64,000 bases of DNA. Origin: an uncultured Pseudodesulfovibrio sp. (GTDB lineage: Bacteria > Desulfobacterota > Desulfovibrionia > Desulfovibrionales > Desulfovibrionaceae). The translations under genes were made by a program, and so were the position numbers. Shown here piece by piece: positions 1 through 64,000 of the stretch. The DNA is taken from contig NZ_OY761823.1 of the NCBI RefSeq assembly GCF_963664965.1, positions 2,684,001 through 2,748,000 on the forward strand, read 5' to 3'. Positions within the stretch are counted from its first letter, which is position 1. Each line of letters begins with the position of its first letter. The notes beneath the pieces were generated by a model. The model did no database searches. It was not told the DNA's origin and saw nothing but the letters and a program-made list of their open reading frames with translations.

Positions 1-1051
1 ACTCGATACCCCGGAAGAAGTACAGGCCCTCCTGCCTTTGGATCAGCTGGAACTGGAAGTCGGCTACGGCCTTATCCCGCTGGTAGACGAAGAGCAGAAC
101 GGCAACCTGCTTTCAAGAATTCGCTCGATACGTCGCCAGTTCGCGCTGGACATGGGTGTTGTCATCCCGTCCCTGCACCTGCGTGACAATCTCCAGCTCA
201 AACCGGGCGAATACCGCGTTGTCATCAAAGGCAACCCGGTCGCACAGGCCGAACTGCTTATCGACCACTTTCTCGCCATGGATCCGGGCGATGCAAAACA
301 TCGCATCGAAGGCGTGGAAACCGTGGAGCCCGCATTCAATCTTCCGGCAGTCTGGATTCCGGAAGCCCAGAAAGAAGAAGCCATGCTGGCAGGCTACACT
401 GTTGTCGATCCGTCAACGGTTATCGCCACTCATCTTACCGAAGTATTCCGCCGCAACCTGAAGGAATTCCTCGGACGACAGGAAACACAGGAACTGCTCG
501 ACAATCTGGCAAAACGCGCACCCAAGGCCGTTGAAAGCCTCGTTCCCGCAGTGCTGAGTGTCGGGGGCGTTCAGAAGGTCCTGCAATCGCTGGTCGAAGA
601 AAACGTCTCTATCCGTGACTTGTTGACCATCGTCGAAACTTTGGCAGACTATGCAACAGCGACACAGGACCCCGGACAGCTGACTGAATATGTCCGGGCC
701 AAAATGGGCCGCACCATCGTAAAGCCCTACATGGGCGAAGACGGCGTGTTGCCGATCATCACGCTAAGTCCTCAGATCGACGAAATCCTGAGTCAGGCAA
801 TGCGTCCGGCAGAGCAAGGTGGTTTTCTTGCTCTTGAACCGGGCACGGCACAACAGATCATTCAAGCGGTCAACCGATCGACCGAAGATGCCATGGTTGC
901 GGATGGGCAGCCCATTCTTCTGGTCAGCCCGCAGATCCGGAGTCAGTTTGCCCAGCTCCTGACCCGCTTCATCCCGACCCTGCCGGTCATATCGCAGGCT
1001 GAAATTCCCGCAGACGTGAAAATTCAATCCGCAGCAAACGTGGAACTCTAG
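1..1051 (+). CDS. flhA: Flagellar export apparatus protein FlhA, C-terminal part
   Basis: The window opens inside this gene; the reading phase starts at base 2 and runs to TAG at 1049-1051, leaving about 349 residues. FlhA is the integral membrane gate protein of the flagellar type III export apparatus. What is left is the cytoplasmic C-terminal domain that docks export chaperones and the FliI/FliH ATPase; the N-terminal membrane segments lie upstream of the window. Recognisable family stretches are LEVGYGLIPLVD, IRRQFALDMGVVIPS and YRVVIKGNPVA near the left end. A gap of only 9 bases separates it from flhF, so the two are cotranscribed. Identity is secure; only the partial length limits the entry. 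Confidence 0.96.
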   Translation, partial: LDTPEEVQALLPLDQLELEVGYGLIPLVDEEQNGNLLSRIRSIRRQFALDMGVVIPSLHLRDNLQLKPGEYRVVIKGNPVAQAELLIDHFLAMDPGDAKHRIEGVETVEPAFNLPAVWIPEAQKEEAMLAGYTVVDPSTVIATHLTEVFRRNLKEFLGRQETQELLDNLAKRAPKAVESLVPAVLSVGGVQKVLQSLVEENVSIRDLLTIVETLADYATATQDPGQLTEYVRAKMGRTIVKPYMGEDGVLPIITLSPQIDEILSQAMRPAEQGGFLALEPGTAQQIIQAVNRSTEDAMVADGQPILLVSPQIRSQFAQLLTRFIPTLPVISQAEIPADVKIQSAANVEL

Positions 1052-1060
1052 GACGCAAAC

Positions 1061-2131
1061 ATGCAGATGAAAACGTTTCGAGCCGCCACATCCACCGCGG
1101 CATTTGAAAAGATCAAGGCAGAACTCGGCGACGATGCTGTCATCCTGTCCAACAAAACCATCAGTGAAAACGGTTCGAAATGCTGCGAAATAGTTGCAGC
1201 CATAGACTCCGCACCAGCGGCCCCGAAAAGACAGTCCAAGGAATCCATCGTGGAGGATGCCCTTGAAAACACTGTGGGATGGCAACGGGAGTGGAGCCAG
1301 ATCAAGGGACAGATCATGGCGCTCATGAAGCCTCAAATCGATCTGAATGCACTCTCCCCCAAACAAAAAATTGCAATGGAATATCTGGAACGCGAGGATG
1401 CAGATGAGACCGTAATGACCCGCATCTTCTGTGACCTGCGCGAAGACAAAAACAAATCAGTCCTTCCAGTGCTTGAGTCCTTGGTAAACGTAAAGGCCTT
1501 CAAGGCACAGAACTGGTCAGGCACATTCCACGCCTTTGCAGGTCCGGGCGGTGCTGGAAAGACATCAAGCCTTGTCCGTCTCGCACTCAAGGAAAAAAAG
1601 AGAAATCCCAAAGCGCGCATATGCCTCGCCACGGCAGATGGTGGCCGCGGAAAAGGCCGCATTGTCCTCAAGCACTACGCAGAACTCTCCGGCCTCGCTT
1701 TCCGGGAAATCATCACACGGGACGACTTCCTCCTTCTGCAAAAAGAGGCTGATCAGTTTGACATGATCCTCATCGACCTGCCGGGACTTCCCGGCAAGGC
1801 AACACTGGAGGAATGGTCCGCCCTGTATGGATTGTCAACGTGTGAAGATTTGTCAATTCACCTCGTTCTCAACCCGTATTACAGCACAAAACAGTTTGAA
1901 AGATTCATCGAAAAATATAAAAGTGAACAACTTGCAAGCGTTATCTGGACGAAACTCGATGAAGCCTGTACATTTGGTGCAATATTGAACATGGCGTTCG
2001 TCAGCGGGCTACCGGTTTCCGCCCTTTCGTACGGTTCCGGTCTCAAAAACAGCATCGCACCGGCCACGACGGAAATGATCTGGAGGCTTCTGTTCATGCG
2101 TAAGTTGCCCGGTGGCGACATTCAACCTTAA
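1061..2131 (+). CDS. flhF: Flagellar SRP-type GTPase FlhF
   Basis: FlhF is an SRP-family GTPase that sets the position (usually a pole) of flagellum assembly, together with its regulator FlhG. The 356-residue product begins MQMKTFRAATSTAAF, the usual FlhF opening (basic domain), followed by a helical N domain and a G domain. The G1 P-loop GPGGAGKTS lies at residues 161-169 and a DLPGLP stretch stands where the G3 motif belongs. Length fits the family. flhG follows 17 bases downstream with AGGAG at 2131-2135. The gene order flhA-flhF-flhG-fliA-cheY is the common flagellar arrangement in Desulfovibrio and many polar-flagellate bacteria. Confidence 0.95.
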   Translation: MQMKTFRAATSTAAFEKIKAELGDDAVILSNKTISENGSKCCEIVAAIDSAPAAPKRQSKESIVEDALENTVGWQREWSQIKGQIMALMKPQIDLNALSPKQKIAMEYLEREDADETVMTRIFCDLREDKNKSVLPVLESLVNVKAFKAQNWSGTFHAFAGPGGAGKTSSLVRLALKEKKRNPKARICLATADGGRGKGRIVLKHYAELSGLAFREIITRDDFLLLQKEADQFDMILIDLPGLPGKATLEEWSALYGLSTCEDLSIHLVLNPYYSTKQFERFIEKYKSEQLASVIWTKLDEACTFGAILNMAFVSGLPVSALSYGSGLKNSIAPATTEMIWRLLFMRKLPGGDIQP

Positions 2132-2148
2132 GGAGTATACTAAACGCC

Positions 2149-2976
2149 ATGAGTTCCAAATTACCTCTGGTTCTATCCGTAACGTCCGGCAAGGGCGGAG
2201 TAGGAAAAACCAACATGTCCGTCAATCTGGCCTACTCCTTGAGCATGGCCGGGAAAAAGGTTGTTCTGCTCGACGCAGACCTCGGCCTCGCCAATGTCGA
2301 TGTCATTCTCGGCCTGACGCCTGAGCACAACCTCTTTCACCTCTTTCATGAGGACATGACTCTCGACAAAATTCTGTATGAAACTCCATACGGATTCAGA
2401 ATCCTGCCCGCGTCTTCCGGTATCAGTGACATGGTCAGCCTTGACAGAGGCCAGAAACTCGACCTGCTTGATGCCATGGACACGCTTGAAGACGATGTGG
2501 ACTATCTCATCGTGGATACGGGTGCAGGAATCAATGACAACGTCCTCTACTTCAATCTGGCCGTGCAGGAACGCCTTCTGGTGATTACACCGGAACCCAC
2601 TTCACTGACGGATGCCTACGCGCTTATCAAGGTGCTCAAACTCCAGCATGGCGTTGAACACTTCCGAGTTCTCGTAAATATGGTCAAAGACCGCAAATCG
2701 GCAAAGGACGTGTACATCAAACTGCTCAATGCGTGCGACCACTTCCTTGATGGCATATCTCTGGATCTGGTCGGTTTCATTCCCTTTGATCCCAATGTTC
2801 GCAACTCGGTAATTGCACAGACCCCGTTCTGCCACAAATTTCCGAAAACTCCGGCAAGCACGGCAGTCAGACAGACCGCCCAGAAAATCAACGCTTGGCA
2901 AGTAACAAACAATACTGATGGCAATATTAAATTCTTCTGGAAGAAGCTCCTCTTCCAGGAACAGTCCGTGGCTTGA
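2149..2976 (+). CDS. flhG: FlhG/MinD-family ATPase
   Basis: MinD/ParA-type ATPase (also called FleN or YlxH) that limits flagellar number and stimulates FlhF GTPase. The deviant Walker A motif SGKGGVGKT is at residues 13-21 and the LLDADLGLANVD stretch that follows is typical of MinD/FlhG. The 275-residue length is normal. Start ATG at 2149 is preceded by AGGAG at 2131-2135. The last 59 bases overlap the beginning of fliA in another frame, which points to translational coupling of the two. Confidence 0.94.
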   Translation: MSSKLPLVLSVTSGKGGVGKTNMSVNLAYSLSMAGKKVVLLDADLGLANVDVILGLTPEHNLFHLFHEDMTLDKILYETPYGFRILPASSGISDMVSLDRGQKLDLLDAMDTLEDDVDYLIVDTGAGINDNVLYFNLAVQERLLVITPEPTSLTDAYALIKVLKLQHGVEHFRVLVNMVKDRKSAKDVYIKLLNACDHFLDGISLDLVGFIPFDPNVRNSVIAQTPFCHKFPKTPASTAVRQTAQKINAWQVTNNTDGNIKFFWKKLLFQEQSVA

Positions 2977-3703
2977 GCTGGAAAAAGGCGTCAAGAACTG
3001 GGATGATTTCTCCCCGAGAGACCGGGAAGACATCGTCCGCTTCTACTCGCCCAAAATCCGGATACTCGCCCTGCGACTTAAATCCAAACTGCCTCAAAGT
3101 GTTGAACTGGGCGAACTGATAAGCGCAGGCAGCCTCGGACTGCTTGACGCCCTTGGAAAATTCAATCCGGAACTTGGCATCAAGTTCGAAACCTACTCGG
3201 AGAATCGCATCAAGGGAGCCATGCTTGATGAACTTCGACGTATGGACTGGTTCTCACGGGGACTCCGGCAGAAAGTAAAGGTTCTGGAAGATGCCCAACG
3301 GCGGATAGAACACGAAACCGGCTCTCCGGCCACCTCTGAACAGTTGCAAAACCATACCGGAATGTCGGAAAAAGAAGTTCAGCAAGGATTGGAGGCGCTC
3401 AACAATCAAATATGCCTGAGTCTCGACAGTTTTCACGACCACCTTGTCGGGCACAAAGGTCTCTCGGACGATGAGCCTTTTCAGTCTACGGCATTTCAGG
3501 AAATTGTTGACAAAGTAGCCAATCTCATTGAGGAATTGACGCCAAGGGAAAAATTGGTCATATCTTTATACTACGGCGAAGAGTTAAACATGAAAGAAAC
3601 TGCCGAGGTCATGGATATAACCGAAGGCCGAGTTTCTCAACTACACTCCCAGGCCTTGAAAAAATTGAGAAAAACTTTCAGAGATCGCTACGAAAGCGAG
3701 TAA
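2918..3703 (+). CDS. fliA: Flagellar sigma factor FliA (sigma-28)
   Basis: Alternative sigma factor that directs RNA polymerase to late flagellar and chemotaxis genes. Sigma-70 region 2 is seen around LGELISAGSLGLLDALGKFNP through RIKGAMLDELRRMDW; region 4 lies at the C-terminus (LTPREKLVISLYYGEELNMKE, then TEGRVSQLHSQALKKLR). The total of 261 residues fits FliA. The only ATG in frame before the conserved part is at 2918, giving a 59-base overlap with flhG and a weak ribosome site, so the exact start is less certain than the gene. cheY follows after 21 bases with GAAAGGAG. Confidence 0.95.
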   Translation: MAILNSSGRSSSSRNSPWLELEKGVKNWDDFSPRDREDIVRFYSPKIRILALRLKSKLPQSVELGELISAGSLGLLDALGKFNPELGIKFETYSENRIKGAMLDELRRMDWFSRGLRQKVKVLEDAQRRIEHETGSPATSEQLQNHTGMSEKEVQQGLEALNNQICLSLDSFHDHLVGHKGLSDDEPFQSTAFQEIVDKVANLIEELTPREKLVISLYYGEELNMKETAEVMDITEGRVSQLHSQALKKLRKTFRDRYESE

Positions 3704-3724
3704 ATTAGACGAAAGGAGACTCCC

Positions 3725-4105
3725 ATGGGTTACGACACTAATATGCGTGTGCTTGTTGTTGATGACTTTTCCACCATGCGTAAAATCATCAAAAATATTC
3801 TTCGCCAGCTCGGCTTCACCAACATTGTCGAAGCTGACGACGGTTCTACCGCTTGGGAAGTGCTGAACAAAGACAACATCGACTTCATTGTTTCCGACTG
3901 GAACATGCCCACCATGTCCGGAATCGAACTGCTCCGCAAAGTTCGCGGCAGTGAAGAATACGCTGACATCCCGTTTCTGATGGTTACTGCTGAAGCACAG
4001 CAGGAAAACATCATTGAAGCGGTGCAGGCCAAAGTTTCCAACTACATTGTCAAGCCGTTCACCCCTGAAACCCTGGGCCAGAAGATCGACAAAATCTTCG
4101 CCTAA
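3725..4105 (+). CDS. cheY: Chemotaxis response regulator CheY
   Basis: Single-domain receiver of 126 residues that, when phosphorylated by CheA, binds the flagellar switch. The acidic pair is D13-D14, the phosphoacceptor D58 (in SDWNMP), the switch threonine T88 and the conserved lysine K110 in VKPF. Sequence and length match the CheY subgroup encoded in flagellar operons. AAAGGAG lies 7 bases before ATG. A 30-base gap leads to the fliL-like gene. Confidence 0.95.
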   Translation: MGYDTNMRVLVVDDFSTMRKIIKNILRQLGFTNIVEADDGSTAWEVLNKDNIDFIVSDWNMPTMSGIELLRKVRGSEEYADIPFLMVTAEAQQENIIEAVQAKVSNYIVKPFTPETLGQKIDKIFA

Positions 4106-4135
4106 CCTCAGGGAAAAGCCTGCTAGGCGCACCCA

Positions 4136-4858
4136 ATGGTATTATTAGTCCCGGATGATTCAGAAGATGTAACCGAAGATGTTTCGGTTGACGCTTCCGA
4201 AGAGTCCGGGCAGCCCAAAGCTCAGCTGGATGACAGCGAAGCCAGCAGGGCAACACAAAAAGTCGATCTCGACCTTGACGATGCACCGTTCCTTGAAGAC
4301 GAGGATGAAGAGGAAGAAATAATCGAGGAAGAAGAGGAGGAAACGCCCCTTCTTGAAAAGCCCGATGATAAGCGCTCTTTTGACTTCAAGGCACTGCTGA
4401 CGAATAAAGTCTTTTTGATCGGTTCCGGCATCATTCTCATACTGATTGCCATCATAATCATTCTCCTGCTTCGAGAACCTGAAGCGCCACCACCTCCGCC
4501 GCCAGTGGAAACAGTACAACCGGAAGTTGTCCCTGAAATAGTTGAAGAAGACCCGGAAATTCTTATTCGACTTGATCCGTTCCTGATTGAACAGAAAGAC
4601 AAGGAAAACCAGATCAGGTTCCTTGAAGCCCGAATCGTCGTCAGCACAACGGATGACGGATTGGCCCGCCAGTTCAAGCAGGAAACATATGCTGTTCGCA
4701 ACGCGCTCTACTACTATCTGAAAAATAAGGATTTGGAGTTTTTATCCGATAAGGAAAATAGCGACAAACTCAAACGGGAACTTTTGGCCATCATCAACCA
4801 ATATATGGGGTTTGGCCAATTTGAAACGCTTCTCTTTGAGCAATACCTTGTGAGGTAG
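4136..4858 (+). CDS. fliL: Flagellar basal-body protein FliL
   Basis: FliL is an inner-membrane protein around the motor stator that affects stator activation and torque. This version has a long acidic cytoplasmic N-terminus (very Glu/Asp-rich at residues 44-70), one membrane span at about 92-112, a run of six prolines at 118-123, and a periplasmic C-terminal domain with the FliL pattern (LDPFLIEQ, then RFLEARIVVSTTD). At 240 residues it is longer than the usual 150-180 because of the acidic leader. The operon position after cheY supports the call. Confidence 0.88.
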   Translation: MVLLVPDDSEDVTEDVSVDASEESGQPKAQLDDSEASRATQKVDLDLDDAPFLEDEDEEEEIIEEEEEETPLLEKPDDKRSFDFKALLTNKVFLIGSGIILILIAIIIILLLREPEAPPPPPPVETVQPEVVPEIVEEDPEILIRLDPFLIEQKDKENQIRFLEARIVVSTTDDGLARQFKQETYAVRNALYYYLKNKDLEFLSDKENSDKLKRELLAIINQYMGFGQFETLLFEQYLVR

Positions 4859-4860
4859 CC

Positions 4861-5187
4861 ATGAGTTCAACACCGCTGGATCTTCCAGTTCTCATATCAC
4901 AACTGCCTTATGTTGCGAAAATTGCTCATGTGGAAAAAGCGAAACCGGAAATCCATCAGCAGCTTTTCGGACCAATGATGGCTGAACATGTTCAAAAGAA
5001 TCAAAGCAAAGTTCAGCAGGTCAATAAGAAAGAAAGAACCGACCCTGTTGATCGCGATGGAAGAAAAAACGAACAGCAGGCTCAGTCGGAACGCAGGAAA
5101 AAAGAAGAAGAACCAGATGATTCCCCTGAAACGGGTGCTTCTAGCGCTTCCCCATGGTCTGGCAATATCGTCAATGTAAAAATCTGA
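4861..5187 (+). CDS. Uncharacterised hydrophilic protein of the flagellar operon
   Basis: A 108-residue product with no recognised domain. The first 45 residues are mixed and could fold (LPVLISQLPYVAKIAHVEKAK); the remainder is highly charged, Lys/Glu/Gln-rich and probably disordered or coiled. There is no signal peptide or membrane segment. It starts 2 bases after the fliL stop and is followed within 28 bases by the next gene, so it belongs to the flagellar transcript. A role in flagellar function is inference from position only. Confidence 0.7.
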   Translation: MSSTPLDLPVLISQLPYVAKIAHVEKAKPEIHQQLFGPMMAEHVQKNQSKVQQVNKKERTDPVDRDGRKNEQQAQSERRKKEEEPDDSPETGASSASPWSGNIVNVKI

Positions 5188-5214
5188 CAACAGCACAACG
5201 CACAAGGTTTACGC

Positions 5215-5622
5215 ATGTCCAACCTGCTCCTCATCCTTTTTACAGTCAGTGAAGTTATTCTTCTCGTCATAGTGATACTGTTCTTTCTCCGCCTCAAAAA
5301 ATCAGAAGCCCTGCTCTCCGGCCTCCAGGTCAAGCAGGAAGAGTTCATCAAACGCCTTCAGTTCAACACGCAACTGGAAAATGAACTTGTCGCGACGTTT
5401 GAACAAAGGCAACAAGAGCTTGTTACCCTGAACCAGGAAATTGAGGCCAAAGCTGCCGAACTGAAAAAACTGGTCGACATGGCCAGCGACTACTGCAAGT
5501 CACCCCAGTTTATGCGGGAAATCATCATCAAAGGACACCGAGCAGGCAAATCTCCTCTACAACTCGCCAAGTCAACCGGTCTCAGCCTTGAGGAAGTTGA
5601 ACTGATTATAGATCAGGCATAA
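5215..5622 (+). CDS. Membrane-anchored coiled-coil protein, DUF2802-like
   Basis: 135 residues: an N-terminal membrane span (about residues 3-25), a long predicted coiled coil (about 30-95) and a short C-terminal helix-turn-helix-like segment (KSPLQLAKSTGLSLEEVELIIDQA). That arrangement resembles the DUF2802 proteins that occur near flagellar and chemotaxis genes in other proteobacteria. The function of that family is unknown. It sits between the acidic gene upstream and the next gene 2 bases downstream, so it is co-expressed with the flagellar genes. Confidence 0.7.
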   Translation: MSNLLLILFTVSEVILLVIVILFFLRLKKSEALLSGLQVKQEEFIKRLQFNTQLENELVATFEQRQQELVTLNQEIEAKAAELKKLVDMASDYCKSPQFMREIIIKGHRAGKSPLQLAKSTGLSLEEVELIIDQA

Positions 5623-5624
5623 CC

Positions 5625-6461
5625 ATGCGTATACGTGGGTCGGGCTCAGGATTTCAAGGCTTTGGCAAAGGCCGGGACCGTTCTGATTCGTTTCGCAAAG
5701 GACGAAAAAAAGGGCAGAAAGTACGTGGAATCCTTCTCAAGTGGATTTCAAAGGACATGGCTTGGGTCAATATCGACGGCCACAAACTTCTCGCTAATCT
5801 TCATTCGCCAGCGCCGGAAGGCACTCATCTGACCTTTATCATCAGACAGCTTTCACCTGAAATCATTCTCAAGGCCATATTTGAACCATCGGCAGCAAAA
5901 CAGGGCCCGCTCGATCTCATCAAGACATTCGACACCTCACGCACCCTCTTTGAAAACAAATTCAGACTGTTGGCAAACTATGGCGGCAACAGCCTTCATG
6001 GATTCATGGATTGGCTCATTGACACTCCCGAAGCCTTTGTCATGTACAGTGACGTAGTTTCATGCATAAACCAGATAAACAGGTCCATGGACCATGAAAA
6101 AAACTGGCAGCTATTATACGCTCCCTGGATGCTCCCCGAAGGTCGTAGGCATATCGCTGCCATATACCAAAAGAACTCATCATCCACGGAACAATTCACA
6201 GAATTGCACTATGAATGTGAGCTTGCCCAGTTGGGAATGGTCAGAATCGAATTTCTCCACAAATCGCCCGATGCAGGCTACCGACTCAAGACACAATATT
6301 CAGCCAGAACTCAAGAACTTAAACAATATCTGAAGTCTCGTTCATATCCCAACCTGACAGCTCCTCCTGAATGCTTGGGGATTAGCCGTCTTTCCCCCAG
6401 GGAGCACGGAGGCCTTCTGTCGGAAATCATCTTTGCACAACAAAAAAAGCCCGCCAAATAG
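5625..6461 (+). CDS. Uncharacterised protein, last gene of the flagellar operon
   Basis: A 278-residue protein that I do not recognise. The first 35 residues are very basic and Gly/Ser/Arg-rich (GSGSGFQGFGKGRDRSD), suggesting a disordered or nucleic-acid-binding tail; the rest is mixed alpha/beta with no membrane span. The second half has spacing reminiscent of C-terminal FliK-like domains, but no diagnostic motif. It follows the DUF2802-like gene by 2 bases and is directly followed by a strong terminator, so it ends the flagellar transcript. Confidence 0.7.
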   Translation: MRIRGSGSGFQGFGKGRDRSDSFRKGRKKGQKVRGILLKWISKDMAWVNIDGHKLLANLHSPAPEGTHLTFIIRQLSPEIILKAIFEPSAAKQGPLDLIKTFDTSRTLFENKFRLLANYGGNSLHGFMDWLIDTPEAFVMYSDVVSCINQINRSMDHEKNWQLLYAPWMLPEGRRHIAAIYQKNSSSTEQFTELHYECELAQLGMVRIEFLHKSPDAGYRLKTQYSARTQELKQYLKSRSYPNLTAPPECLGISRLSPREHGGLLSEIIFAQQKKPAK

Positions 6462-6473
6462 ACGGGCTTTTCT
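6445..6473. terminator. Bidirectional rho-independent terminator (flagellar operon / lpxC)
   Basis: A 9-bp perfect stem (AAAAGCCCG 6445-6453 with CGGGCTTTT 6463-6471) with a 9-base loop. A-tract on one side and T-tract on the other let it work in both directions, between the convergent flagellar operon and lpxC. It overlaps the last codons of the upstream gene. Confidence 0.85.
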
Positions 6474-6493
6474 TTCCTTGCATAAAGGGAATT

Positions 6494-7414
6494 TTAAGCA
6501 GTAGCTGCAACCGGTTCGGCAAGACCTTCGGGAACGGAATCCTCGACAGTCTCGGGCACTGGCATGATCTTGCTCTCAAGATAAAGGCTGCGGTTTTCAT
6601 CAAGGTGGCGTAAAAAGGCGTTATTCATGGCATGACCGGAAGCAAACACTTCAAAGTGTCCCTGAATGGAAGCGCCAAGCACAGCCATATCACCGACAAA
6701 ATCAAGCAGCTTGTGACGGACAAATTCGTCCTTGAAACGCAACCCTTCCGCGTTAAGCACACCGTATTCATCCAGAACAACGGCGTTGTCCAATGAGCCG
6801 CCAAGAGCCAAGCCGTTGGCATGCAGATAATCGACTTCCTTGAGGAAACCAAATGTGCGGGCCTTGGCAATTTCCTTGCTGAAATTCTCAGGCGTGATTT
6901 CAAGTTGCATTCGCTGCGTTCCGATAAGCGGATGTGCAAATTCGATGGTATAATCAACACGATACCCGTCATACGGGCGGGCCTTGATGTATTTTCCATC
7001 CTGCTCGAAATCAACGGCCTTGCTTACAGCCATGACCTGACGAGGCTTGTTCAACTTCCGGACACCAGCCTGTTTCAACAGGTAAACAAAGGAAGCAGCG
7101 CTACCGTCCATAATGGGCAATTCCTTGCCGGTCACTTCGATATGAATATTATCAATACCCATTCCACTCACAGCCGAAAGCAGGTGTTCAACCGTAGCCA
7201 CGGATTCACGACCGTCACCAAGAACGGTGGCAAGTCCGGTGCCGACAACATGCGAAGGCGTGGGAGTAAGGAAGGTGGACCCGGTTCCATTACGAAGAGA
7301 AAACAGAATTCCGGTATCCTCAGTGGCGGGACGAAGAACCAGCTCAACCTGCTTACCGCTGTGCAGACCGATTCCCGTGCAACGCACTGATTTATGTATA
7401 GTAGTTTGTAGCAT
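6494..7414 (-). CDS. lpxC: UDP-3-O-acyl-N-acetylglucosamine deacetylase LpxC
   Basis: Zinc deacetylase, committed step of lipid A synthesis in the cytoplasm. Zinc and catalytic residues are visible: H77 in VEHLLSA, H234 and D238 in RHKLLDFVGD, and H261 in SGHAMNN. The length of 306 residues is normal. Two ATGs stand in tandem (7417 and 7414); GGAGG is only 1 base from the first but 4 from the second, so the second is preferred. It is the last gene of the rpmE-DUF1385-prfA-prmC-lpxC series, separated from prmC by 180 AT-rich bases that may hold its own promoter. Confidence 0.96.
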   Translation of the reverse strand: MLQTTIHKSVRCTGIGLHSGKQVELVLRPATEDTGILFSLRNGTGSTFLTPTPSHVVGTGLATVLGDGRESVATVEHLLSAVSGMGIDNIHIEVTGKELPIMDGSAASFVYLLKQAGVRKLNKPRQVMAVSKAVDFEQDGKYIKARPYDGYRVDYTIEFAHPLIGTQRMQLEITPENFSKEIAKARTFGFLKEVDYLHANGLALGGSLDNAVVLDEYGVLNAEGLRFKDEFVRHKLLDFVGDMAVLGASIQGHFEVFASGHAMNNAFLRHLDENRSLYLESKIMPVPETVEDSVPEGLAEPVAATA

Positions 7415-7593
7415 CATTCCTCCGATTGAAAATCGACTTCAATATAGCAAGAAGAATGCCAATCACAAGAACCGATCTAACCGCTTAATTTTATGTAATT
7501 ATTTTTTCAGGAAACTTTCTAGAGAACTGTATTATTCTCGCAACTATTTGTATTTTTACAACAAGAAATTCACAAACTGTTGCTTTTTTGCGA

Positions 7594-8448
7594 TTAGGCT
7601 TTTCTCAAAAAAACCACACGATCAAGTCCGGCAAGGTCCTTAATAACAGTAACATCCTCAAATCCTGAACACTCGCCGGACGTTATTTTTTTTATGGCTT
7701 CACCTTGCCCGCATCCGATTTCGATCATGAAAATACCACCGGGCTTGAGAGCACTAAAAACATGCGGGAGCATGGCCCTGATATGGTCAAGCCCATCCAC
7801 TCCACTCACCAAGGCCTCTACCGGCTCAAAATCACGAACCTCGTGGCTGGCAATTTCATATTCATTTTCAGTGACATATGGAGGATTTGAGACAATCATA
7901 TCAAACTCTGACTCATCAAATATCGGCTGGGTAAAATCTGCTCGGATGAAATCCAACCGTTCAGACACGTCATGAGCTTTGGCATTGGAAGCAGCAACAG
8001 CAAGTGCCGCCGGACTCATGTCAACGGCTACTCCGGAAGCCTGAGAAAACAGTTTTGCTATGGTAACGGCCAAAATGCCGGACCCCGTTCCCAAATCGGC
8101 AAAACGAAAAGCCGAGCCCTGCTCGAAACAGCGCTCGACTTCCTCAACAATATGTTCTGTTTCCGGACGAGGTATCAGGACGTCCGAAGTAACGGTAAAG
8201 TCGATTCCGTAAAATTCCTTACGCCCGAGAATGTATGCAATCGGCTCGCCAGCAGCGCGACGAGTAACATAAGCCTTGATCTGAACGGCTTCATCTGGGG
8301 TCACCATGCGTTCTCGATCCAGAACCAATGACAGACGGGAACATCCCAAGACCTCTGCCACAAGCAATTCGGCGCTGAGCCGGGGTGAATCCACACCCTG
8401 AAGGTGGGATTCACACTCCGAAAGCAATTCTATGACACTAGGGGGCAT
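7594..8448 (-). CDS. prmC: Release factor glutamine methyltransferase PrmC
   Basis: Methylates the glutamine of the GGQ motif of release factors RF1/RF2 using SAM. Counting from an upstream TTG codon at 8457, GTGSG (SAM loop) is at 123-127 and the signature NPPY at 191-194. The ATG at 8448 is the more likely start. Length of about 284 residues is typical. It follows prfA by 16 bases; the prfA-prmC pairing with its substrate is the classic arrangement. Confidence 0.95.
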   Translation of the reverse strand: MPPSVIELLSECESHLQGVDSPRLSAELLVAEVLGCSRLSLVLDRERMVTPDEAVQIKAYVTRRAAGEPIAYILGRKEFYGIDFTVTSDVLIPRPETEHIVEEVERCFEQGSAFRFADLGTGSGILAVTIAKLFSQASGVAVDMSPAALAVAASNAKAHDVSERLDFIRADFTQPIFDESEFDMIVSNPPYVTENEYEIASHEVRDFEPVEALVSGVDGLDHIRAMLPHVFSALKPGGIFMIEIGCGQGEAIKKITSGECSGFEDVTVIKDLAGLDRVVFLRKA

Positions 8449-8464
8449 TCGATCCAAAGACAGG

Positions 8465-9532
8465 CTAATCGCCCTGTCGCTTCATGGCTTCCGCCTGATA
8501 ATGGCTGATAAGGGCATCAGTCAGATCCTCAAGCTCGCCTTCCATAACCTGCGGCAACTTGTGAAGCGTCAGATTAATGCGATGGTCCGTCACACGCCCC
8601 TGCGGGAAATTGTACGTACGGATACGCTCGGAACGATCACCGGAACCGACTTGGCTGCGACGCGTGGCATCTTCCTCGGCCTTGGCCTTTTCCTGTTCAA
8701 GCTGAAGCAGACGGGAACGCAAGACCTTCATGGCTTTTGCCTTATTCTTGTGCTGCGATTTTTCATCCTGACAGATGACAATCAAACCGGTCGGAACGTG
8801 AGTGATACGAATGGCTGAGTCTGTGGTATTAACAGACTGCCCGCCGGGACCGGAGGCACGGAAGACGTCAACACGGAGATCTTCATTCCTGATATCAACA
8901 TCAACTTCTTCGGCCTCGGCCATAATGGCGACAGTGACCGCAGAAGTGTGAATACGTCCCTGCGACTCGGTAGCCGGAACGCGCTGCACTCGATGGGTAC
9001 CAGATTCGAATTTAAGCTTGCTGTAGACCATCTCACCGGAAATGGACGCAATGATTTCCTTGAGTCCGCCGGAGCCGGTGGTGTTGGAACTCATTTCCTC
9101 GATCTTCCATTTGTTGTTCTCCGCGTAGCGGGAATACATACGGAACAGATCAGCGGCAAACAGCGCGGCTTCATCGCCACCTGTCCCTGCCCGAATTTCA
9201 AGAATGATGTTCTTTTCATCCATGGGATCCTTGGGAAGCAGGAGTATCTTCAACTGCTCCTCAAGTCCGGGAAGTCGGCTTTCGATGTCTTCGATTTCCA
9301 TCTTTGCCATTTCTTGAATATCGGGATCGGAATCGGCGAGCATCTCGCGATTGTCTTCAAGTTCCTGTGAGCTCTTCTTATATTCTCGAAAAACTTTGAC
9401 TATTGCGCCAAGATCAGAGTGAGCCTTAGAGACTTTCTTGTACCGCTCCTGATCATTGAAAATGTCAGGCTGAGCAAGCTCCTGCTCCAGTTCTTCATAT
9501 TTGACTTCAATTTCTTCAAGCTTGCCAAACAT
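8465..9532 (-). CDS. prfA: Peptide chain release factor 1
   Basis: Recognises UAA and UAG stop codons on the ribosome. The GGQ motif is at residues 230-232 and the codon-recognition motif PAT (PxT class of RF1) at 186-188. Start chosen at ATG 9532 ([10 protein letters not shown]), which has AGGAG 8 bases upstream; a GTG three codons earlier has no such site. 355 residues, normal for RF1. The DUF1385 stop lies 2 bases upstream of this ATG, so the pair is translationally coupled. Confidence 0.96.
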
Positions 9533-9534
9533 TA

Positions 9535-10485
9535 TCAGCACTCCTCGGCGTTAACGGCACACTGCAAAGCTGCAATGGCTACTTCAATCTGACTGTCATC
9601 CGGTTCCTTGGTGGTGAGCAGTTGCATCATCAACCCAGGCCAGCACATCAGCTTGCACACGACATGCTTGCTGTATTTGCCTGAAAATTTGATCATTTCA
9701 TAAGCAACACAACTTACCGGAATCATGAGAAACAATTTTAAACCAACAATATAGAGATGCTTGAAAACAAAGTTTTCAGGCGAATAGAAATGCAACAGAA
9801 ATGGAACAAGAACGGTGTACAAAAGAATGGAAATGGCAAGCACGAACAATAGAAAAGCAGTGCCGCAACGAGGATGCAAACGGCTGTAAACATGAGTCGC
9901 AGCCGGTTTCAGCTCCTTCCCATCTTCCCAAGTCCAGATAACCTTGTGCTCGGCCCCATGATACTGAAAAACCCGACGGATGTCGGGAATGTACGAGATT
10001 GCCAGAATGTATCCGATGAACACGGTCATCTTGATAGCGCCGTCCCAGATATGAAAGCTCAGAGAATCAACGTCCCCGGCCCATCCGAGTTGTTCCATCA
10101 AAACAGATGCAAAGTGCGGCAAAACGACAAAAAGGCCAAGAGCGGCCCCCAGCGCGAGAATCATGGTCAAGACAAGATGCCAGGTTGTCAGCTCCCCGCC
10201 ATCCTCATCATCGTCCTCGGCTGCCTGTACTGCGGAAAAATTGAGTGCTTTTATGCCGTTGACCATGGTTTCCATGAGAATAGGGAACCCACGAAGAAAC
10301 GGTTTTTTCAGCCACGAGTAACGGAGAAGCGAAAACCAAGGCCTGACCTCGGTCACGATTTCGCCATCAGATTTACGAATGGCAATGGCAAGATTATCCT
10401 TGGCGCGCATCATCACGCCTTCAATCACCGCCTGACCGCCAACGGCCTGGGGTGCAGCCAAAGCAAACAACCATCGCAAATTCAA
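9535..10485 (-). CDS. DUF1385 integral membrane protein (YqhQ-like)
   Basis: 316 residues with the family opening [24 protein letters not shown] and several membrane spans (about 120-145, 170-195, 215-240 and 245-265). DUF1385 proteins are widespread and encoded beside prfA and rpmE; their function is not settled. The start is TTG at 10485 with GGAGG 8 bases upstream; no ATG gives a better fit. An acidic stretch (EDDDEDGGE near residue 95) precedes the first long span. Confidence 0.9.
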
Positions 10486-10605
10486 GTTGTTACCCTCCGG
10501 TAGGCACAGCGGGAAAAAGCCCGCACTTATGACGTCTCAGCGCCACCTCGTATCTGTTCAGAATTAATAATTCCAAACCATTTGTAAAGTCCGCCAAATA
10601 AAACA

Positions 10606-10642
10606 ATATGCCTTCGCGGGGTAAACCCCAACGAAGGCATAT
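10606..10642 (-). terminator. Rho-independent terminator of rpmE
   Basis: Long stem ATATGCCTTCG...CGAAGGCATAT with an inner GGGG/CCCC stem and TAAA loop. Read on the minus strand it is followed by a T-rich tract (complement of 10597-10605). It lies just after the rpmE stop, between rpmE and DUF1385, so it may also attenuate read-through into the prfA operon. Confidence 0.75.
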
Positions 10643-10671
10643 GTTCACGGCTTTCGCCGAGAAAGAAAAAG

Positions 10672-10896
10672 CTACTTGCCAGCTTTGTTCTTGTCGAACT
10701 GCGCGTACTTCTTGCGGAAGCGGTCAATACGACCAGCAGTGTCAACAAAGCGCTGCTTACCGGTGTAGAACGGATGGCAGTTGGAACAAATTTCAACCTC
10801 AAGCTCTTCGCCCTTGGTGGTCAGCAGTTCAGCCTCGTAACCGCAGTGGCAACGAATCTTGGCCTTGTAAGTTTTCGGATGAATATCGTTTTTCAT
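10672..10896 (-). CDS. rpmE: Ribosomal protein bL31, zinc form
   Basis: 74-residue ribosomal protein of the large subunit. It has the zinc-ligand cysteines C16, C18, C37 and C40, so it is the zinc-containing (C+) type, and the [12 protein letters not shown] signature. GGAGAG lies 7 bases upstream of ATG. It is followed by a strong hairpin and then DUF1385-prfA-prmC, an order common in many bacteria. Confidence 0.97.
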
Positions 10897-11100
10897 GACG
10901 CTCTCCTGTCATTTTTTTTCGCGTGGAACTCGGTCTTATACTCAGGAGCAACCCGCTTGGCAAGCAAAAAAATCAAGATTCTTTCCAAACACAGTTGCAA
11001 TCCCGTTCAGGGAAAAGCTTTCTACACACACTTCTCAAAAAAGTCTAGATTATCCCCTCAATTATCGCAAAAAAACAGCCACCACATCCACATCACAAAA

Positions 11101-11131
11101 AAAGGGACGGAAGCATGGCTTCCGTCCCTTT
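11101..11131 (-). terminator. Rho-independent terminator of dsrC
   Basis: A perfect 14-bp stem (AAAGGGACGGAAGC with its complement) and a 3-base loop, followed on the minus strand by a run of T (complement of the A-run at 11095-11103). One of the strongest terminators in the window; it isolates dsrC as a one-gene transcript, as expected for a highly expressed protein. Confidence 0.9.
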
Positions 11132-11152
11132 AATATCAAGCTCTGGTGCGAA

Positions 11153-11470
11153 CTAGACGCAGCCGGTGGGCTTGGGCAGGCCAGCCATCTTACAGGCTCC
11201 CTTACCAGGTCCGGAGGGGAACAGTTCGTAGATCTGTTTCAGCTTGAAGCCGGTGACCTTGGAGAGGATACGGACCATCGGTGCGATGCCGTTCTTCTTG
11301 TAGTAGTCCTGCAGGAAGTCGATGACTTTCTGGTGGTCTTCAGTGATTTCCTTGATACCTTCAGAATCTTTCACGAAGTCAACCCAAACAGGGGTCCAAT
11401 CTTCAAACTTCTGCAGGAAACCGTCTTCATCAACCTCAAAAGTGCTACCTTCAAATTCAACTACAGCCAT
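11153..11470 (-). CDS. dsrC: DsrC sulfur-carrier protein of dissimilatory sulfite reduction
   Basis: DsrC carries sulfur from dissimilatory sulfite reductase as a trisulfide between two cysteines on its flexible C-terminal arm, and the membrane complex DsrMKJOP then reduces it. The two arm cysteines are C93 and C104 (CKMAGLPKPTGCV), ten residues apart with the second penultimate: the true DsrC pattern, not the single-cysteine TusE pattern. 105 residues. AGGAGG precedes ATG, and the gene has its own promoter and a strong terminator. It is separate from dsrAB here, which is usual in sulfate reducers. Confidence 0.95.
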   Translation of the reverse strand: MAVVEFEGSTFEVDEDGFLQKFEDWTPVWVDFVKDSEGIKEITEDHQKVIDFLQDYYKKNGIAPMVRILSKVTGFKLKQIYELFPSGPGKGACKMAGLPKPTGCV

Positions 11471-11598
11471 TTTATCCTCCTAGGGGATGTTTTTTCATGC
11501 TGTGACCCCGGGGACTTCCCAGAGTAACCATATCCATTTAAACAGCGATCCGCTGTTTGACACCAATACATAAAATCGGTTCGAAAACCGTGGGGTGG

Positions 11599-11627
11599 AC
11601 ATTACTGCCACACCCACACCTTGTCAA
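11599..11627 (-). promoter_or_regulatory. dsrC promoter with structured leader
   Basis: On the minus strand TTGACA (11627-11622), a 17-base spacer and TAATGT (11604-11599): a near-consensus sigma-70 promoter. The roughly 120-base leader to the dsrC ATG contains inverted repeats CGGTTTTCGAACCG, AACAGCGGATCGCTGTT and a CCCCGGGG core. These may stabilise the mRNA of this abundant protein. Confidence 0.7.
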
Positions 11628-11659
11628 GACCTCAAAGGCGTTCTGATGAAGAATTATTT

Positions 11660-13411
11660 TCATTCAGAAACTGTTTCAACGGCCTCTGATTGCTTGATTT
11701 CTTCATAATGTTCCTTGGCATAATCCAGACTCGGGTCCATATTCAGCGCCGCTTCCAGATAATCGAGCGCCTCGGCGTTGTTGCCCATGAATTTATGACA
11801 AAGCCCAAGATTTGCCAGATCATGCGGCGACCCACTGTCGATATCCAAAGCAGCCTGAAAGTTTTCAGCACCTTCCGCATATCGTCCGGCCTTGAAATGG
11901 GCAACCCCGCGCAGGTTGAAGAACTCCTTGCATTCCTTGTCGAGTTCGATCGCCCTGTCCAGCGGCGCAACCACCTCATCCCAACGTTCAAGCTGGGACA
12001 ATGCATACGCTTGATAAAACGCGGACAAAGCCCGTTCTTCATTGGCAGGCTGCAACGGTTCAGCCAAGGCGAACTGTTCGACAGCATAATCAATGTCGCC
12101 CATACGCATTGCGAGCAGCCCCTTGAAAAACGGAATGAAATACGCATCAGGATACACATCCTCTAGGACATCAAGGCCCTCAAGAGCGTCTCCGAACTCC
12201 GCATCTTCCGCAAGAATCCTTCCGACAAACAGCCCGACACTGCGATTAGGCGTGCGTTCACGGAAATCGAACCCCGGAACGAAGTTGTAATTGGCCGTAA
12301 CCATAAGATCAGGATGGCGGGTATCAACCGAATACAGCGGAGTACCCTTGTCACTCAAACCGTTGGCCAGCGCCCTCAGCTCTTCCAGGATATTGTCGTG
12401 CTCGACCGTCGGAAGGGAATCCAAGGCGACGACGGGTCCCTCTTCAAGCCACTTCACCTGATCAAGACTCGTGAACTTGGGAAGTCCGGAGGCCTCATAA
12501 ACACGGCTCGTCTCGAAATCACCGGCAAGCTGCGCCACCTCGGTGACGGCGCGGATAGCGGCTTTGACCGGCGAAGCGGCTGTCCCAGCAGTGAACACGA
12601 TCTCACTGAGGGCCGGGAATGTTTTTACGTCCCAAGCCACGGCTGCCACCGTGGGAACGGGATACCCCATGGAAAAATCCTTGAGAATCAACTGGACGCC
12701 ATTCTGCTCGAAACATTTCACAAGCCGGGTCAAAACAGGATCATCAAAAGACTTCGGGTCTATTGTCGGCACAGTCGGACGAGTGCGGTCGATTATGGCG
12801 CAGACATGACGTTCCACCAACTCACATCCGCCCTGCGAAATGGACTCCTCAAAAGTATTTCCGGCAGACGCACCGTTAAACTCATTGAGTTTCTTGAACC
12901 AATCCAAAGGAACGTATTCGTGCTCGCCAGTCGCGATATTCAGGGCAGGATGAAAACGCCAGCGATTGAGATCCATCACACGCACAGCATCTTCTTCGGT
13001 TATCTCTTCATTGACAGAGCAGATGATCTTGCGAATATCCATGACCTTTCCCGGCCACTTTTCCTGTGCTTCGGACCACGTCAACTCGGTAAACTTCTCT
13101 TCATCAGCCCAAAAACTGAAATAGGAGAAACGCTCAACCAACTCCATGAGAGCCGAAGCTTCGGCCTGCTCGGGAGAAGCGCCCTTCCCCATCTGCTTTC
13201 GGGTGGGCATGACATGTTTGGCAGCAGGTCCACAGGTGCTCACGAAAACCGGGATTTCGAGCCGCCCGGTATCCACACGGTCCGTCTCAGCCAAAACGCC
13301 TTCGCACTTTTCCGCAAGCAATCCCTTGACCCGCTTCACGGTCTCGGAAGGATCGCACGCCTTATCGAGGTCCGTGCTAAACTTCTTGAAACAATCCTTG
13401 AGTTCGATCAC
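11660..13411 (-). CDS. YcaO-domain protein with C-terminal TPR repeats
   Basis: 583 residues. The first part (about 60-390) is a YcaO ATP-dependent cyclodehydratase/thioamidase-like domain. Family ATP-site motifs are visible as QAEASALMELVERFS (82-96), GGCELVERH (194-202) and RAVTEVAQLAG (287-297). The last part (about 410-575) is a set of TPR repeats in place of the proline-rich C-terminus of azoline-forming YcaO proteins. The substrate is unknown: E. coli YcaO has been linked to ribosomal protein S12 beta-methylthiolation, while others make thioamides or azolines on peptides. GTG start at 13411 with AAGGA upstream. The methyltransferase gene ends 2 bases before it and dsrC lies downstream; no precursor peptide gene is seen nearby. 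Confidence 0.85.
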   Translation of the reverse strand: MIELKDCFKKFSTDLDKACDPSETVKRVKGLLAEKCEGVLAETDRVDTGRLEIPVFVSTCGPAAKHVMPTRKQMGKGASPEQAEASALMELVERFSYFSFWADEEKFTELTWSEAQEKWPGKVMDIRKIICSVNEEITEEDAVRVMDLNRWRFHPALNIATGEHEYVPLDWFKKLNEFNGASAGNTFEESISQGGCELVERHVCAIIDRTRPTVPTIDPKSFDDPVLTRLVKCFEQNGVQLILKDFSMGYPVPTVAAVAWDVKTFPALSEIVFTAGTAASPVKAAIRAVTEVAQLAGDFETSRVYEASGLPKFTSLDQVKWLEEGPVVALDSLPTVEHDNILEELRALANGLSDKGTPLYSVDTRHPDLMVTANYNFVPGFDFRERTPNRSVGLFVGRILAEDAEFGDALEGLDVLEDVYPDAYFIPFFKGLLAMRMGDIDYAVEQFALAEPLQPANEERALSAFYQAYALSQLERWDEVVAPLDRAIELDKECKEFFNLRGVAHFKAGRYAEGAENFQAALDIDSGSPHDLANLGLCHKFMGNNAEALDYLEAALNMDPSLDYAKEHYEEIKQSEAVETVSE

Positions 13412-13413
13412 GG

Positions 13414-14130
13414 CTATTTCCTTCTCAGACGGAACAGGTTGACTGTCTTGTCATCCCCGGTTTCCTTATCGGAAAAGCCGGCAGTGGTTTTCATCATGTT
13501 GAAAGATTCGTTTGCCTTGACGAAGAAGCCACGCGCCTCGCGCTTTAGATCAAGAGCGAGCAGCACTTCAGCAGTCGGTGCTTCGACCAAATGCTCCTGC
13601 ACAAAGCCGACAAGCCGTTCAAACTGCGCTTCGTCATAAAGCATCTCACAACCGATGATGTAATCGAAACGCATCCCCAAACCATCAGACAAATCCGTTT
13701 TCCTGACTGTCACGGAATCTTCCAGACCGTTTTTCAACGCATTAATTCGGCTGAACAGCAACGCATCCTGATCCGTGTCCGTAATAGTCACGTCAAATCC
13801 ACGCATCGCCAAGGCGAGGCCGTTGAGCGAGCCTCCTGCGCCAATCTCAAGGATATGGCATCCATCAGCAAACGGGAAACGAGTCAGCGAAACACCCATG
13901 ACAATACTTGAAGGCCAAACCTTCGCCCAGAGAGGCAATACAACCTGCTTGCCGGATCGAGTCTGGTCCATCAGCTTGTCGATGTACCCCTGCATGTTCT
14001 TGATCTGTAATATCTTGAGAGAAGATTCGCCCACGGACACAGTCTTAAACTCGACCTCACCGAATTTCTTCACGGCAATGTCGAGGAGTTTGTCCATGGG
14101 CTGTTCCAGATTATATTCTTTCGCAGCCAC
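13414..14130 (-). CDS. Class I SAM-dependent methyltransferase (METTL/MT16-like)
   Basis: About 238 residues. It has LPLWAKVWPSS followed by the SAM loop ILEIGAGGSLNGLALAMRG and the acidic loop TDTDQDA, the layout of the methyltransferase-16 family, many of which methylate lysines on proteins. The start is GTG at 14130, with GGAGG 5 bases upstream; an in-frame TTG at 14142 overlaps that GGAGG and is unlikely. It is immediately upstream of the YcaO gene (2-base gap), so the two probably act on one target, but that target is unknown. Confidence 0.8.
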   Translation of the reverse strand: MAAKEYNLEQPMDKLLDIAVKKFGEVEFKTVSVGESSLKILQIKNMQGYIDKLMDQTRSGKQVVLPLWAKVWPSSIVMGVSLTRFPFADGCHILEIGAGGSLNGLALAMRGFDVTITDTDQDALLFSRINALKNGLEDSVTVRKTDLSDGLGMRFDYIIGCEMLYDEAQFERLVGFVQEHLVEAPTAEVLLALDLKREARGFFVKANESFNMMKTTAGFSDKETGDDKTVNLFRLRRK

Positions 14131-14161
14131 GAAAACCTCCAATATGGTGAGCCCCTAAGGG

Positions 14162-14923
14162 CTACTGGTCAACTTTATTGATTTTCTCCAAAATCCAGAA
14201 AACGTTTTCCCCGGAACCGTCCCGCGAGAATTCCCACACGGCACGGACATGAACAGACTGTTCACCGGAAACGCCTTTTCGAAGATCTGCGTCATAAAAA
14301 ACGCTGACATCAGTTCTATTATTATCCGTCTTCATATCCATGAGACGGGCATTCAAAAGCATAATTTCAGTTTGCTCATCAGCGGACCGGCGCTGGACCT
14401 CGGCCACAGCATCCTCATACGCGCTGTCCGAAAGCAGTGACCTGAGTTCATCGAGTTCACTCACGTCACGCACCTGCTGAAAACGGGAAAAAAACAGTTT
14501 TGCCCCTTCCAGAAACTCAGCTTCATCAAAACTATCGGACTCGACCTTGGGTGACTGCCGAACCGGGGTCTCACTCGGTTCGGAGCTCAGGACACTCCAC
14601 ATCTGCCGTGCGGCCTCGTGGCGGTCCATGGGCCTGTGAGCCGATTCGTCTTCCTTGTCCTGCATTCTGTCCGCCCAACGATTTTGACGAGTTCTGTCAT
14701 TGTCGCCGGAACGGCGCCTGAAAGCGCGAACGAGAAAATAGGCAATCAGCCCCAAAAACAGAATGTTCAGCACACTGCCGATACTGCTTACAGGGGCATC
14801 AGGATTGGCAGGCTGAGCAAGACAGGCATCAGCAAAGACCAAACTGACAAAGGTAATTAATGAGAATATTAAACTAAATCGGACGCCATGGGGTGCGGAT
14901 TTTGAATCAGTCACTCGTGTCAT
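14162..14923 (-). CDS. Tim44-like domain membrane protein
   Basis: 253 residues: a signal/anchor segment at about 17-37 (ending CLAQPAN), a second hydrophobic segment at about 47-67, a charged linker, then a C-terminal Tim44-like domain (about 125-250). Bacterial proteins of this class are membrane-bound and of unclear function, related to the lipid- and protein-binding domain of mitochondrial Tim44. The region around its stop forms AGCCC-CTAA-GGGCT, a short hairpin. It is convergent with nothing and lies upstream of the methyltransferase gene on the same strand. Confidence 0.75.
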   Translation of the reverse strand: MTRVTDSKSAPHGVRFSLIFSLITFVSLVFADACLAQPANPDAPVSSIGSVLNILFLGLIAYFLVRAFRRRSGDNDRTRQNRWADRMQDKEDESAHRPMDRHEAARQMWSVLSSEPSETPVRQSPKVESDSFDEAEFLEGAKLFFSRFQQVRDVSELDELRSLLSDSAYEDAVAEVQRRSADEQTEIMLLNARLMDMKTDNNRTDVSVFYDADLRKGVSGEQSVHVRAVWEFSRDGSGENVFWILEKINKVDQ

Positions 14924-14956
14924 CTCTTATAGTTTTAATGAAATACGTAACCGAAA

Positions 14957-15355
14957 TTAGTCAATCAATGCCAAATCACGCAAAATGGCATGCAGGCTTT
15001 CCACTTCAATGGGCTTGGGCAGATAGGCGGCAGCGCCACCCTTGTAGTAGGCCTTGACCACGGTCTTGGGATCATTGAGCGCCGTTACCATGATAACTTT
15101 GGCTTCACTGGAGGGCTGAACTCCCATCTCCTGTTCAATGCTGCGGATCTCCTTGAGGGCCTGATGACCATCCTTGTTCGGCATCATAATGTCCATGCAT
15201 ACAAGATCATAAGGCCGCCCTTCCGACAAAGCCACTCGAAAAGCGTCAACACATTCGACGCCGTCGACAGCTGTATCGCACTCCCCGAAATCGGTCAGCA
15301 GGGCCGTCAACAGTTTGCGGCTGGTAAATTCATCTTCGACTATCAATATACGCAT
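14957..15355 (-). CDS. Single-domain response regulator
   Basis: About 132 residues, a CheY-like receiver alone with no output domain. It begins MRILIVEDEFTSR at ATG 15355, with GGAGG 4 bases upstream; an in-frame upstream start 14 codons earlier has no such site. Acidic pocket ED, phosphoacceptor D in MDIMMP, switch T in VTAL and K in LPKPIE are all present, so it should be phosphorylatable. The cognate kinase is not in the neighbourhood. Confidence 0.88.
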   Translation of the reverse strand: MRILIVEDEFTSRKLLTALLTDFGECDTAVDGVECVDAFRVALSEGRPYDLVCMDIMMPNKDGHQALKEIRSIEQEMGVQPSSEAKVIMVTALNDPKTVVKAYYKGGAAAYLPKPIEVESLHAILRDLALID

Positions 15356-15546
15356 GATTCCTCCGTCAAGGTCCGACACCTTTACACCATCCCCCACCGA
15401 AACTCAACGCGAAGAACCCGTGCTTCAATATGCACGCCCTTCCCCGTATCTCCACCGTCGTTTCACACCAAAACGCTTGCCACCATTCAGTTTGCACAGT
15501 AGGAAAGACCCTCGGTTCACGCTCAAAAGATTTAATGGAGAACAAT

Positions 15547-15876
15547 ATGCAGCCAGCAGATATTCCCTTTTTCCTGTCTGAATTCTTCGATTTTCTGGAC
15601 AGCCCCATATGGCGTGCATGGCCTTTCAATGCCGGTTATGGCGACCATCTCCTGCCTTCACTGGCAAGGTTTGCTTTCGTCACACTGATCCTTGGAGCCA
15701 TCATGTTGTTTCTCCGGGTTCTTTACGGCCCCAACGGCTTCCTCAGAGACGAAGAAATGGACCGTGAAGCCGAAGAAGAACGCCGTCAGGAGCGGGCCGA
15801 GCTTGAAAAAGAATTCGAGGACGGTAAAATCTCCGAAATCGAATTCAAAATCCGGATGAAAGGTCTCAAGGACTGA
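15547..15876 (+). CDS. Small membrane protein with SHOCT-like tail
   Basis: About 109 residues: an N-terminal segment with aromatic residues, one membrane span at about 35-57, an acidic, charged helix and a short C-terminal motif FEDGKISEIEFKIRMKGL that resembles a SHOCT oligomerisation tail. ATG 15547 is preferred because GGAG (15537-15540) sits 6 bases upstream; an ATG at 15535 lacks a site. The HD-hydrolase gene begins 2 bases after its stop. Function unknown. Confidence 0.65.
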   Translation: MQPADIPFFLSEFFDFLDSPIWRAWPFNAGYGDHLLPSLARFAFVTLILGAIMLFLRVLYGPNGFLRDEEMDREAEEERRQERAELEKEFEDGKISEIEFKIRMKGLKD

Positions 15877-15878
15877 TC

Positions 15879-16661
15879 ATGTCCCTGCGACCGCACGTTA
15901 AAGCCTTCACCCGTTTTGCAGAAAGCCACCTGACCGGTAACGAAGCCGACGACGCTCTCATCCGCCTCAAGATCGACCATTCATTTCGAGTTCAGGACAA
16001 TGCCGCACTCATAGCGGCGAAAGAAAACCTTCCTGCCCACAACGCACGACTCTGTGAACTTGCGGCACTATACCACGATATTGGGCGGTTCCCACAATAT
16101 TCCAAGTTCCGCACGTTCAAGGATTCCGAATCAGCCAATCACGCCCGACTCGGTGTACTGGCTTTAAGGCAAATCCTGCTCCCGGACGATGTGCCACAGG
16201 ACGACTGGCGCACCATCCGCCTTGCCGTCGCCCAGCACAATGTCATGCACATCAGGGATTCACTTCCAATGAAACTCGCTACTCCGACACAAGTTGTCCG
16301 AGATGCCGACAAACTGGACATCTTCAACGTCATACTCAGCCACTTCGAATCCGAAGGCCCGCTCAACTCCGTCATTGCAGGCGGCGTAGCCGACGAACCC
16401 GACAAATATTCAATGTCCATGTACAGTAGAGTTTATTCCGGGAAATTGGGAATATACAACGACATGCTTTACGCAAACGACTTCAAATTACTCTTGATAA
16501 GCTGGGTTTTCGACCTTCATTGGGCGTCATCCATTCAGCTCCTTTCTGAAAGAAAATATCTGGACCGCGCTTTTGACGCGCTTCCCGATGACGACAATAT
16601 TGAAAAGCTCAAAGAAAAGGTATTCAATTTCATGCGTTATAATCCTTGTCTTGCCCCTTGA
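15879..16661 (+). CDS. HD-domain metal-dependent phosphohydrolase
   Basis: 260 residues with the HD superfamily ligands H34, H66-D67 (ALYHDIGRF) and a later acidic residue at D142 in RDADKLD. HD proteins hydrolyse phosphate esters such as nucleotides or cyclic dinucleotides; the specific substrate cannot be told. There is no fused sensory domain. It follows the small SHOCT-like gene by 2 bases (stop, then ATG), so the two are likely cotranscribed. Confidence 0.85.
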   Translation: MSLRPHVKAFTRFAESHLTGNEADDALIRLKIDHSFRVQDNAALIAAKENLPAHNARLCELAALYHDIGRFPQYSKFRTFKDSESANHARLGVLALRQILLPDDVPQDDWRTIRLAVAQHNVMHIRDSLPMKLATPTQVVRDADKLDIFNVILSHFESEGPLNSVIAGGVADEPDKYSMSMYSRVYSGKLGIYNDMLYANDFKLLLISWVFDLHWASSIQLLSERKYLDRAFDALPDDDNIEKLKEKVFNFMRYNPCLAP

Positions 16662-16712
16662 TCTAATCTGTCTGAAACATTAGAAAAGTAAAAGGGAGAC
16701 ACAATTAAAGAC

Positions 16713-17825
16713 ATGGCTCAGAAAAAAGACAGCAAAGCATATGGCGCGTATACGAACGTCGTCATACTGACAAACGTCGAAGTCCACGCCAAACGCGACA
16801 CTGCGACCATAAAGATGTTTGGCACACATGACGCCAAGACATTCACTAAAGGTGTCGACGCCATCGACTACATCACTGACAACAGTGTTGACCTTGTGCT
16901 TTGCGACGCCACACTGGACGACATGTCCGGAATCAAATTCGCCCAGATCGTCAGAAAAAACATGAGCGGACGCCCGCTCCCGATCATCATGGTTACTCTG
17001 GAAAACCGAAAAGACCATGTTCTGGACAGTATCGCAGCAGGCTGCATCGGATATATCCTCAGACCATATTCCATCGATACTTTTGAAAAATACCTGATTC
17101 TCGCCAACCAGCTCGACAACTACCCCGAAATCGAGGAAATGGAACTGCAAGAAGCCAAGGACATGGTGGAACGCGGTGACTTTGACGACGCCATCGAAGC
17201 CTTTGAAGAACTCATCTCCTATCAGGATGAAGCGCAAAAATACTATGACATGGGTTGCCAGTTCATGGTTCAGGGCAAATACGGCAAGGCCATTGTCTCA
17301 TTCAAAAAAGCAGTCAAGATCAACGACCTGTTTGCCGAAGCGTACAAAGGGCTTGCCGACGCTTACAAGGGCAAGGGCGACATGGAGGCCTGCAAAAAAT
17401 TTCTCCAGAAAGCCGCCGATGTCCACGCCCAGTTCGATCGCCTTGAAGAGACCAAAACGCTATTCATCGAAATTCTCAAGTACGATTCAGACACCCCGAA
17501 CCCGTTCAATACGCTCGGTGTCAACCTTCGAAAACATGGCGATTACCCCGGAGCCATCCACGCCTACAAGCAAGCGCTGGAGCTGACCCCAAACGACGAA
17601 AACATATATTTCAACATGGCCAAGGCATTCTACTTCATGGGCAAGCTGGAAGAAGCCTCTAACGCTGTCGACATGTCATTGAAAATGCATCCGGAATTCC
17701 GGGAAGCCAACAAGCTCTATCAGCGAATACACGGCAAACCGTGGACTCCCGTGTTGGGAAAAATCGCCCGCCAACGCGCCACACCGGAAGGAGCCAAGGA
17801 ATCCGCCAAGGACCTCGACCCCTAA
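16713..17825 (+). CDS. Degenerate receiver domain fused to TPR repeats
   Basis: 370 residues: an N-terminal CheY-like receiver (about 12-130), then TPR repeats (about 150-345). Compared with active receivers, the phosphoacceptor position D65 and T95 are kept, but the acidic pair is replaced (N21/E23 region) and the conserved lysine is R117 (ILRPYS). Phosphorylation is therefore doubtful and the domain may be a scaffold. The TPR part suggests protein-protein binding. Upstream GGGAG is about 15 bases from ATG. This receiver-TPR design is common in Deltaproteobacteria. Confidence 0.8.
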   Translation: MAQKKDSKAYGAYTNVVILTNVEVHAKRDTATIKMFGTHDAKTFTKGVDAIDYITDNSVDLVLCDATLDDMSGIKFAQIVRKNMSGRPLPIIMVTLENRKDHVLDSIAAGCIGYILRPYSIDTFEKYLILANQLDNYPEIEEMELQEAKDMVERGDFDDAIEAFEELISYQDEAQKYYDMGCQFMVQGKYGKAIVSFKKAVKINDLFAEAYKGLADAYKGKGDMEACKKFLQKAADVHAQFDRLEETKTLFIEILKYDSDTPNPFNTLGVNLRKHGDYPGAIHAYKQALELTPNDENIYFNMAKAFYFMGKLEEASNAVDMSLKMHPEFREANKLYQRIHGKPWTPVLGKIARQRATPEGAKESAKDLDP

Positions 17826-17850
17826 GACATCTTCGACCCAAGGGAGCAAG

Positions 17851-18633
17851 GTGACAAACGAAGCAGTCATACGCATCGTCTCCTTTTCAACAATTCTCGT
17901 CATCATGGGAATTGCCGAAACACTGTTTCCCAAACGGGATCTCGATACTCTCAAGGCTCGCCGCTGGTTTTCCAACCTGTCCATCGCCGCTCTATCCACA
18001 TTGATCATCCGACTGGGCATCCCGATCATGCCTGTCAGTCTGGCCATTCTCTGCACGGAAAAGAATATCGGCCTCTTCAACCTTCTTTCCCTTCCGATCT
18101 GGGTTGAACTGGCAATGTCCATACTGCTGCTGGACATGATTATCTATTTTCAACACGTGGCATTCCACAAGCACCGGCTGCTCTGGCGTGTACACCGCAT
18201 GCATCATGCGGATCTCGACATAGACACGAGCACGGGCATCAGGTTTCACCCGATTGAGATATTCCTCTCCACGCTCATCAAGCTGACAGCAATCGTCCTG
18301 CTCGGCCCCGCCGCTTCTGCCGTAATCATTTTCGAAATCCTGCTCAATGGATGTGCTCTCTTCAATCACGCCAATCTAAGGTTGCCTGTCAGACTCGATG
18401 CACTGCTTCGACTCTTTGTCGTCACTCCTGACATGCACCGCGTTCACCACTCAATCGACATGAAGGAAGCCAATACGAATTATGGCTTCAACTTCCCGTG
18501 GTGGGACAGGATATTCCAGACCTACAAACCGCAACCGGCACTCGGCCACAATCAAATGCACATCGGACTCAACATTTTCAGAGCCCCTGAATTTATCCAT
18601 ATTTCACGCATGCTCACCATCCCCTTTATCTGA
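17851..18633 (+). CDS. Sterol desaturase / fatty acid hydroxylase-family membrane enzyme
   Basis: 260 residues, with membrane spans at about 10-30, 45-70, 80-110 and 140-170. The di-iron histidine boxes are visible: HVAFHKHRLLWRVHRMHH, NHANLR and HRVHHSIDMKEANTNYG. The superfamily inserts oxygen or double bonds into lipids using O2 and di-iron, which is odd in a strict anaerobe. Family members also have other roles, and the substrate is unknown. GTG start at 17851 with AGGGAG 6 bases upstream. Confidence 0.85.
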   Translation: MTNEAVIRIVSFSTILVIMGIAETLFPKRDLDTLKARRWFSNLSIAALSTLIIRLGIPIMPVSLAILCTEKNIGLFNLLSLPIWVELAMSILLLDMIIYFQHVAFHKHRLLWRVHRMHHADLDIDTSTGIRFHPIEIFLSTLIKLTAIVLLGPAASAVIIFEILLNGCALFNHANLRLPVRLDALLRLFVVTPDMHRVHHSIDMKEANTNYGFNFPWWDRIFQTYKPQPALGHNQMHIGLNIFRAPEFIHISRMLTIPFI

Positions 18634-18642
18634 AACCAGAAC

Positions 18643-18683
18643 GCGATACACCCTCTACGGGATTCCCGCAGAGGGTGTATCGC
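18643..18683. terminator. Long hairpin between convergent genes
   Basis: A 41-base almost perfect hairpin: arms GCGATACACCCTCT and AGAGGGTGTATCGC with an inner CGGG/CCCG stem. It separates the hydroxylase-family gene (+) from the PilZ gene (-), so it probably works as a bidirectional transcription barrier although T-runs are lacking. Confidence 0.65.
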
Positions 18684-18704
18684 AATCACGAAACAAGTCG
18701 GAAA

Positions 18705-19427
18705 CTACATTCGCGGAATTCCGCAGAATAGCTGTGCTTCAACAAAATGCGCTATCTTTTCGCAGGCTTCATCTTCATCTGATTTATATTCCAGCACAAC
18801 ATATCGTGAACCGTCTTTCATAAATGCATTTCTTACACTGCAACCGACAGAATACCCTTCGCTCATATCGAATGGATAAAACGTCAGACGGACATCATGA
18901 TCGCCCTCTTCAGAAAACGGGAAAAGATCACCATTCAAGAAACGCACACGGGAACAACTGTTGGACATATCTTCAACAACCGCCTGAATAGACTTGTCCC
19001 CTTCCACAACAGTCGCAGGAAAACAACACGGGCAGCGAATCTCGAACCGCTCCTCAGCGGCATACATGACCGTTGGCTTCTCAAGTTCAAGAATTTCCCC
19101 GGCCGCCTCGACATCATTCAAAACCCTTGTATCAAATCCATGCAGTTCACCTTCGTAAGCAAAACGCACCCGGGCATATCTGTCCGTTTTGAACCTCTCG
19201 ACCACGAGAGGAGGAATCGGGGCATAAACATACAACCGGCCATCAGCGCCGACATCGGTGACAACACTCAAAAAGCGATCTCCAAACGTCGAGAACTCCA
19301 TCAGAATTTTATCGCCCGGTTCAAATAGTATATTAACGGATTCCTGCATATCCCCAAAATAGGACATGGATTTTTGCAGATCAATTATATATGAATAAAA
19401 CACATTCTCATTGGAAAAAACATGCAT
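18705..19427 (-). CDS. PilZ-domain c-di-GMP-binding protein (YcgR-like)
   Basis: About 240 residues: an N-terminal YcgR-type flagellar-brake domain (roughly 28-115) and a C-terminal PilZ domain (about 125-230). The RxxxR switch motif is present as RFEIR (127-131), whereas the second motif D-x-S-x-x-G reads DMSNSC, with Cys replacing Gly. C-di-GMP binding is therefore plausible but may be weakened. YcgR-like proteins slow flagella when c-di-GMP is high, fitting the flagellar genes nearby. The first ATG (19427) overlaps the divergent gene's start; M21 or M27 are alternatives. Confidence 0.75.
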   Translation of the reverse strand: MHVFSNENVFYSYIIDLQKSMSYFGDMQESVNILFEPGDKILMEFSTFGDRFLSVVTDVGADGRLYVYAPIPPLVVERFKTDRYARVRFAYEGELHGFDTRVLNDVEAAGEILELEKPTVMYAAEERFEIRCPCCFPATVVEGDKSIQAVVEDMSNSCSRVRFLNGDLFPFSEEGDHDVRLTFYPFDMSEGYSVGCSVRNAFMKDGSRYVVLEYKSDEDEACEKIAHFVEAQLFCGIPRM

Positions 19428-19715
19428 ACACTATTCAAATCATCCGGCCTTATCTCCTGGATCGCCTGCCTTCTGACTCTCGCCTACCAAGGTATCAGTT
19501 GGGTACTGACAGCATCATGGCCCACCATAACCATGATGGACACATTAAGCCGCATCGGCATTGATCTTACCTCTCTTATCCAGTCACTCCCATTGGAGTA
19601 CGCAGTCAAGGCCGCCTACGTTCTGTCCACAACCGAACTGGCCATAGCCCTTTGGTGGCTGGGCGCAACATTCTTTGCTCTGGCTCTCGTCAACAAAGTT
19701 GTTTTCAAGAACTAA
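19422..19715 (+). CDS. Small two-span membrane protein of unknown function
   Basis: 97 residues with hydrophobic segments at about 9-32 and 66-92, and no recognised family. It starts at 19422 in a palindromic CATGCAT, overlapping the start of the PilZ gene on the other strand by 6 bases; GGAAAA is the only plausible ribosome site. Its expression and reality are supported mainly by the long hydrophobic open frame. Confidence 0.5.
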   Translation: MHTLFKSSGLISWIACLLTLAYQGISWVLTASWPTITMMDTLSRIGIDLTSLIQSLPLEYAVKAAYVLSTTELAIALWWLGATFFALALVNKVVFKN

Positions 19716-19788
19716 GTCTCACTCAAGAATTCCCTTTTCCCCCATAATACACCATCCTATGGTGTGTCGTCAGTCTTCAACAACAGTT

Positions 19789-19804
19789 ATGACAAATCTG
19801 TCAT
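19789..19804. promoter_or_regulatory. Palindromic operator-like site upstream of the Rnf operon
   Basis: ATGACAAATCTGTCAT: 6-base perfect arms with a 4-base centre, about 118 bases before the cytochrome gene. A second inverted repeat, ACACCAT-CCT-ATGGTGT, is at 19749-19765, and TATAAT occurs at about 19853. This could be a repressor or activator site, but no factor is identified. Confidence 0.4.
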
Positions 19805-19921
19805 TCCTGCCATACTGCCGCCCACTCGCATTGAGCAACCAATCAATGCCATATAATCATGGACTAATCCGAGTTTTTTCAGCTATAAGACTCGAATAAG
19901 TATAACTCCGAGGTAAGTTCA

Positions 19922-20665
19922 TTGCAAAAACGTTATCTCCCGATCTTCATTCTGACGATCACACTCTTCATTGCGGCCGCCATTGGATATCTTTTCTCGC
20001 CGACGACCGACACACCACCCGTGCGAATTCTACTCGAGAACAAGGGAGGCAAAGTCATTTTTGCCCATCAGTCTCATGCAACCATTGAAGGAAACAATTG
20101 CAGGGGCTGCCACCATACTTCCGGCGATGACCAGAATCCTCCACAATGCAGCACCTGCCACGTTGCAAAATTTGACGCCGCTTTCACGGCAAACCATCAA
20201 AAAACAATAAATAAACAATTTTGTATATCCTGCCACCATCCTGCTAGCTCTGCCGACAAGTTTTCTCATGAAGAACACATAGAGGATTACACAGATCAGG
20301 ATTGCCAATCCTGCCACCATGATGCCGAAATAGAACCGGAACCTCAGGCCTGTTCAGACTGTCATGAAGCACAGGCAACCGGCCCCGCGCCGTCACTGCG
20401 TGACGCAACTCACGCACGATGTGCGGATTGTCACGACGACATGTATCAGGAAGGCCTCAAAGGATGCCGCAACTGTCATTCACGCCAACAGCCACAAGGG
20501 CAAGCCCTTGCCCCTGCTGCGTGCTCAACATGCCACACGCAACCTGCCAATGAACTCATTCCGACTAAAACAAATGCTTTTCACGGACAATGCATGGGCT
20601 GCCACGAGCAGCAGGGAGCCGGACCATTCGGCGATGACGCATGCTACAAATGCCACATGAAATAA
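19922..20665 (+). CDS. Decahaem cytochrome c of the Rnf operon
   Basis: 247 residues: an N-terminal signal anchor (residues 5-25) and ten CxxCH haem c motifs (CRGCH, CSTCH, CISCH, CQSCH, CSDCH, CADCH, CRNCH, CSTCH, CMGCH, CYKCH). Extra histidines suit bis-His ligation. It would sit on the periplasmic side and pass electrons between Rnf and the periplasmic cytochrome c pool; a cytochrome at the head of the rnf operon is known in Desulfovibrio. The start is TTG at 19922 with GAGG about 8 bases upstream. rnfC follows 14 bases after the stop. Confidence 0.92.
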   Translation: MQKRYLPIFILTITLFIAAAIGYLFSPTTDTPPVRILLENKGGKVIFAHQSHATIEGNNCRGCHHTSGDDQNPPQCSTCHVAKFDAAFTANHQKTINKQFCISCHHPASSADKFSHEEHIEDYTDQDCQSCHHDAEIEPEPQACSDCHEAQATGPAPSLRDATHARCADCHDDMYQEGLKGCRNCHSRQQPQGQALAPAACSTCHTQPANELIPTKTNAFHGQCMGCHEQQGAGPFGDDACYKCHMK

Positions 20666-20679
20666 AAGGCCAGTATACC

Positions 20680-21857
20680 ATGACTCAATTCAGCTTCAGC
20701 CTCCTGACCGGCGACACGGGCCCACTTGTAAAGGGGACACTCCGGACCGGCTTTGCATTCCGTCAGACAATCATGTCCCGATCATGACAGAAGGCGATCA
20801 GGTCCTGGCCGGAACAAAAATTGCCACCGCAAAACGGCATGGCGACGGAGATCTCCACTCCCCGCTTGCAGGAATAATAAGAGCAGTTCACGACTACGTC
20901 ATTGATATCGAGATAACAGGCAACGAACGAACGTCGCCCAACAGTTTTGCTGCTGACGGCAGCACATCCCTGAAAGACTGGCTGCATGACCTCGGTGTCA
21001 AAACATCCGAGATGAAACAAGCCGCAACGCTTGTTATCAATGCAGTCCCGCCTGAACCGGGCATATCGATTCATGAACCGCTGCTCCGCGATTACCGCAA
21101 GACGATCGAACTCGGACTGCAAACAGTGCAACGCATTGTCTCACCGTCCAAGATATATCTGGCCACGGCCAAGGGTAACCGCACCAACGCATTTTCCAAC
21201 TGCACGGTAACGTATGTCACGCCTGTACATCCCAACGGCGTTGAACCTCTGATCATAAAAAAGGTAACGGGACAGGAAGTCCTGCTTGGAGCCAAACCGG
21301 ATAACGTCGTCCTCATTTCAGTCCGTGAACTGTATTTCATAGGCAAAGTCATGGAAACAGGACGCCCCGTGACAGAAACAGTCATGACCATCGGCAAGCA
21401 GAATCATCTTGTTCATGTTGGCACCCCCGTTGGCTTTCTGGCCTCTGAAAGCGGCATCACGCCTCAACCGGGTGACCGGATTATAATGGGTGGGCTGATG
21501 CGCGGCATGGCGGCTCGTGACCTTGAACAGGGAGTAACCAAGGAAACCACGGGACTCAATATTCTGAGAACAGATGAAGCCTTCATGGCATCGGACAACC
21601 CCTGTCTCGGATGCGGAGAATGTGAACGCCGCTGCCCCGCACGCATCATGCCGGGAATGCTGAGCAGATGCGCCGAATTCAAGTATTTCGAACGAGCAGA
21701 AGCATTCCACATTCATTCCTGCATTGAATGCGGCATCTGCGGATATTGGTGCAAGGCGCAACGTCCCTTGCTGCAATATATTCGCCTCGCCAAGTATGAA
21801 CTGGCTCTCCTCCGAAGTAATAACGCCGACAATGATCGAAACGGAGAAACACAATAA
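20680..21857 (+). CDS. rnfC: RnfC, frame-changed near the N-terminus
   Basis: Rnf subunit on the cytoplasmic side that normally binds NADH and FMN. The frame starting at ATG 20680 (MTQFSFSLLTGDTGPLVK) continues into the main frame only after a -1 shift near 20730, where the bases A AAG GGG (20730-20736) form an X-XXY-YYZ slippery heptamer. After the shift the sequence reads GDTPDRLCIPSDNHVPIM then TEGDQVLAG from 20784. The main part has a barrel-sandwich region and two 4Fe-4S motifs (CLGCGECERRC and CIECGICGYWC). The usual GIVGLGGAGFPTHVKL nucleotide/FMN loop is not found; the sequence runs from LHDLGVKTSEMKQ directly to LVINAVPPEPGI. A translation restart at ATG 20784 (overlapping TGA, ATGA) is an alternative to the shift. 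Confidence 0.8.
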
Positions 21858-22837
21858 TGAAGCCGATTGAGCCGATACTGACTGTTTCCGTACCACCGCA
21901 CGTCCACTGTGGTCGAACCATCAAGGGGTACATGGCAGAGACCCTGCTCGCCCTTCTTCCAGCAGCAACCATGGCTGTACTGATTTTCGGCATTGAGGCA
22001 TTGCGGGTCATGGCACTGTCCTGTGCAGTCGCTGTATTATCGGAAGCACTCTGCAACAAGGTGTTCAAACGCGATCAGTCCGTCGACGACCTCAGCGCAC
22101 TGCATACGGGCCTGCTGTTCGCATTCCTGCTCCCGGCATCTTCGCCGTGGTGGCTCGTGACCATTGGATCGGCGGCAAGTATTGTTCTCGGGAAAATGAT
22201 TTTCGGCGGACTCGGCGGCAACCCGCTTTCAGCTCCACTCGTCGGCTGGGCCATCTGCCGCATTTCATGGGGCAACGCCATGGACACCAATGCCACCATG
22301 CTCATGTCCGATCTGGCAGCCCCGCTGCAACAGCTCAAATACTTCGGCATACAATCCATAGAAACGATCCGGACATCCTCACTGCTTTTCGGCGAACAAC
22401 TGGGAGGTCTCGGCGAAGTACAGGTGATCGCCCTCCTCGCAGGTGGAGCGTTCCTTATCCTCCGCCGTCACATCAGTTGGGAAATTCCGGTCTCATTCAT
22501 GGCAGGCCTCACGGCAACGGCATGGATTTACCAACTCATTGACCCGACGATGTACGCCTCTCCCCTTTTCCACCTCCTCGCAGGCGGTGGCATATTCGGA
22601 GCATTCTTTCTGGCGACAGACAGCGCTTCATCCCCAATCGGTCGGATTCCGTCCATTCTCTACGGTATCATGGCAGGCACAATGGTCATCATCATCCGCG
22701 TGTATGGCATATACCCGGACGGCGTCCCCTTTGCCATCCTCCTCGCAAGTCTGTTCACACCGCTACTTGACCGAATACGCCCAAAACCGTTCGGCGGTCC
22801 TTACACGTTTTCCCATGAACAGGGAGGCGATGCGTAA
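21857..22837 (+). CDS. rnfD: RnfD, membrane subunit of Rnf complex
   Basis: 326 residues with at least eight membrane spans, the membrane core of the ion-pumping Rnf complex. It overlaps the rnfC stop by one base (TAATG), so coupling is likely. The region where RnfD carries FMN on a threonine in a (S/T)GATPL motif reads SDLAAPLQQLK (residues 151-161): Ala155 stands in place of Thr. Other family stretches (FGGLGGNPLSAPLVGWA, and FLATDSASSP) are clear. The absence of the threonine is an alignment-by-eye judgement. Confidence 0.9.
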   Translation: MKPIEPILTVSVPPHVHCGRTIKGYMAETLLALLPAATMAVLIFGIEALRVMALSCAVAVLSEALCNKVFKRDQSVDDLSALHTGLLFAFLLPASSPWWLVTIGSAASIVLGKMIFGGLGGNPLSAPLVGWAICRISWGNAMDTNATMLMSDLAAPLQQLKYFGIQSIETIRTSSLLFGEQLGGLGEVQVIALLAGGAFLILRRHISWEIPVSFMAGLTATAWIYQLIDPTMYASPLFHLLAGGGIFGAFFLATDSASSPIGRIPSILYGIMAGTMVIIIRVYGIYPDGVPFAILLASLFTPLLDRIRPKPFGGPYTFSHEQGGDA

Positions 22838-23415
22838 TGAAAGAAATGCTTCGCATGATTCTCGTCCTTTCCCTGATCTGCGGACTGTCAGGTTTGACAC
22901 TGGCAACCGTGCGACAAGCCACAAGTGAACGCATCGAAGAACAGGTATTGACCTATGTTCAGGGACCGGCCCTCCAGCAAATTTTCACAGATTATGACAA
23001 CAACCCGGTCAAGGATCGAAAAACCTTCGAACTGCCGGACGGCCCGATTACCGTATTCCCCGCCATTAAAAATGGTAAGCTGACCGGCATCGCCTTTGAA
23101 CGCTTCGGGAAAGGATATGGCGGCCCCATCGGCATCATGGTGGGATTTTCTACAGACGGAACCAAACTTGAAGGCATCGGCATCACGACCATGAAGGAAA
23201 CCCCCGGTCTGGGCGCACGCATTGTGGAGCCGGATTTCCGCACCCAGTTCAAGGGACATGCGACACAAAACATCAACCTGAAGAAACAGGGCGGCGATAT
23301 AACAGCCATTTCCGGCGCGACTATTTCTTCCACCGGAACGGTTTCCGCAGTCAACGATGCGATAAAGATATTCAACAAAATCAAAGACAAGCTCCCTTCT
23401 ACTTGGGATTCCTAG
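22837..23415 (+). CDS. rnfG: RnfG, flavin-binding subunit
   Basis: 192 residues: an N-terminal membrane anchor (about 5-25) and a periplasmic FMN-binding domain. The covalent-FMN motif SGAT is at 159-162 (T162 expected to bear FMN), so this flavin site is kept, unlike RnfD. It shares a base with the rnfD stop (TAATG). rnfE begins 8 bases after its end. Confidence 0.94.
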   Translation: MKEMLRMILVLSLICGLSGLTLATVRQATSERIEEQVLTYVQGPALQQIFTDYDNNPVKDRKTFELPDGPITVFPAIKNGKLTGIAFERFGKGYGGPIGIMVGFSTDGTKLEGIGITTMKETPGLGARIVEPDFRTQFKGHATQNINLKKQGGDITAISGATISSTGTVSAVNDAIKIFNKIKDKLPSTWDS

Positions 23416-23423
23416 GAAAAGTC

Positions 23424-24101
23424 ATGAGTAAGTTGTGGAAAGAATTCTCCAAGGGATTATGGAAAGACCTGCCGCCGTTCAAGCTGGTACTCGGCCTGTG
23501 CCCGGTACTTGCGGTCACCAAGACGGCCTACAACGGTTTCGGCATGGGATTGGCGGTCATCTTCGTATTGGCACTGTCCAACATGCTGGTCTCGATGCTG
23601 CGAAAACTCATCCCCGCCAAAGTCCGAATCGCCTGTTTCATCGTTGTCGCAGCCTCGCTTGTCGTATGCGTCGAACTGCTCATGCAGGCATACGCATACC
23701 CGCTGTATCAGCAGCTCGGCATCTTTGTTCCGCTCATCGTGGTCAACTGCATCATCCTTGGACGCGCAGAAGCATTCGCCTCCAAAAATCCGGTTTATCT
23801 GGCTGTTGCCGACGGCCTCGGCATGGGGATCGGCTTCACCGTCTCTCTCTCCTTCCTCGGCAGTATCCGGGAATTGCTCGGCTATGGCACATGGTTCGGC
23901 ATACATGTCATGGGCGACTGGTTCCAGCCGTTCACCTTCATGGTCGAAGCCCCCGGTGCATTCGTCTGTCTCGGCCTTGTTCTGGCAGGCATGAATTCCT
24001 TCACCAACTGGCAGCGAAAATCAAAAGGGCTGGACGCCATTGAAGGCCCGGTCCACGATTGCAAAACATGCGGCATGTGCGCCAACAAACCCGGAGCGTA
24101 A
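23424..24101 (+). CDS. rnfE: RnfE, membrane subunit of Rnf complex
   Basis: 225 residues starting MSKLWKEFSKGLWKD (ATG 23424, with AGGA 7-8 bases upstream; an in-frame TTG at 23403 is discarded). It has six membrane spans and the family GLCPVLAVTKTAYNGFGMGLAV opening; RnfE/RnfA form the central ion channel and coordinate an Fe-S cluster between them. The C-terminus carries an extra HDCKTCGMCANKPGA tail with three cysteines. Confidence 0.93.
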   Translation: MSKLWKEFSKGLWKDLPPFKLVLGLCPVLAVTKTAYNGFGMGLAVIFVLALSNMLVSMLRKLIPAKVRIACFIVVAASLVVCVELLMQAYAYPLYQQLGIFVPLIVVNCIILGRAEAFASKNPVYLAVADGLGMGIGFTVSLSFLGSIRELLGYGTWFGIHVMGDWFQPFTFMVEAPGAFVCLGLVLAGMNSFTNWQRKSKGLDAIEGPVHDCKTCGMCANKPGA

Positions 24102-24110
24102 GGAGACGTC

Positions 24111-24686
24111 ATGGATTACTTCGTTCTCGTTATTGCCGCCATATTCGTCAACAACATCGTTCTTGCACAATACCTCGGCAACTGCCCGTTTATCGGGACA
24201 TCCAAGGAATCCGGTGTCGCCATCGGCATGGGATTGGCTGTCGTATTTGTCGCGACCATGGCAGCCGCAATCACATGGTGCGTCCAGAAATACCTGCTCG
24301 CCCCCAACGACCTCGCCTATCTTCAAACCATTGCCTTCATTCTGGTTATCGCCTCTCTGGTTCAATTCGTTGAGATGTTCCTGAAAAAGGCCATTCCGCC
24401 ACTGTACAACTCACTCGGCATTTTTCTGCCGCTGATCACCACCAACTGTGCAGTCCTCGGCATCGCCATCATCTGTCAGCGCGAAGAATATTCGCTCATT
24501 GAAACCATTGTCTTTTCCATTGCCTCCGGCTTCGGCTTCATGCTCGCCCTTGTGGTTCTGGCAGGAATCCGGGAACGTCTGGACCTCGCCCGCGTGCCAG
24601 TCAGCCTGAAGGGAACACCGTTGGCTCTTATCATGGCAGGGCTCATGTCCCTCGCATTCTTCGCCTTCAAAGGCATGGCATCATAG
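24111..24686 (+). CDS. rnfA: RnfA, membrane subunit of Rnf complex
   Basis: 191 residues, six membrane spans, homologous to RnfE with inverted topology. It starts MDYFVLVIAAIFVNNIVLAQYLGNCPFIG (family signature, with the conserved C in GNCPF). GGAGA lies 5 bases upstream of ATG. It precedes rnfB by 11 bases. Confidence 0.95.
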   Translation: MDYFVLVIAAIFVNNIVLAQYLGNCPFIGTSKESGVAIGMGLAVVFVATMAAAITWCVQKYLLAPNDLAYLQTIAFILVIASLVQFVEMFLKKAIPPLYNSLGIFLPLITTNCAVLGIAIICQREEYSLIETIVFSIASGFGFMLALVVLAGIRERLDLARVPVSLKGTPLALIMAGLMSLAFFAFKGMAS

Positions 24687-24697
24687 GAGACCGAGCC

Positions 24698-26803
24698 ATG
24701 ATCATATCATCAGTCCTCGTCCTGTTCGGCATAGGCCTCACTGCGGCAATCATTCTGGCTGTCGCCTCCAAGGTACTCTACGTATACGAAGACCCGCGCA
24801 TTGCTCAGGTGGAAAGCGTTCTTGCTGGTGCCAACTGCGGCGGCTGCGGATTTCCCGGCTGTGCCGGTGCGGCTCAAGGCGTTGTGGCTGGCAAGGCCGG
24901 AGCCACGGTCTGTGTCATCGGCGGAGACGAGGTCGCGGCAAACGTAGCCGCCATCATGGGGCTGGAATTCTCAGCCATGGAAAAACAGATCGCATTCGTG
25001 GACTGTACCGGCGGTGTTCGCGCCGAGGAAACCTACACATATTACGGTGTTCAGGACTGCCGCGCCCAGAGCATGCTCTACGACGGCAACAAAATGTGCC
25101 CGGAAGGCTGTCTCGGCTTCGGCACCTGCGTCACGGCATGTCAATTCAACGCAATCGAGATGGGCCCCAACGGCTATCCCGTCGTCGATCCGAATCTATG
25201 CACGGCCTGCGGCGGTTGTGCACAGGTCTGCCCTCGCGGAGTTATCTCGATTGTCGGCATGACCGCCCGTCTCATTCATCTCAATGAAGAAACCGATTGC
25301 CTCGCCCCGTGTCGTCAACGCTGTCCGGGCCAGATCAACATTCCCCGCTACATCGAACAGGTCTCACGCGGCGACTATGCCGGAGCGCTTGAAACCATCC
25401 GCGAACGAATCCCCATGCCGCTTTCCATCGGCCGAGTCTGCCCTCACCCGTGTGAAGACGTCTGTCGCCGCGGGCATGTGGATGAGTCTGTTGGAATCAA
25501 CATGGTGAAACGCTTTGTAGCGGACTGGGAAATGAACTCCGGCCAAAGACAGCCCATCAAGTGTGCGCCGAAAACAGGTCGGAAAGTCGCCGTCGTAGGC
25601 GGTGGTCCAGCAGGTCTGTCCTGTGCCTATTTCCTGCGTCGCCTTGGCCATTCCCCGACCATTTTCGAGTCCATGCCGAAACTCGGTGGTCAACTACGAT
25701 ACGGCATTCCAGAATACAGGCTCCCCAAGGCCGTTCTGGATTGGGAGATCGAAGGGATACTGGGCCTCGGCATCAACGTAGAGTACGAAAAGTTTTTCGG
25801 AACGGACTTTGACCTGCAATCTCTTGAGAAAGACGGCTACGAAGCGGTCTTTCTCGGCATAGGGGCATGGATGAACATGACCCTCCGGATAGACGGCGAA
25901 GATGCCAAGGGTGTGGAAACCGGCACTGAATTTCTCACAAAAGTCGGACTCGGCACGGAATCCGGCATCGGGAAGAAAGTCGTTGTCATCGGCGGGGGCA
26001 ATACCGCCATCGATACCGCACGAACCGGCGTTCGCCTTGGATCTGACGTGACACTGATGTACCGTCGAACCAGAGATGAAATGCCCGCGAACATCGAAGA
26101 AATAGTCGGAGCCGAGGAGGAGAACGTCAAATATCTCTTTCTGGCTGCCCCGACCCGTATCCTCACAGACGATTCAGGACACGTCACGCACGTCGAATAC
26201 ATCAAGATGGAACTCGGGGAACCGGATGAATCCGGCAGACGCAGGCCCGTTCCCATCGAAGGTTCGGAAACACTCATTGAAGCGGACACAGTCTACACGG
26301 CCATTGGTCAGAAGCCGGAGCTTACCTGCCTCTATGACGAATCCGGCAATTGCCACCTTGAGGAAACCCGCTGGCGCACGCTTGGAGCAGATCCGGTAAC
26401 GCTCCAGACCCTCCTGCCGCATGTTTTCACTGGCGGGGACATGCACACCGGACCGGCGATCGTCATCACCGCTCTGGGAGAAGGCAGAAAAGCCGCACGC
26501 TCTATCCATCAATTCCTGACAGATGGAGAACTCCACTATTCCCCACGCCTGCAACGCGAATTGCTCCCCTACACCATGTTTACCGACGTTCCGAACGTCA
26601 GGTACAGGGAAAAGGCCGAGGTCCCACACCTTATCGAATGTGACGAACGCATATGCACTTTCAAGGAAATCGAAGGTTCCATCAGTGAAAAGGAAGTAAA
26701 GGAGGAAACCTGCCGCTGCCTCCGTTGCGGCCTGACCTGCTATAATCGCGACATGGCAGATGAACAGGAGTGCGTAGCAGAAAATTGTGTAAAAAATCCG
26801 TAA
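24698..26803 (+). CDS. rnfB: RnfB fused to a GltD-like FAD/NAD(P) oxidoreductase
   Basis: 701 residues, against the roughly 180-290 usual for RnfB. Residues 1-185 are RnfB: membrane anchor (1-25), the CGGCGFPGC cluster (47-55), and two 4Fe-4S motifs (MCPEGCLGFGTCVTAC and LCTACGGCAQVC). Residues about 196-630 resemble the small subunit of glutamate synthase (GltD): Cys clusters CLAPCRQRC and CPHPCEDVC, FAD motif GGGPAG (301-306) and a nucleotide motif VIGGGNTA, followed by MYRRTRDEMPA, which in GltD and NfnB fits NADPH. A C-terminal Cys-rich tail (CRCLRCGLTC) ends the protein. It is the last rnf gene. The fusion supplies the nucleotide-binding function that RnfC appears to lack. Confidence 0.9.
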   Translation: MIISSVLVLFGIGLTAAIILAVASKVLYVYEDPRIAQVESVLAGANCGGCGFPGCAGAAQGVVAGKAGATVCVIGGDEVAANVAAIMGLEFSAMEKQIAFVDCTGGVRAEETYTYYGVQDCRAQSMLYDGNKMCPEGCLGFGTCVTACQFNAIEMGPNGYPVVDPNLCTACGGCAQVCPRGVISIVGMTARLIHLNEETDCLAPCRQRCPGQINIPRYIEQVSRGDYAGALETIRERIPMPLSIGRVCPHPCEDVCRRGHVDESVGINMVKRFVADWEMNSGQRQPIKCAPKTGRKVAVVGGGPAGLSCAYFLRRLGHSPTIFESMPKLGGQLRYGIPEYRLPKAVLDWEIEGILGLGINVEYEKFFGTDFDLQSLEKDGYEAVFLGIGAWMNMTLRIDGEDAKGVETGTEFLTKVGLGTESGIGKKVVVIGGGNTAIDTARTGVRLGSDVTLMYRRTRDEMPANIEEIVGAEEENVKYLFLAAPTRILTDDSGHVTHVEYIKMELGEPDESGRRRPVPIEGSETLIEADTVYTAIGQKPELTCLYDESGNCHLEETRWRTLGADPVTLQTLLPHVFTGGDMHTGPAIVITALGEGRKAARSIHQFLTDGELHYSPRLQRELLPYTMFTDVPNVRYREKAEVPHLIECDERICTFKEIEGSISEKEVKEETCRCLRCGLTCYNRDMADEQECVAENCVKNP

Positions 26804-26810
26804 AAAAGGC

Positions 26811-26839
26811 TTGCCAACCAAACAGGTTGCGGATATATC
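26811..26839 (+). promoter_or_regulatory. Promoter of tRNA-Val
   Basis: TTGCCA (26811-26816), a 17-base spacer and TATATC (26834-26839), giving a start around 26846 and a leader of about 29 bases before the tRNA. It directly follows the rnfB stop. Confidence 0.5.
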
Positions 26840-26874
26840 AAATCTCCTTCGGGCGTTAGCCCATTGAAACAAGT

Positions 26875-26951
26875 GCGCGATTAACTCAGCTGGTCAGAGT
26901 GCCATCTTCACACGGTGGAAGTCACAGGTTCAAATCCCGTATCGCGCACCA
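26875..26951 (+). tRNA. tRNA-Val (anticodon CAC)
   Basis: 77 bases with encoded CCA. Acceptor stem GCGCGAT/ATCGCGC; D stem ACTC/GAGT (a compensated A-U at 10-25); anticodon stem CCATC/GGTGG with loop TTCACAC, anticodon CAC (Val, GUG codons); T loop TTCAAAT. The T stem ACAGG/CCCGT has an A-C mismatch at 51-63. A strong terminator follows. The similar 48-base sequence at 36373 suggests this gene's 3' half marks an integration site. Confidence 0.85.
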
Positions 26952-26962
26952 CTGAAATTCCC

Positions 26963-27005
26963 AAGAATGCTAGGTATCCATGAAAGGGCCTAGCATTCTT
27001 TTTTT
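26963..27005 (+). terminator. Terminator of tRNA-Val
   Basis: Stem AAGAATGCTAGG/CCTAGCATTCTT (26963-26974 with 26989-27000), 14-base loop, then a run of T to 27005. It marks the end of the tRNA transcript. Confidence 0.85.
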
Positions 27006-27462
27006 ATACCCTTTCCCCAATGAAAAGAACCGCCAACTTTCGTCAACGGTTCCTGCTATTACAATGGACCAGCCATCGAATTTTTTTCAGACATATCAAT
27101 ATTTCAGTAAATTATTTAACATCTTCTGAGCACTAAACAGGATCGCCAGGGTGCGAATTGCGGTACAACCAGAATAGCCACGCTGAAGCACATGGTCGAA
27201 AAATGGATGCTATGAACAGGTCGAGGATAGCCTAGACGGTGAGCAAGATGGGATCGCCTGTGCAGGCCCGAAGTCTTACGTGCATGCACAGAGAGTCGCG
27301 CCGCGAACTCCTATCTTTTTGCCCTCTTCAAATAAGCCAGTCCCCTAACGGCACGCCCTCATACATCTGACTTTGCTGGGTAAAAAAGGTAATGAAATAT
27401 CCTCTCGTCATCAAAGACCGCATTGCCCACGACGCCCACTCTCTGCCGAAAATGCAATTGTA
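27006..27462. other. Non-coding or decayed stretch
   Basis: 457 bases without a supportable gene. A short + frame (about 27121-27213, ending MVEKWML then a stop) and a short - frame around 27350-27450 look like decayed coding ends, but neither matches anything I recognise. No integrase or transposase is visible. Confidence 0.4.
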
Positions 27463-27927
27463 TTAATGGGCATGGCTGACCTCAATACGAATCGTTCCGC
27501 TCAATGACCGTATGTGCTCGCCACCTTTGACCGCATGCCCCAGTTCGTACAGCCCGGATGCGGAGCCGAAATTGCCATAAAACATGACAACATCGCCCCA
27601 AGGAGCATAGTAGGCGAGCGTCCCGGATTGGGCTGATTGCACCAACGGGGTATTCAAGGTCTCCAGCTTTTCGGGAGGATAATAAATCTTTTCGTTGCTG
27701 CTATAATTTTCAACCGCTGTTTCCAGCGGCAATTGGGCGAACAAATCTTTTGCCGCCCGACTGTCGTTGAGTTCAAAAACAATCGTGTTTCCGTTCGCAT
27801 TGACGGCAATCTGCATAATGTTATCCCTTTCTTTGGCTAAGGCTTTCGTACAAAGACAAGCACCAACAAGGCAGGCAACCAATCCAAAAGCGAATACTGT
27901 CCATACACAGTTCTTGATGCTTTTCAT
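27463..27927 (-). CDS. Exported cyclophilin-like fold protein
   Basis: 154 residues: an N-terminal signal segment (about 8-32, with a Cys-rich stretch that could hold a lipobox) then a small beta domain. The pattern IVFELNDSRAAKDLFAQLP, YPPEKL, YYAPWGDVVMFYGN and ELGHAV is that of cyclophilin-like fold proteins (not a known isomerase). Function unknown; members often lie beside small flavoproteins, as here. A small frame at 27946-28095 and the flavoprotein gene lie upstream on the same strand. Confidence 0.7.
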   Translation of the reverse strand: MKSIKNCVWTVFAFGLVACLVGACLCTKALAKERDNIMQIAVNANGNTIVFELNDSRAAKDLFAQLPLETAVENYSSNEKIYYPPEKLETLNTPLVQSAQSGTLAYYAPWGDVVMFYGNFGSASGLYELGHAVKGGEHIRSLSGTIRIEVSHAH

Positions 27928-27945
27928 TCCGTCTCTCCGAAACCG

Positions 27946-28095
27946 TTACACATTACGGCCCTTCTCAATGGCCTTTCCCCGGTCCAGCACCCCTGCACCT
28001 TTCCCGGCACCACAATCCCGTGATGGACATGCCGTCTTTATCCATACAGCCGGAGAAAATCCAAAACGTTCCAGGAAAATCGTATTCTTTTCCAT
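27946..28095 (-). CDS. Possible 49-residue small protein
   Basis: A short open frame between two real genes on the same strand, ATG at 28095 to TAA at 27946. The product (MEKNTIFLERFGFSPAVWI at its start) has no recognised motif and only a weak ribosome site. It may be a remnant of a longer gene rather than a working one. Confidence 0.2.
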   Translation of the reverse strand: MEKNTIFLERFGFSPAVWIKTACPSRDCGAGKGAGVLDRGKAIEKGRNV

Positions 28096-28146
28096 CTTTT
28101 TTGTTTTTTTCCGGCATCACTACCATCTTGGGATGGAAAGGAGAAA

Positions 28147-28680
28147 TTACGCATTGGCGCCCAGCAAATAGGCCTGTTTCATGGTTTTTGTCCCCTTGAC
28201 GCCGCCTTCATCCCAGACGCCGGTAACGGCGACGGTCCCTTTTTCCTCAACGTCCAGACAATCCGTAAAAACCCTGAAGCTCAAGAAAGCGCTTTCCACA
28301 GGAAGGCTTCCACCGGCGGCGGACACGATAAAGTAGACGTCCAAGTCGTGAATCATGGGATAAATGGGACAGACCCTGTCCATGAAGGTTTTCATCTGAC
28401 CGTTGAACGAACGGAAATAGACTGGGCTAGCCAACACCAGAACATCGGCTGCGAGTATCTTGTCCAAAAGGTCGTTCATGTCATCCTGCTGAACGCATGC
28501 ACCACGATTGCCGATACAGGAACAACAACCTGTACAATAGTCGATACGTTTGTCCACCAAACGGATTTTTTCCACTTGATGGCCGGATTCCATAGCCCCC
28601 CGCAGAAACTCGTCGCAGAGGATGTCAGAATTGGCTCTTTCTCTTGGACTTGCCGAGATGATGAGAATGTTTTTGCTCAT
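28147..28680 (-). CDS. Iron-sulfur flavoprotein / NADPH-dependent FMN reductase family
   Basis: 177 residues. Flavodoxin-like fold with FMN-binding loop SASPRERANSD (residues 9-19), and a compact cysteine motif CTGCCSC (with a further C in RGAC) that in Isf-type flavoproteins binds a 4Fe-4S cluster. LASPVYFRSFNGQMKTFMDR is typical of the family. Likely a redox enzyme for small substrates or detoxification; the electron partner is unknown. Confidence 0.8.
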   Translation of the reverse strand: MSKNILIISASPRERANSDILCDEFLRGAMESGHQVEKIRLVDKRIDYCTGCCSCIGNRGACVQQDDMNDLLDKILAADVLVLASPVYFRSFNGQMKTFMDRVCPIYPMIHDLDVYFIVSAAGGSLPVESAFLSFRVFTDCLDVEEKGTVAVTGVWDEGGVKGTKTMKQAYLLGANA

Positions 28681-28717
28681 AGTATCTTGCTCATTTATTA
28701 AATCGAATCTTGGCTGA

Positions 28718-29110
28718 TTATTTCCTATCTTTCATAACAGCCGTAAGCACTTCCAGAGCATCCTCGGCCTCCTTTTTACCAACACGGGTTTCGAGCACCT
28801 TGATGAAATCATGCATCTGTCCCTCTGATAGACCGGTGTTCATGGATGCACCTAAATGAAATGCGAGTGGGCCTTCGGCTCTACCGAGGGTTGCCAAACA
28901 AGCAATAGTCGCCAACTCGCGTTCTTGATGCGTCAGGATATCGCGGGCGAAAATATCCGCGAACAGGTGTTCCTTGAGAAACGTGTCGATGATCGGTGAA
29001 AACTCCTGATACGGAGCCTTGATTGTCGGAACGTCATCAAGACCGGACAGGTCGGCACGCACACGACCACCATAGGCATCCCTGTTGAGGCCGGCACTCG
29101 GTTGGGCAAT
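28718..29110 (-). pseudogene. 5'-truncated carboxymuconolactone decarboxylase family gene
   Basis: Only the C-terminal half of a two-domain carboxymuconolactone decarboxylase-like protein is left: ELATIACLATLGRAEGPLAFHLGASMNTG is typical. The open frame extends up to a TGA at 29113 with no ATG in between; the only starts (GTG 29062) would give 114 residues, about half the size of its relatives, so it looks broken. It lies upstream of the flavoprotein gene, a pairing seen elsewhere. Confidence 0.6.
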
Positions 29111-29354
29111 TCAAACCTTACTGCAACAATTTCAAACAAATCACACTAGATCCCATTACTATATCCCTTCTAAAGCTGGAGAGAATTGGTAGCGGGTATC
29201 TGGACCGACCATTAACGTGGAGTCCAACTTTCAACCATCACCGCACTCCCAATGTGCAATAACGAAAGCCGTTGCCCTCATCACATACTTGGATGTATAT
29301 ATGAGATTGTAGGACTCGGACCTTTACACCCATTACACCAAACACGTAATCGTT

Positions 29355-31661
29355 ATGCACAATCAAAGAACAACTTCGAAGGGCATCATCACATACATCT
29401 TCCTGCTGTTGGCCTGCCTCTTCTCGACGCCAGCCTTATCGGAAACACCAACCGATTCATACCAACGCAAAGTGGAAAGCTACGCCGTCCTGCTCGCCGA
29501 GGAAGAAATCGCCGTTGAACAGACTAAAGGCTTTTTGAAAACAACAACTGAAAACATTTCCGACCTTCTCAATAGATATCAAAAAGCGCTGGCGACAGGA
29601 GGAGCGTCTTCAACTTCTCCCATAAGCAGGAAACATTTCGAAGCTGCCATTGCAGACATCCTTGAACAGGGCAACACTCTCTCTGATCAATTGCAGGACT
29701 CCTTGCGAGAAGCAGACCTCAGGTCGGATTTTCTTCAATCGTTCAGTTCGGTTTTAGGCGCCTCTCCATCAGGCCTTTCACAGGAGACTTCGGACCTTCT
29801 CAGGGACATTACAAAAAAAGTCAGCCGCCTAATAACTGAAACGGAGACCCAGACTGCAAAAGTAAAAAGCCTGGATCGTCAGGCTCAACGGCTTGTCCAA
29901 CGAATGGAAAGGGCTCACCGAAATGATAAGCAAAGCCTGTATGACACCTGGATACAGTATCTACTTGTCGGCAAGACGCCTGTTTTCACATCCGGTTTCT
30001 GGGACAAACCGCTGCCCGACAATCGCTGGTTCAATCTCAAGAAAACGGAGATCATTGCCGGACTGACCACGTTGACTGCCAACGCCTTGAAGTTCGTTGT
30101 GCTTTTCCTGACCTTGGCGGCAATCGGAACCGCGGCTAAAAGACTGGTCCAGCTTGTGCCAGACAAGAAAACCGACGACTTCACCAGAAACAAGGTAAGC
30201 CTATACTTCACAATTGTCGTTGTTGGACTGTCCCTTTACCTGACTGCAAACATCGTATTTCCGGCGGGGAATGATTCCCTCTCCGCCTTGGCTGCATCCT
30301 TGTTCCTCTTCGGCACACTCAAGCTGTCCAAATATATATGCAATGACTCATTCCTCTCCAACTCCGGGCATACCAGAATTTCATTCTTATTCCTCATCAG
30401 CACGCAGTTGCTGGTCCATCATCTACCAAGCAGAAGTGTCACTCTCATCTTCATCCTCATAGTTCTTGCCCTTTGGGGAAGTGACACATTACGAGCATGG
30501 CGCAACAAGGGCCTGCACCTGAAAAAGACGGCGATGCGCGGTGGCTCTTTGGCACCTTTGTTCATCATTTCCTTTTTTGGCTACGGCCGACTCACATGCA
30601 TGCTTACCATCATCTGGTGTCTGGGTATCTTTATTCGGGCATTCGGCAGCGTCTGGTCCCAAAGCCTTTTTGTGGAAACGGACAAAAGTTCCAAATTGCA
30701 AAAAGGACTTGCGAAAAGCTTACTCGTGCCTCTCGGTTGGGCTATCGCCTTCGGTATCTCCTACCTGTGGCTTGTCGACTTTCTCGGAGAGAATACCCTA
30801 TCCACCATAGTACAACTCAAAGCTTCCATCGGGACATACTCTCTTTATCTCAATGACGTGATAATCTTGGTGGTCCTCTTCTTCTTGACCTACAACTGTA
30901 TCGCCGCATTCAAGGTCTCGATCGACCACGTTGGCAGTAAGTGGCAAAAGGCCAAACGCGGCGCAGTTCCTTCAATTCAAACCCTTGTCACATATGCCAC
31001 ATGGTCGTTCTTTACCCTTCTGGCCCTGAGAATTCTCGGTGTCAGCCTGACAAGTATCACTGTCATCGCCGGTGGTCTCAGTGTCGGAATCGGATTCGGC
31101 CTACAGAACGTGGTCAACAACTTCATCAGCGGCCTCATACTTCTGTTCGGTCGATCCATCCAGCAAGGGGATGTCATAGAAGTTGGAGGGATGTGGTGCA
31201 CGGTCAAGAAGATCAACATCAGGACCACATTGGTCGAGACGTTCGAAAGCGCGGTCATCATGATCCCCAACTCAGATTTGGTCACGACACAAGTCACCAA
31301 CTGGACAAAAAACAACCCCACTCTCAGAAGAGATATTCTGGTCGGCGTCGCCTACGGATCAGACACGAAAAAAGTGGCAAAGACCCTTCTTGTCGTAGCG
31401 GAAACCCATCCTCACGTGCTCAAGAAGCCGGAACCTTTCATCTTGTTCAACGACTTCGGCGCGAGCAGTCTGGATTTCATCCTCCGGGTGTGGGTTGACG
31501 ACATAGACCACACCATCCGCACCACTTCGGAGCTGCGCTTCGCCATTGACGACGCGTTCCGTGAAGCGGGCATTGAAATCGCGTTCCCGCAGATGGACGT
31601 TCATTTCAAGACAGCTCCGGCCTTCGCCGGACATATGAAATTCATGGGCGACAAAAACTAG
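29355..31661 (+). CDS. Large MscS-family mechanosensitive channel with periplasmic domain
   Basis: 768 residues: signal peptide (about 10-30), an extended helical periplasmic part (about 32-230), several membrane spans (about 238-560), then the MscS pore/vestibule region (GGLSVGIGFGLQNVVNNFISGLILLFGRS). This pattern is that of MscK/MscM-type channels that release solutes on hypo-osmotic shock. The ribosome site is weak. It is convergent with the SLC13 gene downstream (32-base gap). Confidence 0.9.
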   Translation: MHNQRTTSKGIITYIFLLLACLFSTPALSETPTDSYQRKVESYAVLLAEEEIAVEQTKGFLKTTTENISDLLNRYQKALATGGASSTSPISRKHFEAAIADILEQGNTLSDQLQDSLREADLRSDFLQSFSSVLGASPSGLSQETSDLLRDITKKVSRLITETETQTAKVKSLDRQAQRLVQRMERAHRNDKQSLYDTWIQYLLVGKTPVFTSGFWDKPLPDNRWFNLKKTEIIAGLTTLTANALKFVVLFLTLAAIGTAAKRLVQLVPDKKTDDFTRNKVSLYFTIVVVGLSLYLTANIVFPAGNDSLSALAASLFLFGTLKLSKYICNDSFLSNSGHTRISFLFLISTQLLVHHLPSRSVTLIFILIVLALWGSDTLRAWRNKGLHLKKTAMRGGSLAPLFIISFFGYGRLTCMLTIIWCLGIFIRAFGSVWSQSLFVETDKSSKLQKGLAKSLLVPLGWAIAFGISYLWLVDFLGENTLSTIVQLKASIGTYSLYLNDVIILVVLFFLTYNCIAAFKVSIDHVGSKWQKAKRGAVPSIQTLVTYATWSFFTLLALRILGVSLTSITVIAGGLSVGIGFGLQNVVNNFISGLILLFGRSIQQGDVIEVGGMWCTVKKINIRTTLVETFESAVIMIPNSDLVTTQVTNWTKNNPTLRRDILVGVAYGSDTKKVAKTLLVVAETHPHVLKKPEPFILFNDFGASSLDFILRVWVDDIDHTIRTTSELRFAIDDAFREAGIEIAFPQMDVHFKTAPAFAGHMKFMGDKN

Positions 31662-31693
31662 CCGCAACAGGACGCCTTGAAGAACTCCTCGCC

Positions 31694-33529
31694 TTACAGA
31701 AACTGAATCGGCAACAGGAAAGAAAGCATTCCCCACATGATGAGAACGAGAGGAATGCCTACCTTCACGAATTCAGAGAAAGTGTACTCTCCGGCGTTCA
31801 TGACAATGAGATTCGTTTTGTAGGCCATGGGCGTCGCAAAACTCAGGTTCGCTCCAAAGAGCACGGCAAGGACAAACGGCTCTGGCGGCTGTCCCAATTG
31901 TTGGGCTATGGAAACGGCTATGGGCGTACCTATGACCGCTGTTGCGTTATTGGAAATGATATTCGTGAATACTGCCATGAGCATCATGAGGCCGCTAATA
32001 ATCAACGCTGGAGAAGCATGCCCGGACAGGCTCACAAAGACCTGCCCCAGATACTCCGCGCCTCCCGTAGCCAGCATGGCCGTCCCGAGTGCCAAACTGG
32101 CTACCACGATCAATATCACCTGTGCGCTCAACGCACGAGTCGCATCACGCCACCCAAGGCATCCGGTTAAGATCATGAGCAGAGAGCCGCAGGTTGCGCT
32201 TATGGCGATGGGCAGAAACCCCAAAGCCGCGGTCAAGACAATGGCAAACATGATCCCCATGGCAACAGGAGCCTTCTTGGAGTATGGCAAATCAAAAGTG
32301 GAATCGAGAACCAGAACATCGCTACTCTGCTTGAGTTCTGAAATCTTGTCGCGTGCCCCCTGCACCAGAAGAATATCGCCAACCCTCAACCGAATGTCGC
32401 CGATGGAATCTCTTACACGCTGAAATCGTTTCCCGGTTCGGTGCAGGGCCAATGGGATCAGGCCGTATCGATCGACAAAGCGGAAATTATTCAGTGTAGT
32501 GGCGTTGAGCCGTGAACCGGAAAAAATCGCGATCTCCGCAACCTGCTGATCGTCGTCATGCAGGGGGTTGTCTTCATCGACCGGAACCTCTTCCTCTCCC
32601 ACGGAATACAGGGTGCCATGAAGGACCGACTCGAATTCCTTGAGATTTTCCGGGGTGTCATTGATTACGAGGTGATCCCCGGGACGGAGGATGATATCCG
32701 GGAGCAGCATGACAGCATTTCCCTCGCCCCGCTCTAGGGCAAGGACTTTCATCTTCCCCTCCGTCAGGGACAGCGCCTCTGTCAGCGGCTTTCCGGCCAC
32801 GGGACTCCCCTCCACCACAGCCAGATGTGCAGTGAATATGCGGGCTGAGGAATCGCTGATGGCAATATCCCTTTTGGGCAAAATTCTCGGAGCGACGAGC
32901 CAGAGGTAAAGAATGCCCACGCCTCCGGCCAAAACCGCAGGCACAACAAAATCAAACATGCCGAACTTCCGCAACCCCATTTCCGCGGCAACGGCGACAA
33001 CGAGGAGATTGGTAGAAGTGCCTATGGTGGTACTGGTCCCACCCAACAATGTCGAAAACCCCATGGGCATGAGAATGGGCGTTGCGGACTGGCCCGTTTT
33101 CAGGGAAACGCTTATCAGCACGGGCAACAACAGCACCACCACCGGCACGTTGTTGATGAACGCGCTGATGAAGGCACCGAGCAACAGGGTAATGAGCAGT
33201 GACAGGATCGGGCTCAGCCGCCAGAGTCTGGCGAGTCCGCGCCCTATGGGGTCCAAGGCTCCAGTCCGTAGTATCCCCTGTCCGGCAATCATCAGGGCAC
33301 AGACCGCAACTAATGCCTCATTGCCGAACCCCATGAACAAATCGACGGCGTGGAGGGGCTTGTCACCACCATGGAACGGAAAAACCTCGAAGCCGATAGC
33401 CAGCAAAGACAAGACCAACAGGCTTGATGTTTCCAACGGAATCTTATCCCGGCTGAACAGGAATAATGCAAATGCCGTCAGAAGAAGGACGGCGAAAGCG
33501 TGCGGGTTCGGCATGGGAGGAAACGGCAT
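31694..33529 (-). CDS. SLC13-type carrier with RCK_C domains
   Basis: About 611 residues: N-terminal membrane part, a cytosolic insert with two RCK/TrkA_C-type domains (about 210-410), then the second membrane part. Signature GTSTTIGTSTNLLVV and a later NNATAVIGTPIA are the hairpin motifs of DASS/SLC13 sodium-coupled carriers. Such proteins with RCK_C domains are often sulfate or other anion carriers; the substrate here is not determined, though sulfate would suit this organism. The start at ATG 33529 has AGGGG about 10 bases upstream; 36 codons of open frame further up have no support. Confidence 0.85.
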   Translation of the reverse strand: MPFPPMPNPHAFAVLLLTAFALFLFSRDKIPLETSSLLVLSLLAIGFEVFPFHGGDKPLHAVDLFMGFGNEALVAVCALMIAGQGILRTGALDPIGRGLARLWRLSPILSLLITLLLGAFISAFINNVPVVVLLLPVLISVSLKTGQSATPILMPMGFSTLLGGTSTTIGTSTNLLVVAVAAEMGLRKFGMFDFVVPAVLAGGVGILYLWLVAPRILPKRDIAISDSSARIFTAHLAVVEGSPVAGKPLTEALSLTEGKMKVLALERGEGNAVMLLPDIILRPGDHLVINDTPENLKEFESVLHGTLYSVGEEEVPVDEDNPLHDDDQQVAEIAIFSGSRLNATTLNNFRFVDRYGLIPLALHRTGKRFQRVRDSIGDIRLRVGDILLVQGARDKISELKQSSDVLVLDSTFDLPYSKKAPVAMGIMFAIVLTAALGFLPIAISATCGSLLMILTGCLGWRDATRALSAQVILIVVASLALGTAMLATGGAEYLGQVFVSLSGHASPALIISGLMMLMAVFTNIISNNATAVIGTPIAVSIAQQLGQPPEPFVLAVLFGANLSFATPMAYKTNLIVMNAGEYTFSEFVKVGIPLVLIMWGMLSFLLPIQFL

Positions 33530-33839
33530 GTAGACTGATCCCCTTTTGTTAGATGAGAATAACTGCCCGCAGCAATTATCTCTTATTCTGTCTGGGCACC
33601 GGTATTGTCCGACACTCTCACCAGAACGCTGCCACACATGAGAGGGCCTGTATGCGGGCCGCCTTCCTGCTGCCGTAACAGGTTTTCAGTCCAAGGCGCA
33701 ACCGCCTCAGGCTGAGATAGACGAGAGCAAGGCCAATAAAACGACACCATGGCTTGGCATGTTATCGGAACTCTCACATTCCAATGGGCTGGTTCGCGCG
33801 TCTTGTAGAGGGACTATTACAAACAAGTGAACGCCTCGA
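33530..33839. other. Intergenic region between two minus-strand genes
   Basis: 310 bases with no supportable gene; it should hold the promoter of the SLC13 gene and the end of the MscS transcript, but I can point to no clear promoter or hairpin. Confidence 0.4.
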
Positions 33840-34913
33840 TCATTTTTCATCGGGAAAATCGGCTTTCCTGGACTCCTGAATGGCAACCCGGCGTTTGGGC
33901 AGGCTTTCAGGATAATTGGCTTTCACGAAGTCAATGAGCCCTTCGCGCACCAAACACCGTAAATCCCATGCTTTGGAAGCATCTGAAGAACTGACAAGCA
34001 CCCTGATGGTCATGGTTTCCGCCCCGGCTTCCGTAATCTGAAGCACGCACGTCTTTCCGTCCCACAGAGGCCCAGCCTCCTTACAGAGCCGTTGCGCCTC
34101 GGCCCGCAACGATTCGAGAGGAGTGTCATAGTCTAGATGAAGGAAAACGCTCCCCGTTATATCGGCGTTTCTCCGTGTCCAGTTTTGGAAAGGCGTTTCG
34201 AGGAAATAGGTGATGGGCACGATGAGACGGCGCTGGTCCCATATTTTGACCACTACATATGTGAAGGTGATTTCTTCAATGCGCCCCCACTCGCCCTCCA
34301 CGATAACCACATCGTCAAGATTGATGGGATGGGTGAGAGCGACCTGCACACCAGCGATCATCGAACCGAAGGTCTTTTGCGCCGAGATGCCGAGCACTAT
34401 GCTCAAAACACCGGCTGATGCGAGGAGCGTCGTCCCGAGTGCCCTGAATGAATCGAATTGCATAAGCATCCCGGCAATGGCCGCAACCCATATGACCACG
34501 ACAACAACTCTCTGCAACACTCGAATTTTCGTGTGCATGCGCCGTGCAAGCAAGTTGTCCGCAACATCCACATTGTATTTCCATTGCATGGTACCGACAA
34601 CGATTGAGAGGCTGAGAGAAACCGCCCATGCTCCCAAGGCAATCCATATTACCCCCAGCAAACGAATGATCACGCCCACCAAACCGGCATCGAAACGTGC
34701 CATAGGCAACAGTAATGTCACAAGAAAACACATGGCGGAACAGAACATCAAGACGCAGGCCTGCCGCCGAACAGTGGAGGCCAACGCCCGCCATAATTCG
34801 CGCCAATTTCGTGAGTTCCCCATCAGCCAGCGACCCAGAACGAGCAAAAACCCAAGAACCACTGATGCCAAGACGACGCGAATGATCCAGCCTATCCATT
34901 CTTCCTGTTGCAT
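33840..34913 (-). CDS. Small MscS-type mechanosensitive channel
   Basis: About 357 residues: five membrane spans (about 8-30, 55-75, 83-108, 130-150, 155-180), then the MscS beta and alpha-beta domain (SIVLGISAQKTFGSMIAGVQVALTHPINLDDVV is the TM3-to-vestibule stretch). The start is ATG 34913, preceded by GGGGGCAGG; an upstream in-frame start would add 45 unsupported residues. It diverges from corA with about 130 bases between. Confidence 0.88.
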   Translation of the reverse strand: MQQEEWIGWIIRVVLASVVLGFLLVLGRWLMGNSRNWRELWRALASTVRRQACVLMFCSAMCFLVTLLLPMARFDAGLVGVIIRLLGVIWIALGAWAVSLSLSIVVGTMQWKYNVDVADNLLARRMHTKIRVLQRVVVVVIWVAAIAGMLMQFDSFRALGTTLLASAGVLSIVLGISAQKTFGSMIAGVQVALTHPINLDDVVIVEGEWGRIEEITFTYVVVKIWDQRRLIVPITYFLETPFQNWTRRNADITGSVFLHLDYDTPLESLRAEAQRLCKEAGPLWDGKTCVLQITEAGAETMTIRVLVSSSDASKAWDLRCLVREGLIDFVKANYPESLPKRRVAIQESRKADFPDEK

Positions 34914-35041
34914 CCTGCCCCCTGTATTGAGTATCACTATAATGAAAACAATTTTTTCTTTCCGATTTACATTATAAACTGGTGACCACTCGTTCGATAC
35001 AGGATGTGCACAGCCCTCCACAGTCAGAAGAGGAAACAAGT

Positions 35042-36106
35042 ATGGCAAGATTTCTCAAAAAACGTGACAGCAAAAACGGCTTGCCTCCGGGATCCCTCAT
35101 ATTTATCGGCAAGCAAAAAATCGAAAAGCCCCGTCTGCGGATAATCGACTATGATTCCATCATGCTTCGAGACGATTATCTGGATTCCCCGGAAGGACTC
35201 TCTCCATGCACTCAAAGTGCAACAACAAGTTGGTTGAATGTCGAGGGATTGCACGAGCCTGCCTTGATGGAATCAATAGGCAAAACATTCGGGATATCCT
35301 CATTGATTCTTGAAGACATCATAAACACTGGTCAGCGCCCCAAACTAGACGAGTACCCGGAAGCGCTCTTTGTTTCCCTGAAAACACTTTCCCTCAACGA
35401 TGAGGAAACCCGCATCCACGCAGAGCAACTCAGTCTCGTGCTACAGACGAAATGTCTGCTGACTTTTCTGGAACAACCAGGAGAAATGTTCGCACCGGTC
35501 CAAGAGAGAATCCGCAACCAGGCTGGAAGACTTCGCAAGCTCGGACCGGATTACCTGCTCTATACCCTCCTTGACTGCGTCTTCGAAAACTACCTCAAGG
35601 TGATCGAAATCATGGGAGAAAGGATTGAGGAATTCGATGAGGAGATTCTGGACAATCCGACAACGGAACTGCTCGAAGAGATCAACGCCTACAGGCGTGA
35701 AATCGCTTACATCAGAAAGGCAGTCCGCCCAGCCCGAGAAATCATCCTGAAACTGGTCAAGAGCGACAACGAAATGATAACTCCCGACATACATCCCTAT
35801 CTGAGGGATTTGCTGGATATGGCTGAACAGGCCTACGATTCAGTGGATATCTACAGGGAGATGCTCAACGACCACCTCAACAGCTATAACATGGTCATCA
35901 CCAACAAGCTGAACGACGTCATGAAATTCCTCACGATGTTCGCAACCATCTTCATCCCGTTGTCATTTTTGGCAGGCGTATACGGCATGAATTTCGAAGT
36001 CATGCCCGAGCTGCACTACAGATACGGGTATTACACGCTTCTTGGTGTTATGGTTGGCGTGGTTTTAATCATGCTCTCATACTTCAAGAAAAAAAAGTGG
36101 CTGTAA
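35042..36106 (+). CDS. corA: CorA-type magnesium/cobalt channel
   Basis: About 354 residues: a large cytosolic alpha-beta funnel, then two C-terminal membrane spans (about 292-312 and 328-347) with the hallmark YGMN motif between them (GVYGMNFEVMPE). CorA forms a pentamer gating Mg2+ uptake. ATG 35042 is preceded by GAGG at 11 bases (AGAGGAAACAAGT); an upstream in-frame start would add 20 residues. It is divergent from the MscS gene. Confidence 0.92.
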   Translation: MARFLKKRDSKNGLPPGSLIFIGKQKIEKPRLRIIDYDSIMLRDDYLDSPEGLSPCTQSATTSWLNVEGLHEPALMESIGKTFGISSLILEDIINTGQRPKLDEYPEALFVSLKTLSLNDEETRIHAEQLSLVLQTKCLLTFLEQPGEMFAPVQERIRNQAGRLRKLGPDYLLYTLLDCVFENYLKVIEIMGERIEEFDEEILDNPTTELLEEINAYRREIAYIRKAVRPAREIILKLVKSDNEMITPDIHPYLRDLLDMAEQAYDSVDIYREMLNDHLNSYNMVITNKLNDVMKFLTMFATIFIPLSFLAGVYGMNFEVMPELHYRYGYYTLLGVMVGVVLIMLSYFKKKKWL

Positions 36107-36372
36107 TGCATTCTGAAGTTCTTCCTGTAACGAATTGTTGTATCAGCCCACATACCTCACTTTAATTTCCAACACCAGCGACCGACATCCGTTGTCAGAC
36201 TCATCAAATCAACGACGAATCGCACAGAAACAGGTGCCGGACAGCTCACGCCTCCAGCCCTTCTATCCAGCCTCGCGGACTTTCGACATCCGTGACCCAA
36301 AAGATTACAATCAAGGCACCCTATTCCTAGCTCGCTTTCAGCCCGGGATTTCCAGAATCAAAGGAACCCACT
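36107..36372. other. Intergenic sequence before the tRNA remnant
   Basis: 266 bases between corA and the tRNA-like remnant. No gene, promoter or repeat is recognised. Confidence 0.35.
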
Positions 36373-36412
36373 ACGGTGAAAGTCACGGGATCACCCCCCG
36401 CATCGCGCACAA
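36373..36412 (+). repeat. Degraded copy of the tRNA-Val 3' half (candidate attachment site)
   Basis: The stretch from ACGGTG to GAAATT (36373-36420) aligns base for base with positions 26912-26959 of the tRNA-Val region: 39 of 48 match by eye. It includes the T arm (ACGGG/CCCGC) and ATCGCGCAC of the acceptor end. There is no 5' half, so it cannot encode a tRNA. A hairpin with a T-run follows, as after the real tRNA. This is the pattern left by an element that integrated in a tRNA gene. Confidence 0.65.
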
Positions 36413-36422
36413 CAGAAATTGA

Positions 36423-36465
36423 AAGGAACGCCAAGTCCACAGCAACGGTCTTGACGTTCCTTTTT
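36423..36465. terminator. Terminator downstream of the tRNA remnant, shared with the RND operon
   Basis: Stem AAGGAACGCCAAG with CTTGACGTTCCTT (one bulge), then T-run 36461-36465. It is the second copy of a tRNA-plus-terminator block, and it also lies at the 3' end of the RND pump operon (minus strand). Confidence 0.7.
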
Positions 36466-36488
36466 ATCCTGTTTCAGTGCGATAAAAA

Positions 36489-39400
36489 TCAGCTTTCCTG
36501 CTGCGTCGCCAGCTTCTCTGCACGCTTCGCTTCCTTGCGCTCCTTTCTACGCATGATCAGGTCCCACTCGATGGGCATAATGAACAAGGTCAAAGTGGTG
36601 GCTACGCACAAACCAGTGACAAATGTTGTCGCCATGGTACCCCATACGAGTGAATAATACGGGATGCCCAGCGCCATCGGCAGCAATCCGAGCGTCGTGG
36701 TCAATGTTGTCAATAAAATCGGCCTGAGACGAATTCGCACGCCTTCACGTATGGCTTCGGCACGGCTGTAACCGGCTTCATACAGTCGATTGATGAAATC
36801 CAACAGGACCAGCGAATCATTCACCACAACCCCTGTGACGCCCACTGTGGCGATAAAGCTGTTGACCGTGAATAATGACCGGGTCAGAAAGGTGCCAAAC
36901 ACCACCCCTGTCAATGCAAAAGCAACCGCAGACAAGATGATGACCGGCTGGATATACGATTGAAACTGACAAGCCAGAATCATGTAAATCATCATGATCG
37001 CGATCAAAAAGGCATACAAGAGTGAAGTAAAAGAACGTCCGGTTGACTCGTATTCTCCTGCGAAATTCAATGTCGCTCCCGGATATTTCCCCTGAATGGT
37101 CTCATAAAACTCTTTGACGTCGTGAACCACTGTCGATGCGCTTACGGGAGCGTCAGGCCGTATGTTCGCGGTCAGAGTGACAGCTCGCTGCCCCTGAAAA
37201 CGATTCAACTGTCCCGGCTCGCGATACGTCTCCACCTCAACAAGATCGCCCACTCGAACAGGCCCTTCGTCGTCCTCAAGCACAGGAATATCCAGCGCAT
37301 CTTCAGGCTGTTCAAGATACCGCTTGGCAATTTTCATCCTCAGGTCGACATCCTCATCTTCAACCCGGAATTTACCGACAAAACGTCCATCAAGAATACC
37401 ACCGGCAAGCGAGACAACCTGCGCCGGTGTCAAACCGTATTCAGACACAAGGCTCGGAACCGGACTGAACCGAAACACACGGTTGTCCGTGCCGGTATCA
37501 GCCATAAAATCATATAAATACGGAGCAAGATTTTCATTGTTCTTTACCCACGAATACACTTCTTCCTCAAGACCGAGAACGGACTCCTGATCAGGACCGA
37601 GAACGCGGATATTGACATCCTTGCCTGCTGGTGGCCCACCCTTTTCCGGCCAGACGCGCAATGTCCACCCATCAGTCTCGAACCGTTTCAACTTTTCCCG
37701 TACGACATCAAGAAGGAGCAACGGATCATTGTCTGGATTCTCAATAAAATGCTGTTCACCTTTAGCCGGTAATTCCACCGTGATAATGGCCCTGTTGGAA
37801 CCGAATACGCTTTCATAATCCTCATTGATATCCATCCCTCCAAGCCCGGAGCAGGACTTGGTCGTGCCGGGACCAAACCCCTTGATGAAACTCGAGACCT
37901 CCTTGGCCTTCTGGGATGACGTGTAGACATCAACCCCAACCGGTCCTTCCATGGAGACATAATAAAGACTGTACTCGTCAGGGAAAAACTTTATCCGCAA
38001 CAACGGCATGACACCAGAGACAGACACCCCGAATATCACGAGTGCCATCAAAAAAGATCCAAATACGACCAACAGGCTTTTCCACCTATGTTTCATGGAA
38101 AGCTCTAAAACAAGCTCAGTCACTTCCTTGATCTTCACCAGGAATTTCGGATCAGAAGCCCTGCGGGCATGGGTCCGGATTTCCTTTTCCAGTCTCTTTG
38201 CTCCCGGCCAATCCAGAAAATGCGGAGGCAGAATAAACAGGCATTCGATGATTGAAGCAAGGATGGCAAAAGAAACCGCCTTGGGAACTTGTGCAAAAAA
38301 CTCACCCGTTGAACCGGACATTATAAGCATGGGCAAAAATGCCGCCACAGTCGTGGATGTAGCGGCAAGCACAGGAAGGAAGACCTCGCTTGTCCCGCCA
38401 ATGACAGCTTCCTTGAGAGCTTTTCCTTCCTGCACATGGCGATAGATATTCTCTACCACCACGATGGCGTCATCCACGATGATACCGCTGACAAGCACAA
38501 AGGAGAACAAGGTGATCTCATTAAGTGAATTGCCTGTCAGCCACATGATGATCATGGTAACCAGAAAGGCGAAGGGAACGCCTACTGTAGTCAGCATGGC
38601 ATTACGAAATCCCATGACAACCCAAATGCACCCGCAGACAAGGAAAATACCGACCAGAAGGTTGGAACCGAGCGTATTGATATTCTCGTTGATGTAAACA
38701 CGCTGGTCCTGCGTCAGAACCGCTTCCACACCTTCCTTTGCAAGAACGGACTGAAACCCAGCCACCACCTTCTCAACTTCTGCGCCGATATCAAGAGCAT
38801 TTCCATCCGGAGTCTTGATAATCTTCACGGCAACGGAGTCCTTGCCATTGACCGAGGAAATGACGAACGGGTCGCGGTAACTCATACCCGCATCAAAAAG
38901 GACATCACCTACCGTCACGAACGAGCCGTCAAGATCCCTGCGAATTATAGTCGAGGCAATCTCATCCCGCGACCTGAATTTCTCGTCAACGACAATGACG
39001 TATTCTCCTGACTCACTGACAAAATCACCGGCTGGAACCGAAATATTAGCACCTTCCAGAGCCTTTCCGACTTCATCGAAAGTCACCCCCAGACGCATCA
39101 GCTTTTGCGAATCGAGAGAAACGTGGAACTCTCGCGAATACTCACCGTCGATCTGAACTTCCTTGACCCCGTCGATGCGCTGCAACGGTATTTTCATCTC
39201 CTCTGCCATCAGGGTCAATGCCCTGTTCGATCGATCCCCCACAAGATTAACCGCAATAACAGGCAACCATTCACTGACGCGAATGACCATGAAGGTCGGA
39301 GGGTCCATTTCCGCAGGTAAATCGTTCTGTATTGAAAGGACCTTGAATCGCAACTCGTCGTACAGGGTGTCGTAATCCGTATCGTCGAGGAACTTGACCA

Positions 39401-39704
39401 TGATGGAGGCGCGTTGCCGGAAAGAACGAGAACGAATGAACTCCACGTTTTCCAGATCCTCCAAGGCATCCTCGATCTTGCGAGTCACCAGAGTTTCCAC
39501 TTCATCCGGGCTGGCACCGGGTAGAAAACCGCTGATAATGACCTTCCCCATGCGAACATCAGGATATCGCTCTACCGGCAACTCAAAGACGCAGAAAACG
39601 CCGACCACCATCAATAATATGAACAAAAGATTGACGAAAACCTTTTGTCCAAGGGTCATCCGAATCACCCCCTGAATCGGCGTATCCTTCCTCACAATCG
39701 ACAT
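36489..39704 (-). CDS. RND-family efflux transporter (HAE1/AcrB class)
   Basis: 1071 residues with the two-repeat layout of RND pumps: spans at the N-terminus, about 330-540, 545-570 and 860-1040, with two large periplasmic loops. The proton-relay aspartates of TM4 are present (SGIIVDDAIVVVENI). It exports hydrophobic drugs or other small molecules together with an adaptor and an outer-membrane channel. The adaptor is encoded next (39794); no outer-membrane partner gene is in this window. Confidence 0.92.
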   Translation of the reverse strand: MSIVRKDTPIQGVIRMTLGQKVFVNLLFILLMVVGVFCVFELPVERYPDVRMGKVIISGFLPGASPDEVETLVTRKIEDALEDLENVEFIRSRSFRQRASIMVKFLDDTDYDTLYDELRFKVLSIQNDLPAEMDPPTFMVIRVSEWLPVIAVNLVGDRSNRALTLMAEEMKIPLQRIDGVKEVQIDGEYSREFHVSLDSQKLMRLGVTFDEVGKALEGANISVPAGDFVSESGEYVIVVDEKFRSRDEIASTIIRRDLDGSFVTVGDVLFDAGMSYRDPFVISSVNGKDSVAVKIIKTPDGNALDIGAEVEKVVAGFQSVLAKEGVEAVLTQDQRVYINENINTLGSNLLVGIFLVCGCIWVVMGFRNAMLTTVGVPFAFLVTMIIMWLTGNSLNEITLFSFVLVSGIIVDDAIVVVENIYRHVQEGKALKEAVIGGTSEVFLPVLAATSTTVAAFLPMLIMSGSTGEFFAQVPKAVSFAILASIIECLFILPPHFLDWPGAKRLEKEIRTHARRASDPKFLVKIKEVTELVLELSMKHRWKSLLVVFGSFLMALVIFGVSVSGVMPLLRIKFFPDEYSLYYVSMEGPVGVDVYTSSQKAKEVSSFIKGFGPGTTKSCSGLGGMDINEDYESVFGSNRAIITVELPAKGEQHFIENPDNDPLLLLDVVREKLKRFETDGWTLRVWPEKGGPPAGKDVNIRVLGPDQESVLGLEEEVYSWVKNNENLAPYLYDFMADTGTDNRVFRFSPVPSLVSEYGLTPAQVVSLAGGILDGRFVGKFRVEDEDVDLRMKIAKRYLEQPEDALDIPVLEDDEGPVRVGDLVEVETYREPGQLNRFQGQRAVTLTANIRPDAPVSASTVVHDVKEFYETIQGKYPGATLNFAGEYESTGRSFTSLLYAFLIAIMMIYMILACQFQSYIQPVIILSAVAFALTGVVFGTFLTRSLFTVNSFIATVGVTGVVVNDSLVLLDFINRLYEAGYSRAEAIREGVRIRLRPILLTTLTTTLGLLPMALGIPYYSLVWGTMATTFVTGLCVATTLTLFIMPIEWDLIMRRKERKEAKRAEKLATQQES

Positions 39705-39793
39705 GGCAGCCTCCCTTCCCTGAAACCGCAGCAGGAAAGATTACCTTAGATTTTTAGCTGTCTAATATTCACTCTTCATTGAATGGGAAACTG

Positions 39794-40873
39794 TTACGGA
39801 TGCAAAAGGAATCTGTCTCCGGGGGAGACTTCCGGGCTGGTAACCCGACGCATGTCGTTGTCGGCGCTCCCGAGCAGCACGACACGAACACGCGTATCAT
39901 CGGGAGTAATCAGAAAATACTCTTCATATGCCTTTATGAGCGCAGATTTGGGTACAACGACGGCACCACCGGGGTCGGGCAGATCAATTGTCAGCTCTAC
40001 CCTGAGTCCACCCCGAAACTCGAAATCCCCCTTGTCGATTTCGAGATCGACGTTGATCTTACGAGTCTGCGAATCAAACCCCGGAGAAACCCGCGCCACC
40101 TTGGCCTCAATGACTTTATCCAAATCAGTCAGTCTGAGGGCAACGGTATCGCCCTGCTTCTTGAGAGCCCGGTACTCTTCACTGGTCAGGGCAAACGGTA
40201 CCAGCAGAACATCATACCGCCCAAGTTCGGCAACCTTCTCTCCCTTGGTGATCCATTCTTCCGGTTCAATGTAACGAGTCACGACCTTCCATCCAGCCGG
40301 TCCCAGCAGCGAAAATCGCTTCATGCGCTCCATGAGCACCTGTTCTTCAATCTGCTTGGCTCGAAGCTGCTGGTAAGCAGACTGATGAGCGCGAATATTG
40401 TTATCCAATGTGGATTGAGGAGCATTCTGGTTTTTCACCAGAGTTTCGTACCGCTCCATTTCCTTCTTGTTATACGTCAACTCACTCTTGAGACGTTGCT
40501 GCTCGGCACGATTACCAGCCAGATCAAGCTCAATAAACGTCGTGTCCAGTTCGGCAAACAAACCGTGACTGCCCAGCGTATCACCAACATCCGCTACAAC
40601 CTTATGCACCCGCCCCGACTCTTCAGTAACCAGCGTCATCGAATTACGCGCGCGGGTAAATCCGGTGAGTGAAGACCGACGCGCTGCGGCTTGTACCACA
40701 AAGGTTTCGGCTGAACTCGACTTGGATGCCGAAATGGTTTCAGCCTCTTTTGCAGGGATATCTGCAACAACTTCATTTTTTCCGGCATCAACTTCTGTTT
40801 CTCCCCCGGGCCGATCATTGCCACACCCAATGAGGATAAAAAGAAATACAATCAATAAAAATCGCCATTTCAT
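39794..40873 (-). CDS. RND efflux periplasmic adaptor lipoprotein
   Basis: 359 residues, beginning with a lipoprotein signal (MKWRFLLIVFLFILIGCGNDR; lipobox LIGC), followed by lipoyl/barrel-sandwich halves around a coiled-coil hairpin (about 130-200) and beta-barrel/MP domains. This is the membrane-fusion protein that links the RND pump to the outer-membrane channel. The RND gene follows 89 bases downstream. Confidence 0.9.
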   Translation of the reverse strand: MKWRFLLIVFLFILIGCGNDRPGGETEVDAGKNEVVADIPAKEAETISASKSSSAETFVVQAAARRSSLTGFTRARNSMTLVTEESGRVHKVVADVGDTLGSHGLFAELDTTFIELDLAGNRAEQQRLKSELTYNKKEMERYETLVKNQNAPQSTLDNNIRAHQSAYQQLRAKQIEEQVLMERMKRFSLLGPAGWKVVTRYIEPEEWITKGEKVAELGRYDVLLVPFALTSEEYRALKKQGDTVALRLTDLDKVIEAKVARVSPGFDSQTRKINVDLEIDKGDFEFRGGLRVELTIDLPDPGGAVVVPKSALIKAYEEYFLITPDDTRVRVVLLGSADNDMRRVTSPEVSPGDRFLLHP

Positions 40874-41275
40874 GCTGTTACCGCCTATTCAGCCTTCATT
40901 GAATACGTCGAATTCGTTGAGGACACCAAGCTTGGGATACGTTCAACTTAAAACACCACCATTAACTTCATTATAAGAAAATAAACCCAGCACCGAAGAC
41001 CACAGGGAAAACTCGACTGTTTGCAAAATGTCCCGGCCCAACACATTCATGAATACCGGGACAAAAATGTTTGAATAGTATTGTAGTGATATCACACTTT
41101 CAATCTGGCAATTTCTCGCCTTTTACTCATGTGCTTAGCCGTCACGTAGCAAATTCACACACATTTTGTAAACGGCGTCCACACATGAGCCGTTACGAGT
41201 CAAAAAACTCGCTCTGCTATCGTACACACTTTCCACACATAAAAATATTTGAAAAGGGAATGACACACATAAAAG
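40874..41275. promoter_or_regulatory. Regulatory-looking region with ATGTGTG repeats
   Basis: About 400 bases upstream of the RND operon. On the minus strand the element ATGTGTG recurs near 41268, 41240, 41186 and 41163. There is a perfect palindrome GTGATATCAC at 41086-41095 and a short hairpin CGAGT-CAAAAA-ACTCG at 41196-41211. No gene is visible. It presumably contains the RND promoter and its control sites. Confidence 0.4.
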
Positions 41276-41305
41276 AAGCCCCATATGCACATGCATACAG
41301 GGCTT
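41276..41305 (-). terminator. Terminator of the haem-sensor kinase gene
   Basis: Arms AAGCCC (minus strand, at 41305) and GGGCTT (41276), followed on the minus strand by TCTTTTATG, a T-rich tract. It lies 27 bases after the kinase stop and closes the long hmc-region transcript. Confidence 0.65.
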
Positions 41306-41331
41306 TCACTTACCTACATATTCTCAGACTG

Positions 41332-43596
41332 CTACAATTCACATTCTGCCCGCGGAAAGGAAATCTCGAAACACGCACCTTCTCCTTCCCACGCCACAGC
41401 CTTGATATCGCCGCCGTAGTCTCCGACAATACCATAAGAAATGGAAAGCCCCAGTCCTGTTCCCTTGCCTACTTCCTTGGTGGTGAAAAACGGCTCGAAC
41501 AATCGCTCACGAATGGATTCCGGAATACCGGAACCCGTGTCACATACCCGGAAAACAACACTCTCATCAAAACAGAACGATTTGATCTGAATTCGCTTGT
41601 CCGCGTGCAGACTTTCACCATGCCAGCGATCTTCAATGGCATCCCGTGCGTTGAGAAGAAGATTGATAACCACCTGCTCCAGCCGGTTGGAATCAGCCAT
41701 GGTCATGGGCAGACTTTCATCAAGCTCCCAGACGACCTCAATGTTGTGAACGCTAAGTTGTTTGCTGAAAAATTCGAATCCGCGCTGCAAGACCTCATTG
41801 ATCTGAACAGGCATGGTTCTCATGTCAGACTTGCGGCCGAATTCACGCATATGCTCAATAATCTTGCTGGCCCGGTCCACGTGCGTACTGATCCCTTCGG
41901 CCATCTCTTCCATGATGTCAGGCTCCAGTGCCTTCTTCATGGTCACCTTGCGGGAAAGCAGATTGCTGATAGCCTTGAGAATGGTCAAAGGCTGGTTCAG
42001 TTCGTGGGCCACGCCGGTGGACATCTCGCCCAGCGTGGTCATCTTGCTGGCCTGAATGAGCTGCTGTTCGGCTTCGAGTTTCTTGGTCACGTCCGAGCAG
42101 GTGACAATAAGCGTATCGCGTCCTTCGAAGCAAACCGGGGAAATCCGCATGATGACAAAAATGGATCGCCCTTCCCGCGTGATATGCGTGCATTGCTCTA
42201 TCTCACGCTTGGCCCGAACAATGTGGTTCCACTCATCCGCCTCCTCGTCCCGGAAGAGATCAAGAAACGACTTGCCACGCAGTTCATCGGCATTCCAACC
42301 ATAAATATCCTTGGAAGACTCATTGCAATTGATGATTTCCAGCGTCTCCTGATCCAACACGAACACGGCACTGGGAATGGAGTCGAAAATCGCATGATAA
42401 CGATGCTCGGAAGCCGCAAGCTTGCTCTCCAGCTCCTTTCGCCGGGTAATGTCGATCATCATCTCCATCGCCGCGATAATATTGCCGTCCTTATCACGGA
42501 CCGGTGAAGTATACACGATATAATGAATGGGCTTGCCATCCTTGGACATGCCTGATTCTTCTGACACTTGGGAAGAACCATCACGGAACGTGCGTTCCAC
42601 AGGACATATTTCGCATTTCTCAAGCCGCCCCTTGTTGATCTGCCAACACTGTTTCCCCATGGGACTGCCGAAGTGACGCTCGTAAGCATTGTTATGTCGG
42701 ACAACCCGATAGTTCCGGTCCACCACACTCACAAAACAAGGCACATTATCAAACAGGTTGCGGAATTCCTCACGCTGGTCAAGCAATTCCCGGTGCTTGT
42801 CCGTGACCCGCCTTCCCATAAGGTTGAAGGCCTCACCAAGCGTTCCGATCTCGTCAACCTGCTCAACGTCAATGCTGGTAAATTCCTCTCCGGCACTTAT
42901 CCCGCGTGTCGCAGCGATAAACCGCTTAATGGGACGGAAAATGAAACGATAGGAAAAAACAAACAAAGCCAGGAAAGTAAGAGCAAAGACCACTACGGAA
43001 ATGCCCACATTGGCACGCTCAAACATGCTGATCATGGCATACTTGTGGTCCATGTCCACAGTCACGTCCAGCAGACCGAGAATCTGCTCTTCCTTCTTGT
43101 GAACATGGCAAGGCCCCGGAGAACAGCCGGGAGAATTCGGAATGGGAGTCATGATCCCCATCAGCCGCTGGCCGTCGACCTCAAGCATTCTGCTTCGTTC
43201 GGACAAATCCATGGAGGCTGGCGGGGACTCGTACTGATGGCAGGTCCAGCAGGAAGGAGACTTCATGTCGATAACCTTTCCCACCTCCTCAGGGGTATTG
43301 GAAAAGACTATCTCGCCTTCCTTGTTGTAGACCCTGATATTCCGGATCTCTTCCTGCTTGCTGATATTGTTGATGTTCTCTTTAACGTCGTTTTCGGAAT
43401 CAAGCATCATGGCGTAATGCAGCCCGAGCATGATGGTATCCGAAAGCATGGCGATATCAGACATAACATTGGTCATGACGTTTCGCTTGAAATAATACAC
43501 ATTGAAACCGGTCCAGAGAAATACGCACAGAATCAGCGTAACTCCACCCGAAAGAATCATCTTGGCGATAAGGCTTTCGCGGAATCTCTTGAACAT
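41332..43596 (-). CDS. Sensor histidine kinase with two c-haem motifs in its periplasmic domain
   Basis: About 754 residues. TM1 at about 13-35, a periplasmic sensor domain (36-195), TM2 at about 196-218, HAMP, two PAS domains, a HisKA H-box ([10 protein letters not shown]) and HATPase_c (N box [13 protein letters not shown] boxes DTGSGIPES and GKGTGLGLS). The periplasmic domain contains CWTCH (C116-H120, a canonical CxxCH) and CSPGPCH (C158-H164, CxxxxCH), so it probably carries two haem c groups and senses redox or a gas ligand. The first PAS has a Cys cluster (CWQINK...CEICP). Start ATG 43596 has GGAG upstream. No dedicated response regulator is adjacent downstream. Confidence 0.85.
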
Positions 43597-43618
43597 ATCG
43601 GCTCCGGGGGAAGAAGGG

Positions 43619-44086
43619 TTACGAAACGTCGTCCGGGTCGACGACCTTGAGTTTATCAAGATTTTCATGCGGACACAGGCTCGCGTCCTTCATCAGATCG
43701 GCGAGGGAATACGAATCAAGCATCTTGTACATGGCGTTGCTGGCATCATCCCAGATGGATCGCTTGAGGCAGACTGCCGCACGCGAACAGATGGAAACAT
43801 CGGCGTCGCAGCCGTAAACATGCTCTTCCCCATCCAGCACCTGCGCCACCTTGCCGATGGAAATTTCTTCTGGTTTTTTGACGAGCATATTCCCACCGTT
43901 CGGACCTCGCTTACCCTTAACGTATCCGGCCTGCTTAAGCATTTTTATAAGCTTTTCAAGATACTTGAGAGAAAGCCCTTCACGCTCTGCGGTATCCTTG
44001 CTGGGCACAGGGCGCCCTTCTTCGGAATGCATGGCGATATCAAGGAGAAGTCGTGTGCCGTATCTGCTTCGTGTGGTCAGTTTCAT
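43619..44086 (-). CDS. rrf2: Rrf2-family transcriptional regulator
   Basis: 155 residues: winged helix with the family opening MKLTTRSRYGTRLLLDIAMH and three cysteines C93, C100 and C106 (GCDADVSICSRAAVC), spaced as Fe-S-cluster ligands in Rrf2 relatives such as IscR and NsrR. The Rrf2 family was named after the hmc-linked regulator of Desulfovibrio vulgaris, and here too it is downstream of hmc, so it is likely the hmc regulator. Its operator may be the palindromes upstream of hmcA. Confidence 0.92.
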   Translation of the reverse strand: MKLTTRSRYGTRLLLDIAMHSEEGRPVPSKDTAEREGLSLKYLEKLIKMLKQAGYVKGKRGPNGGNMLVKKPEEISIGKVAQVLDGEEHVYGCDADVSICSRAAVCLKRSIWDDASNAMYKMLDSYSLADLMKDASLCPHENLDKLKVVDPDDVS

Positions 44087-44176
44087 ATATCAGGTCTCAG
44101 ATGATGAAAATATTTCAGGGATTTGTACAACCGTACCGAGTCCCCCACAGCCTAGCAGATTCCATCAGACAATCAA

Positions 44177-44196
44177 GGAGCCGGAAAACCGGCTCC
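44177..44196 (-). terminator. Hairpin between the hybrid kinase and rrf2
   Basis: GGAGCCGG-AAAA-CCGGCTCC, perfect 8-bp stem; on the minus strand followed by TTGATTGT, only modestly T-rich. It may attenuate rather than fully stop transcription. Confidence 0.55.
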
Positions 44197-44211
44197 CCGA
44201 AACGCTCTTGG

Positions 44212-46140
44212 CTATTCAGTCAACGAAGTTTTTTCCGGAAGCACGATGGTAAAACGCGACCCCTTGTCAGGAGAGGAATCAACGTCAATGGAACCGCCGT
44301 GCAGTTCGATAGTCTGGTTGGAGATGAACAGTCCGATTCCGGTACCGCGCTTCCCCTTGGACGAAAAGAACAGGGTGAATATTTTTTCGCGCGTTTCCCG
44401 GTCCATGCCCATTCCGTTATCCGCAACGGTTATGACCAGGCCGCGTTCATCACGTTCAGCCACGAATTCCAACCGGCCCCCGCCGTCAACTCCACGCCCT
44501 TCACAGGCATCCACGCCGTTCTCAAGAAAGTTGACCAGCGCAGCGGAGACGGCTCCGGTATCAGCCTGCAACTTTCCGAGATCATCCGGGATCGTACAAA
44601 CGAACTCCACTCCGGCGGCCTTGGCCTTGGGAACGGTGATTTCAACAGTCTCGCGAAGGAAAGCGGCGGCGTCCACGGTTTCGGTCTCAAGCTCACGAGA
44701 CTTGGCATAATACAGGATGTCGAGGACCATTTTCTTGACGCGGCCGATCATGGACTTCAGCACGCGAGTCGCATCCTGAACGCGCTTTTCATCCCCCTTC
44801 TTCAAGCCGGATTCCAAGCGGTAAATGCCTCCGTCCAGCGAAGTCAGCATACCCTTGACACCATGCGACATGGAACCAAGCATGATGCCGAGCGAAGTAA
44901 GATGATCCTGCAATCTGCGAATCTCGGTAATATCCGTGGACAATTCCATGGCCTGCACAATCTTGCCGGAAGCGTCACGGATGGGCGCAGACCAGACAAG
45001 CACGTTCTTCTGCTCACCGGACAAAGTCGTCACCACTGTTTCACGCTGCCGGGACTTGCCGTCCAAAAGCGTTTTGTGCACCGGACAGTCTGAACACGGC
45101 TCGTTACGGTGCTTGTATGAATCATAACAGAAATTATTGACGCCCTCTCCAAAATCACGCTTGAAGAGGCGATTCACTTCAGAGATAGAAAAATCAGGAT
45201 TCTGAACGGAAATATAGCAAGGAGCTTCGTCAAAAAGGCGTTGGTACTTATACTGGGTAGTCAGCAATTCGTCTTTGAGGCGGCTCAACTCGGACATGTC
45301 AACGGAGATGTCGAGCACCAATTCGATTTCGCCGTCCTTGTTGGGAAGCGGTGCGGTGTAAACAGTAACCGGAATTTCCTCACCGTCCCTGCCAAGAAAA
45401 TTTTCCTTGCTTCGCTGCCCCTTGCCGGTCTGAAACGTCAACTGCACCGGACAGGCGTTTCCCGCTCCATCGCGATCGGAATAAATATCGAAACTGTTGG
45501 AACCGACATGATTGCCGAGTCGTTCCTCAAACAAGGTATTATGAGCGACGATTTCGAGATAGCGATTATGAATGGACACAAGGCACGGCAATTCATTGAA
45601 CAGACCGGAACCGGTTTCAACTTCCTGCGCCGCATTGGACAAAGCGTCGGAAAGCCCTGTAACGACCTGACAGGCCGCGTTCTGGCGTTCCAGTTCAATG
45701 ATACGGCTGGTCTTTTCCTCGACCAGACGCTCAAGATTTTCAGTATAATCTCGCAGTTGGCGCTTCATGCCGAAACGTTCACGGGCCCGATCCAGGGAAA
45801 CTTCAAGAACGTCGTTGTTGATCGGCTTGGTGATAAAATCCGAAGCGTCGTATTTAAGCGATTCTATTGCAAGGTCCATATCACCATGACCGGTGATCAT
45901 GATGACCTCAGTCTCAGGAGCCTTGGCCTTGATGCTCTTGAGCAGTTCGATGCCGTCCATGACCGGCATCTTGATATCTGTAAAGACGATTTCCGGCTGA
46001 AATTCTTCAAAAAGCTTCAGCGCGGCCTCGCCGTTTTCGGCTGTTTTGACTTCATATCCAAGATCAATAAGAGAAAGCCCGAGGAAGCGCCGAACGCCTT
46101 CCTCGTCATCCACGAGCATCAATTTCCTGAAGTCCATCAT
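44212..46140 (-). CDS. Hybrid protein: receiver, two PAS domains, histidine kinase
   Basis: 642 residues. N-terminal receiver with D11-D12, phosphoacceptor D55 (TDIKMP) and TKPI; a coiled-coil linker; two PAS domains; then a HisKA-like box (MSHGVKGMLTSLDG) and HATPase_c (NGVDAC; ADNGMGMD; GTGIGLF). The second PAS has a Cys cluster (CYDSYKHRNEPCSDCP), a signature shared with the haem kinase downstream, and the first has a related ACPVQLTF. There is no membrane segment, so it is cytoplasmic. A phosphorelay with the two Rrf1-like receivers upstream is an inference from position. Confidence 0.87.
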   Translation of the reverse strand: MMDFRKLMLVDDEEGVRRFLGLSLIDLGYEVKTAENGEAALKLFEEFQPEIVFTDIKMPVMDGIELLKSIKAKAPETEVIMITGHGDMDLAIESLKYDASDFITKPINNDVLEVSLDRARERFGMKRQLRDYTENLERLVEEKTSRIIELERQNAACQVVTGLSDALSNAAQEVETGSGLFNELPCLVSIHNRYLEIVAHNTLFEERLGNHVGSNSFDIYSDRDGAGNACPVQLTFQTGKGQRSKENFLGRDGEEIPVTVYTAPLPNKDGEIELVLDISVDMSELSRLKDELLTTQYKYQRLFDEAPCYISVQNPDFSISEVNRLFKRDFGEGVNNFCYDSYKHRNEPCSDCPVHKTLLDGKSRQRETVVTTLSGEQKNVLVWSAPIRDASGKIVQAMELSTDITEIRRLQDHLTSLGIMLGSMSHGVKGMLTSLDGGIYRLESGLKKGDEKRVQDATRVLKSMIGRVKKMVLDILYYAKSRELETETVDAAAFLRETVEITVPKAKAAGVEFVCTIPDDLGKLQADTGAVSAALVNFLENGVDACEGRGVDGGGRLEFVAERDERGLVITVADNGMGMDRETREKIFTLFFSSKGKRGTGIGLFISNQTIELHGGSIDVDSSPDKGSRFTIVLPEKTSLTE

Positions 46141-46230
46141 TCCCCTCCGAAAATTTCACTTAGACCGCATTGCCCTTGGTCTCATGCAAATGAAATCTTC
46201 CGTCCCCTCAGGTTTGAAGCTCTCGGGCGA

Positions 46231-46587
46231 TCACTCACCCAATGCTTCACGAACTATCTGGATCACATCCACAGGGTCAAACGGCTTCTTGATAGTCGCT
46301 ACGGCCCGACGGATTGCCAGATGAATCCCGGATAATCCACTGATGACAATCACCGGAATATCCGAAAATTCCTCCTCGTTAGTCAATCGACGGTAAAACC
46401 TTGGGCCCCATTCATGAGGCATCTCAATATCAAGGGTTATGAGGTCCGGCTTTTCAGTCATCGCGACATCAAAGGCAGATACACCGTCAGATGCGCGGCA
46501 GGTATCGTATCCGTGATCTTCGAATACATTGACGAGGTAGTCGACGATATCCGGATCGTCATCCACCACCATGATTTTCTTCGGCAT
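46231..46587 (-). CDS. Rrf1-like single-domain response regulator (first copy)
   Basis: 118 residues, a lone CheY-like receiver: D9-D10-D11 acidic cluster, phosphoacceptor D53 (TLDIEMP), S/T switch in VISG, K in IKKPFD. Its motif EMPHEWGPRFYRRL is shared with the neighbouring paralogue (46733-47086). Rrf1 of D. vulgaris is encoded in the hmc operon, so these two are likely Rrf1 equivalents. They have no output domain. Confidence 0.85.
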   Translation of the reverse strand: MPKKIMVVDDDPDIVDYLVNVFEDHGYDTCRASDGVSAFDVAMTEKPDLITLDIEMPHEWGPRFYRRLTNEEEFSDIPVIVISGLSGIHLAIRRAVATIKKPFDPVDVIQIVREALGE

Positions 46588-46677
46588 GAGCGTTACCTAT
46601 TGTTCGAGGTATCGGGGAAAATCCCCGCAACGCCTGCAACGTATACTTAACCTGCACACGAGTTCAAGCCTCAATAA

Positions 46678-46708
46678 CCGGTCCGCGCAGTTTGACTGCA
46701 CGGACCGG
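46678..46708 (-). terminator. Hairpin between the two Rrf1-like genes
   Basis: Arms CCGGTCCG/CGGACCGG with an inner GCAG...CTGC stem (46678-46708). Reading the minus strand it is followed by TTATTGAGG. Likely an intercistronic terminator or attenuator. Confidence 0.6.
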
Positions 46709-46732
46709 AATATATGAGCTACATTATCAGGG

Positions 46733-47086
46733 TTAACCAATGGCGTCCTTGACAATTTTCAACAGCTGATCAGCATCAAAAGGCTTGGTAAGACTTGCGA
46801 TCGCCTTGGGAATAGCGTACTTGATCCCGTTGAGGCCGCTAATGACCACGACCGGAGTACGCTTGAGTTCTTCATCCTGGCTCAATTTACGATAGAATCT
46901 GGGTCCCCACTCGTTGGGCATTTCCAGATCCAGAGTGATCAGATCAGGCTTTTCCTGTTCTGCAATTTCCACGGCCTCGGCTCCGTCGTTGGCGGTCACG
47001 GTTTCATAACCGTTGTCACCAAGCAGTTCGGACAAATAAGAACGGATTTCCTTGTCGTCATCAACGATGAGAATCTTCTTGGACAT
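46733..47086 (-). CDS. Rrf1-like single-domain response regulator (second copy)
   Basis: 117 residues, a paralogue of the next gene (shared EMPNEWGPRFYRKL, IVDDDKEI). D53 is the expected phosphoacceptor and K is in LTKPFD. The duplication is recent enough that most of the two proteins align without gaps. GGAGG precedes ATG by 5 bases. Confidence 0.87.
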   Translation of the reverse strand: MSKKILIVDDDKEIRSYLSELLGDNGYETVTANDGAEAVEIAEQEKPDLITLDLEMPNEWGPRFYRKLSQDEELKRTPVVVISGLNGIKYAIPKAIASLTKPFDADQLLKIVKDAIG

Positions 47087-47174
47087 ACTATCCTCCTGGT
47101 ACGCACGAATCAGTTACTGATTCTTTATCTCGCCGCGATCGGTCCCACCAAGGCCGGTCGCGGCATTAATATTT

Positions 47175-47200
47175 GAGTGCCCGGCCCCCGCCGGGCACTC
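47175..47200 (-). terminator. Terminator after the universal stress protein gene
   Basis: GAGTGCCCGGC...GCCGGGCACTC, a perfect 11-bp stem with a CCCC loop, followed on the minus strand by AAATATTAAT. Very stable. Polarity of the hmc transcript may be reset here. Confidence 0.65.
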
Positions 47201-47211
47201 CATACACAACT

Positions 47212-48105
47212 CTAAACCTTATCTGGCTTGCTCACGCTGACCACCGGACAACCGGCACGCAGAATGACCTGCTCCATGGTTGAACCGATACGGGCACGTT
47301 CCGGATCCAGTTCCCTGGAGTGATGCGCCATGACCACGAGATCCGCAGAGCGTTCACGGGCCATCTTGACGATTTCCACATACGGAACGCCTTCCCACAC
47401 TTCGATATCGAAGTTCTTGAAATCGCCCATCATCGGCACATACGTCCCTCTGATGCGATCCCGAGCGGCCATGAGCTGATCCTCGATTTCATTCTGGTCG
47501 AGGACCTTGCCGCTGATATCCGTTGCATGGAACAGGGTCAGATCGCAGTCCAGCTCCTTTGCCGCAGCAAGAGAGAACTTGAATGCATTTTCAGCCTGCT
47601 TGGAGAAGTCGGTAGCAAATACGATGTTGCTGAATCCGCCCCAGTAGGATGCGGTTTCCCTGTGCACGGTCATCACCGGGCAACGGGCGGCCTTGGCCAC
47701 ACGCTGCAAGGTGCTGCCGGGATATCCCTTGCGATATACAGAGGAGTCGCCGGAGCTGGCTCCCATCACGATCATATCCACGTCTTCACTACGGGCAGCG
47801 CGAAGGATTTCGCGATGCGGCACACCCGTGGTCAGCAGAATCTTGGAGAACTCAACCTTTTCGAACTGCTTTTCGAACGTATTCTTGAGTTCCTCTTCGA
47901 CCCAGGCCCTGTACTCGTCGTCGACCTCGATTTCTTCGCCGGTACGAACGTCATTCACGACGTGCGAGAACGCCTTTGTCGGCACTCCCATAACATTGAG
48001 AACCAGGACTTCGGCCCCATAGCGCTTGGCCATGTCGAACGCGACACGGGCAGCGCCGAAGGTGGACGGATCACCGCTGGTTGCCAACAGAATCTTTTTG
48101 AACAT
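47212..48105 (-). CDS. Tandem-domain universal stress protein
   Basis: 297 residues composed of two Usp domains in tandem (about 1-150 and 155-295). The nucleotide-loop pattern GxxGxxxxxxxGS(S/T) is recognisable in both: MGASSGDSSVYRKGYPGSTLQ in the first and MAHHSRELDPERARIGSTMEQ (degenerate) in the second. It is placed 58 bases after hmcF, in the hmc gene series, where Usp proteins are not normally described. Function unclear, probably a stress or energy-state binding protein. Confidence 0.88.
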   Translation of the reverse strand: MFKKILLATSGDPSTFGAARVAFDMAKRYGAEVLVLNVMGVPTKAFSHVVNDVRTGEEIEVDDEYRAWVEEELKNTFEKQFEKVEFSKILLTTGVPHREILRAARSEDVDMIVMGASSGDSSVYRKGYPGSTLQRVAKAARCPVMTVHRETASYWGGFSNIVFATDFSKQAENAFKFSLAAAKELDCDLTLFHATDISGKVLDQNEIEDQLMAARDRIRGTYVPMMGDFKNFDIEVWEGVPYVEIVKMARERSADLVVMAHHSRELDPERARIGSTMEQVILRAGCPVVSVSKPDKV

Positions 48106-48163
48106 GTGTCACCTCGTCTTTTCGGACTTGCCATCTGCCCGAAGGCAGATGGCGGGACCGTGG

Positions 48164-49555
48164 TTACTCATCCTTGGGCAGCAGGTGCTCGGGAACATCA
48201 AGCATCCCGATGACCAACGGCTTCAGGAAGGACCAGCGGATGCCGATCTCATACTCTTCCTCAAGATCGCGAATGGCGTCCCAGCAGTTATGGCAGGGAG
48301 CGATGACCAGTTTGCAGCCCGTATCAAGAATCTGATCCATCTTCTTGCGGAGAGCCACGTTGCGCTGCTCGCGATATTTACCGATACCGTTGAATCCGCC
48401 ACCGCCGCCGCAGCAGTAGTTGTGCTCGCGGTTGGGTGCCATTTCAACGAAATAGCCCGGTTCAACAATATAACTGATGATCTCACGAGTAACATCTTTC
48501 AAGCCCTGATTACGCACGTAGTTGCAGGAATCCTGCAAGGTAACCGGTTCCTTGATGCGCTTTGCGGGATCAATCTTGAGCTTGCCGGTCCGCAAGGCTT
48601 CGGCAAGCCATTCTACATAGTGAATGTAAGGAACGGGAGGCTGCCCGTCCTCACGGCCGACCCAGTACGGGCCTTCAATGACCGTGGCCCTGTGTGCGTG
48701 ACCGCACTCGGTGCCGATGGCACGCTTGGGCTTGAGGCGGTCCAGAGCGTCGTAGACATTCTGGACGTTATCCTTGCAGCACTGCCAGTCCCCTGCAAAC
48801 ATGGACAGAGAAGTCTGTTCCCATCCCTCGGAAGGAACGGTCCAGTTTTCACCGGCGACATGGAAGAGGATCGCAGCTTCAGCGATATCTTCCGGGTAGT
48901 GCTTGGGCTCACGGGCATTGCATGTGTACATGATGTCCGCGCCTTCCTTGTCTACAGGAATCTCGAGCCCCGGCCATTCTTCCTCGGTTTCCTCGGCCAT
49001 CCATTCGCATGTCTCGACCCAGTCTTCCGTGGTGACGTCCATCTGGGCACGGTACACGCGGTGCATGCCGGAACCAATCTTCAGTTCCCAAGGCACAAAT
49101 CCCTGAGAATAAAGCAGGCCGCGAAGGTAGGAGAACATGACACCCATGTCGATGCCGTGGGGGCAGTACATGCCGCAACGGTTGCAGCAGGTGCACTTCG
49201 ACCACGCGACATCCATGCAGTGACGCATGAACTCGTTGTCTACCTTGCCTTTTTTCTTGACCATCTGACCCAGCGTAGACTGAATCTTGTATGAGGGAAC
49301 CTGTTCGGGCACCCTGTCATTCACCTGATAGAGAAAACAGCTCTCGGCACAAAGGCCGCAATGAGCACAAATCTCAAGCCAGGTTTTCGTTCTGGACTTC
49401 ATGGTCTTCTGAATGAGGCTCCAGAGAGCCTCAGTGTCGACGTCCAGCGACTTCATTTCTTCGTAATATTGCGCGCCGCCCTTATCACCGAGAGTCAGCT
49501 TGAGCTGTTCATCGGTATCGATGGGCTGCCTGTTGCAAAATTGTCCTTCGGGCAT
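48164..49555 (-). CDS. hmcF: HmcF, Fe-S/CCG-domain subunit of Hmc complex
   Basis: 463 residues, soluble cytoplasmic-side Fe-S protein: two 4Fe-4S motifs ([11 protein letters not shown] and [11 protein letters not shown]) near the N-terminus, then two CCG-type heterodisulfide-reductase-like domains (CCG in [10 protein letters not shown], with PCHNCWDAI). It resembles HdrD/DsrK and the Hmc F subunit. Together with HmcB it probably passes electrons to a cytoplasmic acceptor. Confidence 0.9.
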
Positions 49556-49595
49556 TTTGAATCTCCCTTAAATAAATAGGCTGTATCTTACCTGA

Positions 49596-50273
49596 CTACC
49601 AGGCCATGTCCGAGCCTTTCATTCCACCGCGCTTGATGCCGTAATCCATACCGAGCTGCATGCGGGACATGAAGAACAGAATGGAATGGCTGAGCTTGGT
49701 GAAAGGCAGGCACAGAAGCCAGATCTCGCCGCTGATGATGTGAGCCATCAACCAGAAGTTGTAGTCTCCCATTTCATAGCGTGCCACCAGACCGGTGATG
49801 AACGGCATCACGGAGATGACCAACAGCAGATAGTCATAAGACGTGGTCAGAATGCGTACTTCCGGAAACGCGATCCGGCGAAGCACCATGAACAGACCAC
49901 CGACCAGACATGTCCATGCGAGGAAGTCGGCCACACCGGTAGGCAGTGCAGGCAGACTGATCCCGAAGGCATCACGCAGCATCACGTTGTGCGCTTCCAG
50001 GAAAATCGGAGTGACGAGCAAACCGATATGGAAGGCAAAGAAGATGATGGTGAAACCCGGGCGAATACGCTGGGGTCTGGAATTGAACGGTATTATGAAG
50101 GCCAGAATGGAGCGCCATGCACCCCTGAGACCGTAGCTCATGTTGGGGCGGTATGCCACGCGATCAAGCTGCCAGCTCAAACCTTTGATATACATCACGG
50201 CACGAACGATCAGGCCGCCGAAGCTGACGACAAACGTCAGCCAGAGCATCGGCCCAGTCAGAAAATCGTACAT
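49596..50273 (-). CDS. hmcE: HmcE, membrane cytochrome-b-like subunit
   Basis: 225 residues, about five membrane spans, related to the NarI-type b-haem subunits of Hmc/Dsr complexes (HxxxH-like His pairs in spans). GGAGA precedes ATG by 5 bases. It sits between hmcD and hmcF. Confidence 0.88.
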   Translation of the reverse strand: MYDFLTGPMLWLTFVVSFGGLIVRAVMYIKGLSWQLDRVAYRPNMSYGLRGAWRSILAFIIPFNSRPQRIRPGFTIIFFAFHIGLLVTPIFLEAHNVMLRDAFGISLPALPTGVADFLAWTCLVGGLFMVLRRIAFPEVRILTTSYDYLLLVISVMPFITGLVARYEMGDYNFWLMAHIISGEIWLLCLPFTKLSHSILFFMSRMQLGMDYGIKRGGMKGSDMAW

Positions 50274-50318
50274 TTCCGCTTCTCCTTGATTGTCTTGTTG
50301 AGGAACGCAACCCGAAGG

Positions 50319-50450
50319 TTAGTCGTCCTTTTTGTTCCCACCCATGAGGAACTGCCAGTACAGGGTGACGCCTACAAGGATTCCGCCCATCAGCAGATAA
50401 ACGATTCCCTTGGTATGCGTGTAGTATTCTTGAAGATTGTAGAATTCCAT
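50319..50450 (-). CDS. hmcD: HmcD, small membrane subunit of Hmc complex
   Basis: 43 residues with one membrane span: MEFYNLQEYYTHTKGI then YLLMGGILVGVTLYWQF then a basic/acidic tail. It is too short to be noticed by length but sits exactly where D. vulgaris has hmcD, between hmcC (stop at 50468) and hmcE. GGAGGACTGAG precedes ATG at the right distance. A single-span accessory subunit of the Hmc membrane complex is the likely role. Confidence 0.85.
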   Translation of the reverse strand: MEFYNLQEYYTHTKGIVYLLMGGILVGVTLYWQFLMGGNKKDD

Positions 50451-50467
50451 CTCAGTCCTCCCGCGGC

Positions 50468-51643
50468 TTAGTGCTCGCCCTTGTAATCAGGATGCTCATA
50501 GAAAATGGGCATTCTGGTGGTTATGAAACGGAACACGCATACACCGATGGTCACCACGAACAGGGAGACGGTAATCTCACCCCAGCTCGGGAAGTACCGA
50601 TCTGCGGAAGGCAGATGGTAGTTAAAGGCGATCATGGAGATATTGAAGCGGTTGACGATGATGCCGAGAACGGTCAGTCCTGCGGCCCACTTGATCAGGG
50701 TGATGTTCTTGTCACGAACGCCGATTGCATAAAGGAATGACGGCAGCGCAACGAATCCGAGCATCTCCACCATGAACCATGCGCCGTAGCCAGTGTTCAG
50801 GTAGTGCCAATTGTTATCATATGCCAAACCAATCATCTTGATGGCGAAGTACCCGAACAGAACCAGTGAGGCAGCCTTACCGAAGCCAAGGATGAGGCTG
50901 TCGTGGTTGTCCAGGTACTCCGCGTCCATCAAGTGGTGCATGGGCTTATGGGAGAGCGTACCTTCGAAGATGACCATGGACATGCCTGCGGCGATGCTCG
51001 ACACGAAGAAGAACACTGGCAGATATGGCGAATACCACAGCGGATGCAGCTTCGACGGAGCGATGGTGAACAGCGCGCCGAGAGAAGACTGATGCAGGGT
51101 GGACAGGACCACACCGAAGATGGTGAGGGCCAGGGTCAGCTTGACAACGATGTTGCGGATCTTCTTCATGCCCAGCCACTCGAACAGGGCCGGAGTGAAT
51201 TCGATGAACAACACGGTCAGGTACAGCATGACGCACAGACCGACTTCGAACAGCAGGGACGTGGTGCCCTGAGAAACGAAGAGCGGATAAGGCAGACGCC
51301 AGGGACGGCCGACGTCGTAACCGAGTGCGAAGACCACCAGGGCATAACCCAGGAAGGCGGTCAGGATGGCCGGACGAACTCCGGCGTGGAACTTTTTCAG
51401 ACCAAACACGTAGCAGGCGGCAGAAGTGGTGTATCCACCGGCTGCCAGCGCAACACCGCACATCAGATCGAAACCGATCCAGATGCCCCAGGGGTTGTTC
51501 TGGTCAAGGTTGGTAACGGCACCGATGCCGCCGGTGAAACGCATCACCGTCGCTACGAGACCGGCAATGAGAATAATTCCAGCAATGATATTGAACGGCG
51601 TGAAAAGAGATTTCTTTTCAGCCGCAGTGATGTCAACGGACAT
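50468..51643 (-). CDS. hmcC: HmcC, NrfD-like integral membrane subunit
   Basis: 391 residues, about ten membrane spans, of the NrfD/PsrC quinone-interacting family. It directs electrons between HmcB and the quinone/HmcE portion of the complex. It overlaps nothing: hmcB ends at 51644 directly next to its ATG (51643), with GAGGAGG in the hmcB 3' end serving as ribosome site. Confidence 0.92.
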   Translation of the reverse strand: MSVDITAAEKKSLFTPFNIIAGIILIAGLVATVMRFTGGIGAVTNLDQNNPWGIWIGFDLMCGVALAAGGYTTSAACYVFGLKKFHAGVRPAILTAFLGYALVVFALGYDVGRPWRLPYPLFVSQGTTSLLFEVGLCVMLYLTVLFIEFTPALFEWLGMKKIRNIVVKLTLALTIFGVVLSTLHQSSLGALFTIAPSKLHPLWYSPYLPVFFFVSSIAAGMSMVIFEGTLSHKPMHHLMDAEYLDNHDSLILGFGKAASLVLFGYFAIKMIGLAYDNNWHYLNTGYGAWFMVEMLGFVALPSFLYAIGVRDKNITLIKWAAGLTVLGIIVNRFNISMIAFNYHLPSADRYFPSWGEITVSLFVVTIGVCVFRFITTRMPIFYEHPDYKGEH

Positions 51644-52699
51644 TTAGGCCTCCTCCTCACCGGATGCGGATTCTTCGTCCTTGGCGGACAGAGCTTCTTC
51701 AACGGCTTTCTTGACTTCGACCTCGATGCGCCGCTTGTTGGCGACCTCGGCCTTGCCCAGTTCTTCGGAAAGCTTCTTCTCGGCTTCAGCGCCAGCCTTG
51801 GCCAATGCTTCCTTGACTGCGGCAACGCGTTCGTCGTTGGCGATCTTGTCCTTACGCTTGCTCACGGCATAAATACCGCCCAGCAGCACAGGCCAGAGAC
51901 CGACCACGATGGGCACAGCGGCCAAAGCGCCGGAAGTCAGTTCGGGAGCGGAAGTCGTTCCGAGATCCTCACGCATGCCGATTTCGCTGAACGGCTCACC
52001 GGAAATGTACATCCAGCTCGTACCGCCCATTTCATTCTCGCCGTAAATGTGATCCACATACCTTTCAGGGTACTTGCGGATACGTTCACGGGCGATCTTG
52101 ATGATATCTTTACGCAGACCGATGGTCAGGGCTTCCTTGGGACACTGCTCCACACAACCGGGGAGCTTGCCCTCGGCCAGACGCGGTGCACACATGGTGC
52201 ATTTCATGACCCTCGGGGTGAGAGGCTCGTCATACTCGTAGGCCGGAATCTCGAACGGACACGCGACCATGCAGTAACGACAGCCGACACAGACAGACGC
52301 ATCGTATTCGACCGCGCCGTTGGGCAGCTTCTTGAAGGCCTTGACAAAACAGGCGGAGGCACAGGCAGGTTCCAGACAGTGATTGCACTGGCTTTTGCGG
52401 AACACCGGGCCGCCTTTGCCCTGATACTTGTTAACAACAGTGAGAGTTTTATCGTCGGTTCGACGCTTCTGGTCCAAGACCGTCAAATCGTCAAACTTCT
52501 TTTCGGGTGCAGGCAGATTGTTGACTTCGTTGCATGCTGCTTCGCATTTGCGGCAACCAATGCAGCGAGTGGCGTCAAACAATACACCCAGCGTGTCAGG
52601 ATGAGGCGCAAACTCCTTCCCTCCGGCTACAGCCGGTGTGGAAATCGCGGCAGTCGCGCCTGCGGTGCCCAACAGTCCGAGGAATGTTCTACGTAACAT
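51644..52699 (-). CDS. hmcB: HmcB, periplasmic-side ferredoxin-like Fe-S subunit
   Basis: 351 residues. A twin-arginine signal ([19 protein letters not shown]) is followed by four Cys-rich motifs expected to hold 4Fe-4S clusters ([39 protein letters not shown]...C). A hydrophobic segment near residues 255-275 and a long charged C-terminal helix make it membrane-associated. Electron entry from HmcA. Confidence 0.92.
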
Positions 52700-52724
52700 T
52701 TATCGTTCTCCTTCGGGCTATCCG

Positions 52725-54308
52725 TTATTTCTTCAACTCGTGGCACGCGACACAATTGGTGGCAGCGGGCTTTTCGAGCTTCATTTCAGTATGACAACCC
52801 ATGCACTGACCGTGATAGGCGGCCTTGAGACCGGGCTTGGCGGAATCAGTCTCCGTGAACGGCTTGGCATGGCAGCTTCCGCACTTGGGCGGATTCACTG
52901 TCGCCGGAGCGTTGTGGTGACAACCAGCACAAAGAGCCTCGGGAGTGGCATGGAAAGTCGAAGCCAACCCGCTGTCCTTGATCTTGTCAGCAATGGAAAG
53001 CACGATCTTGCGATGCGGCATTTTGCTGGCCTGATACTTGTCCACCATGGCATCGATGGTCACGGTTTCCGGGATAGCGTCAAGAGCCGGCAACTGAAGC
53101 TTCTCGGGACGTGCCGCGATAAGCAGTGCAGCTTCGGCAGCCTTGGCCTCATCAGAGGCGGTCATCAGAACATCACCATTTTCAACGGGCTTGTGACAGG
53201 AGATGCAAGACGCATCAGACGGCTTGACCTCGTTGCTACGCATGAAGTGACAGCTGGCACATTCCGGACGCTGCTGTTCCTTGGCGTGGCAACCGATACA
53301 GGAACTGTCGGAATTTTCGTTGTGCATGGCTTCAAAACTCACATCCATGGGAGCATTAACGCCCTTCACGTGACATGCGTTGCATGTGTCCACAGCTCCT
53401 TCATGGAACTTGTGGTCAAATGCTACCGGAGCCATGCCGGTTGCCTTTTCAGGCTTGGGTTCGTTCTCCGAACGCTTGAGCATCATAAGCACTGCGTCAG
53501 GCTGCTTGCGCGGCAGACGCGGCAATTCGCCGCCCATTTCGCGAACCATCTTGGCGCCTTTGGCCTTGATGACAGCAACTTCGTTAGCACCATGACAGCT
53601 GGCACATTCGACCGGTCCGGTCTTTTCGGCCTTCTTGACGGCGAGCGACTGGTGACAGGTCACACACTGGTTGTGATACACTTCACTCATGGGCTTGCCT
53701 GCATTCGCAGGATCAAAACGCCATCCGTCTTCCTCGCCCTGCTTCGTATGGCAGGCACCACAGTTGGTGTCCTTGCCCGCATCCATCGGAATCTCTTTCG
53801 AACTCCAGTGTGCGTAGTGAAGCACGTTGTCCATGCCTGCATCGACGCGATCTGCGGCGAATCCAGGTCTTTCCTGATGACAGCTGCGACATTCCCCGAC
53901 CATGGGTCCGGTCTTGAGGTTCTTGTCCGCAGTTTCCGTATGACAGGAAATACAGCCGTCATGATAAATGTCTTTCAGCTCGGCAGCAGTCAGCTCCGGC
54001 TGATTTTCACCTTCAAGGCGTTTGAACTTCAGGGACATTTTCCCCTTGTCATCCGTCTTGTGGCAGGACTGGCAGTCAAGGCCCTGCTCTTTCAGCGCCT
54101 TGGTGTGCGTGTCGTGTAAAAACACGGCAGCAGACTGTTCCAGCTCCCCTAGCCTCGCGATGGTGTCGATCATGATCACGTCTGGCCGTCCCTTGGCGTC
54201 ATCCGCCGCAGAACCCAGCATGCCCATGGCTTCCAACTGGAACCCGAGCACGCCTGCCAGCACAACCAAGATGGCAGTCAATCGCATTATCCTTTTACCG
54301 TTTGCCAT
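52725..54308 (-). CDS. hmcA: HmcA, high-molecular-weight multihaem cytochrome c
   Basis: 527 residues: an N-terminal signal (residues 5-30) and fourteen CxxCH motifs by direct count (CQSCH, CISCH, CRSCH, CGACH, CVTCH, CASCH, CNACH, CIGCH, CASCH, CISCH, CAGCH, CGSCH, CMGCH, CVACH). HmcA of D. vulgaris is a sixteen-haem protein, so this homologue has two fewer canonical sites. It is periplasmic and delivers electrons from the periplasmic cytochrome c3 pool into HmcBCDEF. hmcB starts 25 bases after its stop. The gene leads the operon, with operator-like palindromes about 170-210 bases upstream. Confidence 0.93.
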   Translation of the reverse strand: MANGKRIMRLTAILVVLAGVLGFQLEAMGMLGSAADDAKGRPDVIMIDTIARLGELEQSAAVFLHDTHTKALKEQGLDCQSCHKTDDKGKMSLKFKRLEGENQPELTAAELKDIYHDGCISCHTETADKNLKTGPMVGECRSCHQERPGFAADRVDAGMDNVLHYAHWSSKEIPMDAGKDTNCGACHTKQGEEDGWRFDPANAGKPMSEVYHNQCVTCHQSLAVKKAEKTGPVECASCHGANEVAVIKAKGAKMVREMGGELPRLPRKQPDAVLMMLKRSENEPKPEKATGMAPVAFDHKFHEGAVDTCNACHVKGVNAPMDVSFEAMHNENSDSSCIGCHAKEQQRPECASCHFMRSNEVKPSDASCISCHKPVENGDVLMTASDEAKAAEAALLIAARPEKLQLPALDAIPETVTIDAMVDKYQASKMPHRKIVLSIADKIKDSGLASTFHATPEALCAGCHHNAPATVNPPKCGSCHAKPFTETDSAKPGLKAAYHGQCMGCHTEMKLEKPAATNCVACHELKK

Positions 54309-54829
54309 GTGTCGATCCCTTTCCTCAAAGCGTTGATGGCAAAGAACCAGCCATTACGGCCATGTCCTCCAGAATCCCTTGTCGGACTCTTGTTCGGCCC
54401 CCATGCGAAAATTTGACAGCCACTCCATGCAGCCGAAAAATCTACGCAAAACCTGGCTCAAATCCCTATAAAACGAGTAGGTTTTAATACCTACCGGCTC
54501 GATAGGTTTTTTAACCTACCCAGCAGGTATGTTAAATTCAACGTTTTCGTCAAGCATTTTCCGACTTTTTCGGTTGGTTTTTTCAAATCAGACAACCATC
54601 TTATTTTATTCACTAAACAAAATAGCTTATTTTTAAAAATGCCTATCTATAGCGATTTCTTCGATCACCTAAAAAATGAGGCAGCCACGGGAAAAGTGAA
54701 AAAAGCTTCACAACCTCAAAACGCCTGCACAAGTGCAAACGGGCTTATGATCAATACTTTTATAATGAGGATCAGTGCCGAAATCCTATTCACCCACTGC
54801 AATCAAAAACGATCAGTTTTTATAAAAAA
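54309..54829. other. Regulatory region upstream of hmcA
   Basis: About 520 AT-rich bases. Only the palindromes at 54477-54518 and a possible -10 TTATAG (minus strand, about 54466) stand out. A 78-residue frame on the + strand (54639-54875) is not supported. Confidence 0.5.
54477..54518. promoter_or_regulatory. Tandem palindromic operators upstream of hmcA
   Basis: Two near-identical palindromes with centres 25 bases apart: GTAGGTTTTAATACCTAC (54477-54494) and TAGGTTTTTTAACCTA (54503-54518), consensus TAGGT-N6-ACCTA. A partial third CAGGTATG occurs at 54524. They lie about 170-210 bases before hmcA; a putative -10 would place the first one over the -35 position. Likely binding sites for Rrf2 or another redox regulator. 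Confidence 0.65.
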
Positions 54830-54855
54830 AGCGCCTTCCGATATCGGAAGGCGCT
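54830..54855 (-). terminator. Terminator of the 54881 gene
   Basis: AGCGCCTTCCG-ATAT-CGGAAGGCGCT, an 11-bp perfect stem, followed on the minus strand by a T-run (complement of the A-run at 54823-54829). Confidence 0.88.
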
Positions 54856-54880
54856 CACTAAAAATTATTTGCTAAAAATC

Positions 54881-55456
54881 TTATTCAAACTGAACGGTCA
54901 CAAAAACCTTCCCGCTTCTACTCCTCAATGACTCTATCAAGTCCTCCGAACTGTCGCCTGTTCCACTCACAAGCAATGAATCTTTTCCCTCCAGAAAATC
55001 AGCAAGCCCCGTGGCATCGACCATAATTCCACGAGCAAGTAAATCAGGGCCGACATCTACCGCCAGCGTGCTGAAAATCTTTATAAACAGGCAAACAGGA
55101 GTAGAGCTTTTCTGTGCTTCATGACTCTTGGAAACAATATCACTTCGAAAACTCTTGTAAGGATTATCCCGCCCCATGCATATTCCCACAAGTCCGGGCA
55201 TGGCACCCCCGAGCGCCAAGCGGTCCCCATCCTTGGCGTATGTCGTATCAATATCGTCAACAGGACTACTATTTAGAAAGACAGTTCGAACCTCTGTCTC
55301 TATTTGTTTTTCACCGAACCGCAAAACTTCATGAAGGAAATCCCGAACAGTCATTCCGGCCAAACCGTCAAGAAAGAACCCCTTTTGCAGATAACAAGCC
55401 CAACTTCGTTTTGACTCGAAACGCATACGAATATTCAGTGGCTCAACATTATTCAT
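54881..55456 (-). CDS. Uncharacterised protein, beta-grasp-like segment
   Basis: 191 residues, no signal or membrane segment. The middle part, VFLNSSPVDDIDTTYAKDGDRLALGGAMPGLVG, has the look of a ubiquitin-like/beta-grasp fold with a DGDRLALGGAMPG loop, as in MoaD/ThiS-type neighbours, but lacks a C-terminal GG. It is divergent from the tungsten AOR gene and could share its regulation. I do not recognise the family. Confidence 0.65.
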   Translation of the reverse strand: MNNVEPLNIRMRFESKRSWACYLQKGFFLDGLAGMTVRDFLHEVLRFGEKQIETEVRTVFLNSSPVDDIDTTYAKDGDRLALGGAMPGLVGICMGRDNPYKSFRSDIVSKSHEAQKSSTPVCLFIKIFSTLAVDVGPDLLARGIMVDATGLADFLEGKDSLLVSGTGDSSEDLIESLRSRSGKVFVTVQFE

Positions 55457-55535
55457 ATTATTCTCCTTCAGATGATTCTAGCAGGTATTGAATCACGCCG
55501 CATTATGTCTAACTGAGCACAGTATGCTGTTTTCT

Positions 55536-55565
55536 TTGACATTATTTCTCAAACTCGTGTATAAA
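55536..55565 (+). promoter_or_regulatory. Promoter of the tungsten AOR operon
   Basis: TTGACA (55536-55541), 18-base spacer, TATAAA (55560-55565): near-consensus sigma-70 site, about 70 bases before the AOR ATG. Confidence 0.65.
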
Positions 55566-55636
55566 AGCAATGTTTAGCACAAAACACAAGCAGTGCTTGA
55601 GAGAGGCACTGAAAAATCAACAAGTTGAGGTTTAGC

Positions 55637-57364
55637 ATGCCCAGAATTCTCAGAATCAACACCCGTACCAAAGAGTACAGCTTTGAAGAAGTCGGACCTT
55701 ACGCGAACCTCGGTGGTCGCGCCCTGACTTCCCGTATCATCAACAAGGAAGTTCCTGCGGACTGCCATCCGCTGTCTTCTGAAAACAAACTGGTTTTTGC
55801 CACAGGACTGCTCGGCGGCTCCACGGCAGCAAACTCCGGCCGTCTTTCCGTCGGCACCAAATCTCCGCTGACCGGCGGCATCAAAGAATCCAACTCCGGC
55901 GGCCTGTTCGCCCACAAGATGCCCAAAATGGATCTGCTTGCCATCATCCTTGAAGACAAGCCTGCTGAAGCAGCTCCGTTCAGCACCCTGTTCATCTCCG
56001 AAGACAAGGTCGAATTCAGGGATGCTTCCAACATCATGGGCGTGGACAACTACCCCGCTCACGACAAACTTCTCGAAGAATACGGCGACAAACTGTGTTG
56101 CGGCATGATCGGCCCCGCCGGTGAAACCCTTCGCAAGACTGCCACCATCCAGTTCACCGATCCCTACAAGCGTCCCGCACGTTCTGCCGGACGCGGCGGC
56201 ACCGGTGCTGTCATGGGTTCCAAGAAGATCAAGGCCATCATCCTTGACTCCGCCGTCAACAACAAGGTCGGCGCTGCCGATGTCGACGCCTTCAAGGCCG
56301 CTCGCAAGGAATGGGTCGGCATCCTTCAGGGACACCCTGTCACCAGCCAGGGCCTGCCCGGATTCGGTACCTCCATTCTGGTCAACCTTGTCAACGAAGC
56401 TGGCGCACTGCCTACCAAGAACTTCCGCTTTGGCCAGTGCGATCACGCAGCAGACATCTCCGGTGAAAAAATCGCCGAGCTCATCGAATCGCGCAAAGGC
56501 AAGACCACCGAAGGTTGCCACACCGGTTGCGTCATCCAGTGCTCCCAGCAGTACAACAATGCCGACGGTGAATATGTCACCTCCGGTTTCGAATACGAGA
56601 CCGTCTGGGCATTCGGTGCAAACGCACTCATTCAGGATGTCGACGACATCGCAGCCCTTGACCGCCTCTGCGACGAAAAGGGAATGGATACCATCGAAGC
56701 CGGAAACACCATTGCAGTCGCCATGGACGGCGGAATCCTTCCCTGGGGCGACGGCAAGGCCGCTATCGAACTGCTGTCCAAAGTCGGCACCGACGATCCC
56801 ATGGGAATGATCCTGGGTAACGGTGTGGACTTCGCGGGCGGTGCCTTCGGCGTCGAACGCCTGCCTACCGTCAAGGGACAGTCCATGCCTGCTTACGATC
56901 CTCGTGCAGTCAAGGGCGTCGGCGTCACCTATGCAACAACGACCATGGGCGCTGACCACACTGCCGGTTACGGCGTCTGCCAAAATATCCTCAAAGTCGG
57001 CGGCGACGTTGACGGTCACAAGAAGGAAGGCAACGTCGAACTGTCCAAGAATCTCCAGATTGCCACCGCAGCCATCGACTCCATGGGCTTCTGCCTGTTC
57101 GTGGCTTTCGCCGTTCTGGATTCGGAAAACGGCGTACAGGCCATGGCCGATCTGGTTCAGGCATACACAGGCAACACCTTCACAGCCGACGATCTGGTCA
57201 ATCTGGGCGTGAACGCACTGAAGGACGAGCAGGACTTCAACAAGCGCGCAGGCTTCACCAAAATGGACGACAAACTGCCCCGCTTCTTCGAAACCGATCC
57301 CCTTCCGCCTCACAACGTGGTTTGGGACATCGACGAAGACGAACTTCAGGGCGCCAAGGTCTAA
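55637..57364 (+). CDS. aor: Tungsten-containing aldehyde:ferredoxin oxidoreductase
   Basis: About 575 residues. Oxidises aldehydes to acids with ferredoxin as acceptor, using a tungsten-bis-pyranopterin cofactor and one 4Fe-4S cluster. Cluster ligands appear as C294, C298 and C302 (CHTGCVIQC; C-x3-C-x3-C, one residue longer at the first gap than the C-x2-C-x3-C of the archetypal AOR) and C486. N-terminal stretches LGGRALTSRI and GGTGAVMGSKKIKAI are typical. Start ATG 55637 has GAGG about 7 bases upstream. Followed by a strong terminator, then cofactor-related genes. AOR matches the Tup tungstate transporter encoded downstream. Confidence 0.92.
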   Translation: MPRILRINTRTKEYSFEEVGPYANLGGRALTSRIINKEVPADCHPLSSENKLVFATGLLGGSTAANSGRLSVGTKSPLTGGIKESNSGGLFAHKMPKMDLLAIILEDKPAEAAPFSTLFISEDKVEFRDASNIMGVDNYPAHDKLLEEYGDKLCCGMIGPAGETLRKTATIQFTDPYKRPARSAGRGGTGAVMGSKKIKAIILDSAVNNKVGAADVDAFKAARKEWVGILQGHPVTSQGLPGFGTSILVNLVNEAGALPTKNFRFGQCDHAADISGEKIAELIESRKGKTTEGCHTGCVIQCSQQYNNADGEYVTSGFEYETVWAFGANALIQDVDDIAALDRLCDEKGMDTIEAGNTIAVAMDGGILPWGDGKAAIELLSKVGTDDPMGMILGNGVDFAGGAFGVERLPTVKGQSMPAYDPRAVKGVGVTYATTTMGADHTAGYGVCQNILKVGGDVDGHKKEGNVELSKNLQIATAAIDSMGFCLFVAFAVLDSENGVQAMADLVQAYTGNTFTADDLVNLGVNALKDEQDFNKRAGFTKMDDKLPRFFETDPLPPHNVVWDIDEDELQGAKV

Positions 57365-57389
57365 CCCATTCCTGATACGACAATTAAGA

Positions 57390-57417
57390 GGCCGGGGACT
57401 TTCCCCGGCCTTTTTTT
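57390..57417 (+). terminator. Rho-independent terminator of AOR
   Basis: GGCCGGGGA-CTT-TCCCCGGCC (57390-57410), then seven T. The most canonical terminator in the window. It separates AOR from the MoaD-like gene, so some read-through or an own promoter is needed for the latter. Confidence 0.93.
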
Positions 57418-57463
57418 ATCCCCTGACATTGACCCTCAACACTCAAGCAGCTAAATCATACTC

Positions 57464-57691
57464 ATGGGAATTGAAATCAAATGCTTTGCGACACTGGCCA
57501 GGTTCCTGCCCGAGAATGGCGACGACTACCCTCTTGCCAAAGGTGAAACCGTCAAGTCACTGGTTGACGCGCTCGGAATTCCTGAAGACGAGATTGCACT
57601 CATATTCATTAATTCATGCCGCGCCTATCTGGAAAGCGAACTTGCCGATGGAGACCGTGTCGGCCTGTTCCCACCTGTAGGAGGCGGTTAG
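57464..57691 (+). CDS. MoaD/ThiS-like sulfur-carrier protein
   Basis: 75 residues, beta-grasp fold, ending PPVGGG with the terminal Gly-Gly used for thiocarboxylate formation. In MoaD this donates sulfur to the pterin precursor. Located between AOR and a ThiF/MoeB-like activating enzyme, so it probably serves the tungsten/molybdenum pyranopterin. No clear ribosome site. Confidence 0.85.
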   Translation: MGIEIKCFATLARFLPENGDDYPLAKGETVKSLVDALGIPEDEIALIFINSCRAYLESELADGDRVGLFPPVGGG

Positions 57692-57694
57692 ACA

Positions 57695-58531
57695 ATGTCT
57701 GACTCTCTCCAGAGCGCAATTCAGGCATCTGCTGTCAGACAGGAACTGCCTACCGGCGGGAGTGGGGATTGCATCAGCCTTTCGGACGTGGCGGAAATCG
57801 CAATTCGCCACCACCAATCCGGCCATGTCGTTGAAGCCGAAGCATTGAAAATGGGAATTCACCCACAACGCTACCTTCGCAACATGAACGACATTTCCGC
57901 AGCGTCACAGGTTCAACTCTTGGAATCTTCGGTTGCACAGGTCGGGCTTGGCGGTCTCGGTGGAAGCCTTCTGGAAATATTTCTCCGAACCGGTATCGGC
58001 AGGATTCGCGGTGCGGACGGTGACGTCTTCGAGGAATCCAACCTCAACCGCCAAGCACTCTCCTCTCCGAGCAATTTAGGCATCTCCAAAGCCCATGCAG
58101 CCAGAGACCGGGCGCAAGCCATCAACCCTTCAGTCGATTTCGCCGCACAAGACACATTTCTTGACGACAAATCACTGCCGGAATTCCTCAACGGCTGTGA
58201 TATCGCGATCGATGCGCTTGGAGGGTTGGACATGCGCCGCTCTCTTCAGCAAGCTGCAACCGATGCCGGCATCCCGCTTGTTACTGGCGCTCTGGCCGGA
58301 TGGACCGGTTATGTCGGTGTTGTCATGCCCGGTCAGACAGGACCGGCTGACATCATGGGGATCAACAACGCCGCAGAGGAAGCCCTCGGCTGTCCAGCCG
58401 CTGCGGTCACCTGCATAGCTTCAATCATGGCCACAGAAACCATCAAGACACTCACCCAAGCATCTTCACTTAAAGGGAAAATGCTTATTATCGACCTGAA
58501 ATCACTTTCTTTTGAGACTATCATCATATAG
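57695..58531 (+). CDS. ThiF/MoeB-type adenylyltransferase
   Basis: 278 residues. E1-like enzyme that would adenylate the C-terminal glycine of the upstream MoaD-like protein. The nucleotide loop VGLGGLGG (83-90), the following DGDVFEESNLNRQ and the later LGCPAAAVT (catalytic-cysteine region) are all visible; CxxC zinc pairs are not. It starts 3 bases after the MoaD-like stop and has an extra N-terminal region of about 60 residues. Confidence 0.87.
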   Translation: MSDSLQSAIQASAVRQELPTGGSGDCISLSDVAEIAIRHHQSGHVVEAEALKMGIHPQRYLRNMNDISAASQVQLLESSVAQVGLGGLGGSLLEIFLRTGIGRIRGADGDVFEESNLNRQALSSPSNLGISKAHAARDRAQAINPSVDFAAQDTFLDDKSLPEFLNGCDIAIDALGGLDMRRSLQQAATDAGIPLVTGALAGWTGYVGVVMPGQTGPADIMGINNAAEEALGCPAAAVTCIASIMATETIKTLTQASSLKGKMLIIDLKSLSFETIII

Positions 58532-58671
58532 AGGGTCCCTCGGTGTCGAAACGACAGGTATTGTGTCATTGTTGACTTAATTCATGACCTACTGCATATC
58601 TTCAATAGTATGCGTACAGGATTTGCAGCCTGTCTTCGCCAATATATCAATATGCAACAAAGCGACCTGAC

Positions 58672-59052
58672 ATGACCAAAAATACAACTCTCAGACTTCG
58701 TGTATGGATCGAACAGGAAGAAGAAACCTACATAGGCATAGGCAGCACCCTGCTTCTGCAACACATTGAAAAACTCGGCTCTCTGCGTAAAGCGGCAGAG
58801 GCGCTCGGGATGTCCTACCGACGAGCTTGGGGAAAACTGAAAAAAGCCGAACAGCGCATAGGCCAGCCTCTGGTAGAAAAGACCAAAGGAAATGGGCAGC
58901 GCTTCAATCTGTCCCCACTCGGCAAGGAACTCATGGACAGGTTTCTGGATTTTTATCTCGACGTGGAAGAATACGCCACAAAACGAGCCTCTGAAGTCCT
59001 TGGAATGGACATCCAAAAATCCGGTGAATTCTACCGGGATGACAAACAATAG
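58672..59052 (+). CDS. ModE-like winged-helix regulator lacking TOBE domain
   Basis: 126 residues: the DNA-binding half of ModE (GSLRKAAEALGMSYRRAWGKLKKAEQRIGQPLVEK), with no molybdate/tungstate-binding Mop/TOBE domain. Without it the protein may respond to metal through another mechanism or act constitutively; candidate target is the tup operon 48 bases downstream. Preceded by 140 bases with no gene. Confidence 0.85.
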   Translation: MTKNTTLRLRVWIEQEEETYIGIGSTLLLQHIEKLGSLRKAAEALGMSYRRAWGKLKKAEQRIGQPLVEKTKGNGQRFNLSPLGKELMDRFLDFYLDVEEYATKRASEVLGMDIQKSGEFYRDDKQ

Positions 59053-59099
59053 GAAGTAAACAGTATAATCTGTTGAAATAATAGTCCTTAGGAGGGAAA

Positions 59100-59924
59100 A
59101 TGAAACGTTTTTACACTATTGCCATGGCACTTGTCCTGTCCCTGGCACTGTCCATGCCCGCCATTGCGGGTCAAACTTTGATGATGGCCACCACGACCAG
59201 CACCGCCAACACCGGCCTGCTTGATGAATTGATCGTACCCAAGTTCAAGAAAGATACAGGTATCGAAATCAAATTCACGGCCGTTGGCACTGGCAAGGCT
59301 CTCAAAATGGCCCAGAACTGCGACGTTGACGTGGTACTTGTTCACGCTCCCGGCGCTGAAAAGAAATACATGGACATGGGCGTCCTCAAAGACCGTACCG
59401 AACTGATGTACAACGACTTCGTCATCATCGGCCCGGAAAGCGATCCCGCAGGCGTCAAGGGAATGTCCGTCACTGACGCGCTCAAGGGAATTGAAGCCAA
59501 GCAGGCAGCCTTTGCCAGCCGCGGCGACAACTCCGGCACCAACAAAAAGGAAATCTCCCTGTGGAAGGCCGCCGGCATGGCTGTTCCCGAAAAGCAGGCC
59601 TGGTACGTCCAGACCGGTCAGGGCATGATCTCCACCATCAACATCGCCTCCGAGAAAAATGGTTACACCATGACCGACCGCGGCACGTACATCAAATACG
59701 CCGACACCAAGGGCGGCAACCCGCCGCTGAAGGTTCTGGTAGAAGGCGACAAGGTGCTCTTCAACCAGTACAGCGCTTTGGCTGTCGATACCAAGCTCTG
59801 CAAGGACGCCAAGTACGATCTCGCCACGCAGTTCATCAAGTGGATGGCTTCTCCGGATACCCAGAAGGCCATTGGCGACTTCAAGCTGCTCGGCAAGAAG
59901 CTCTTTATCCCCAACGCCAAATAG
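59100..59924 (+). CDS. tupA: TupA, tungstate-binding periplasmic protein
   Basis: 274 residues with a signal peptide (about 1-23). Periplasmic binding protein for tungstate; the TTTS sequence (residues 31-34) is a family hallmark of the oxyanion site. AGGAGG is 7 bases upstream. It heads the tupABC operon. Confidence 0.94.
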   Translation: MKRFYTIAMALVLSLALSMPAIAGQTLMMATTTSTANTGLLDELIVPKFKKDTGIEIKFTAVGTGKALKMAQNCDVDVVLVHAPGAEKKYMDMGVLKDRTELMYNDFVIIGPESDPAGVKGMSVTDALKGIEAKQAAFASRGDNSGTNKKEISLWKAAGMAVPEKQAWYVQTGQGMISTINIASEKNGYTMTDRGTYIKYADTKGGNPPLKVLVEGDKVLFNQYSALAVDTKLCKDAKYDLATQFIKWMASPDTQKAIGDFKLLGKKLFIPNAK

Positions 59925-59942
59925 TCTGATACAGTTGACCTT

Positions 59943-59973
59943 CCGGGAGGAAGTAACTATTCCTTCCTCCCGG
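59943..59973 (+). other. Intercistronic stem-loop between tupA and tupB
   Basis: CCGGGAGGAA (59943-59952) with TTCCTCCCGG (59964-59973), 11-base loop. No T-run, so it is more likely a stabiliser or partial attenuator, leaving more tupA than tupBC message, as is common for ABC binding-protein genes. Confidence 0.6.
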
Positions 59974-59990
59974 ATATAAAAAGGACAACA

Positions 59991-60686
59991 ATGGATTATT
60001 TACTGCAAGGTTTTTTACAGGGGTTCGTACTCCTTTTCACAGGAAATGCCGAGACCTATTCCGCCATATGGGCGACTGTAGGAGCGTCTACTCTTTCCAT
60101 GGCGGCCAGCCTGCTCATCGGCGTGCCACTCGGCTTTCTTCTCGGTTACAGAAAATTTCCCGGCAAAAAAATCGTCCGCACACTCGTGGACACCCTGCTT
60201 TCATTCCCGACCGTCGTCATCGGTCTGCTCGTTTACGCATTTCTCACGCGGCACGGTCCCCTCGGAGGTTCGGGCCTCCTGTTCACCATTCCCGGCATCG
60301 CCATCGGACAGACACTGCTCGGTTTGCCCATCATCATTGCCATGACAGCTACGGCTGTCGAAGCTCTCGACAAACGCCTTCCCATGACGCTCATCACTCT
60401 GGGAGCCAGCCCTCGCCAGATGATGTGGGCAACTGTCATCGAGGCCCGCTATTCCATCATGCTCGCCGCCATGGCCGCTTATGGACGCATTGTTTCGGAA
60501 GTAGGCATTTCCATGCTGGTTGGCGGCAACATCAAGTGGCACACCAGAACCATCACCACGGCCATTGCACTGGAAACCGGAAAAGGTGAATTTGCCATGG
60601 GAATCGCGCTTGGAATGGTGCTCCTGACAGTCGCATTACTCGTCAATATCTTTGCCGTCGGACTCAAGAAAAGAGCTGTCCAATGA
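59991..60686 (+). CDS. tupB: TupB, tungstate ABC transporter permease
   Basis: 231 residues with about five to six membrane spans and an ABC-permease EAA-like loop (LITLGASPRQMMWATVIEARY). It forms the channel of the tungstate importer. Its stop overlaps tupC by 4 bases (ATGA). Confidence 0.93.
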   Translation: MDYLLQGFLQGFVLLFTGNAETYSAIWATVGASTLSMAASLLIGVPLGFLLGYRKFPGKKIVRTLVDTLLSFPTVVIGLLVYAFLTRHGPLGGSGLLFTIPGIAIGQTLLGLPIIIAMTATAVEALDKRLPMTLITLGASPRQMMWATVIEARYSIMLAAMAAYGRIVSEVGISMLVGGNIKWHTRTITTAIALETGKGEFAMGIALGMVLLTVALLVNIFAVGLKKRAVQ

Positions 60687-61357
60687 CCTCACCACTTATC
60701 AGCCTGAACAACATCCGGCAGAATTATTCCGGCCGAACCGTTCTTTCGATCGACAGCCTTGATGTCGCCCCCGGCAGCATTGTCGGCCTCGCCGGTCCCA
60801 ACGGTTCCGGCAAATCCACGTTGCTTCGGCTGCTCGCATTCCTCGAAGCCCCGGCAAACGGCACCATTTCCTTCATGGGACGTCCTGCCTTCGCCAAACC
60901 GAACGCGATTCACCGCGAGGTCACCCTGCTCGTTCAGGAACCATATTTGCTCAAAAGAAGCGTCTTCGCCAATGTGTCTTACGGGCTCAAAATTCGAAAC
61001 AAAAACGATATCCCGGGCAAAGTCTACCGGGCTCTAGAAGCCGTCGGTCTTGATCCTGATGTCTTTTGCAAACGTCAATGGTTCGAATTATCCGGCGGCG
61101 AACGGCAGCGCGTGGCACTCGCCGCACGCCTTGTGCTCAAGCCGAAAATGCTGCTCATGGACGAGCCGACAGCCAGCCTTGATGAAAAGAGTTCGACACG
61201 TATCCGACAGGCCGCCCTTTCAGCACGCGAAGAGTACGGCGCAAGCCTTGTCATAGCCAGTCATGATATGGCATGGCTTAAAGCTGTCAGCGACTGCATC
61301 ATCCATCTGGAAAAAGGCAACATCATCGACACAGTCTGTCCCTCCCCGGAGAAATAA
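60683..61357 (+). CDS. tupC: TupC, tungstate ABC transporter ATPase
   Basis: 224 residues: Walker A GPNGSGKST (38-46), ABC signature LSGGERQRVALAARL and Walker B LLMDEPTAS. Couples ATP hydrolysis to tungstate import. Overlaps the tupB stop by 4 bases, so they are translationally coupled. Followed after 1 base by mobB. Confidence 0.95.
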   Translation: MTSPLISLNNIRQNYSGRTVLSIDSLDVAPGSIVGLAGPNGSGKSTLLRLLAFLEAPANGTISFMGRPAFAKPNAIHREVTLLVQEPYLLKRSVFANVSYGLKIRNKNDIPGKVYRALEAVGLDPDVFCKRQWFELSGGERQRVALAARLVLKPKMLLMDEPTASLDEKSSTRIRQAALSAREEYGASLVIASHDMAWLKAVSDCIIHLEKGNIIDTVCPSPEK

Positions 61358-61358
61358 C

Positions 61359-62066
61359 ATGAAAGCAATTTCCATTGTCGGCCCCAAGAATTCCGGCAAG
61401 ACCACTCTCGGCCTTGAACTCGCAGAATATTTCAAGAACAAGGGACTTACAGTCGCCGCCGCCAAGTTCAGCCACCACGGCTTCGATTGGCAGGACGCAG
61501 ATACCGCCAAATACGCAGAACACTGTGACGCGGTCGCAGGCCTCGGCCCGGACGAAACGTTCACGCACTGGACGCACAAGCGCTTTCTGCCGGACCTTCT
61601 CCCACTGCTGACGGCTGACGTACTCATTGTCGAGGGAGGTAAAACTCTCGGGTATCTTCCTCGCATACTCTGCCTGAATGGCGACCTTGCAGACGGTACG
61701 GACTGGCTTGTGCCGGAACTGGCCCTCGCAACGCATGGTGAACATCAAATCGAAGGCATCCCAGCCATCGCCACCATTGAAGAATTGGCTGAAATCATTC
61801 TTGAAAAAGGCTTTTTCCTGCCCGGTATGGATTGCGAAACCTGCGGCCGCCCCAATTGCAAGGCTCTGGCCATAGACATTATTCAGGGCAAGACCACCCC
61901 CAAGGCGTGCCTCGCCATGCACAATTCCATAGAACTCGACATCAACGGCGCACCTGTCGGCATGAAACCTTTCGTGGAAGACATCATCTCCGCAGCCATC
62001 CGCGAGATGGTTCGCACACTCAAAGGGTATTCACCGGGCAAGGCGACCATCAAGCTGGACGTCTAA
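61359..62066 (+). CDS. mobB: MobB-like molybdopterin-dinucleotide protein with extra Cys-rich domain
   Basis: 235 residues: MobB GTPase-like domain with P-loop GPKNSGKTT (8-16), plus an added C-terminal domain holding CETCGRPNCKAL and a further Cys (PKACL), resembling a 4Fe-4S ligand set. MobB aids insertion of the guanine dinucleotide form of Mo/W pterins. Start ATG 61359 has GGAG upstream; another in-frame ATG overlapping tupC is unsupported. It ends the tungsten block. Confidence 0.85.
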   Translation: MKAISIVGPKNSGKTTLGLELAEYFKNKGLTVAAAKFSHHGFDWQDADTAKYAEHCDAVAGLGPDETFTHWTHKRFLPDLLPLLTADVLIVEGGKTLGYLPRILCLNGDLADGTDWLVPELALATHGEHQIEGIPAIATIEELAEIILEKGFFLPGMDCETCGRPNCKALAIDIIQGKTTPKACLAMHNSIELDINGAPVGMKPFVEDIISAAIREMVRTLKGYSPGKATIKLDV

Positions 62067-62090
62067 CCGGGAAACAGGTACTTCCCGCCC

Positions 62091-62543
62091 ATGCGAATAG
62101 TACTTTTTGAACCGGAGATTCCCCCGAATACCGGCAACATTGCCCGGTTGTGCGCTGCCACCAAAACCCCGCTGCACCTCATTGAACCGCTGGGTTTCAA
62201 AGTTGATGACAAACACCTGAGACGCGCAGGCCTCGACTATTGGCCACATGTCGATGTCACCATCCATCCGAACTTCGATGACTTTCTGGAACGCATCAAG
62301 CCTCCCAGACTGGTTTTGGCGAGCACCAAAGCGACAATGCCCCACCACCGTTTTGAATTCCACCCGGACGACGCCATCGTCATGGGACCGGAAACTCGCG
62401 GTCTCCCTTCTGAAATGATGGAAAAGTATCCAGCGGGCGTCCGTATTCCGATCTGGGGTGAAGTGCGGAGTCTGAACCTGTCTACCGCCACCGGAATACT
62501 GCTGTTTGAAGCGCTCAGACAAACAGACCTGATAGTCGAATAA
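62091..62543 (+). CDS. trmL: tRNA (cytidine/uridine-2'-O-)-methyltransferase TrmL
   Basis: 150 residues, SPOUT fold (SpoU type). The motifs EPEIPPNTGNIARLCAA, VMGPETRGLP and RIPIWGEVRSLNLSTATGILLFE are typical of TrmL, which methylates the wobble position of some leucine tRNAs. 24 bases after mobB; likely part of the same transcript but functionally separate. Confidence 0.93.
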   Translation: MRIVLFEPEIPPNTGNIARLCAATKTPLHLIEPLGFKVDDKHLRRAGLDYWPHVDVTIHPNFDDFLERIKPPRLVLASTKATMPHHRFEFHPDDAIVMGPETRGLPSEMMEKYPAGVRIPIWGEVRSLNLSTATGILLFEALRQTDLIVE

Positions 62544-62653
62544 TCTCTGCCGCTCTCTTTGGAGAGACGACGGGTATTGCACTTCCAATAGTACATGTAT
62601 ATTGCTACAAATAGTTAACTCATCAATTTTCAAACAATTCACGGCACACCCAC

Positions 62654-63670
62654 ATGAAATTACTCGTCACTGGCGGTTGCGGTTTTATCGGCACCAACTT
62701 CATCCGGCTCATGCTTGCCAAACATCCGGACTGGCATATCACCAATCTGGACAAGCTGACCTACGCGGGCAACCGTCTCAACCTGCTTGATCTTGAAAAA
62801 GAGGAACCACGCTACAATTTCGTGCAGGGCGACATCTGCGACCGTGATCTTGCCATGGATTTGCTTGCCGACCAGACATTCGATGCCGTGATCAACTTTG
62901 CAGCGGAATCCCATGTCGACCGCTCGATCAACGATCCGTCTCCGTTTGTAACCACCAATATTCAGGGTGCACAGAACCTCCTTGAGTGTGCACGGCAGCG
63001 CAATATCAGCCGCTTTGTCCATATTTCGACGGACGAGGTATACGGCTCACTGGGCGACGAAGGGAAATTCATGGAGACGACTCCACTGGCTCCCAACAGC
63101 CCTTACTCTGCGAGCAAGGCCGGAGCCGACCTCATGGCCCGCGCCTATTTCGAAACATACGGATTTCCAGTACTTATCACCCGCTGTTCCAACAACTACG
63201 GGCCATACCAATTCCCGGAAAAGCTCATTCCGCTCATGTACATGAACGCCATGGCAGACAAGCCGTTGCCCGTTTACGGTGATGGTCTGAATGTCCGCGA
63301 CTGGATATTTGTGGACGATCACTGCCTCGGCATTGAACTTACCCTTCTCAAAGGACGCGAAGGACAGGCGTACAACTTCGGCGGCAATGCGGAGGAAACC
63401 AACATCAACGTAGTGAAGACGCTGCTCGCGGCAGTGAACAAGCCGGAATCACTGATTACCTATGTCACCGACCGACCGGGCCACGACAAACGCTACGCCA
63501 TGGATTATTCCCTCGCAGCAAACGAACTCGGATTTGCTCCGACACTCGATTTTGCCGAGGGCATCAGGAAAACGATCGAATGGTATGAGGCCAACACAAC
63601 GTGGCTTGAACAGGTTCAAAGCGGAGAATACCGCTCATTCATGGACACATGGTACGAGGAACGTAGCTGA
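62654..63670 (+). CDS. rfbB: dTDP-glucose 4,6-dehydratase
   Basis: 338 residues, extended SDR with NAD-binding GGCGFIGTNF and the catalytic YSASKAGAD (YxxxK). It converts dTDP-glucose to dTDP-4-keto-6-deoxyglucose, the second step of dTDP-L-rhamnose synthesis for cell-surface polysaccharide. Its stop overlaps the next gene's start (TGATG). Confidence 0.95.
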   Translation: MKLLVTGGCGFIGTNFIRLMLAKHPDWHITNLDKLTYAGNRLNLLDLEKEEPRYNFVQGDICDRDLAMDLLADQTFDAVINFAAESHVDRSINDPSPFVTTNIQGAQNLLECARQRNISRFVHISTDEVYGSLGDEGKFMETTPLAPNSPYSASKAGADLMARAYFETYGFPVLITRCSNNYGPYQFPEKLIPLMYMNAMADKPLPVYGDGLNVRDWIFVDDHCLGIELTLLKGREGQAYNFGGNAEETNINVVKTLLAAVNKPESLITYVTDRPGHDKRYAMDYSLAANELGFAPTLDFAEGIRKTIEWYEANTTWLEQVQSGEYRSFMDTWYEERS

Positions 63671-64000
63671 TGCATCTCAACGGGAAACGCATTCTCATCC
63701 TTGGCGGCAAAACAGGACTTCTCGGTCAGGCACTGACCCTTGCCTTCAAACGAACGGGTGCAAAGCCGATCCCTCTGTCCAGCAAAGACTGCGATATTCT
63801 TGCCCCTGATTCGGTTGAGAAACTGCTCGATAGGCATGATCCGGACATCATGATCAATGCCGCGGCCTACACACTGGTTGATCTGGCAGAGGACAACGAA
63901 GAAATGGCTTTTGCCCTCAATGCAACAGCCCCTCCCTTGCTCGCAACACTGGCCGCCAAACGGCAGATTCCATTTGTCCACTACAGCACTGATTTTGTCT
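63670..64000 (+). CDS. rfbD: dTDP-4-dehydrorhamnose reductase, N-terminal part
   Basis: The gene runs off the window's right edge; 110 residues are visible: NAD-binding LILGGKTGLLGQAL, then INAAAYTLVDLAEDN and VHYSTDFV. RfbD makes dTDP-L-rhamnose in the last step. It overlaps rfbB by one base, so the two are a coupled pair. Confidence 0.92.
   Translation, partial: MHLNGKRILILGGKTGLLGQALTLAFKRTGAKPIPLSSKDCDILAPDSVEKLLDRHDPDIMINAAAYTLVDLAEDNEEMAFALNATAPPLLATLAAKRQIPFVHYSTDFV

Follow-up and report, generated by a model that had tools for sequence, protein, structure and literature searches.

A predicted Rnf2-type complex with an FAD/NAD(P) module fused to RnfB and a decahaem cytochrome in a Desulfovibrionaceae-like genome

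The rnf operon and its fused RnfB

The stretch of DNA analysed here (the window, 64,000 nucleotides) belongs to a Desulfovibrionaceae-like genome, and the nearest named loci to its rnf operon are from Pseudodesulfovibrio. Open reading frame calls and a domain search placed the six subunits RnfABCDGE in a single operon on the forward strand, whose first gene (19922 to 20665) encodes a decahaem c-type cytochrome with 10 CxxCH motifs, a Cytochrom_CIII domain (76.8 bits) and a hydrophobic N-terminus, either an anchor or a signal. It is followed by the rnfC body (20661 to 21857), rnfD (21857 to 22837; NQR2_RnfD_RnfE, 317 bits), rnfG (22837 to 23415; FMN_bind, 71 bits) with the S/TGAT covalent-FMN motif kept as SGAT, rnfE (23403 to 24101; Rnf-Nqr, 217 bits), rnfA (24111 to 24686; Rnf-Nqr, 199 bits), which retains both Cys-bearing motifs when aligned with 9eri_A, and rnfB (24698 to 26803). 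The genome search detected two rnf operons, no RnfD/NqrB match beyond both of them and no Complex1_51K match above the cut-off anywhere in the genome; ApbE was present twice.

The start of rnfC, placed by the earlier note at ATG 20680, had to be corrected, since the segment from that ATG to about 20731 is out of frame with the rnfC body, which is open from 20661 to 21857. A one-base frame break thus lies near the 5' end of the gene. None of 20 aligned relatives is broken there, which makes a programmed frameshift at A AAG GGG the less likely explanation and the loss of one base, in the genome itself or during assembly, the likelier one.

As the earlier note had claimed, RnfB, of 701 amino acids, is a fusion: an RnfB/ferredoxin domain (residues 1–190; 24698 to 25267), with a transmembrane helix and ferredoxin clusters and with 9eri_B and 7zc6_B as kin, precedes a module of the StnC/NfnABC type composed of Fer4_20 and Pyr_redox_2 (residues 197–682; 25286 to 26743). 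The score against the GltD family stays below the cut-off (TIGR01316, 368 versus 471.75 bits), and RnfB stops at residue 701 after the module, without the NuoG/FdhF-like domain of StnC. Translation and alignment revealed intact FAD (GGGPAG, residues 301–306; 25598 to 25615) and NAD(P) (GGGNTA, residues 432–437; 25991 to 26008) loops, together with YRRTR (residues 455–459; 26060 to 26074), the YRR of which is also found in NfnABC and StnC. We take this basic stretch to be the one that contacts the 2'-phosphate of NADPH. Among the fused RnfB proteins of the survey described below, 100 of 105 (those longer than 640 residues) were aligned; the 14 Cys of the RnfB part and the C-terminal CxxCxxxC (residues 674–681; 26717 to 26740) are invariant, and the arginine pair of YRR is absent from 22 of the 100. 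YRR is likewise lost in the module of the second rnf operon of the genome.

In its fold, its residues for FAD and NAD(P) and its Lys and Arg, the module conforms to the StnC/NfnA type of NADPH module. In the alignment, K271 and R341 of the window's RnfB correspond to K170 and R239 of StnC, residues whose roles are described in PMC10482914; position 271 is K in 85/100 and position 341 is R in 100/100 of the fused proteins. Because StnC's Lys, and not NfnB's Glu, stands at the FAD-proximal cluster, the module alone probably does not bifurcate, and the FAD of StnC is likewise reported as non-bifurcating (PMC10482914). The preference for NADPH put forward by the earlier note appears a sensible reading, given that the nucleotide-binding loops are kept and that NADPH-binding StnC is among the nearest solved relatives; RnfB would then carry an NADPH-leaning port.

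Cofactor sites of RnfC and RnfD across related operons

The best solved relatives of the window's RnfC are those of Acetobacterium woodii, Azotobacter vinelandii and Clostridium tetanomorphum. All three solved NADH-type RnfC sequences carry the NADH/FMN loop (GGATFPTHVKL in two of them and GGAIFPAAVKL in the third), in place of which the window's RnfC reads LHDLGV-KTSEM (20982 to 21014), with no GGAxFP motif. This alignment bore out the loss of the loop proposed earlier. From the RnfC_N domain to the 'NAVPPEPG' strand the protein is about 30 residues shorter than solved RnfC, the Complex1_51K match is partial and below the cut-off (23.2 versus 31.2 bits), no SLBB domain was listed at E up to 0.1 in the domain search, and the 377-residue body scores 180 bits against the rnfC model (cut-off, 245.95). 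Both 4Fe-4S motifs are retained. In RnfD, Ala155 (22319 to 22321) occupies the place of Thr156, which binds FMN covalently in A. woodii (PMC11889175), and the riboflavin Asn is missing as well.

In order to place these features, 224 operons were compiled, of which 211 remained after removal of 11 that shared their RnfD core with another row and of 2 Nqr rows; RnfC could not be read in 8 of the 211, and 12 lack an RnfB call. The loop is absent in 99/99 distinct fused operons in which RnfC can be read; these are related sequences and do not amount to 99 independent events. The pairing of fusion and loop loss is not a chance feature of the window. The loop is also absent from 51 of the 93 Rnf complexes called unfused and present in the other 42; four of these 93 RnfB genes reach the end of their contig (L169, L170, L172 and L235), and L172 and L235, whose RnfB is cut there, are among the 51. 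The eight cluster Cys of RnfC are all conserved wherever readable in loop-less complexes (98/98 fused and 51/51 unfused), suggesting some remaining role of RnfC in electron transport.

In trees of the core subunits, nearly all loop-less unfused complexes cluster with the fused operons, and a lineage without the fusion, composed mostly of Desulfovibrionaceae, is nested inside; AU tests were run on a subset of 47 rows, chosen by us, of the 117-row tree. RnfB bears no module in the loop-less unfused complexes, nor was a module-like ORF detected in the stretch fetched around any of 41 unfused cytochrome-type loci. The loss of the loop can therefore be separated from the fusion. The fusion is also carried by loci titled Desulfatitalea and Desulfobacteraceae, and the loop-less clade spans Desulfobacterota and metagenome-assembled genomes whose labels name seven or more other groups.

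At the positions of A. woodii RnfD N120, N123, T156 and D249, all 42 loop-bearing complexes have N, N, T and D. Among the 105 fused operons, Thr occurs at the T156 position in only 3 (3 more are gaps) and Asn at N123, the riboflavin Asn, in 27, while the riboflavin Asp stays D or E in all 105, so that RnfD of fused complexes may still hold a non-covalent flavin. By flavin fluorescence in gels, RnfD is reported to show no band even in C. tetanomorphum (PMC9588780). The tree requires only two changes of the loop, and the RnfD Thr persists in the second group without the loop (L275, L279 and L281); the operons being related, the coupling of the RnfC and RnfD losses rests on about one event. Four loop-less rows have the Thr motif, counting L225, whose rnfC is truncated at the end of its contig. 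The in-frame stop codons (TAG or TGA) flagged in the rnfD matches of six genomes do not reflect recoding, as they sit just upstream of the rnfD start.

A multihaem ORF, scored as one with at least three CxxCH on the same strand and at most 600 bases before the rnfC ORF, adjoins rnfC in 87/105 fused operons; its frame and that of rnfC overlap in L091. No multihaem ORF precedes rnfC in seven fused operons whose upstream sequence extends for about 4 kb, and in L142, with 2.9 kb of upstream sequence, the only one lies downstream.

Possible electron routes

Models of sulfate reducers usually treat Rnf as a ferredoxin:NAD+ pump. The best explanation for the operon of the window may be a pump of the Rnf2 type that connects ferredoxin and NADPH with a periplasmic cytochrome, to which we assign a probability of about 0.45. 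Electrons would enter the RnfB clusters from reduced ferredoxin, NADP(H) would exchange electrons in either direction through the FAD module of RnfB, and the RnfB clusters would pass them to the iron-sulfur centre of RnfA/E and to RnfG-FMN, with ion translocation coupled there. From there they would pass out to the periplasmic cytochrome rather than return through RnfD and RnfC to NAD+, and RnfC, with its two 4Fe-4S clusters kept, might act as an internal electron store or as a bridge to the module. Work on A. woodii is reported to place Na+ transport at RnfA/E and to leave RnfD as an electron carrier only (PMC11889175), which makes a pump ending at RnfG conceivable. The link to periplasmic cytochromes that the earlier note proposed for ferredoxin and NAD(P)H fits the sequences, although we only infer it. 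More tentatively, the whole loop-less clade could be 'open-ended', ferredoxin and NADPH electrons running through RnfB, RnfA/E and RnfG to multihaem cytochromes on the outer face and the RnfD/RnfC return leg to NAD+ being dead; the nested unfused Rnf of Desulfovibrionaceae would then be left without a known pyridine-nucleotide site.

The earlier proposal that the nucleotide site moved from RnfC to RnfB is unsupported as stated, since the loop is also gone from the 51 unfused-called complexes and a simple swap fails to explain why RnfD has lost its flavin residues too. It could be recast as a U-shaped path that still operates, with RnfC passing electrons by way of its 4Fe-4S clusters to the module, which would replace the RnfC FMN in a ferredoxin:NADP+ oxidoreductase. 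The invariant RnfC cluster Cys, the intact module motifs of the window and the C. tetanomorphum complex, in which RnfB and RnfC are reported to abut with the NAD cleft between them (PMC9588780), agree with such a path; the RnfD Thr and Asn counts, the unfused loop-less complexes with no module on RnfB and the loss of the YRR arginine pair in 22/100 proteins make it rather doubtful. We regard as unlikely a module that serves only as an NADPH:ferredoxin connection by which the RnfB wire is loaded or unloaded, with the cytochrome an accessory and the membrane domain perhaps providing the high-potential branch of a bifurcation. The module most resembles the NADPH-side subunits of bifurcating complexes, seven fused operons lack the upstream cytochrome, and the cytochrome gene is largely dispensable in Desulfovibrio alaskensis G20, but its proximal-cluster residue is the Lys of the reportedly non-bifurcating StnC (PMC10482914), and adjoining NfnB-like and NfnA-like genes elsewhere in the same genome could do the soluble job. 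An ordinary ferredoxin:NAD+ Rnf whose RnfC and RnfD sites are divergent but working seems improbable with the loop and the flavin residues missing, and attempts to link the oxidation of ferredoxin and the reduction of NAD+ to an ion gradient in vesicles of D. alaskensis, whose Rnf may be of another type, are reported as unsuccessful (PMC4841214). A published primer for D. alaskensis G20 matched none of 288 genomes of the family, and none of its 12 primers occurred in the loci compiled by that point.

If complexes of this clade end at a periplasmic cytochrome and take NADPH on RnfB, models of energy conservation in Desulfovibrionaceae and Desulfobacteraceae would have to be revised, as would genome annotations in other phyla. 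The loss of the RnfD flavin residues offers a direct biochemical handle on the published question of the electron acceptor of Rnf2.

Comparison with known systems

As judged from its sequence, the operon of the window encodes Rnf of a published type, Rnf2 or Tol2. The Tol2-type description presumably goes back to Wöhlbrand et al. 2013, on Desulfobacula toluolica. Rnf2 of D. toluolica, Desulfococcus multivorans and other Desulfobacteraceae has already been described as having an RnfB of about 700 residues with NAD-binding sites and an RnfC that lacks both the NADH-oxidoreductase and the ligand-binding domain, with a cytochrome in the rnf2 cluster of D. multivorans (PMC5109826, PMC11887813). The version of the window, likened here to the D. 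toluolica proteins by their description, differs in residing in a Desulfovibrionaceae-like genome with a decahaem cytochrome; Desulfovibrionaceae are assigned Rnf1 in a 2025 paper (PMC11887813). Neither the RnfD losses nor the kinship with StnC was found in the portions available of these Rnf2 accounts in the open-licence literature (PMC5109826, PMC11887813), but work on protein flavinylation that mentions RnfD many times (PMC10979944, PMC11334425) may have noticed the RnfD change before. Another paper speaks of an 'FAD-dependent oxidoreductase replacing RnfB' in Desulfovibrionaceae (PMC11434368), whereas the 14 cluster Cys in 100 aligned fused proteins indicate that RnfB is not lost.

Methanosarcina acetivorans Rnf also has a cytochrome encoded with it, is reported to work with cytochrome c and without NAD(P) interaction, and has a proposed electron exit at RnfG; unlike the window, it has no NAD(P) module mentioned in the text available from that source (PMC4023990), and against the methanogen RnfC model NF041837 the RnfC of the window falls far short (110.5 versus 650 bits). 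With canonical Rnf of A. woodii, C. tetanomorphum and Azotobacter the window shares six subunits, the RnfC fold and the RnfA and RnfG motifs, but not the RnfC loop or the RnfD flavin residues, and its module sits on RnfB. The closest likeness to that module, in its GltD-fold FAD/NAD(P) domain, 3+3 Cys pattern and YRR, is in StnC of Sporomusa ovata StnABC and NfnA of NfnABC, with StnC also sharing the Lys at the proximal cluster and the Arg near FAD; in contrast to both, the module of the window, without the NuoG/FdhF part, is fused to the RnfB of a membrane pump.

Gene order and flavin residues of the rnf operon

The rnf operon (19922-26803) of this 3.87 Mb genome encodes, in order, a decahaem cytochrome, RnfC, RnfD, RnfG, RnfE, RnfA and RnfB. 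The cytochrome has a hydrophobic N-terminus followed by 10 CxxCH motifs. RnfB is a fusion protein of 701 residues, in which the RnfB part (residues 1-190) precedes a Fer4_20/Pyr_redox_2 module starting at about residue 197. RnfG keeps its SGAT motif, and RnfA aligns well to A. woodii RnfA. At 20680-20735, the rnfC start codon (ATG at 20680) and the body of the gene stand in different frames. None of 20 aligned relatives shares the single-base difference at A AAG GGG (near 20730), which is probably an assembly error or a recent mutation and less likely recoding.

In the RnfD of A. woodii, FMN is attached to Thr156, and Asn123 and Asp249 hold riboflavin (PMC11889175). Alignment to this protein placed Ala at the Thr156 position and Ser at the Asn123 position of the window RnfD, with Asp249 kept.

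Distribution of the fused RnfB, the RnfC loop and the cytochrome

Loci were drawn from relatives, the family, the phylum and contigs of named genomes, the latter scanned with a fused-RnfB alignment. That scan yielded 402 stretches and 333 relatives, of which the best 80 were taken; L150 and the last 12 loci of this set match essentially the module alone. The named loci closest to the window operon bear the label Pseudodesulfovibrio, so the host is presumably a sulfate reducer of Desulfovibrionaceae type. The survey comprised 224 operons, 213 of them with a distinct RnfD core and 211 after two Nqr rows were set aside. RnfB was fused in 105 of these 211, and the GGAxFP loop of RnfC was found in none of the 99 fused operons with a readable RnfC. 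Among the 93 operons with readable RnfC and RnfB called unfused (RnfB being cut by a contig end in four), 42 had the loop. In several draft contigs, rnfC or the fused rnfB was broken across frames (L064, L069, L138, L140 and L159, the last three from Salidesulfovibrio brasiliensis JCM 12178).

All 42 loop-bearing operons also possessed the RnfD Thr, and alignment showed N/N/T/D at positions 120, 123, 156 and 249 in every one. The Thr motif was present in 4 of 161 loop-less operons (one of which, L225, has a cut rnfC) and degenerate in six. Within the 105 fused operons, position 156 was Thr in three and a gap in three more, position 123 was Asn in 27, and position 249 was Asp or Glu in all.

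A multihaem ORF lay just upstream of rnfC in 87 of the 105 fused operons, with ten CxxCH motifs in 44, five in 22, eight in 14 and four or six in 7. Most of the other 18, which had no scored upstream ORF, were cut by a contig end or had overlapping genes, as in L091; in seven (L226, L228, L234, L263, L271, L272 and L273), about 4 kb upstream of rnfC contained no multihaem cytochrome ORF. Across the 149 genomes of the family draw, 69 had an RnfD/NqrB match, and a one-piece full-length fused RnfB occurred in at least 34 among the matches listed. Beyond Desulfobacterota, fused loci within the best 80 of 333 relatives carried the titles CSSED10-310, Neomarinimicrobiota, Thermoanaerobaculales, Zixiibacteriota, Gemmatimonadales, Krumholzibacteria and SAR324, which are MAG labels.

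Evolutionary history and a second operon

A quick-method tree of RnfD, RnfE and RnfA (117 rows, RnfD motif columns taken out) separated, by a branch with 100% SH-aLRT, a group of 88 rows of which none has the loop. L275 and L279 fell outside this branch, as a second loop-less group with RnfD Thr kept; L281 also belongs to this separate group of Rnf operons, in which RnfB is unfused. The tree requires two changes for the loop and three for the fusion, one of which may be an artefact, the unfused call of L235 being cut by a contig end. A single clade of fused rows was rejected (AU p 8e-6, in a 47-row subset that we chose with the grouping already known from the 117-row tree). The reason is a nested lineage with unfused RnfB, whose group codes are mostly those of Desulfovibrionaceae. 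The simplest account is that the loop was lost once, the fusion arose then or later and the module was lost in the nested lineage, a direction that hangs on the root. Given this history, the many operons do not constitute independent evidence. Where a loop-less operon has a cytochrome but an unfused RnfB (41 cases), the stretch covered around it contained no module-like ORF.

The same genome harbours a second complete rnf operon (L072:6126-13830, that is G000:C1 about 3084-3092 kb), consisting of a five-CxxCH cytochrome gene, rnfCDGEAB and then apbE. Its RnfB is also fused, with 48% identity to the window RnfB, but its YRR is replaced, with loss of the arginines, and His occupies the place of Lys271. 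This arginine pair was missing in 22 of 100 aligned fused RnfB proteins; 15 of them have E, H or Q at position 271 and the other seven keep Lys. All 15 belong to operons with a small cytochrome or with an overlapping or cut upstream part.

Whole-genome searches gave no Complex1_51K match at or over the family cut-off, and RnfD/NqrB-type matches were confined to the two rnf operons; these searches thus revealed neither a NuoF nor a canonical RnfC or NqrB. Adjacent NfnB-like and NfnA-like genes lie at about 790-792 kb, and ApbE is present twice.

Proposed electron path and comparison with known Rnf complexes

A large RnfB with a NAD site and an RnfC without the NADH domain were already described in D. 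toluolica, and D. multivorans has an Rnf2 of the same kind whose subunits were detected in the proteome (PMC5109826). Rnf2 is also reported as core in Desulfobacteraceae (PMC11887813). For some Desulfovibrionaceae, PMC11434368 describes rnfB as lost, with a FAD oxidoreductase in its stead, whereas the sequences analyzed here show that rnfB is still there, as part of a fusion. In the passages of open-licence literature covered, we found no earlier mention of the residue losses in RnfD, the kinship of the module to StnC, the unfused lineage inside the fused group or how widely the type is spread.

In A. woodii, Na+ is moved at RnfA/E, RnfD is only an electron carrier and the U-shaped path ends at RnfC (PMC11889175). 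Judged from its residues, the outbound half of the window complex (RnfB, RnfA/E and RnfG) looks intact; the return half has lost flavin residues, and a cytochrome is encoded at the outlet. This combination favours a reading in which electrons from ferredoxin and NADPH would exit via RnfG to the cytochrome, an electron flow that we infer together with the ion coupling. The same exit through RnfG to a cytochrome was proposed for the Rnf complex of M. acetivorans (PMC4023990).
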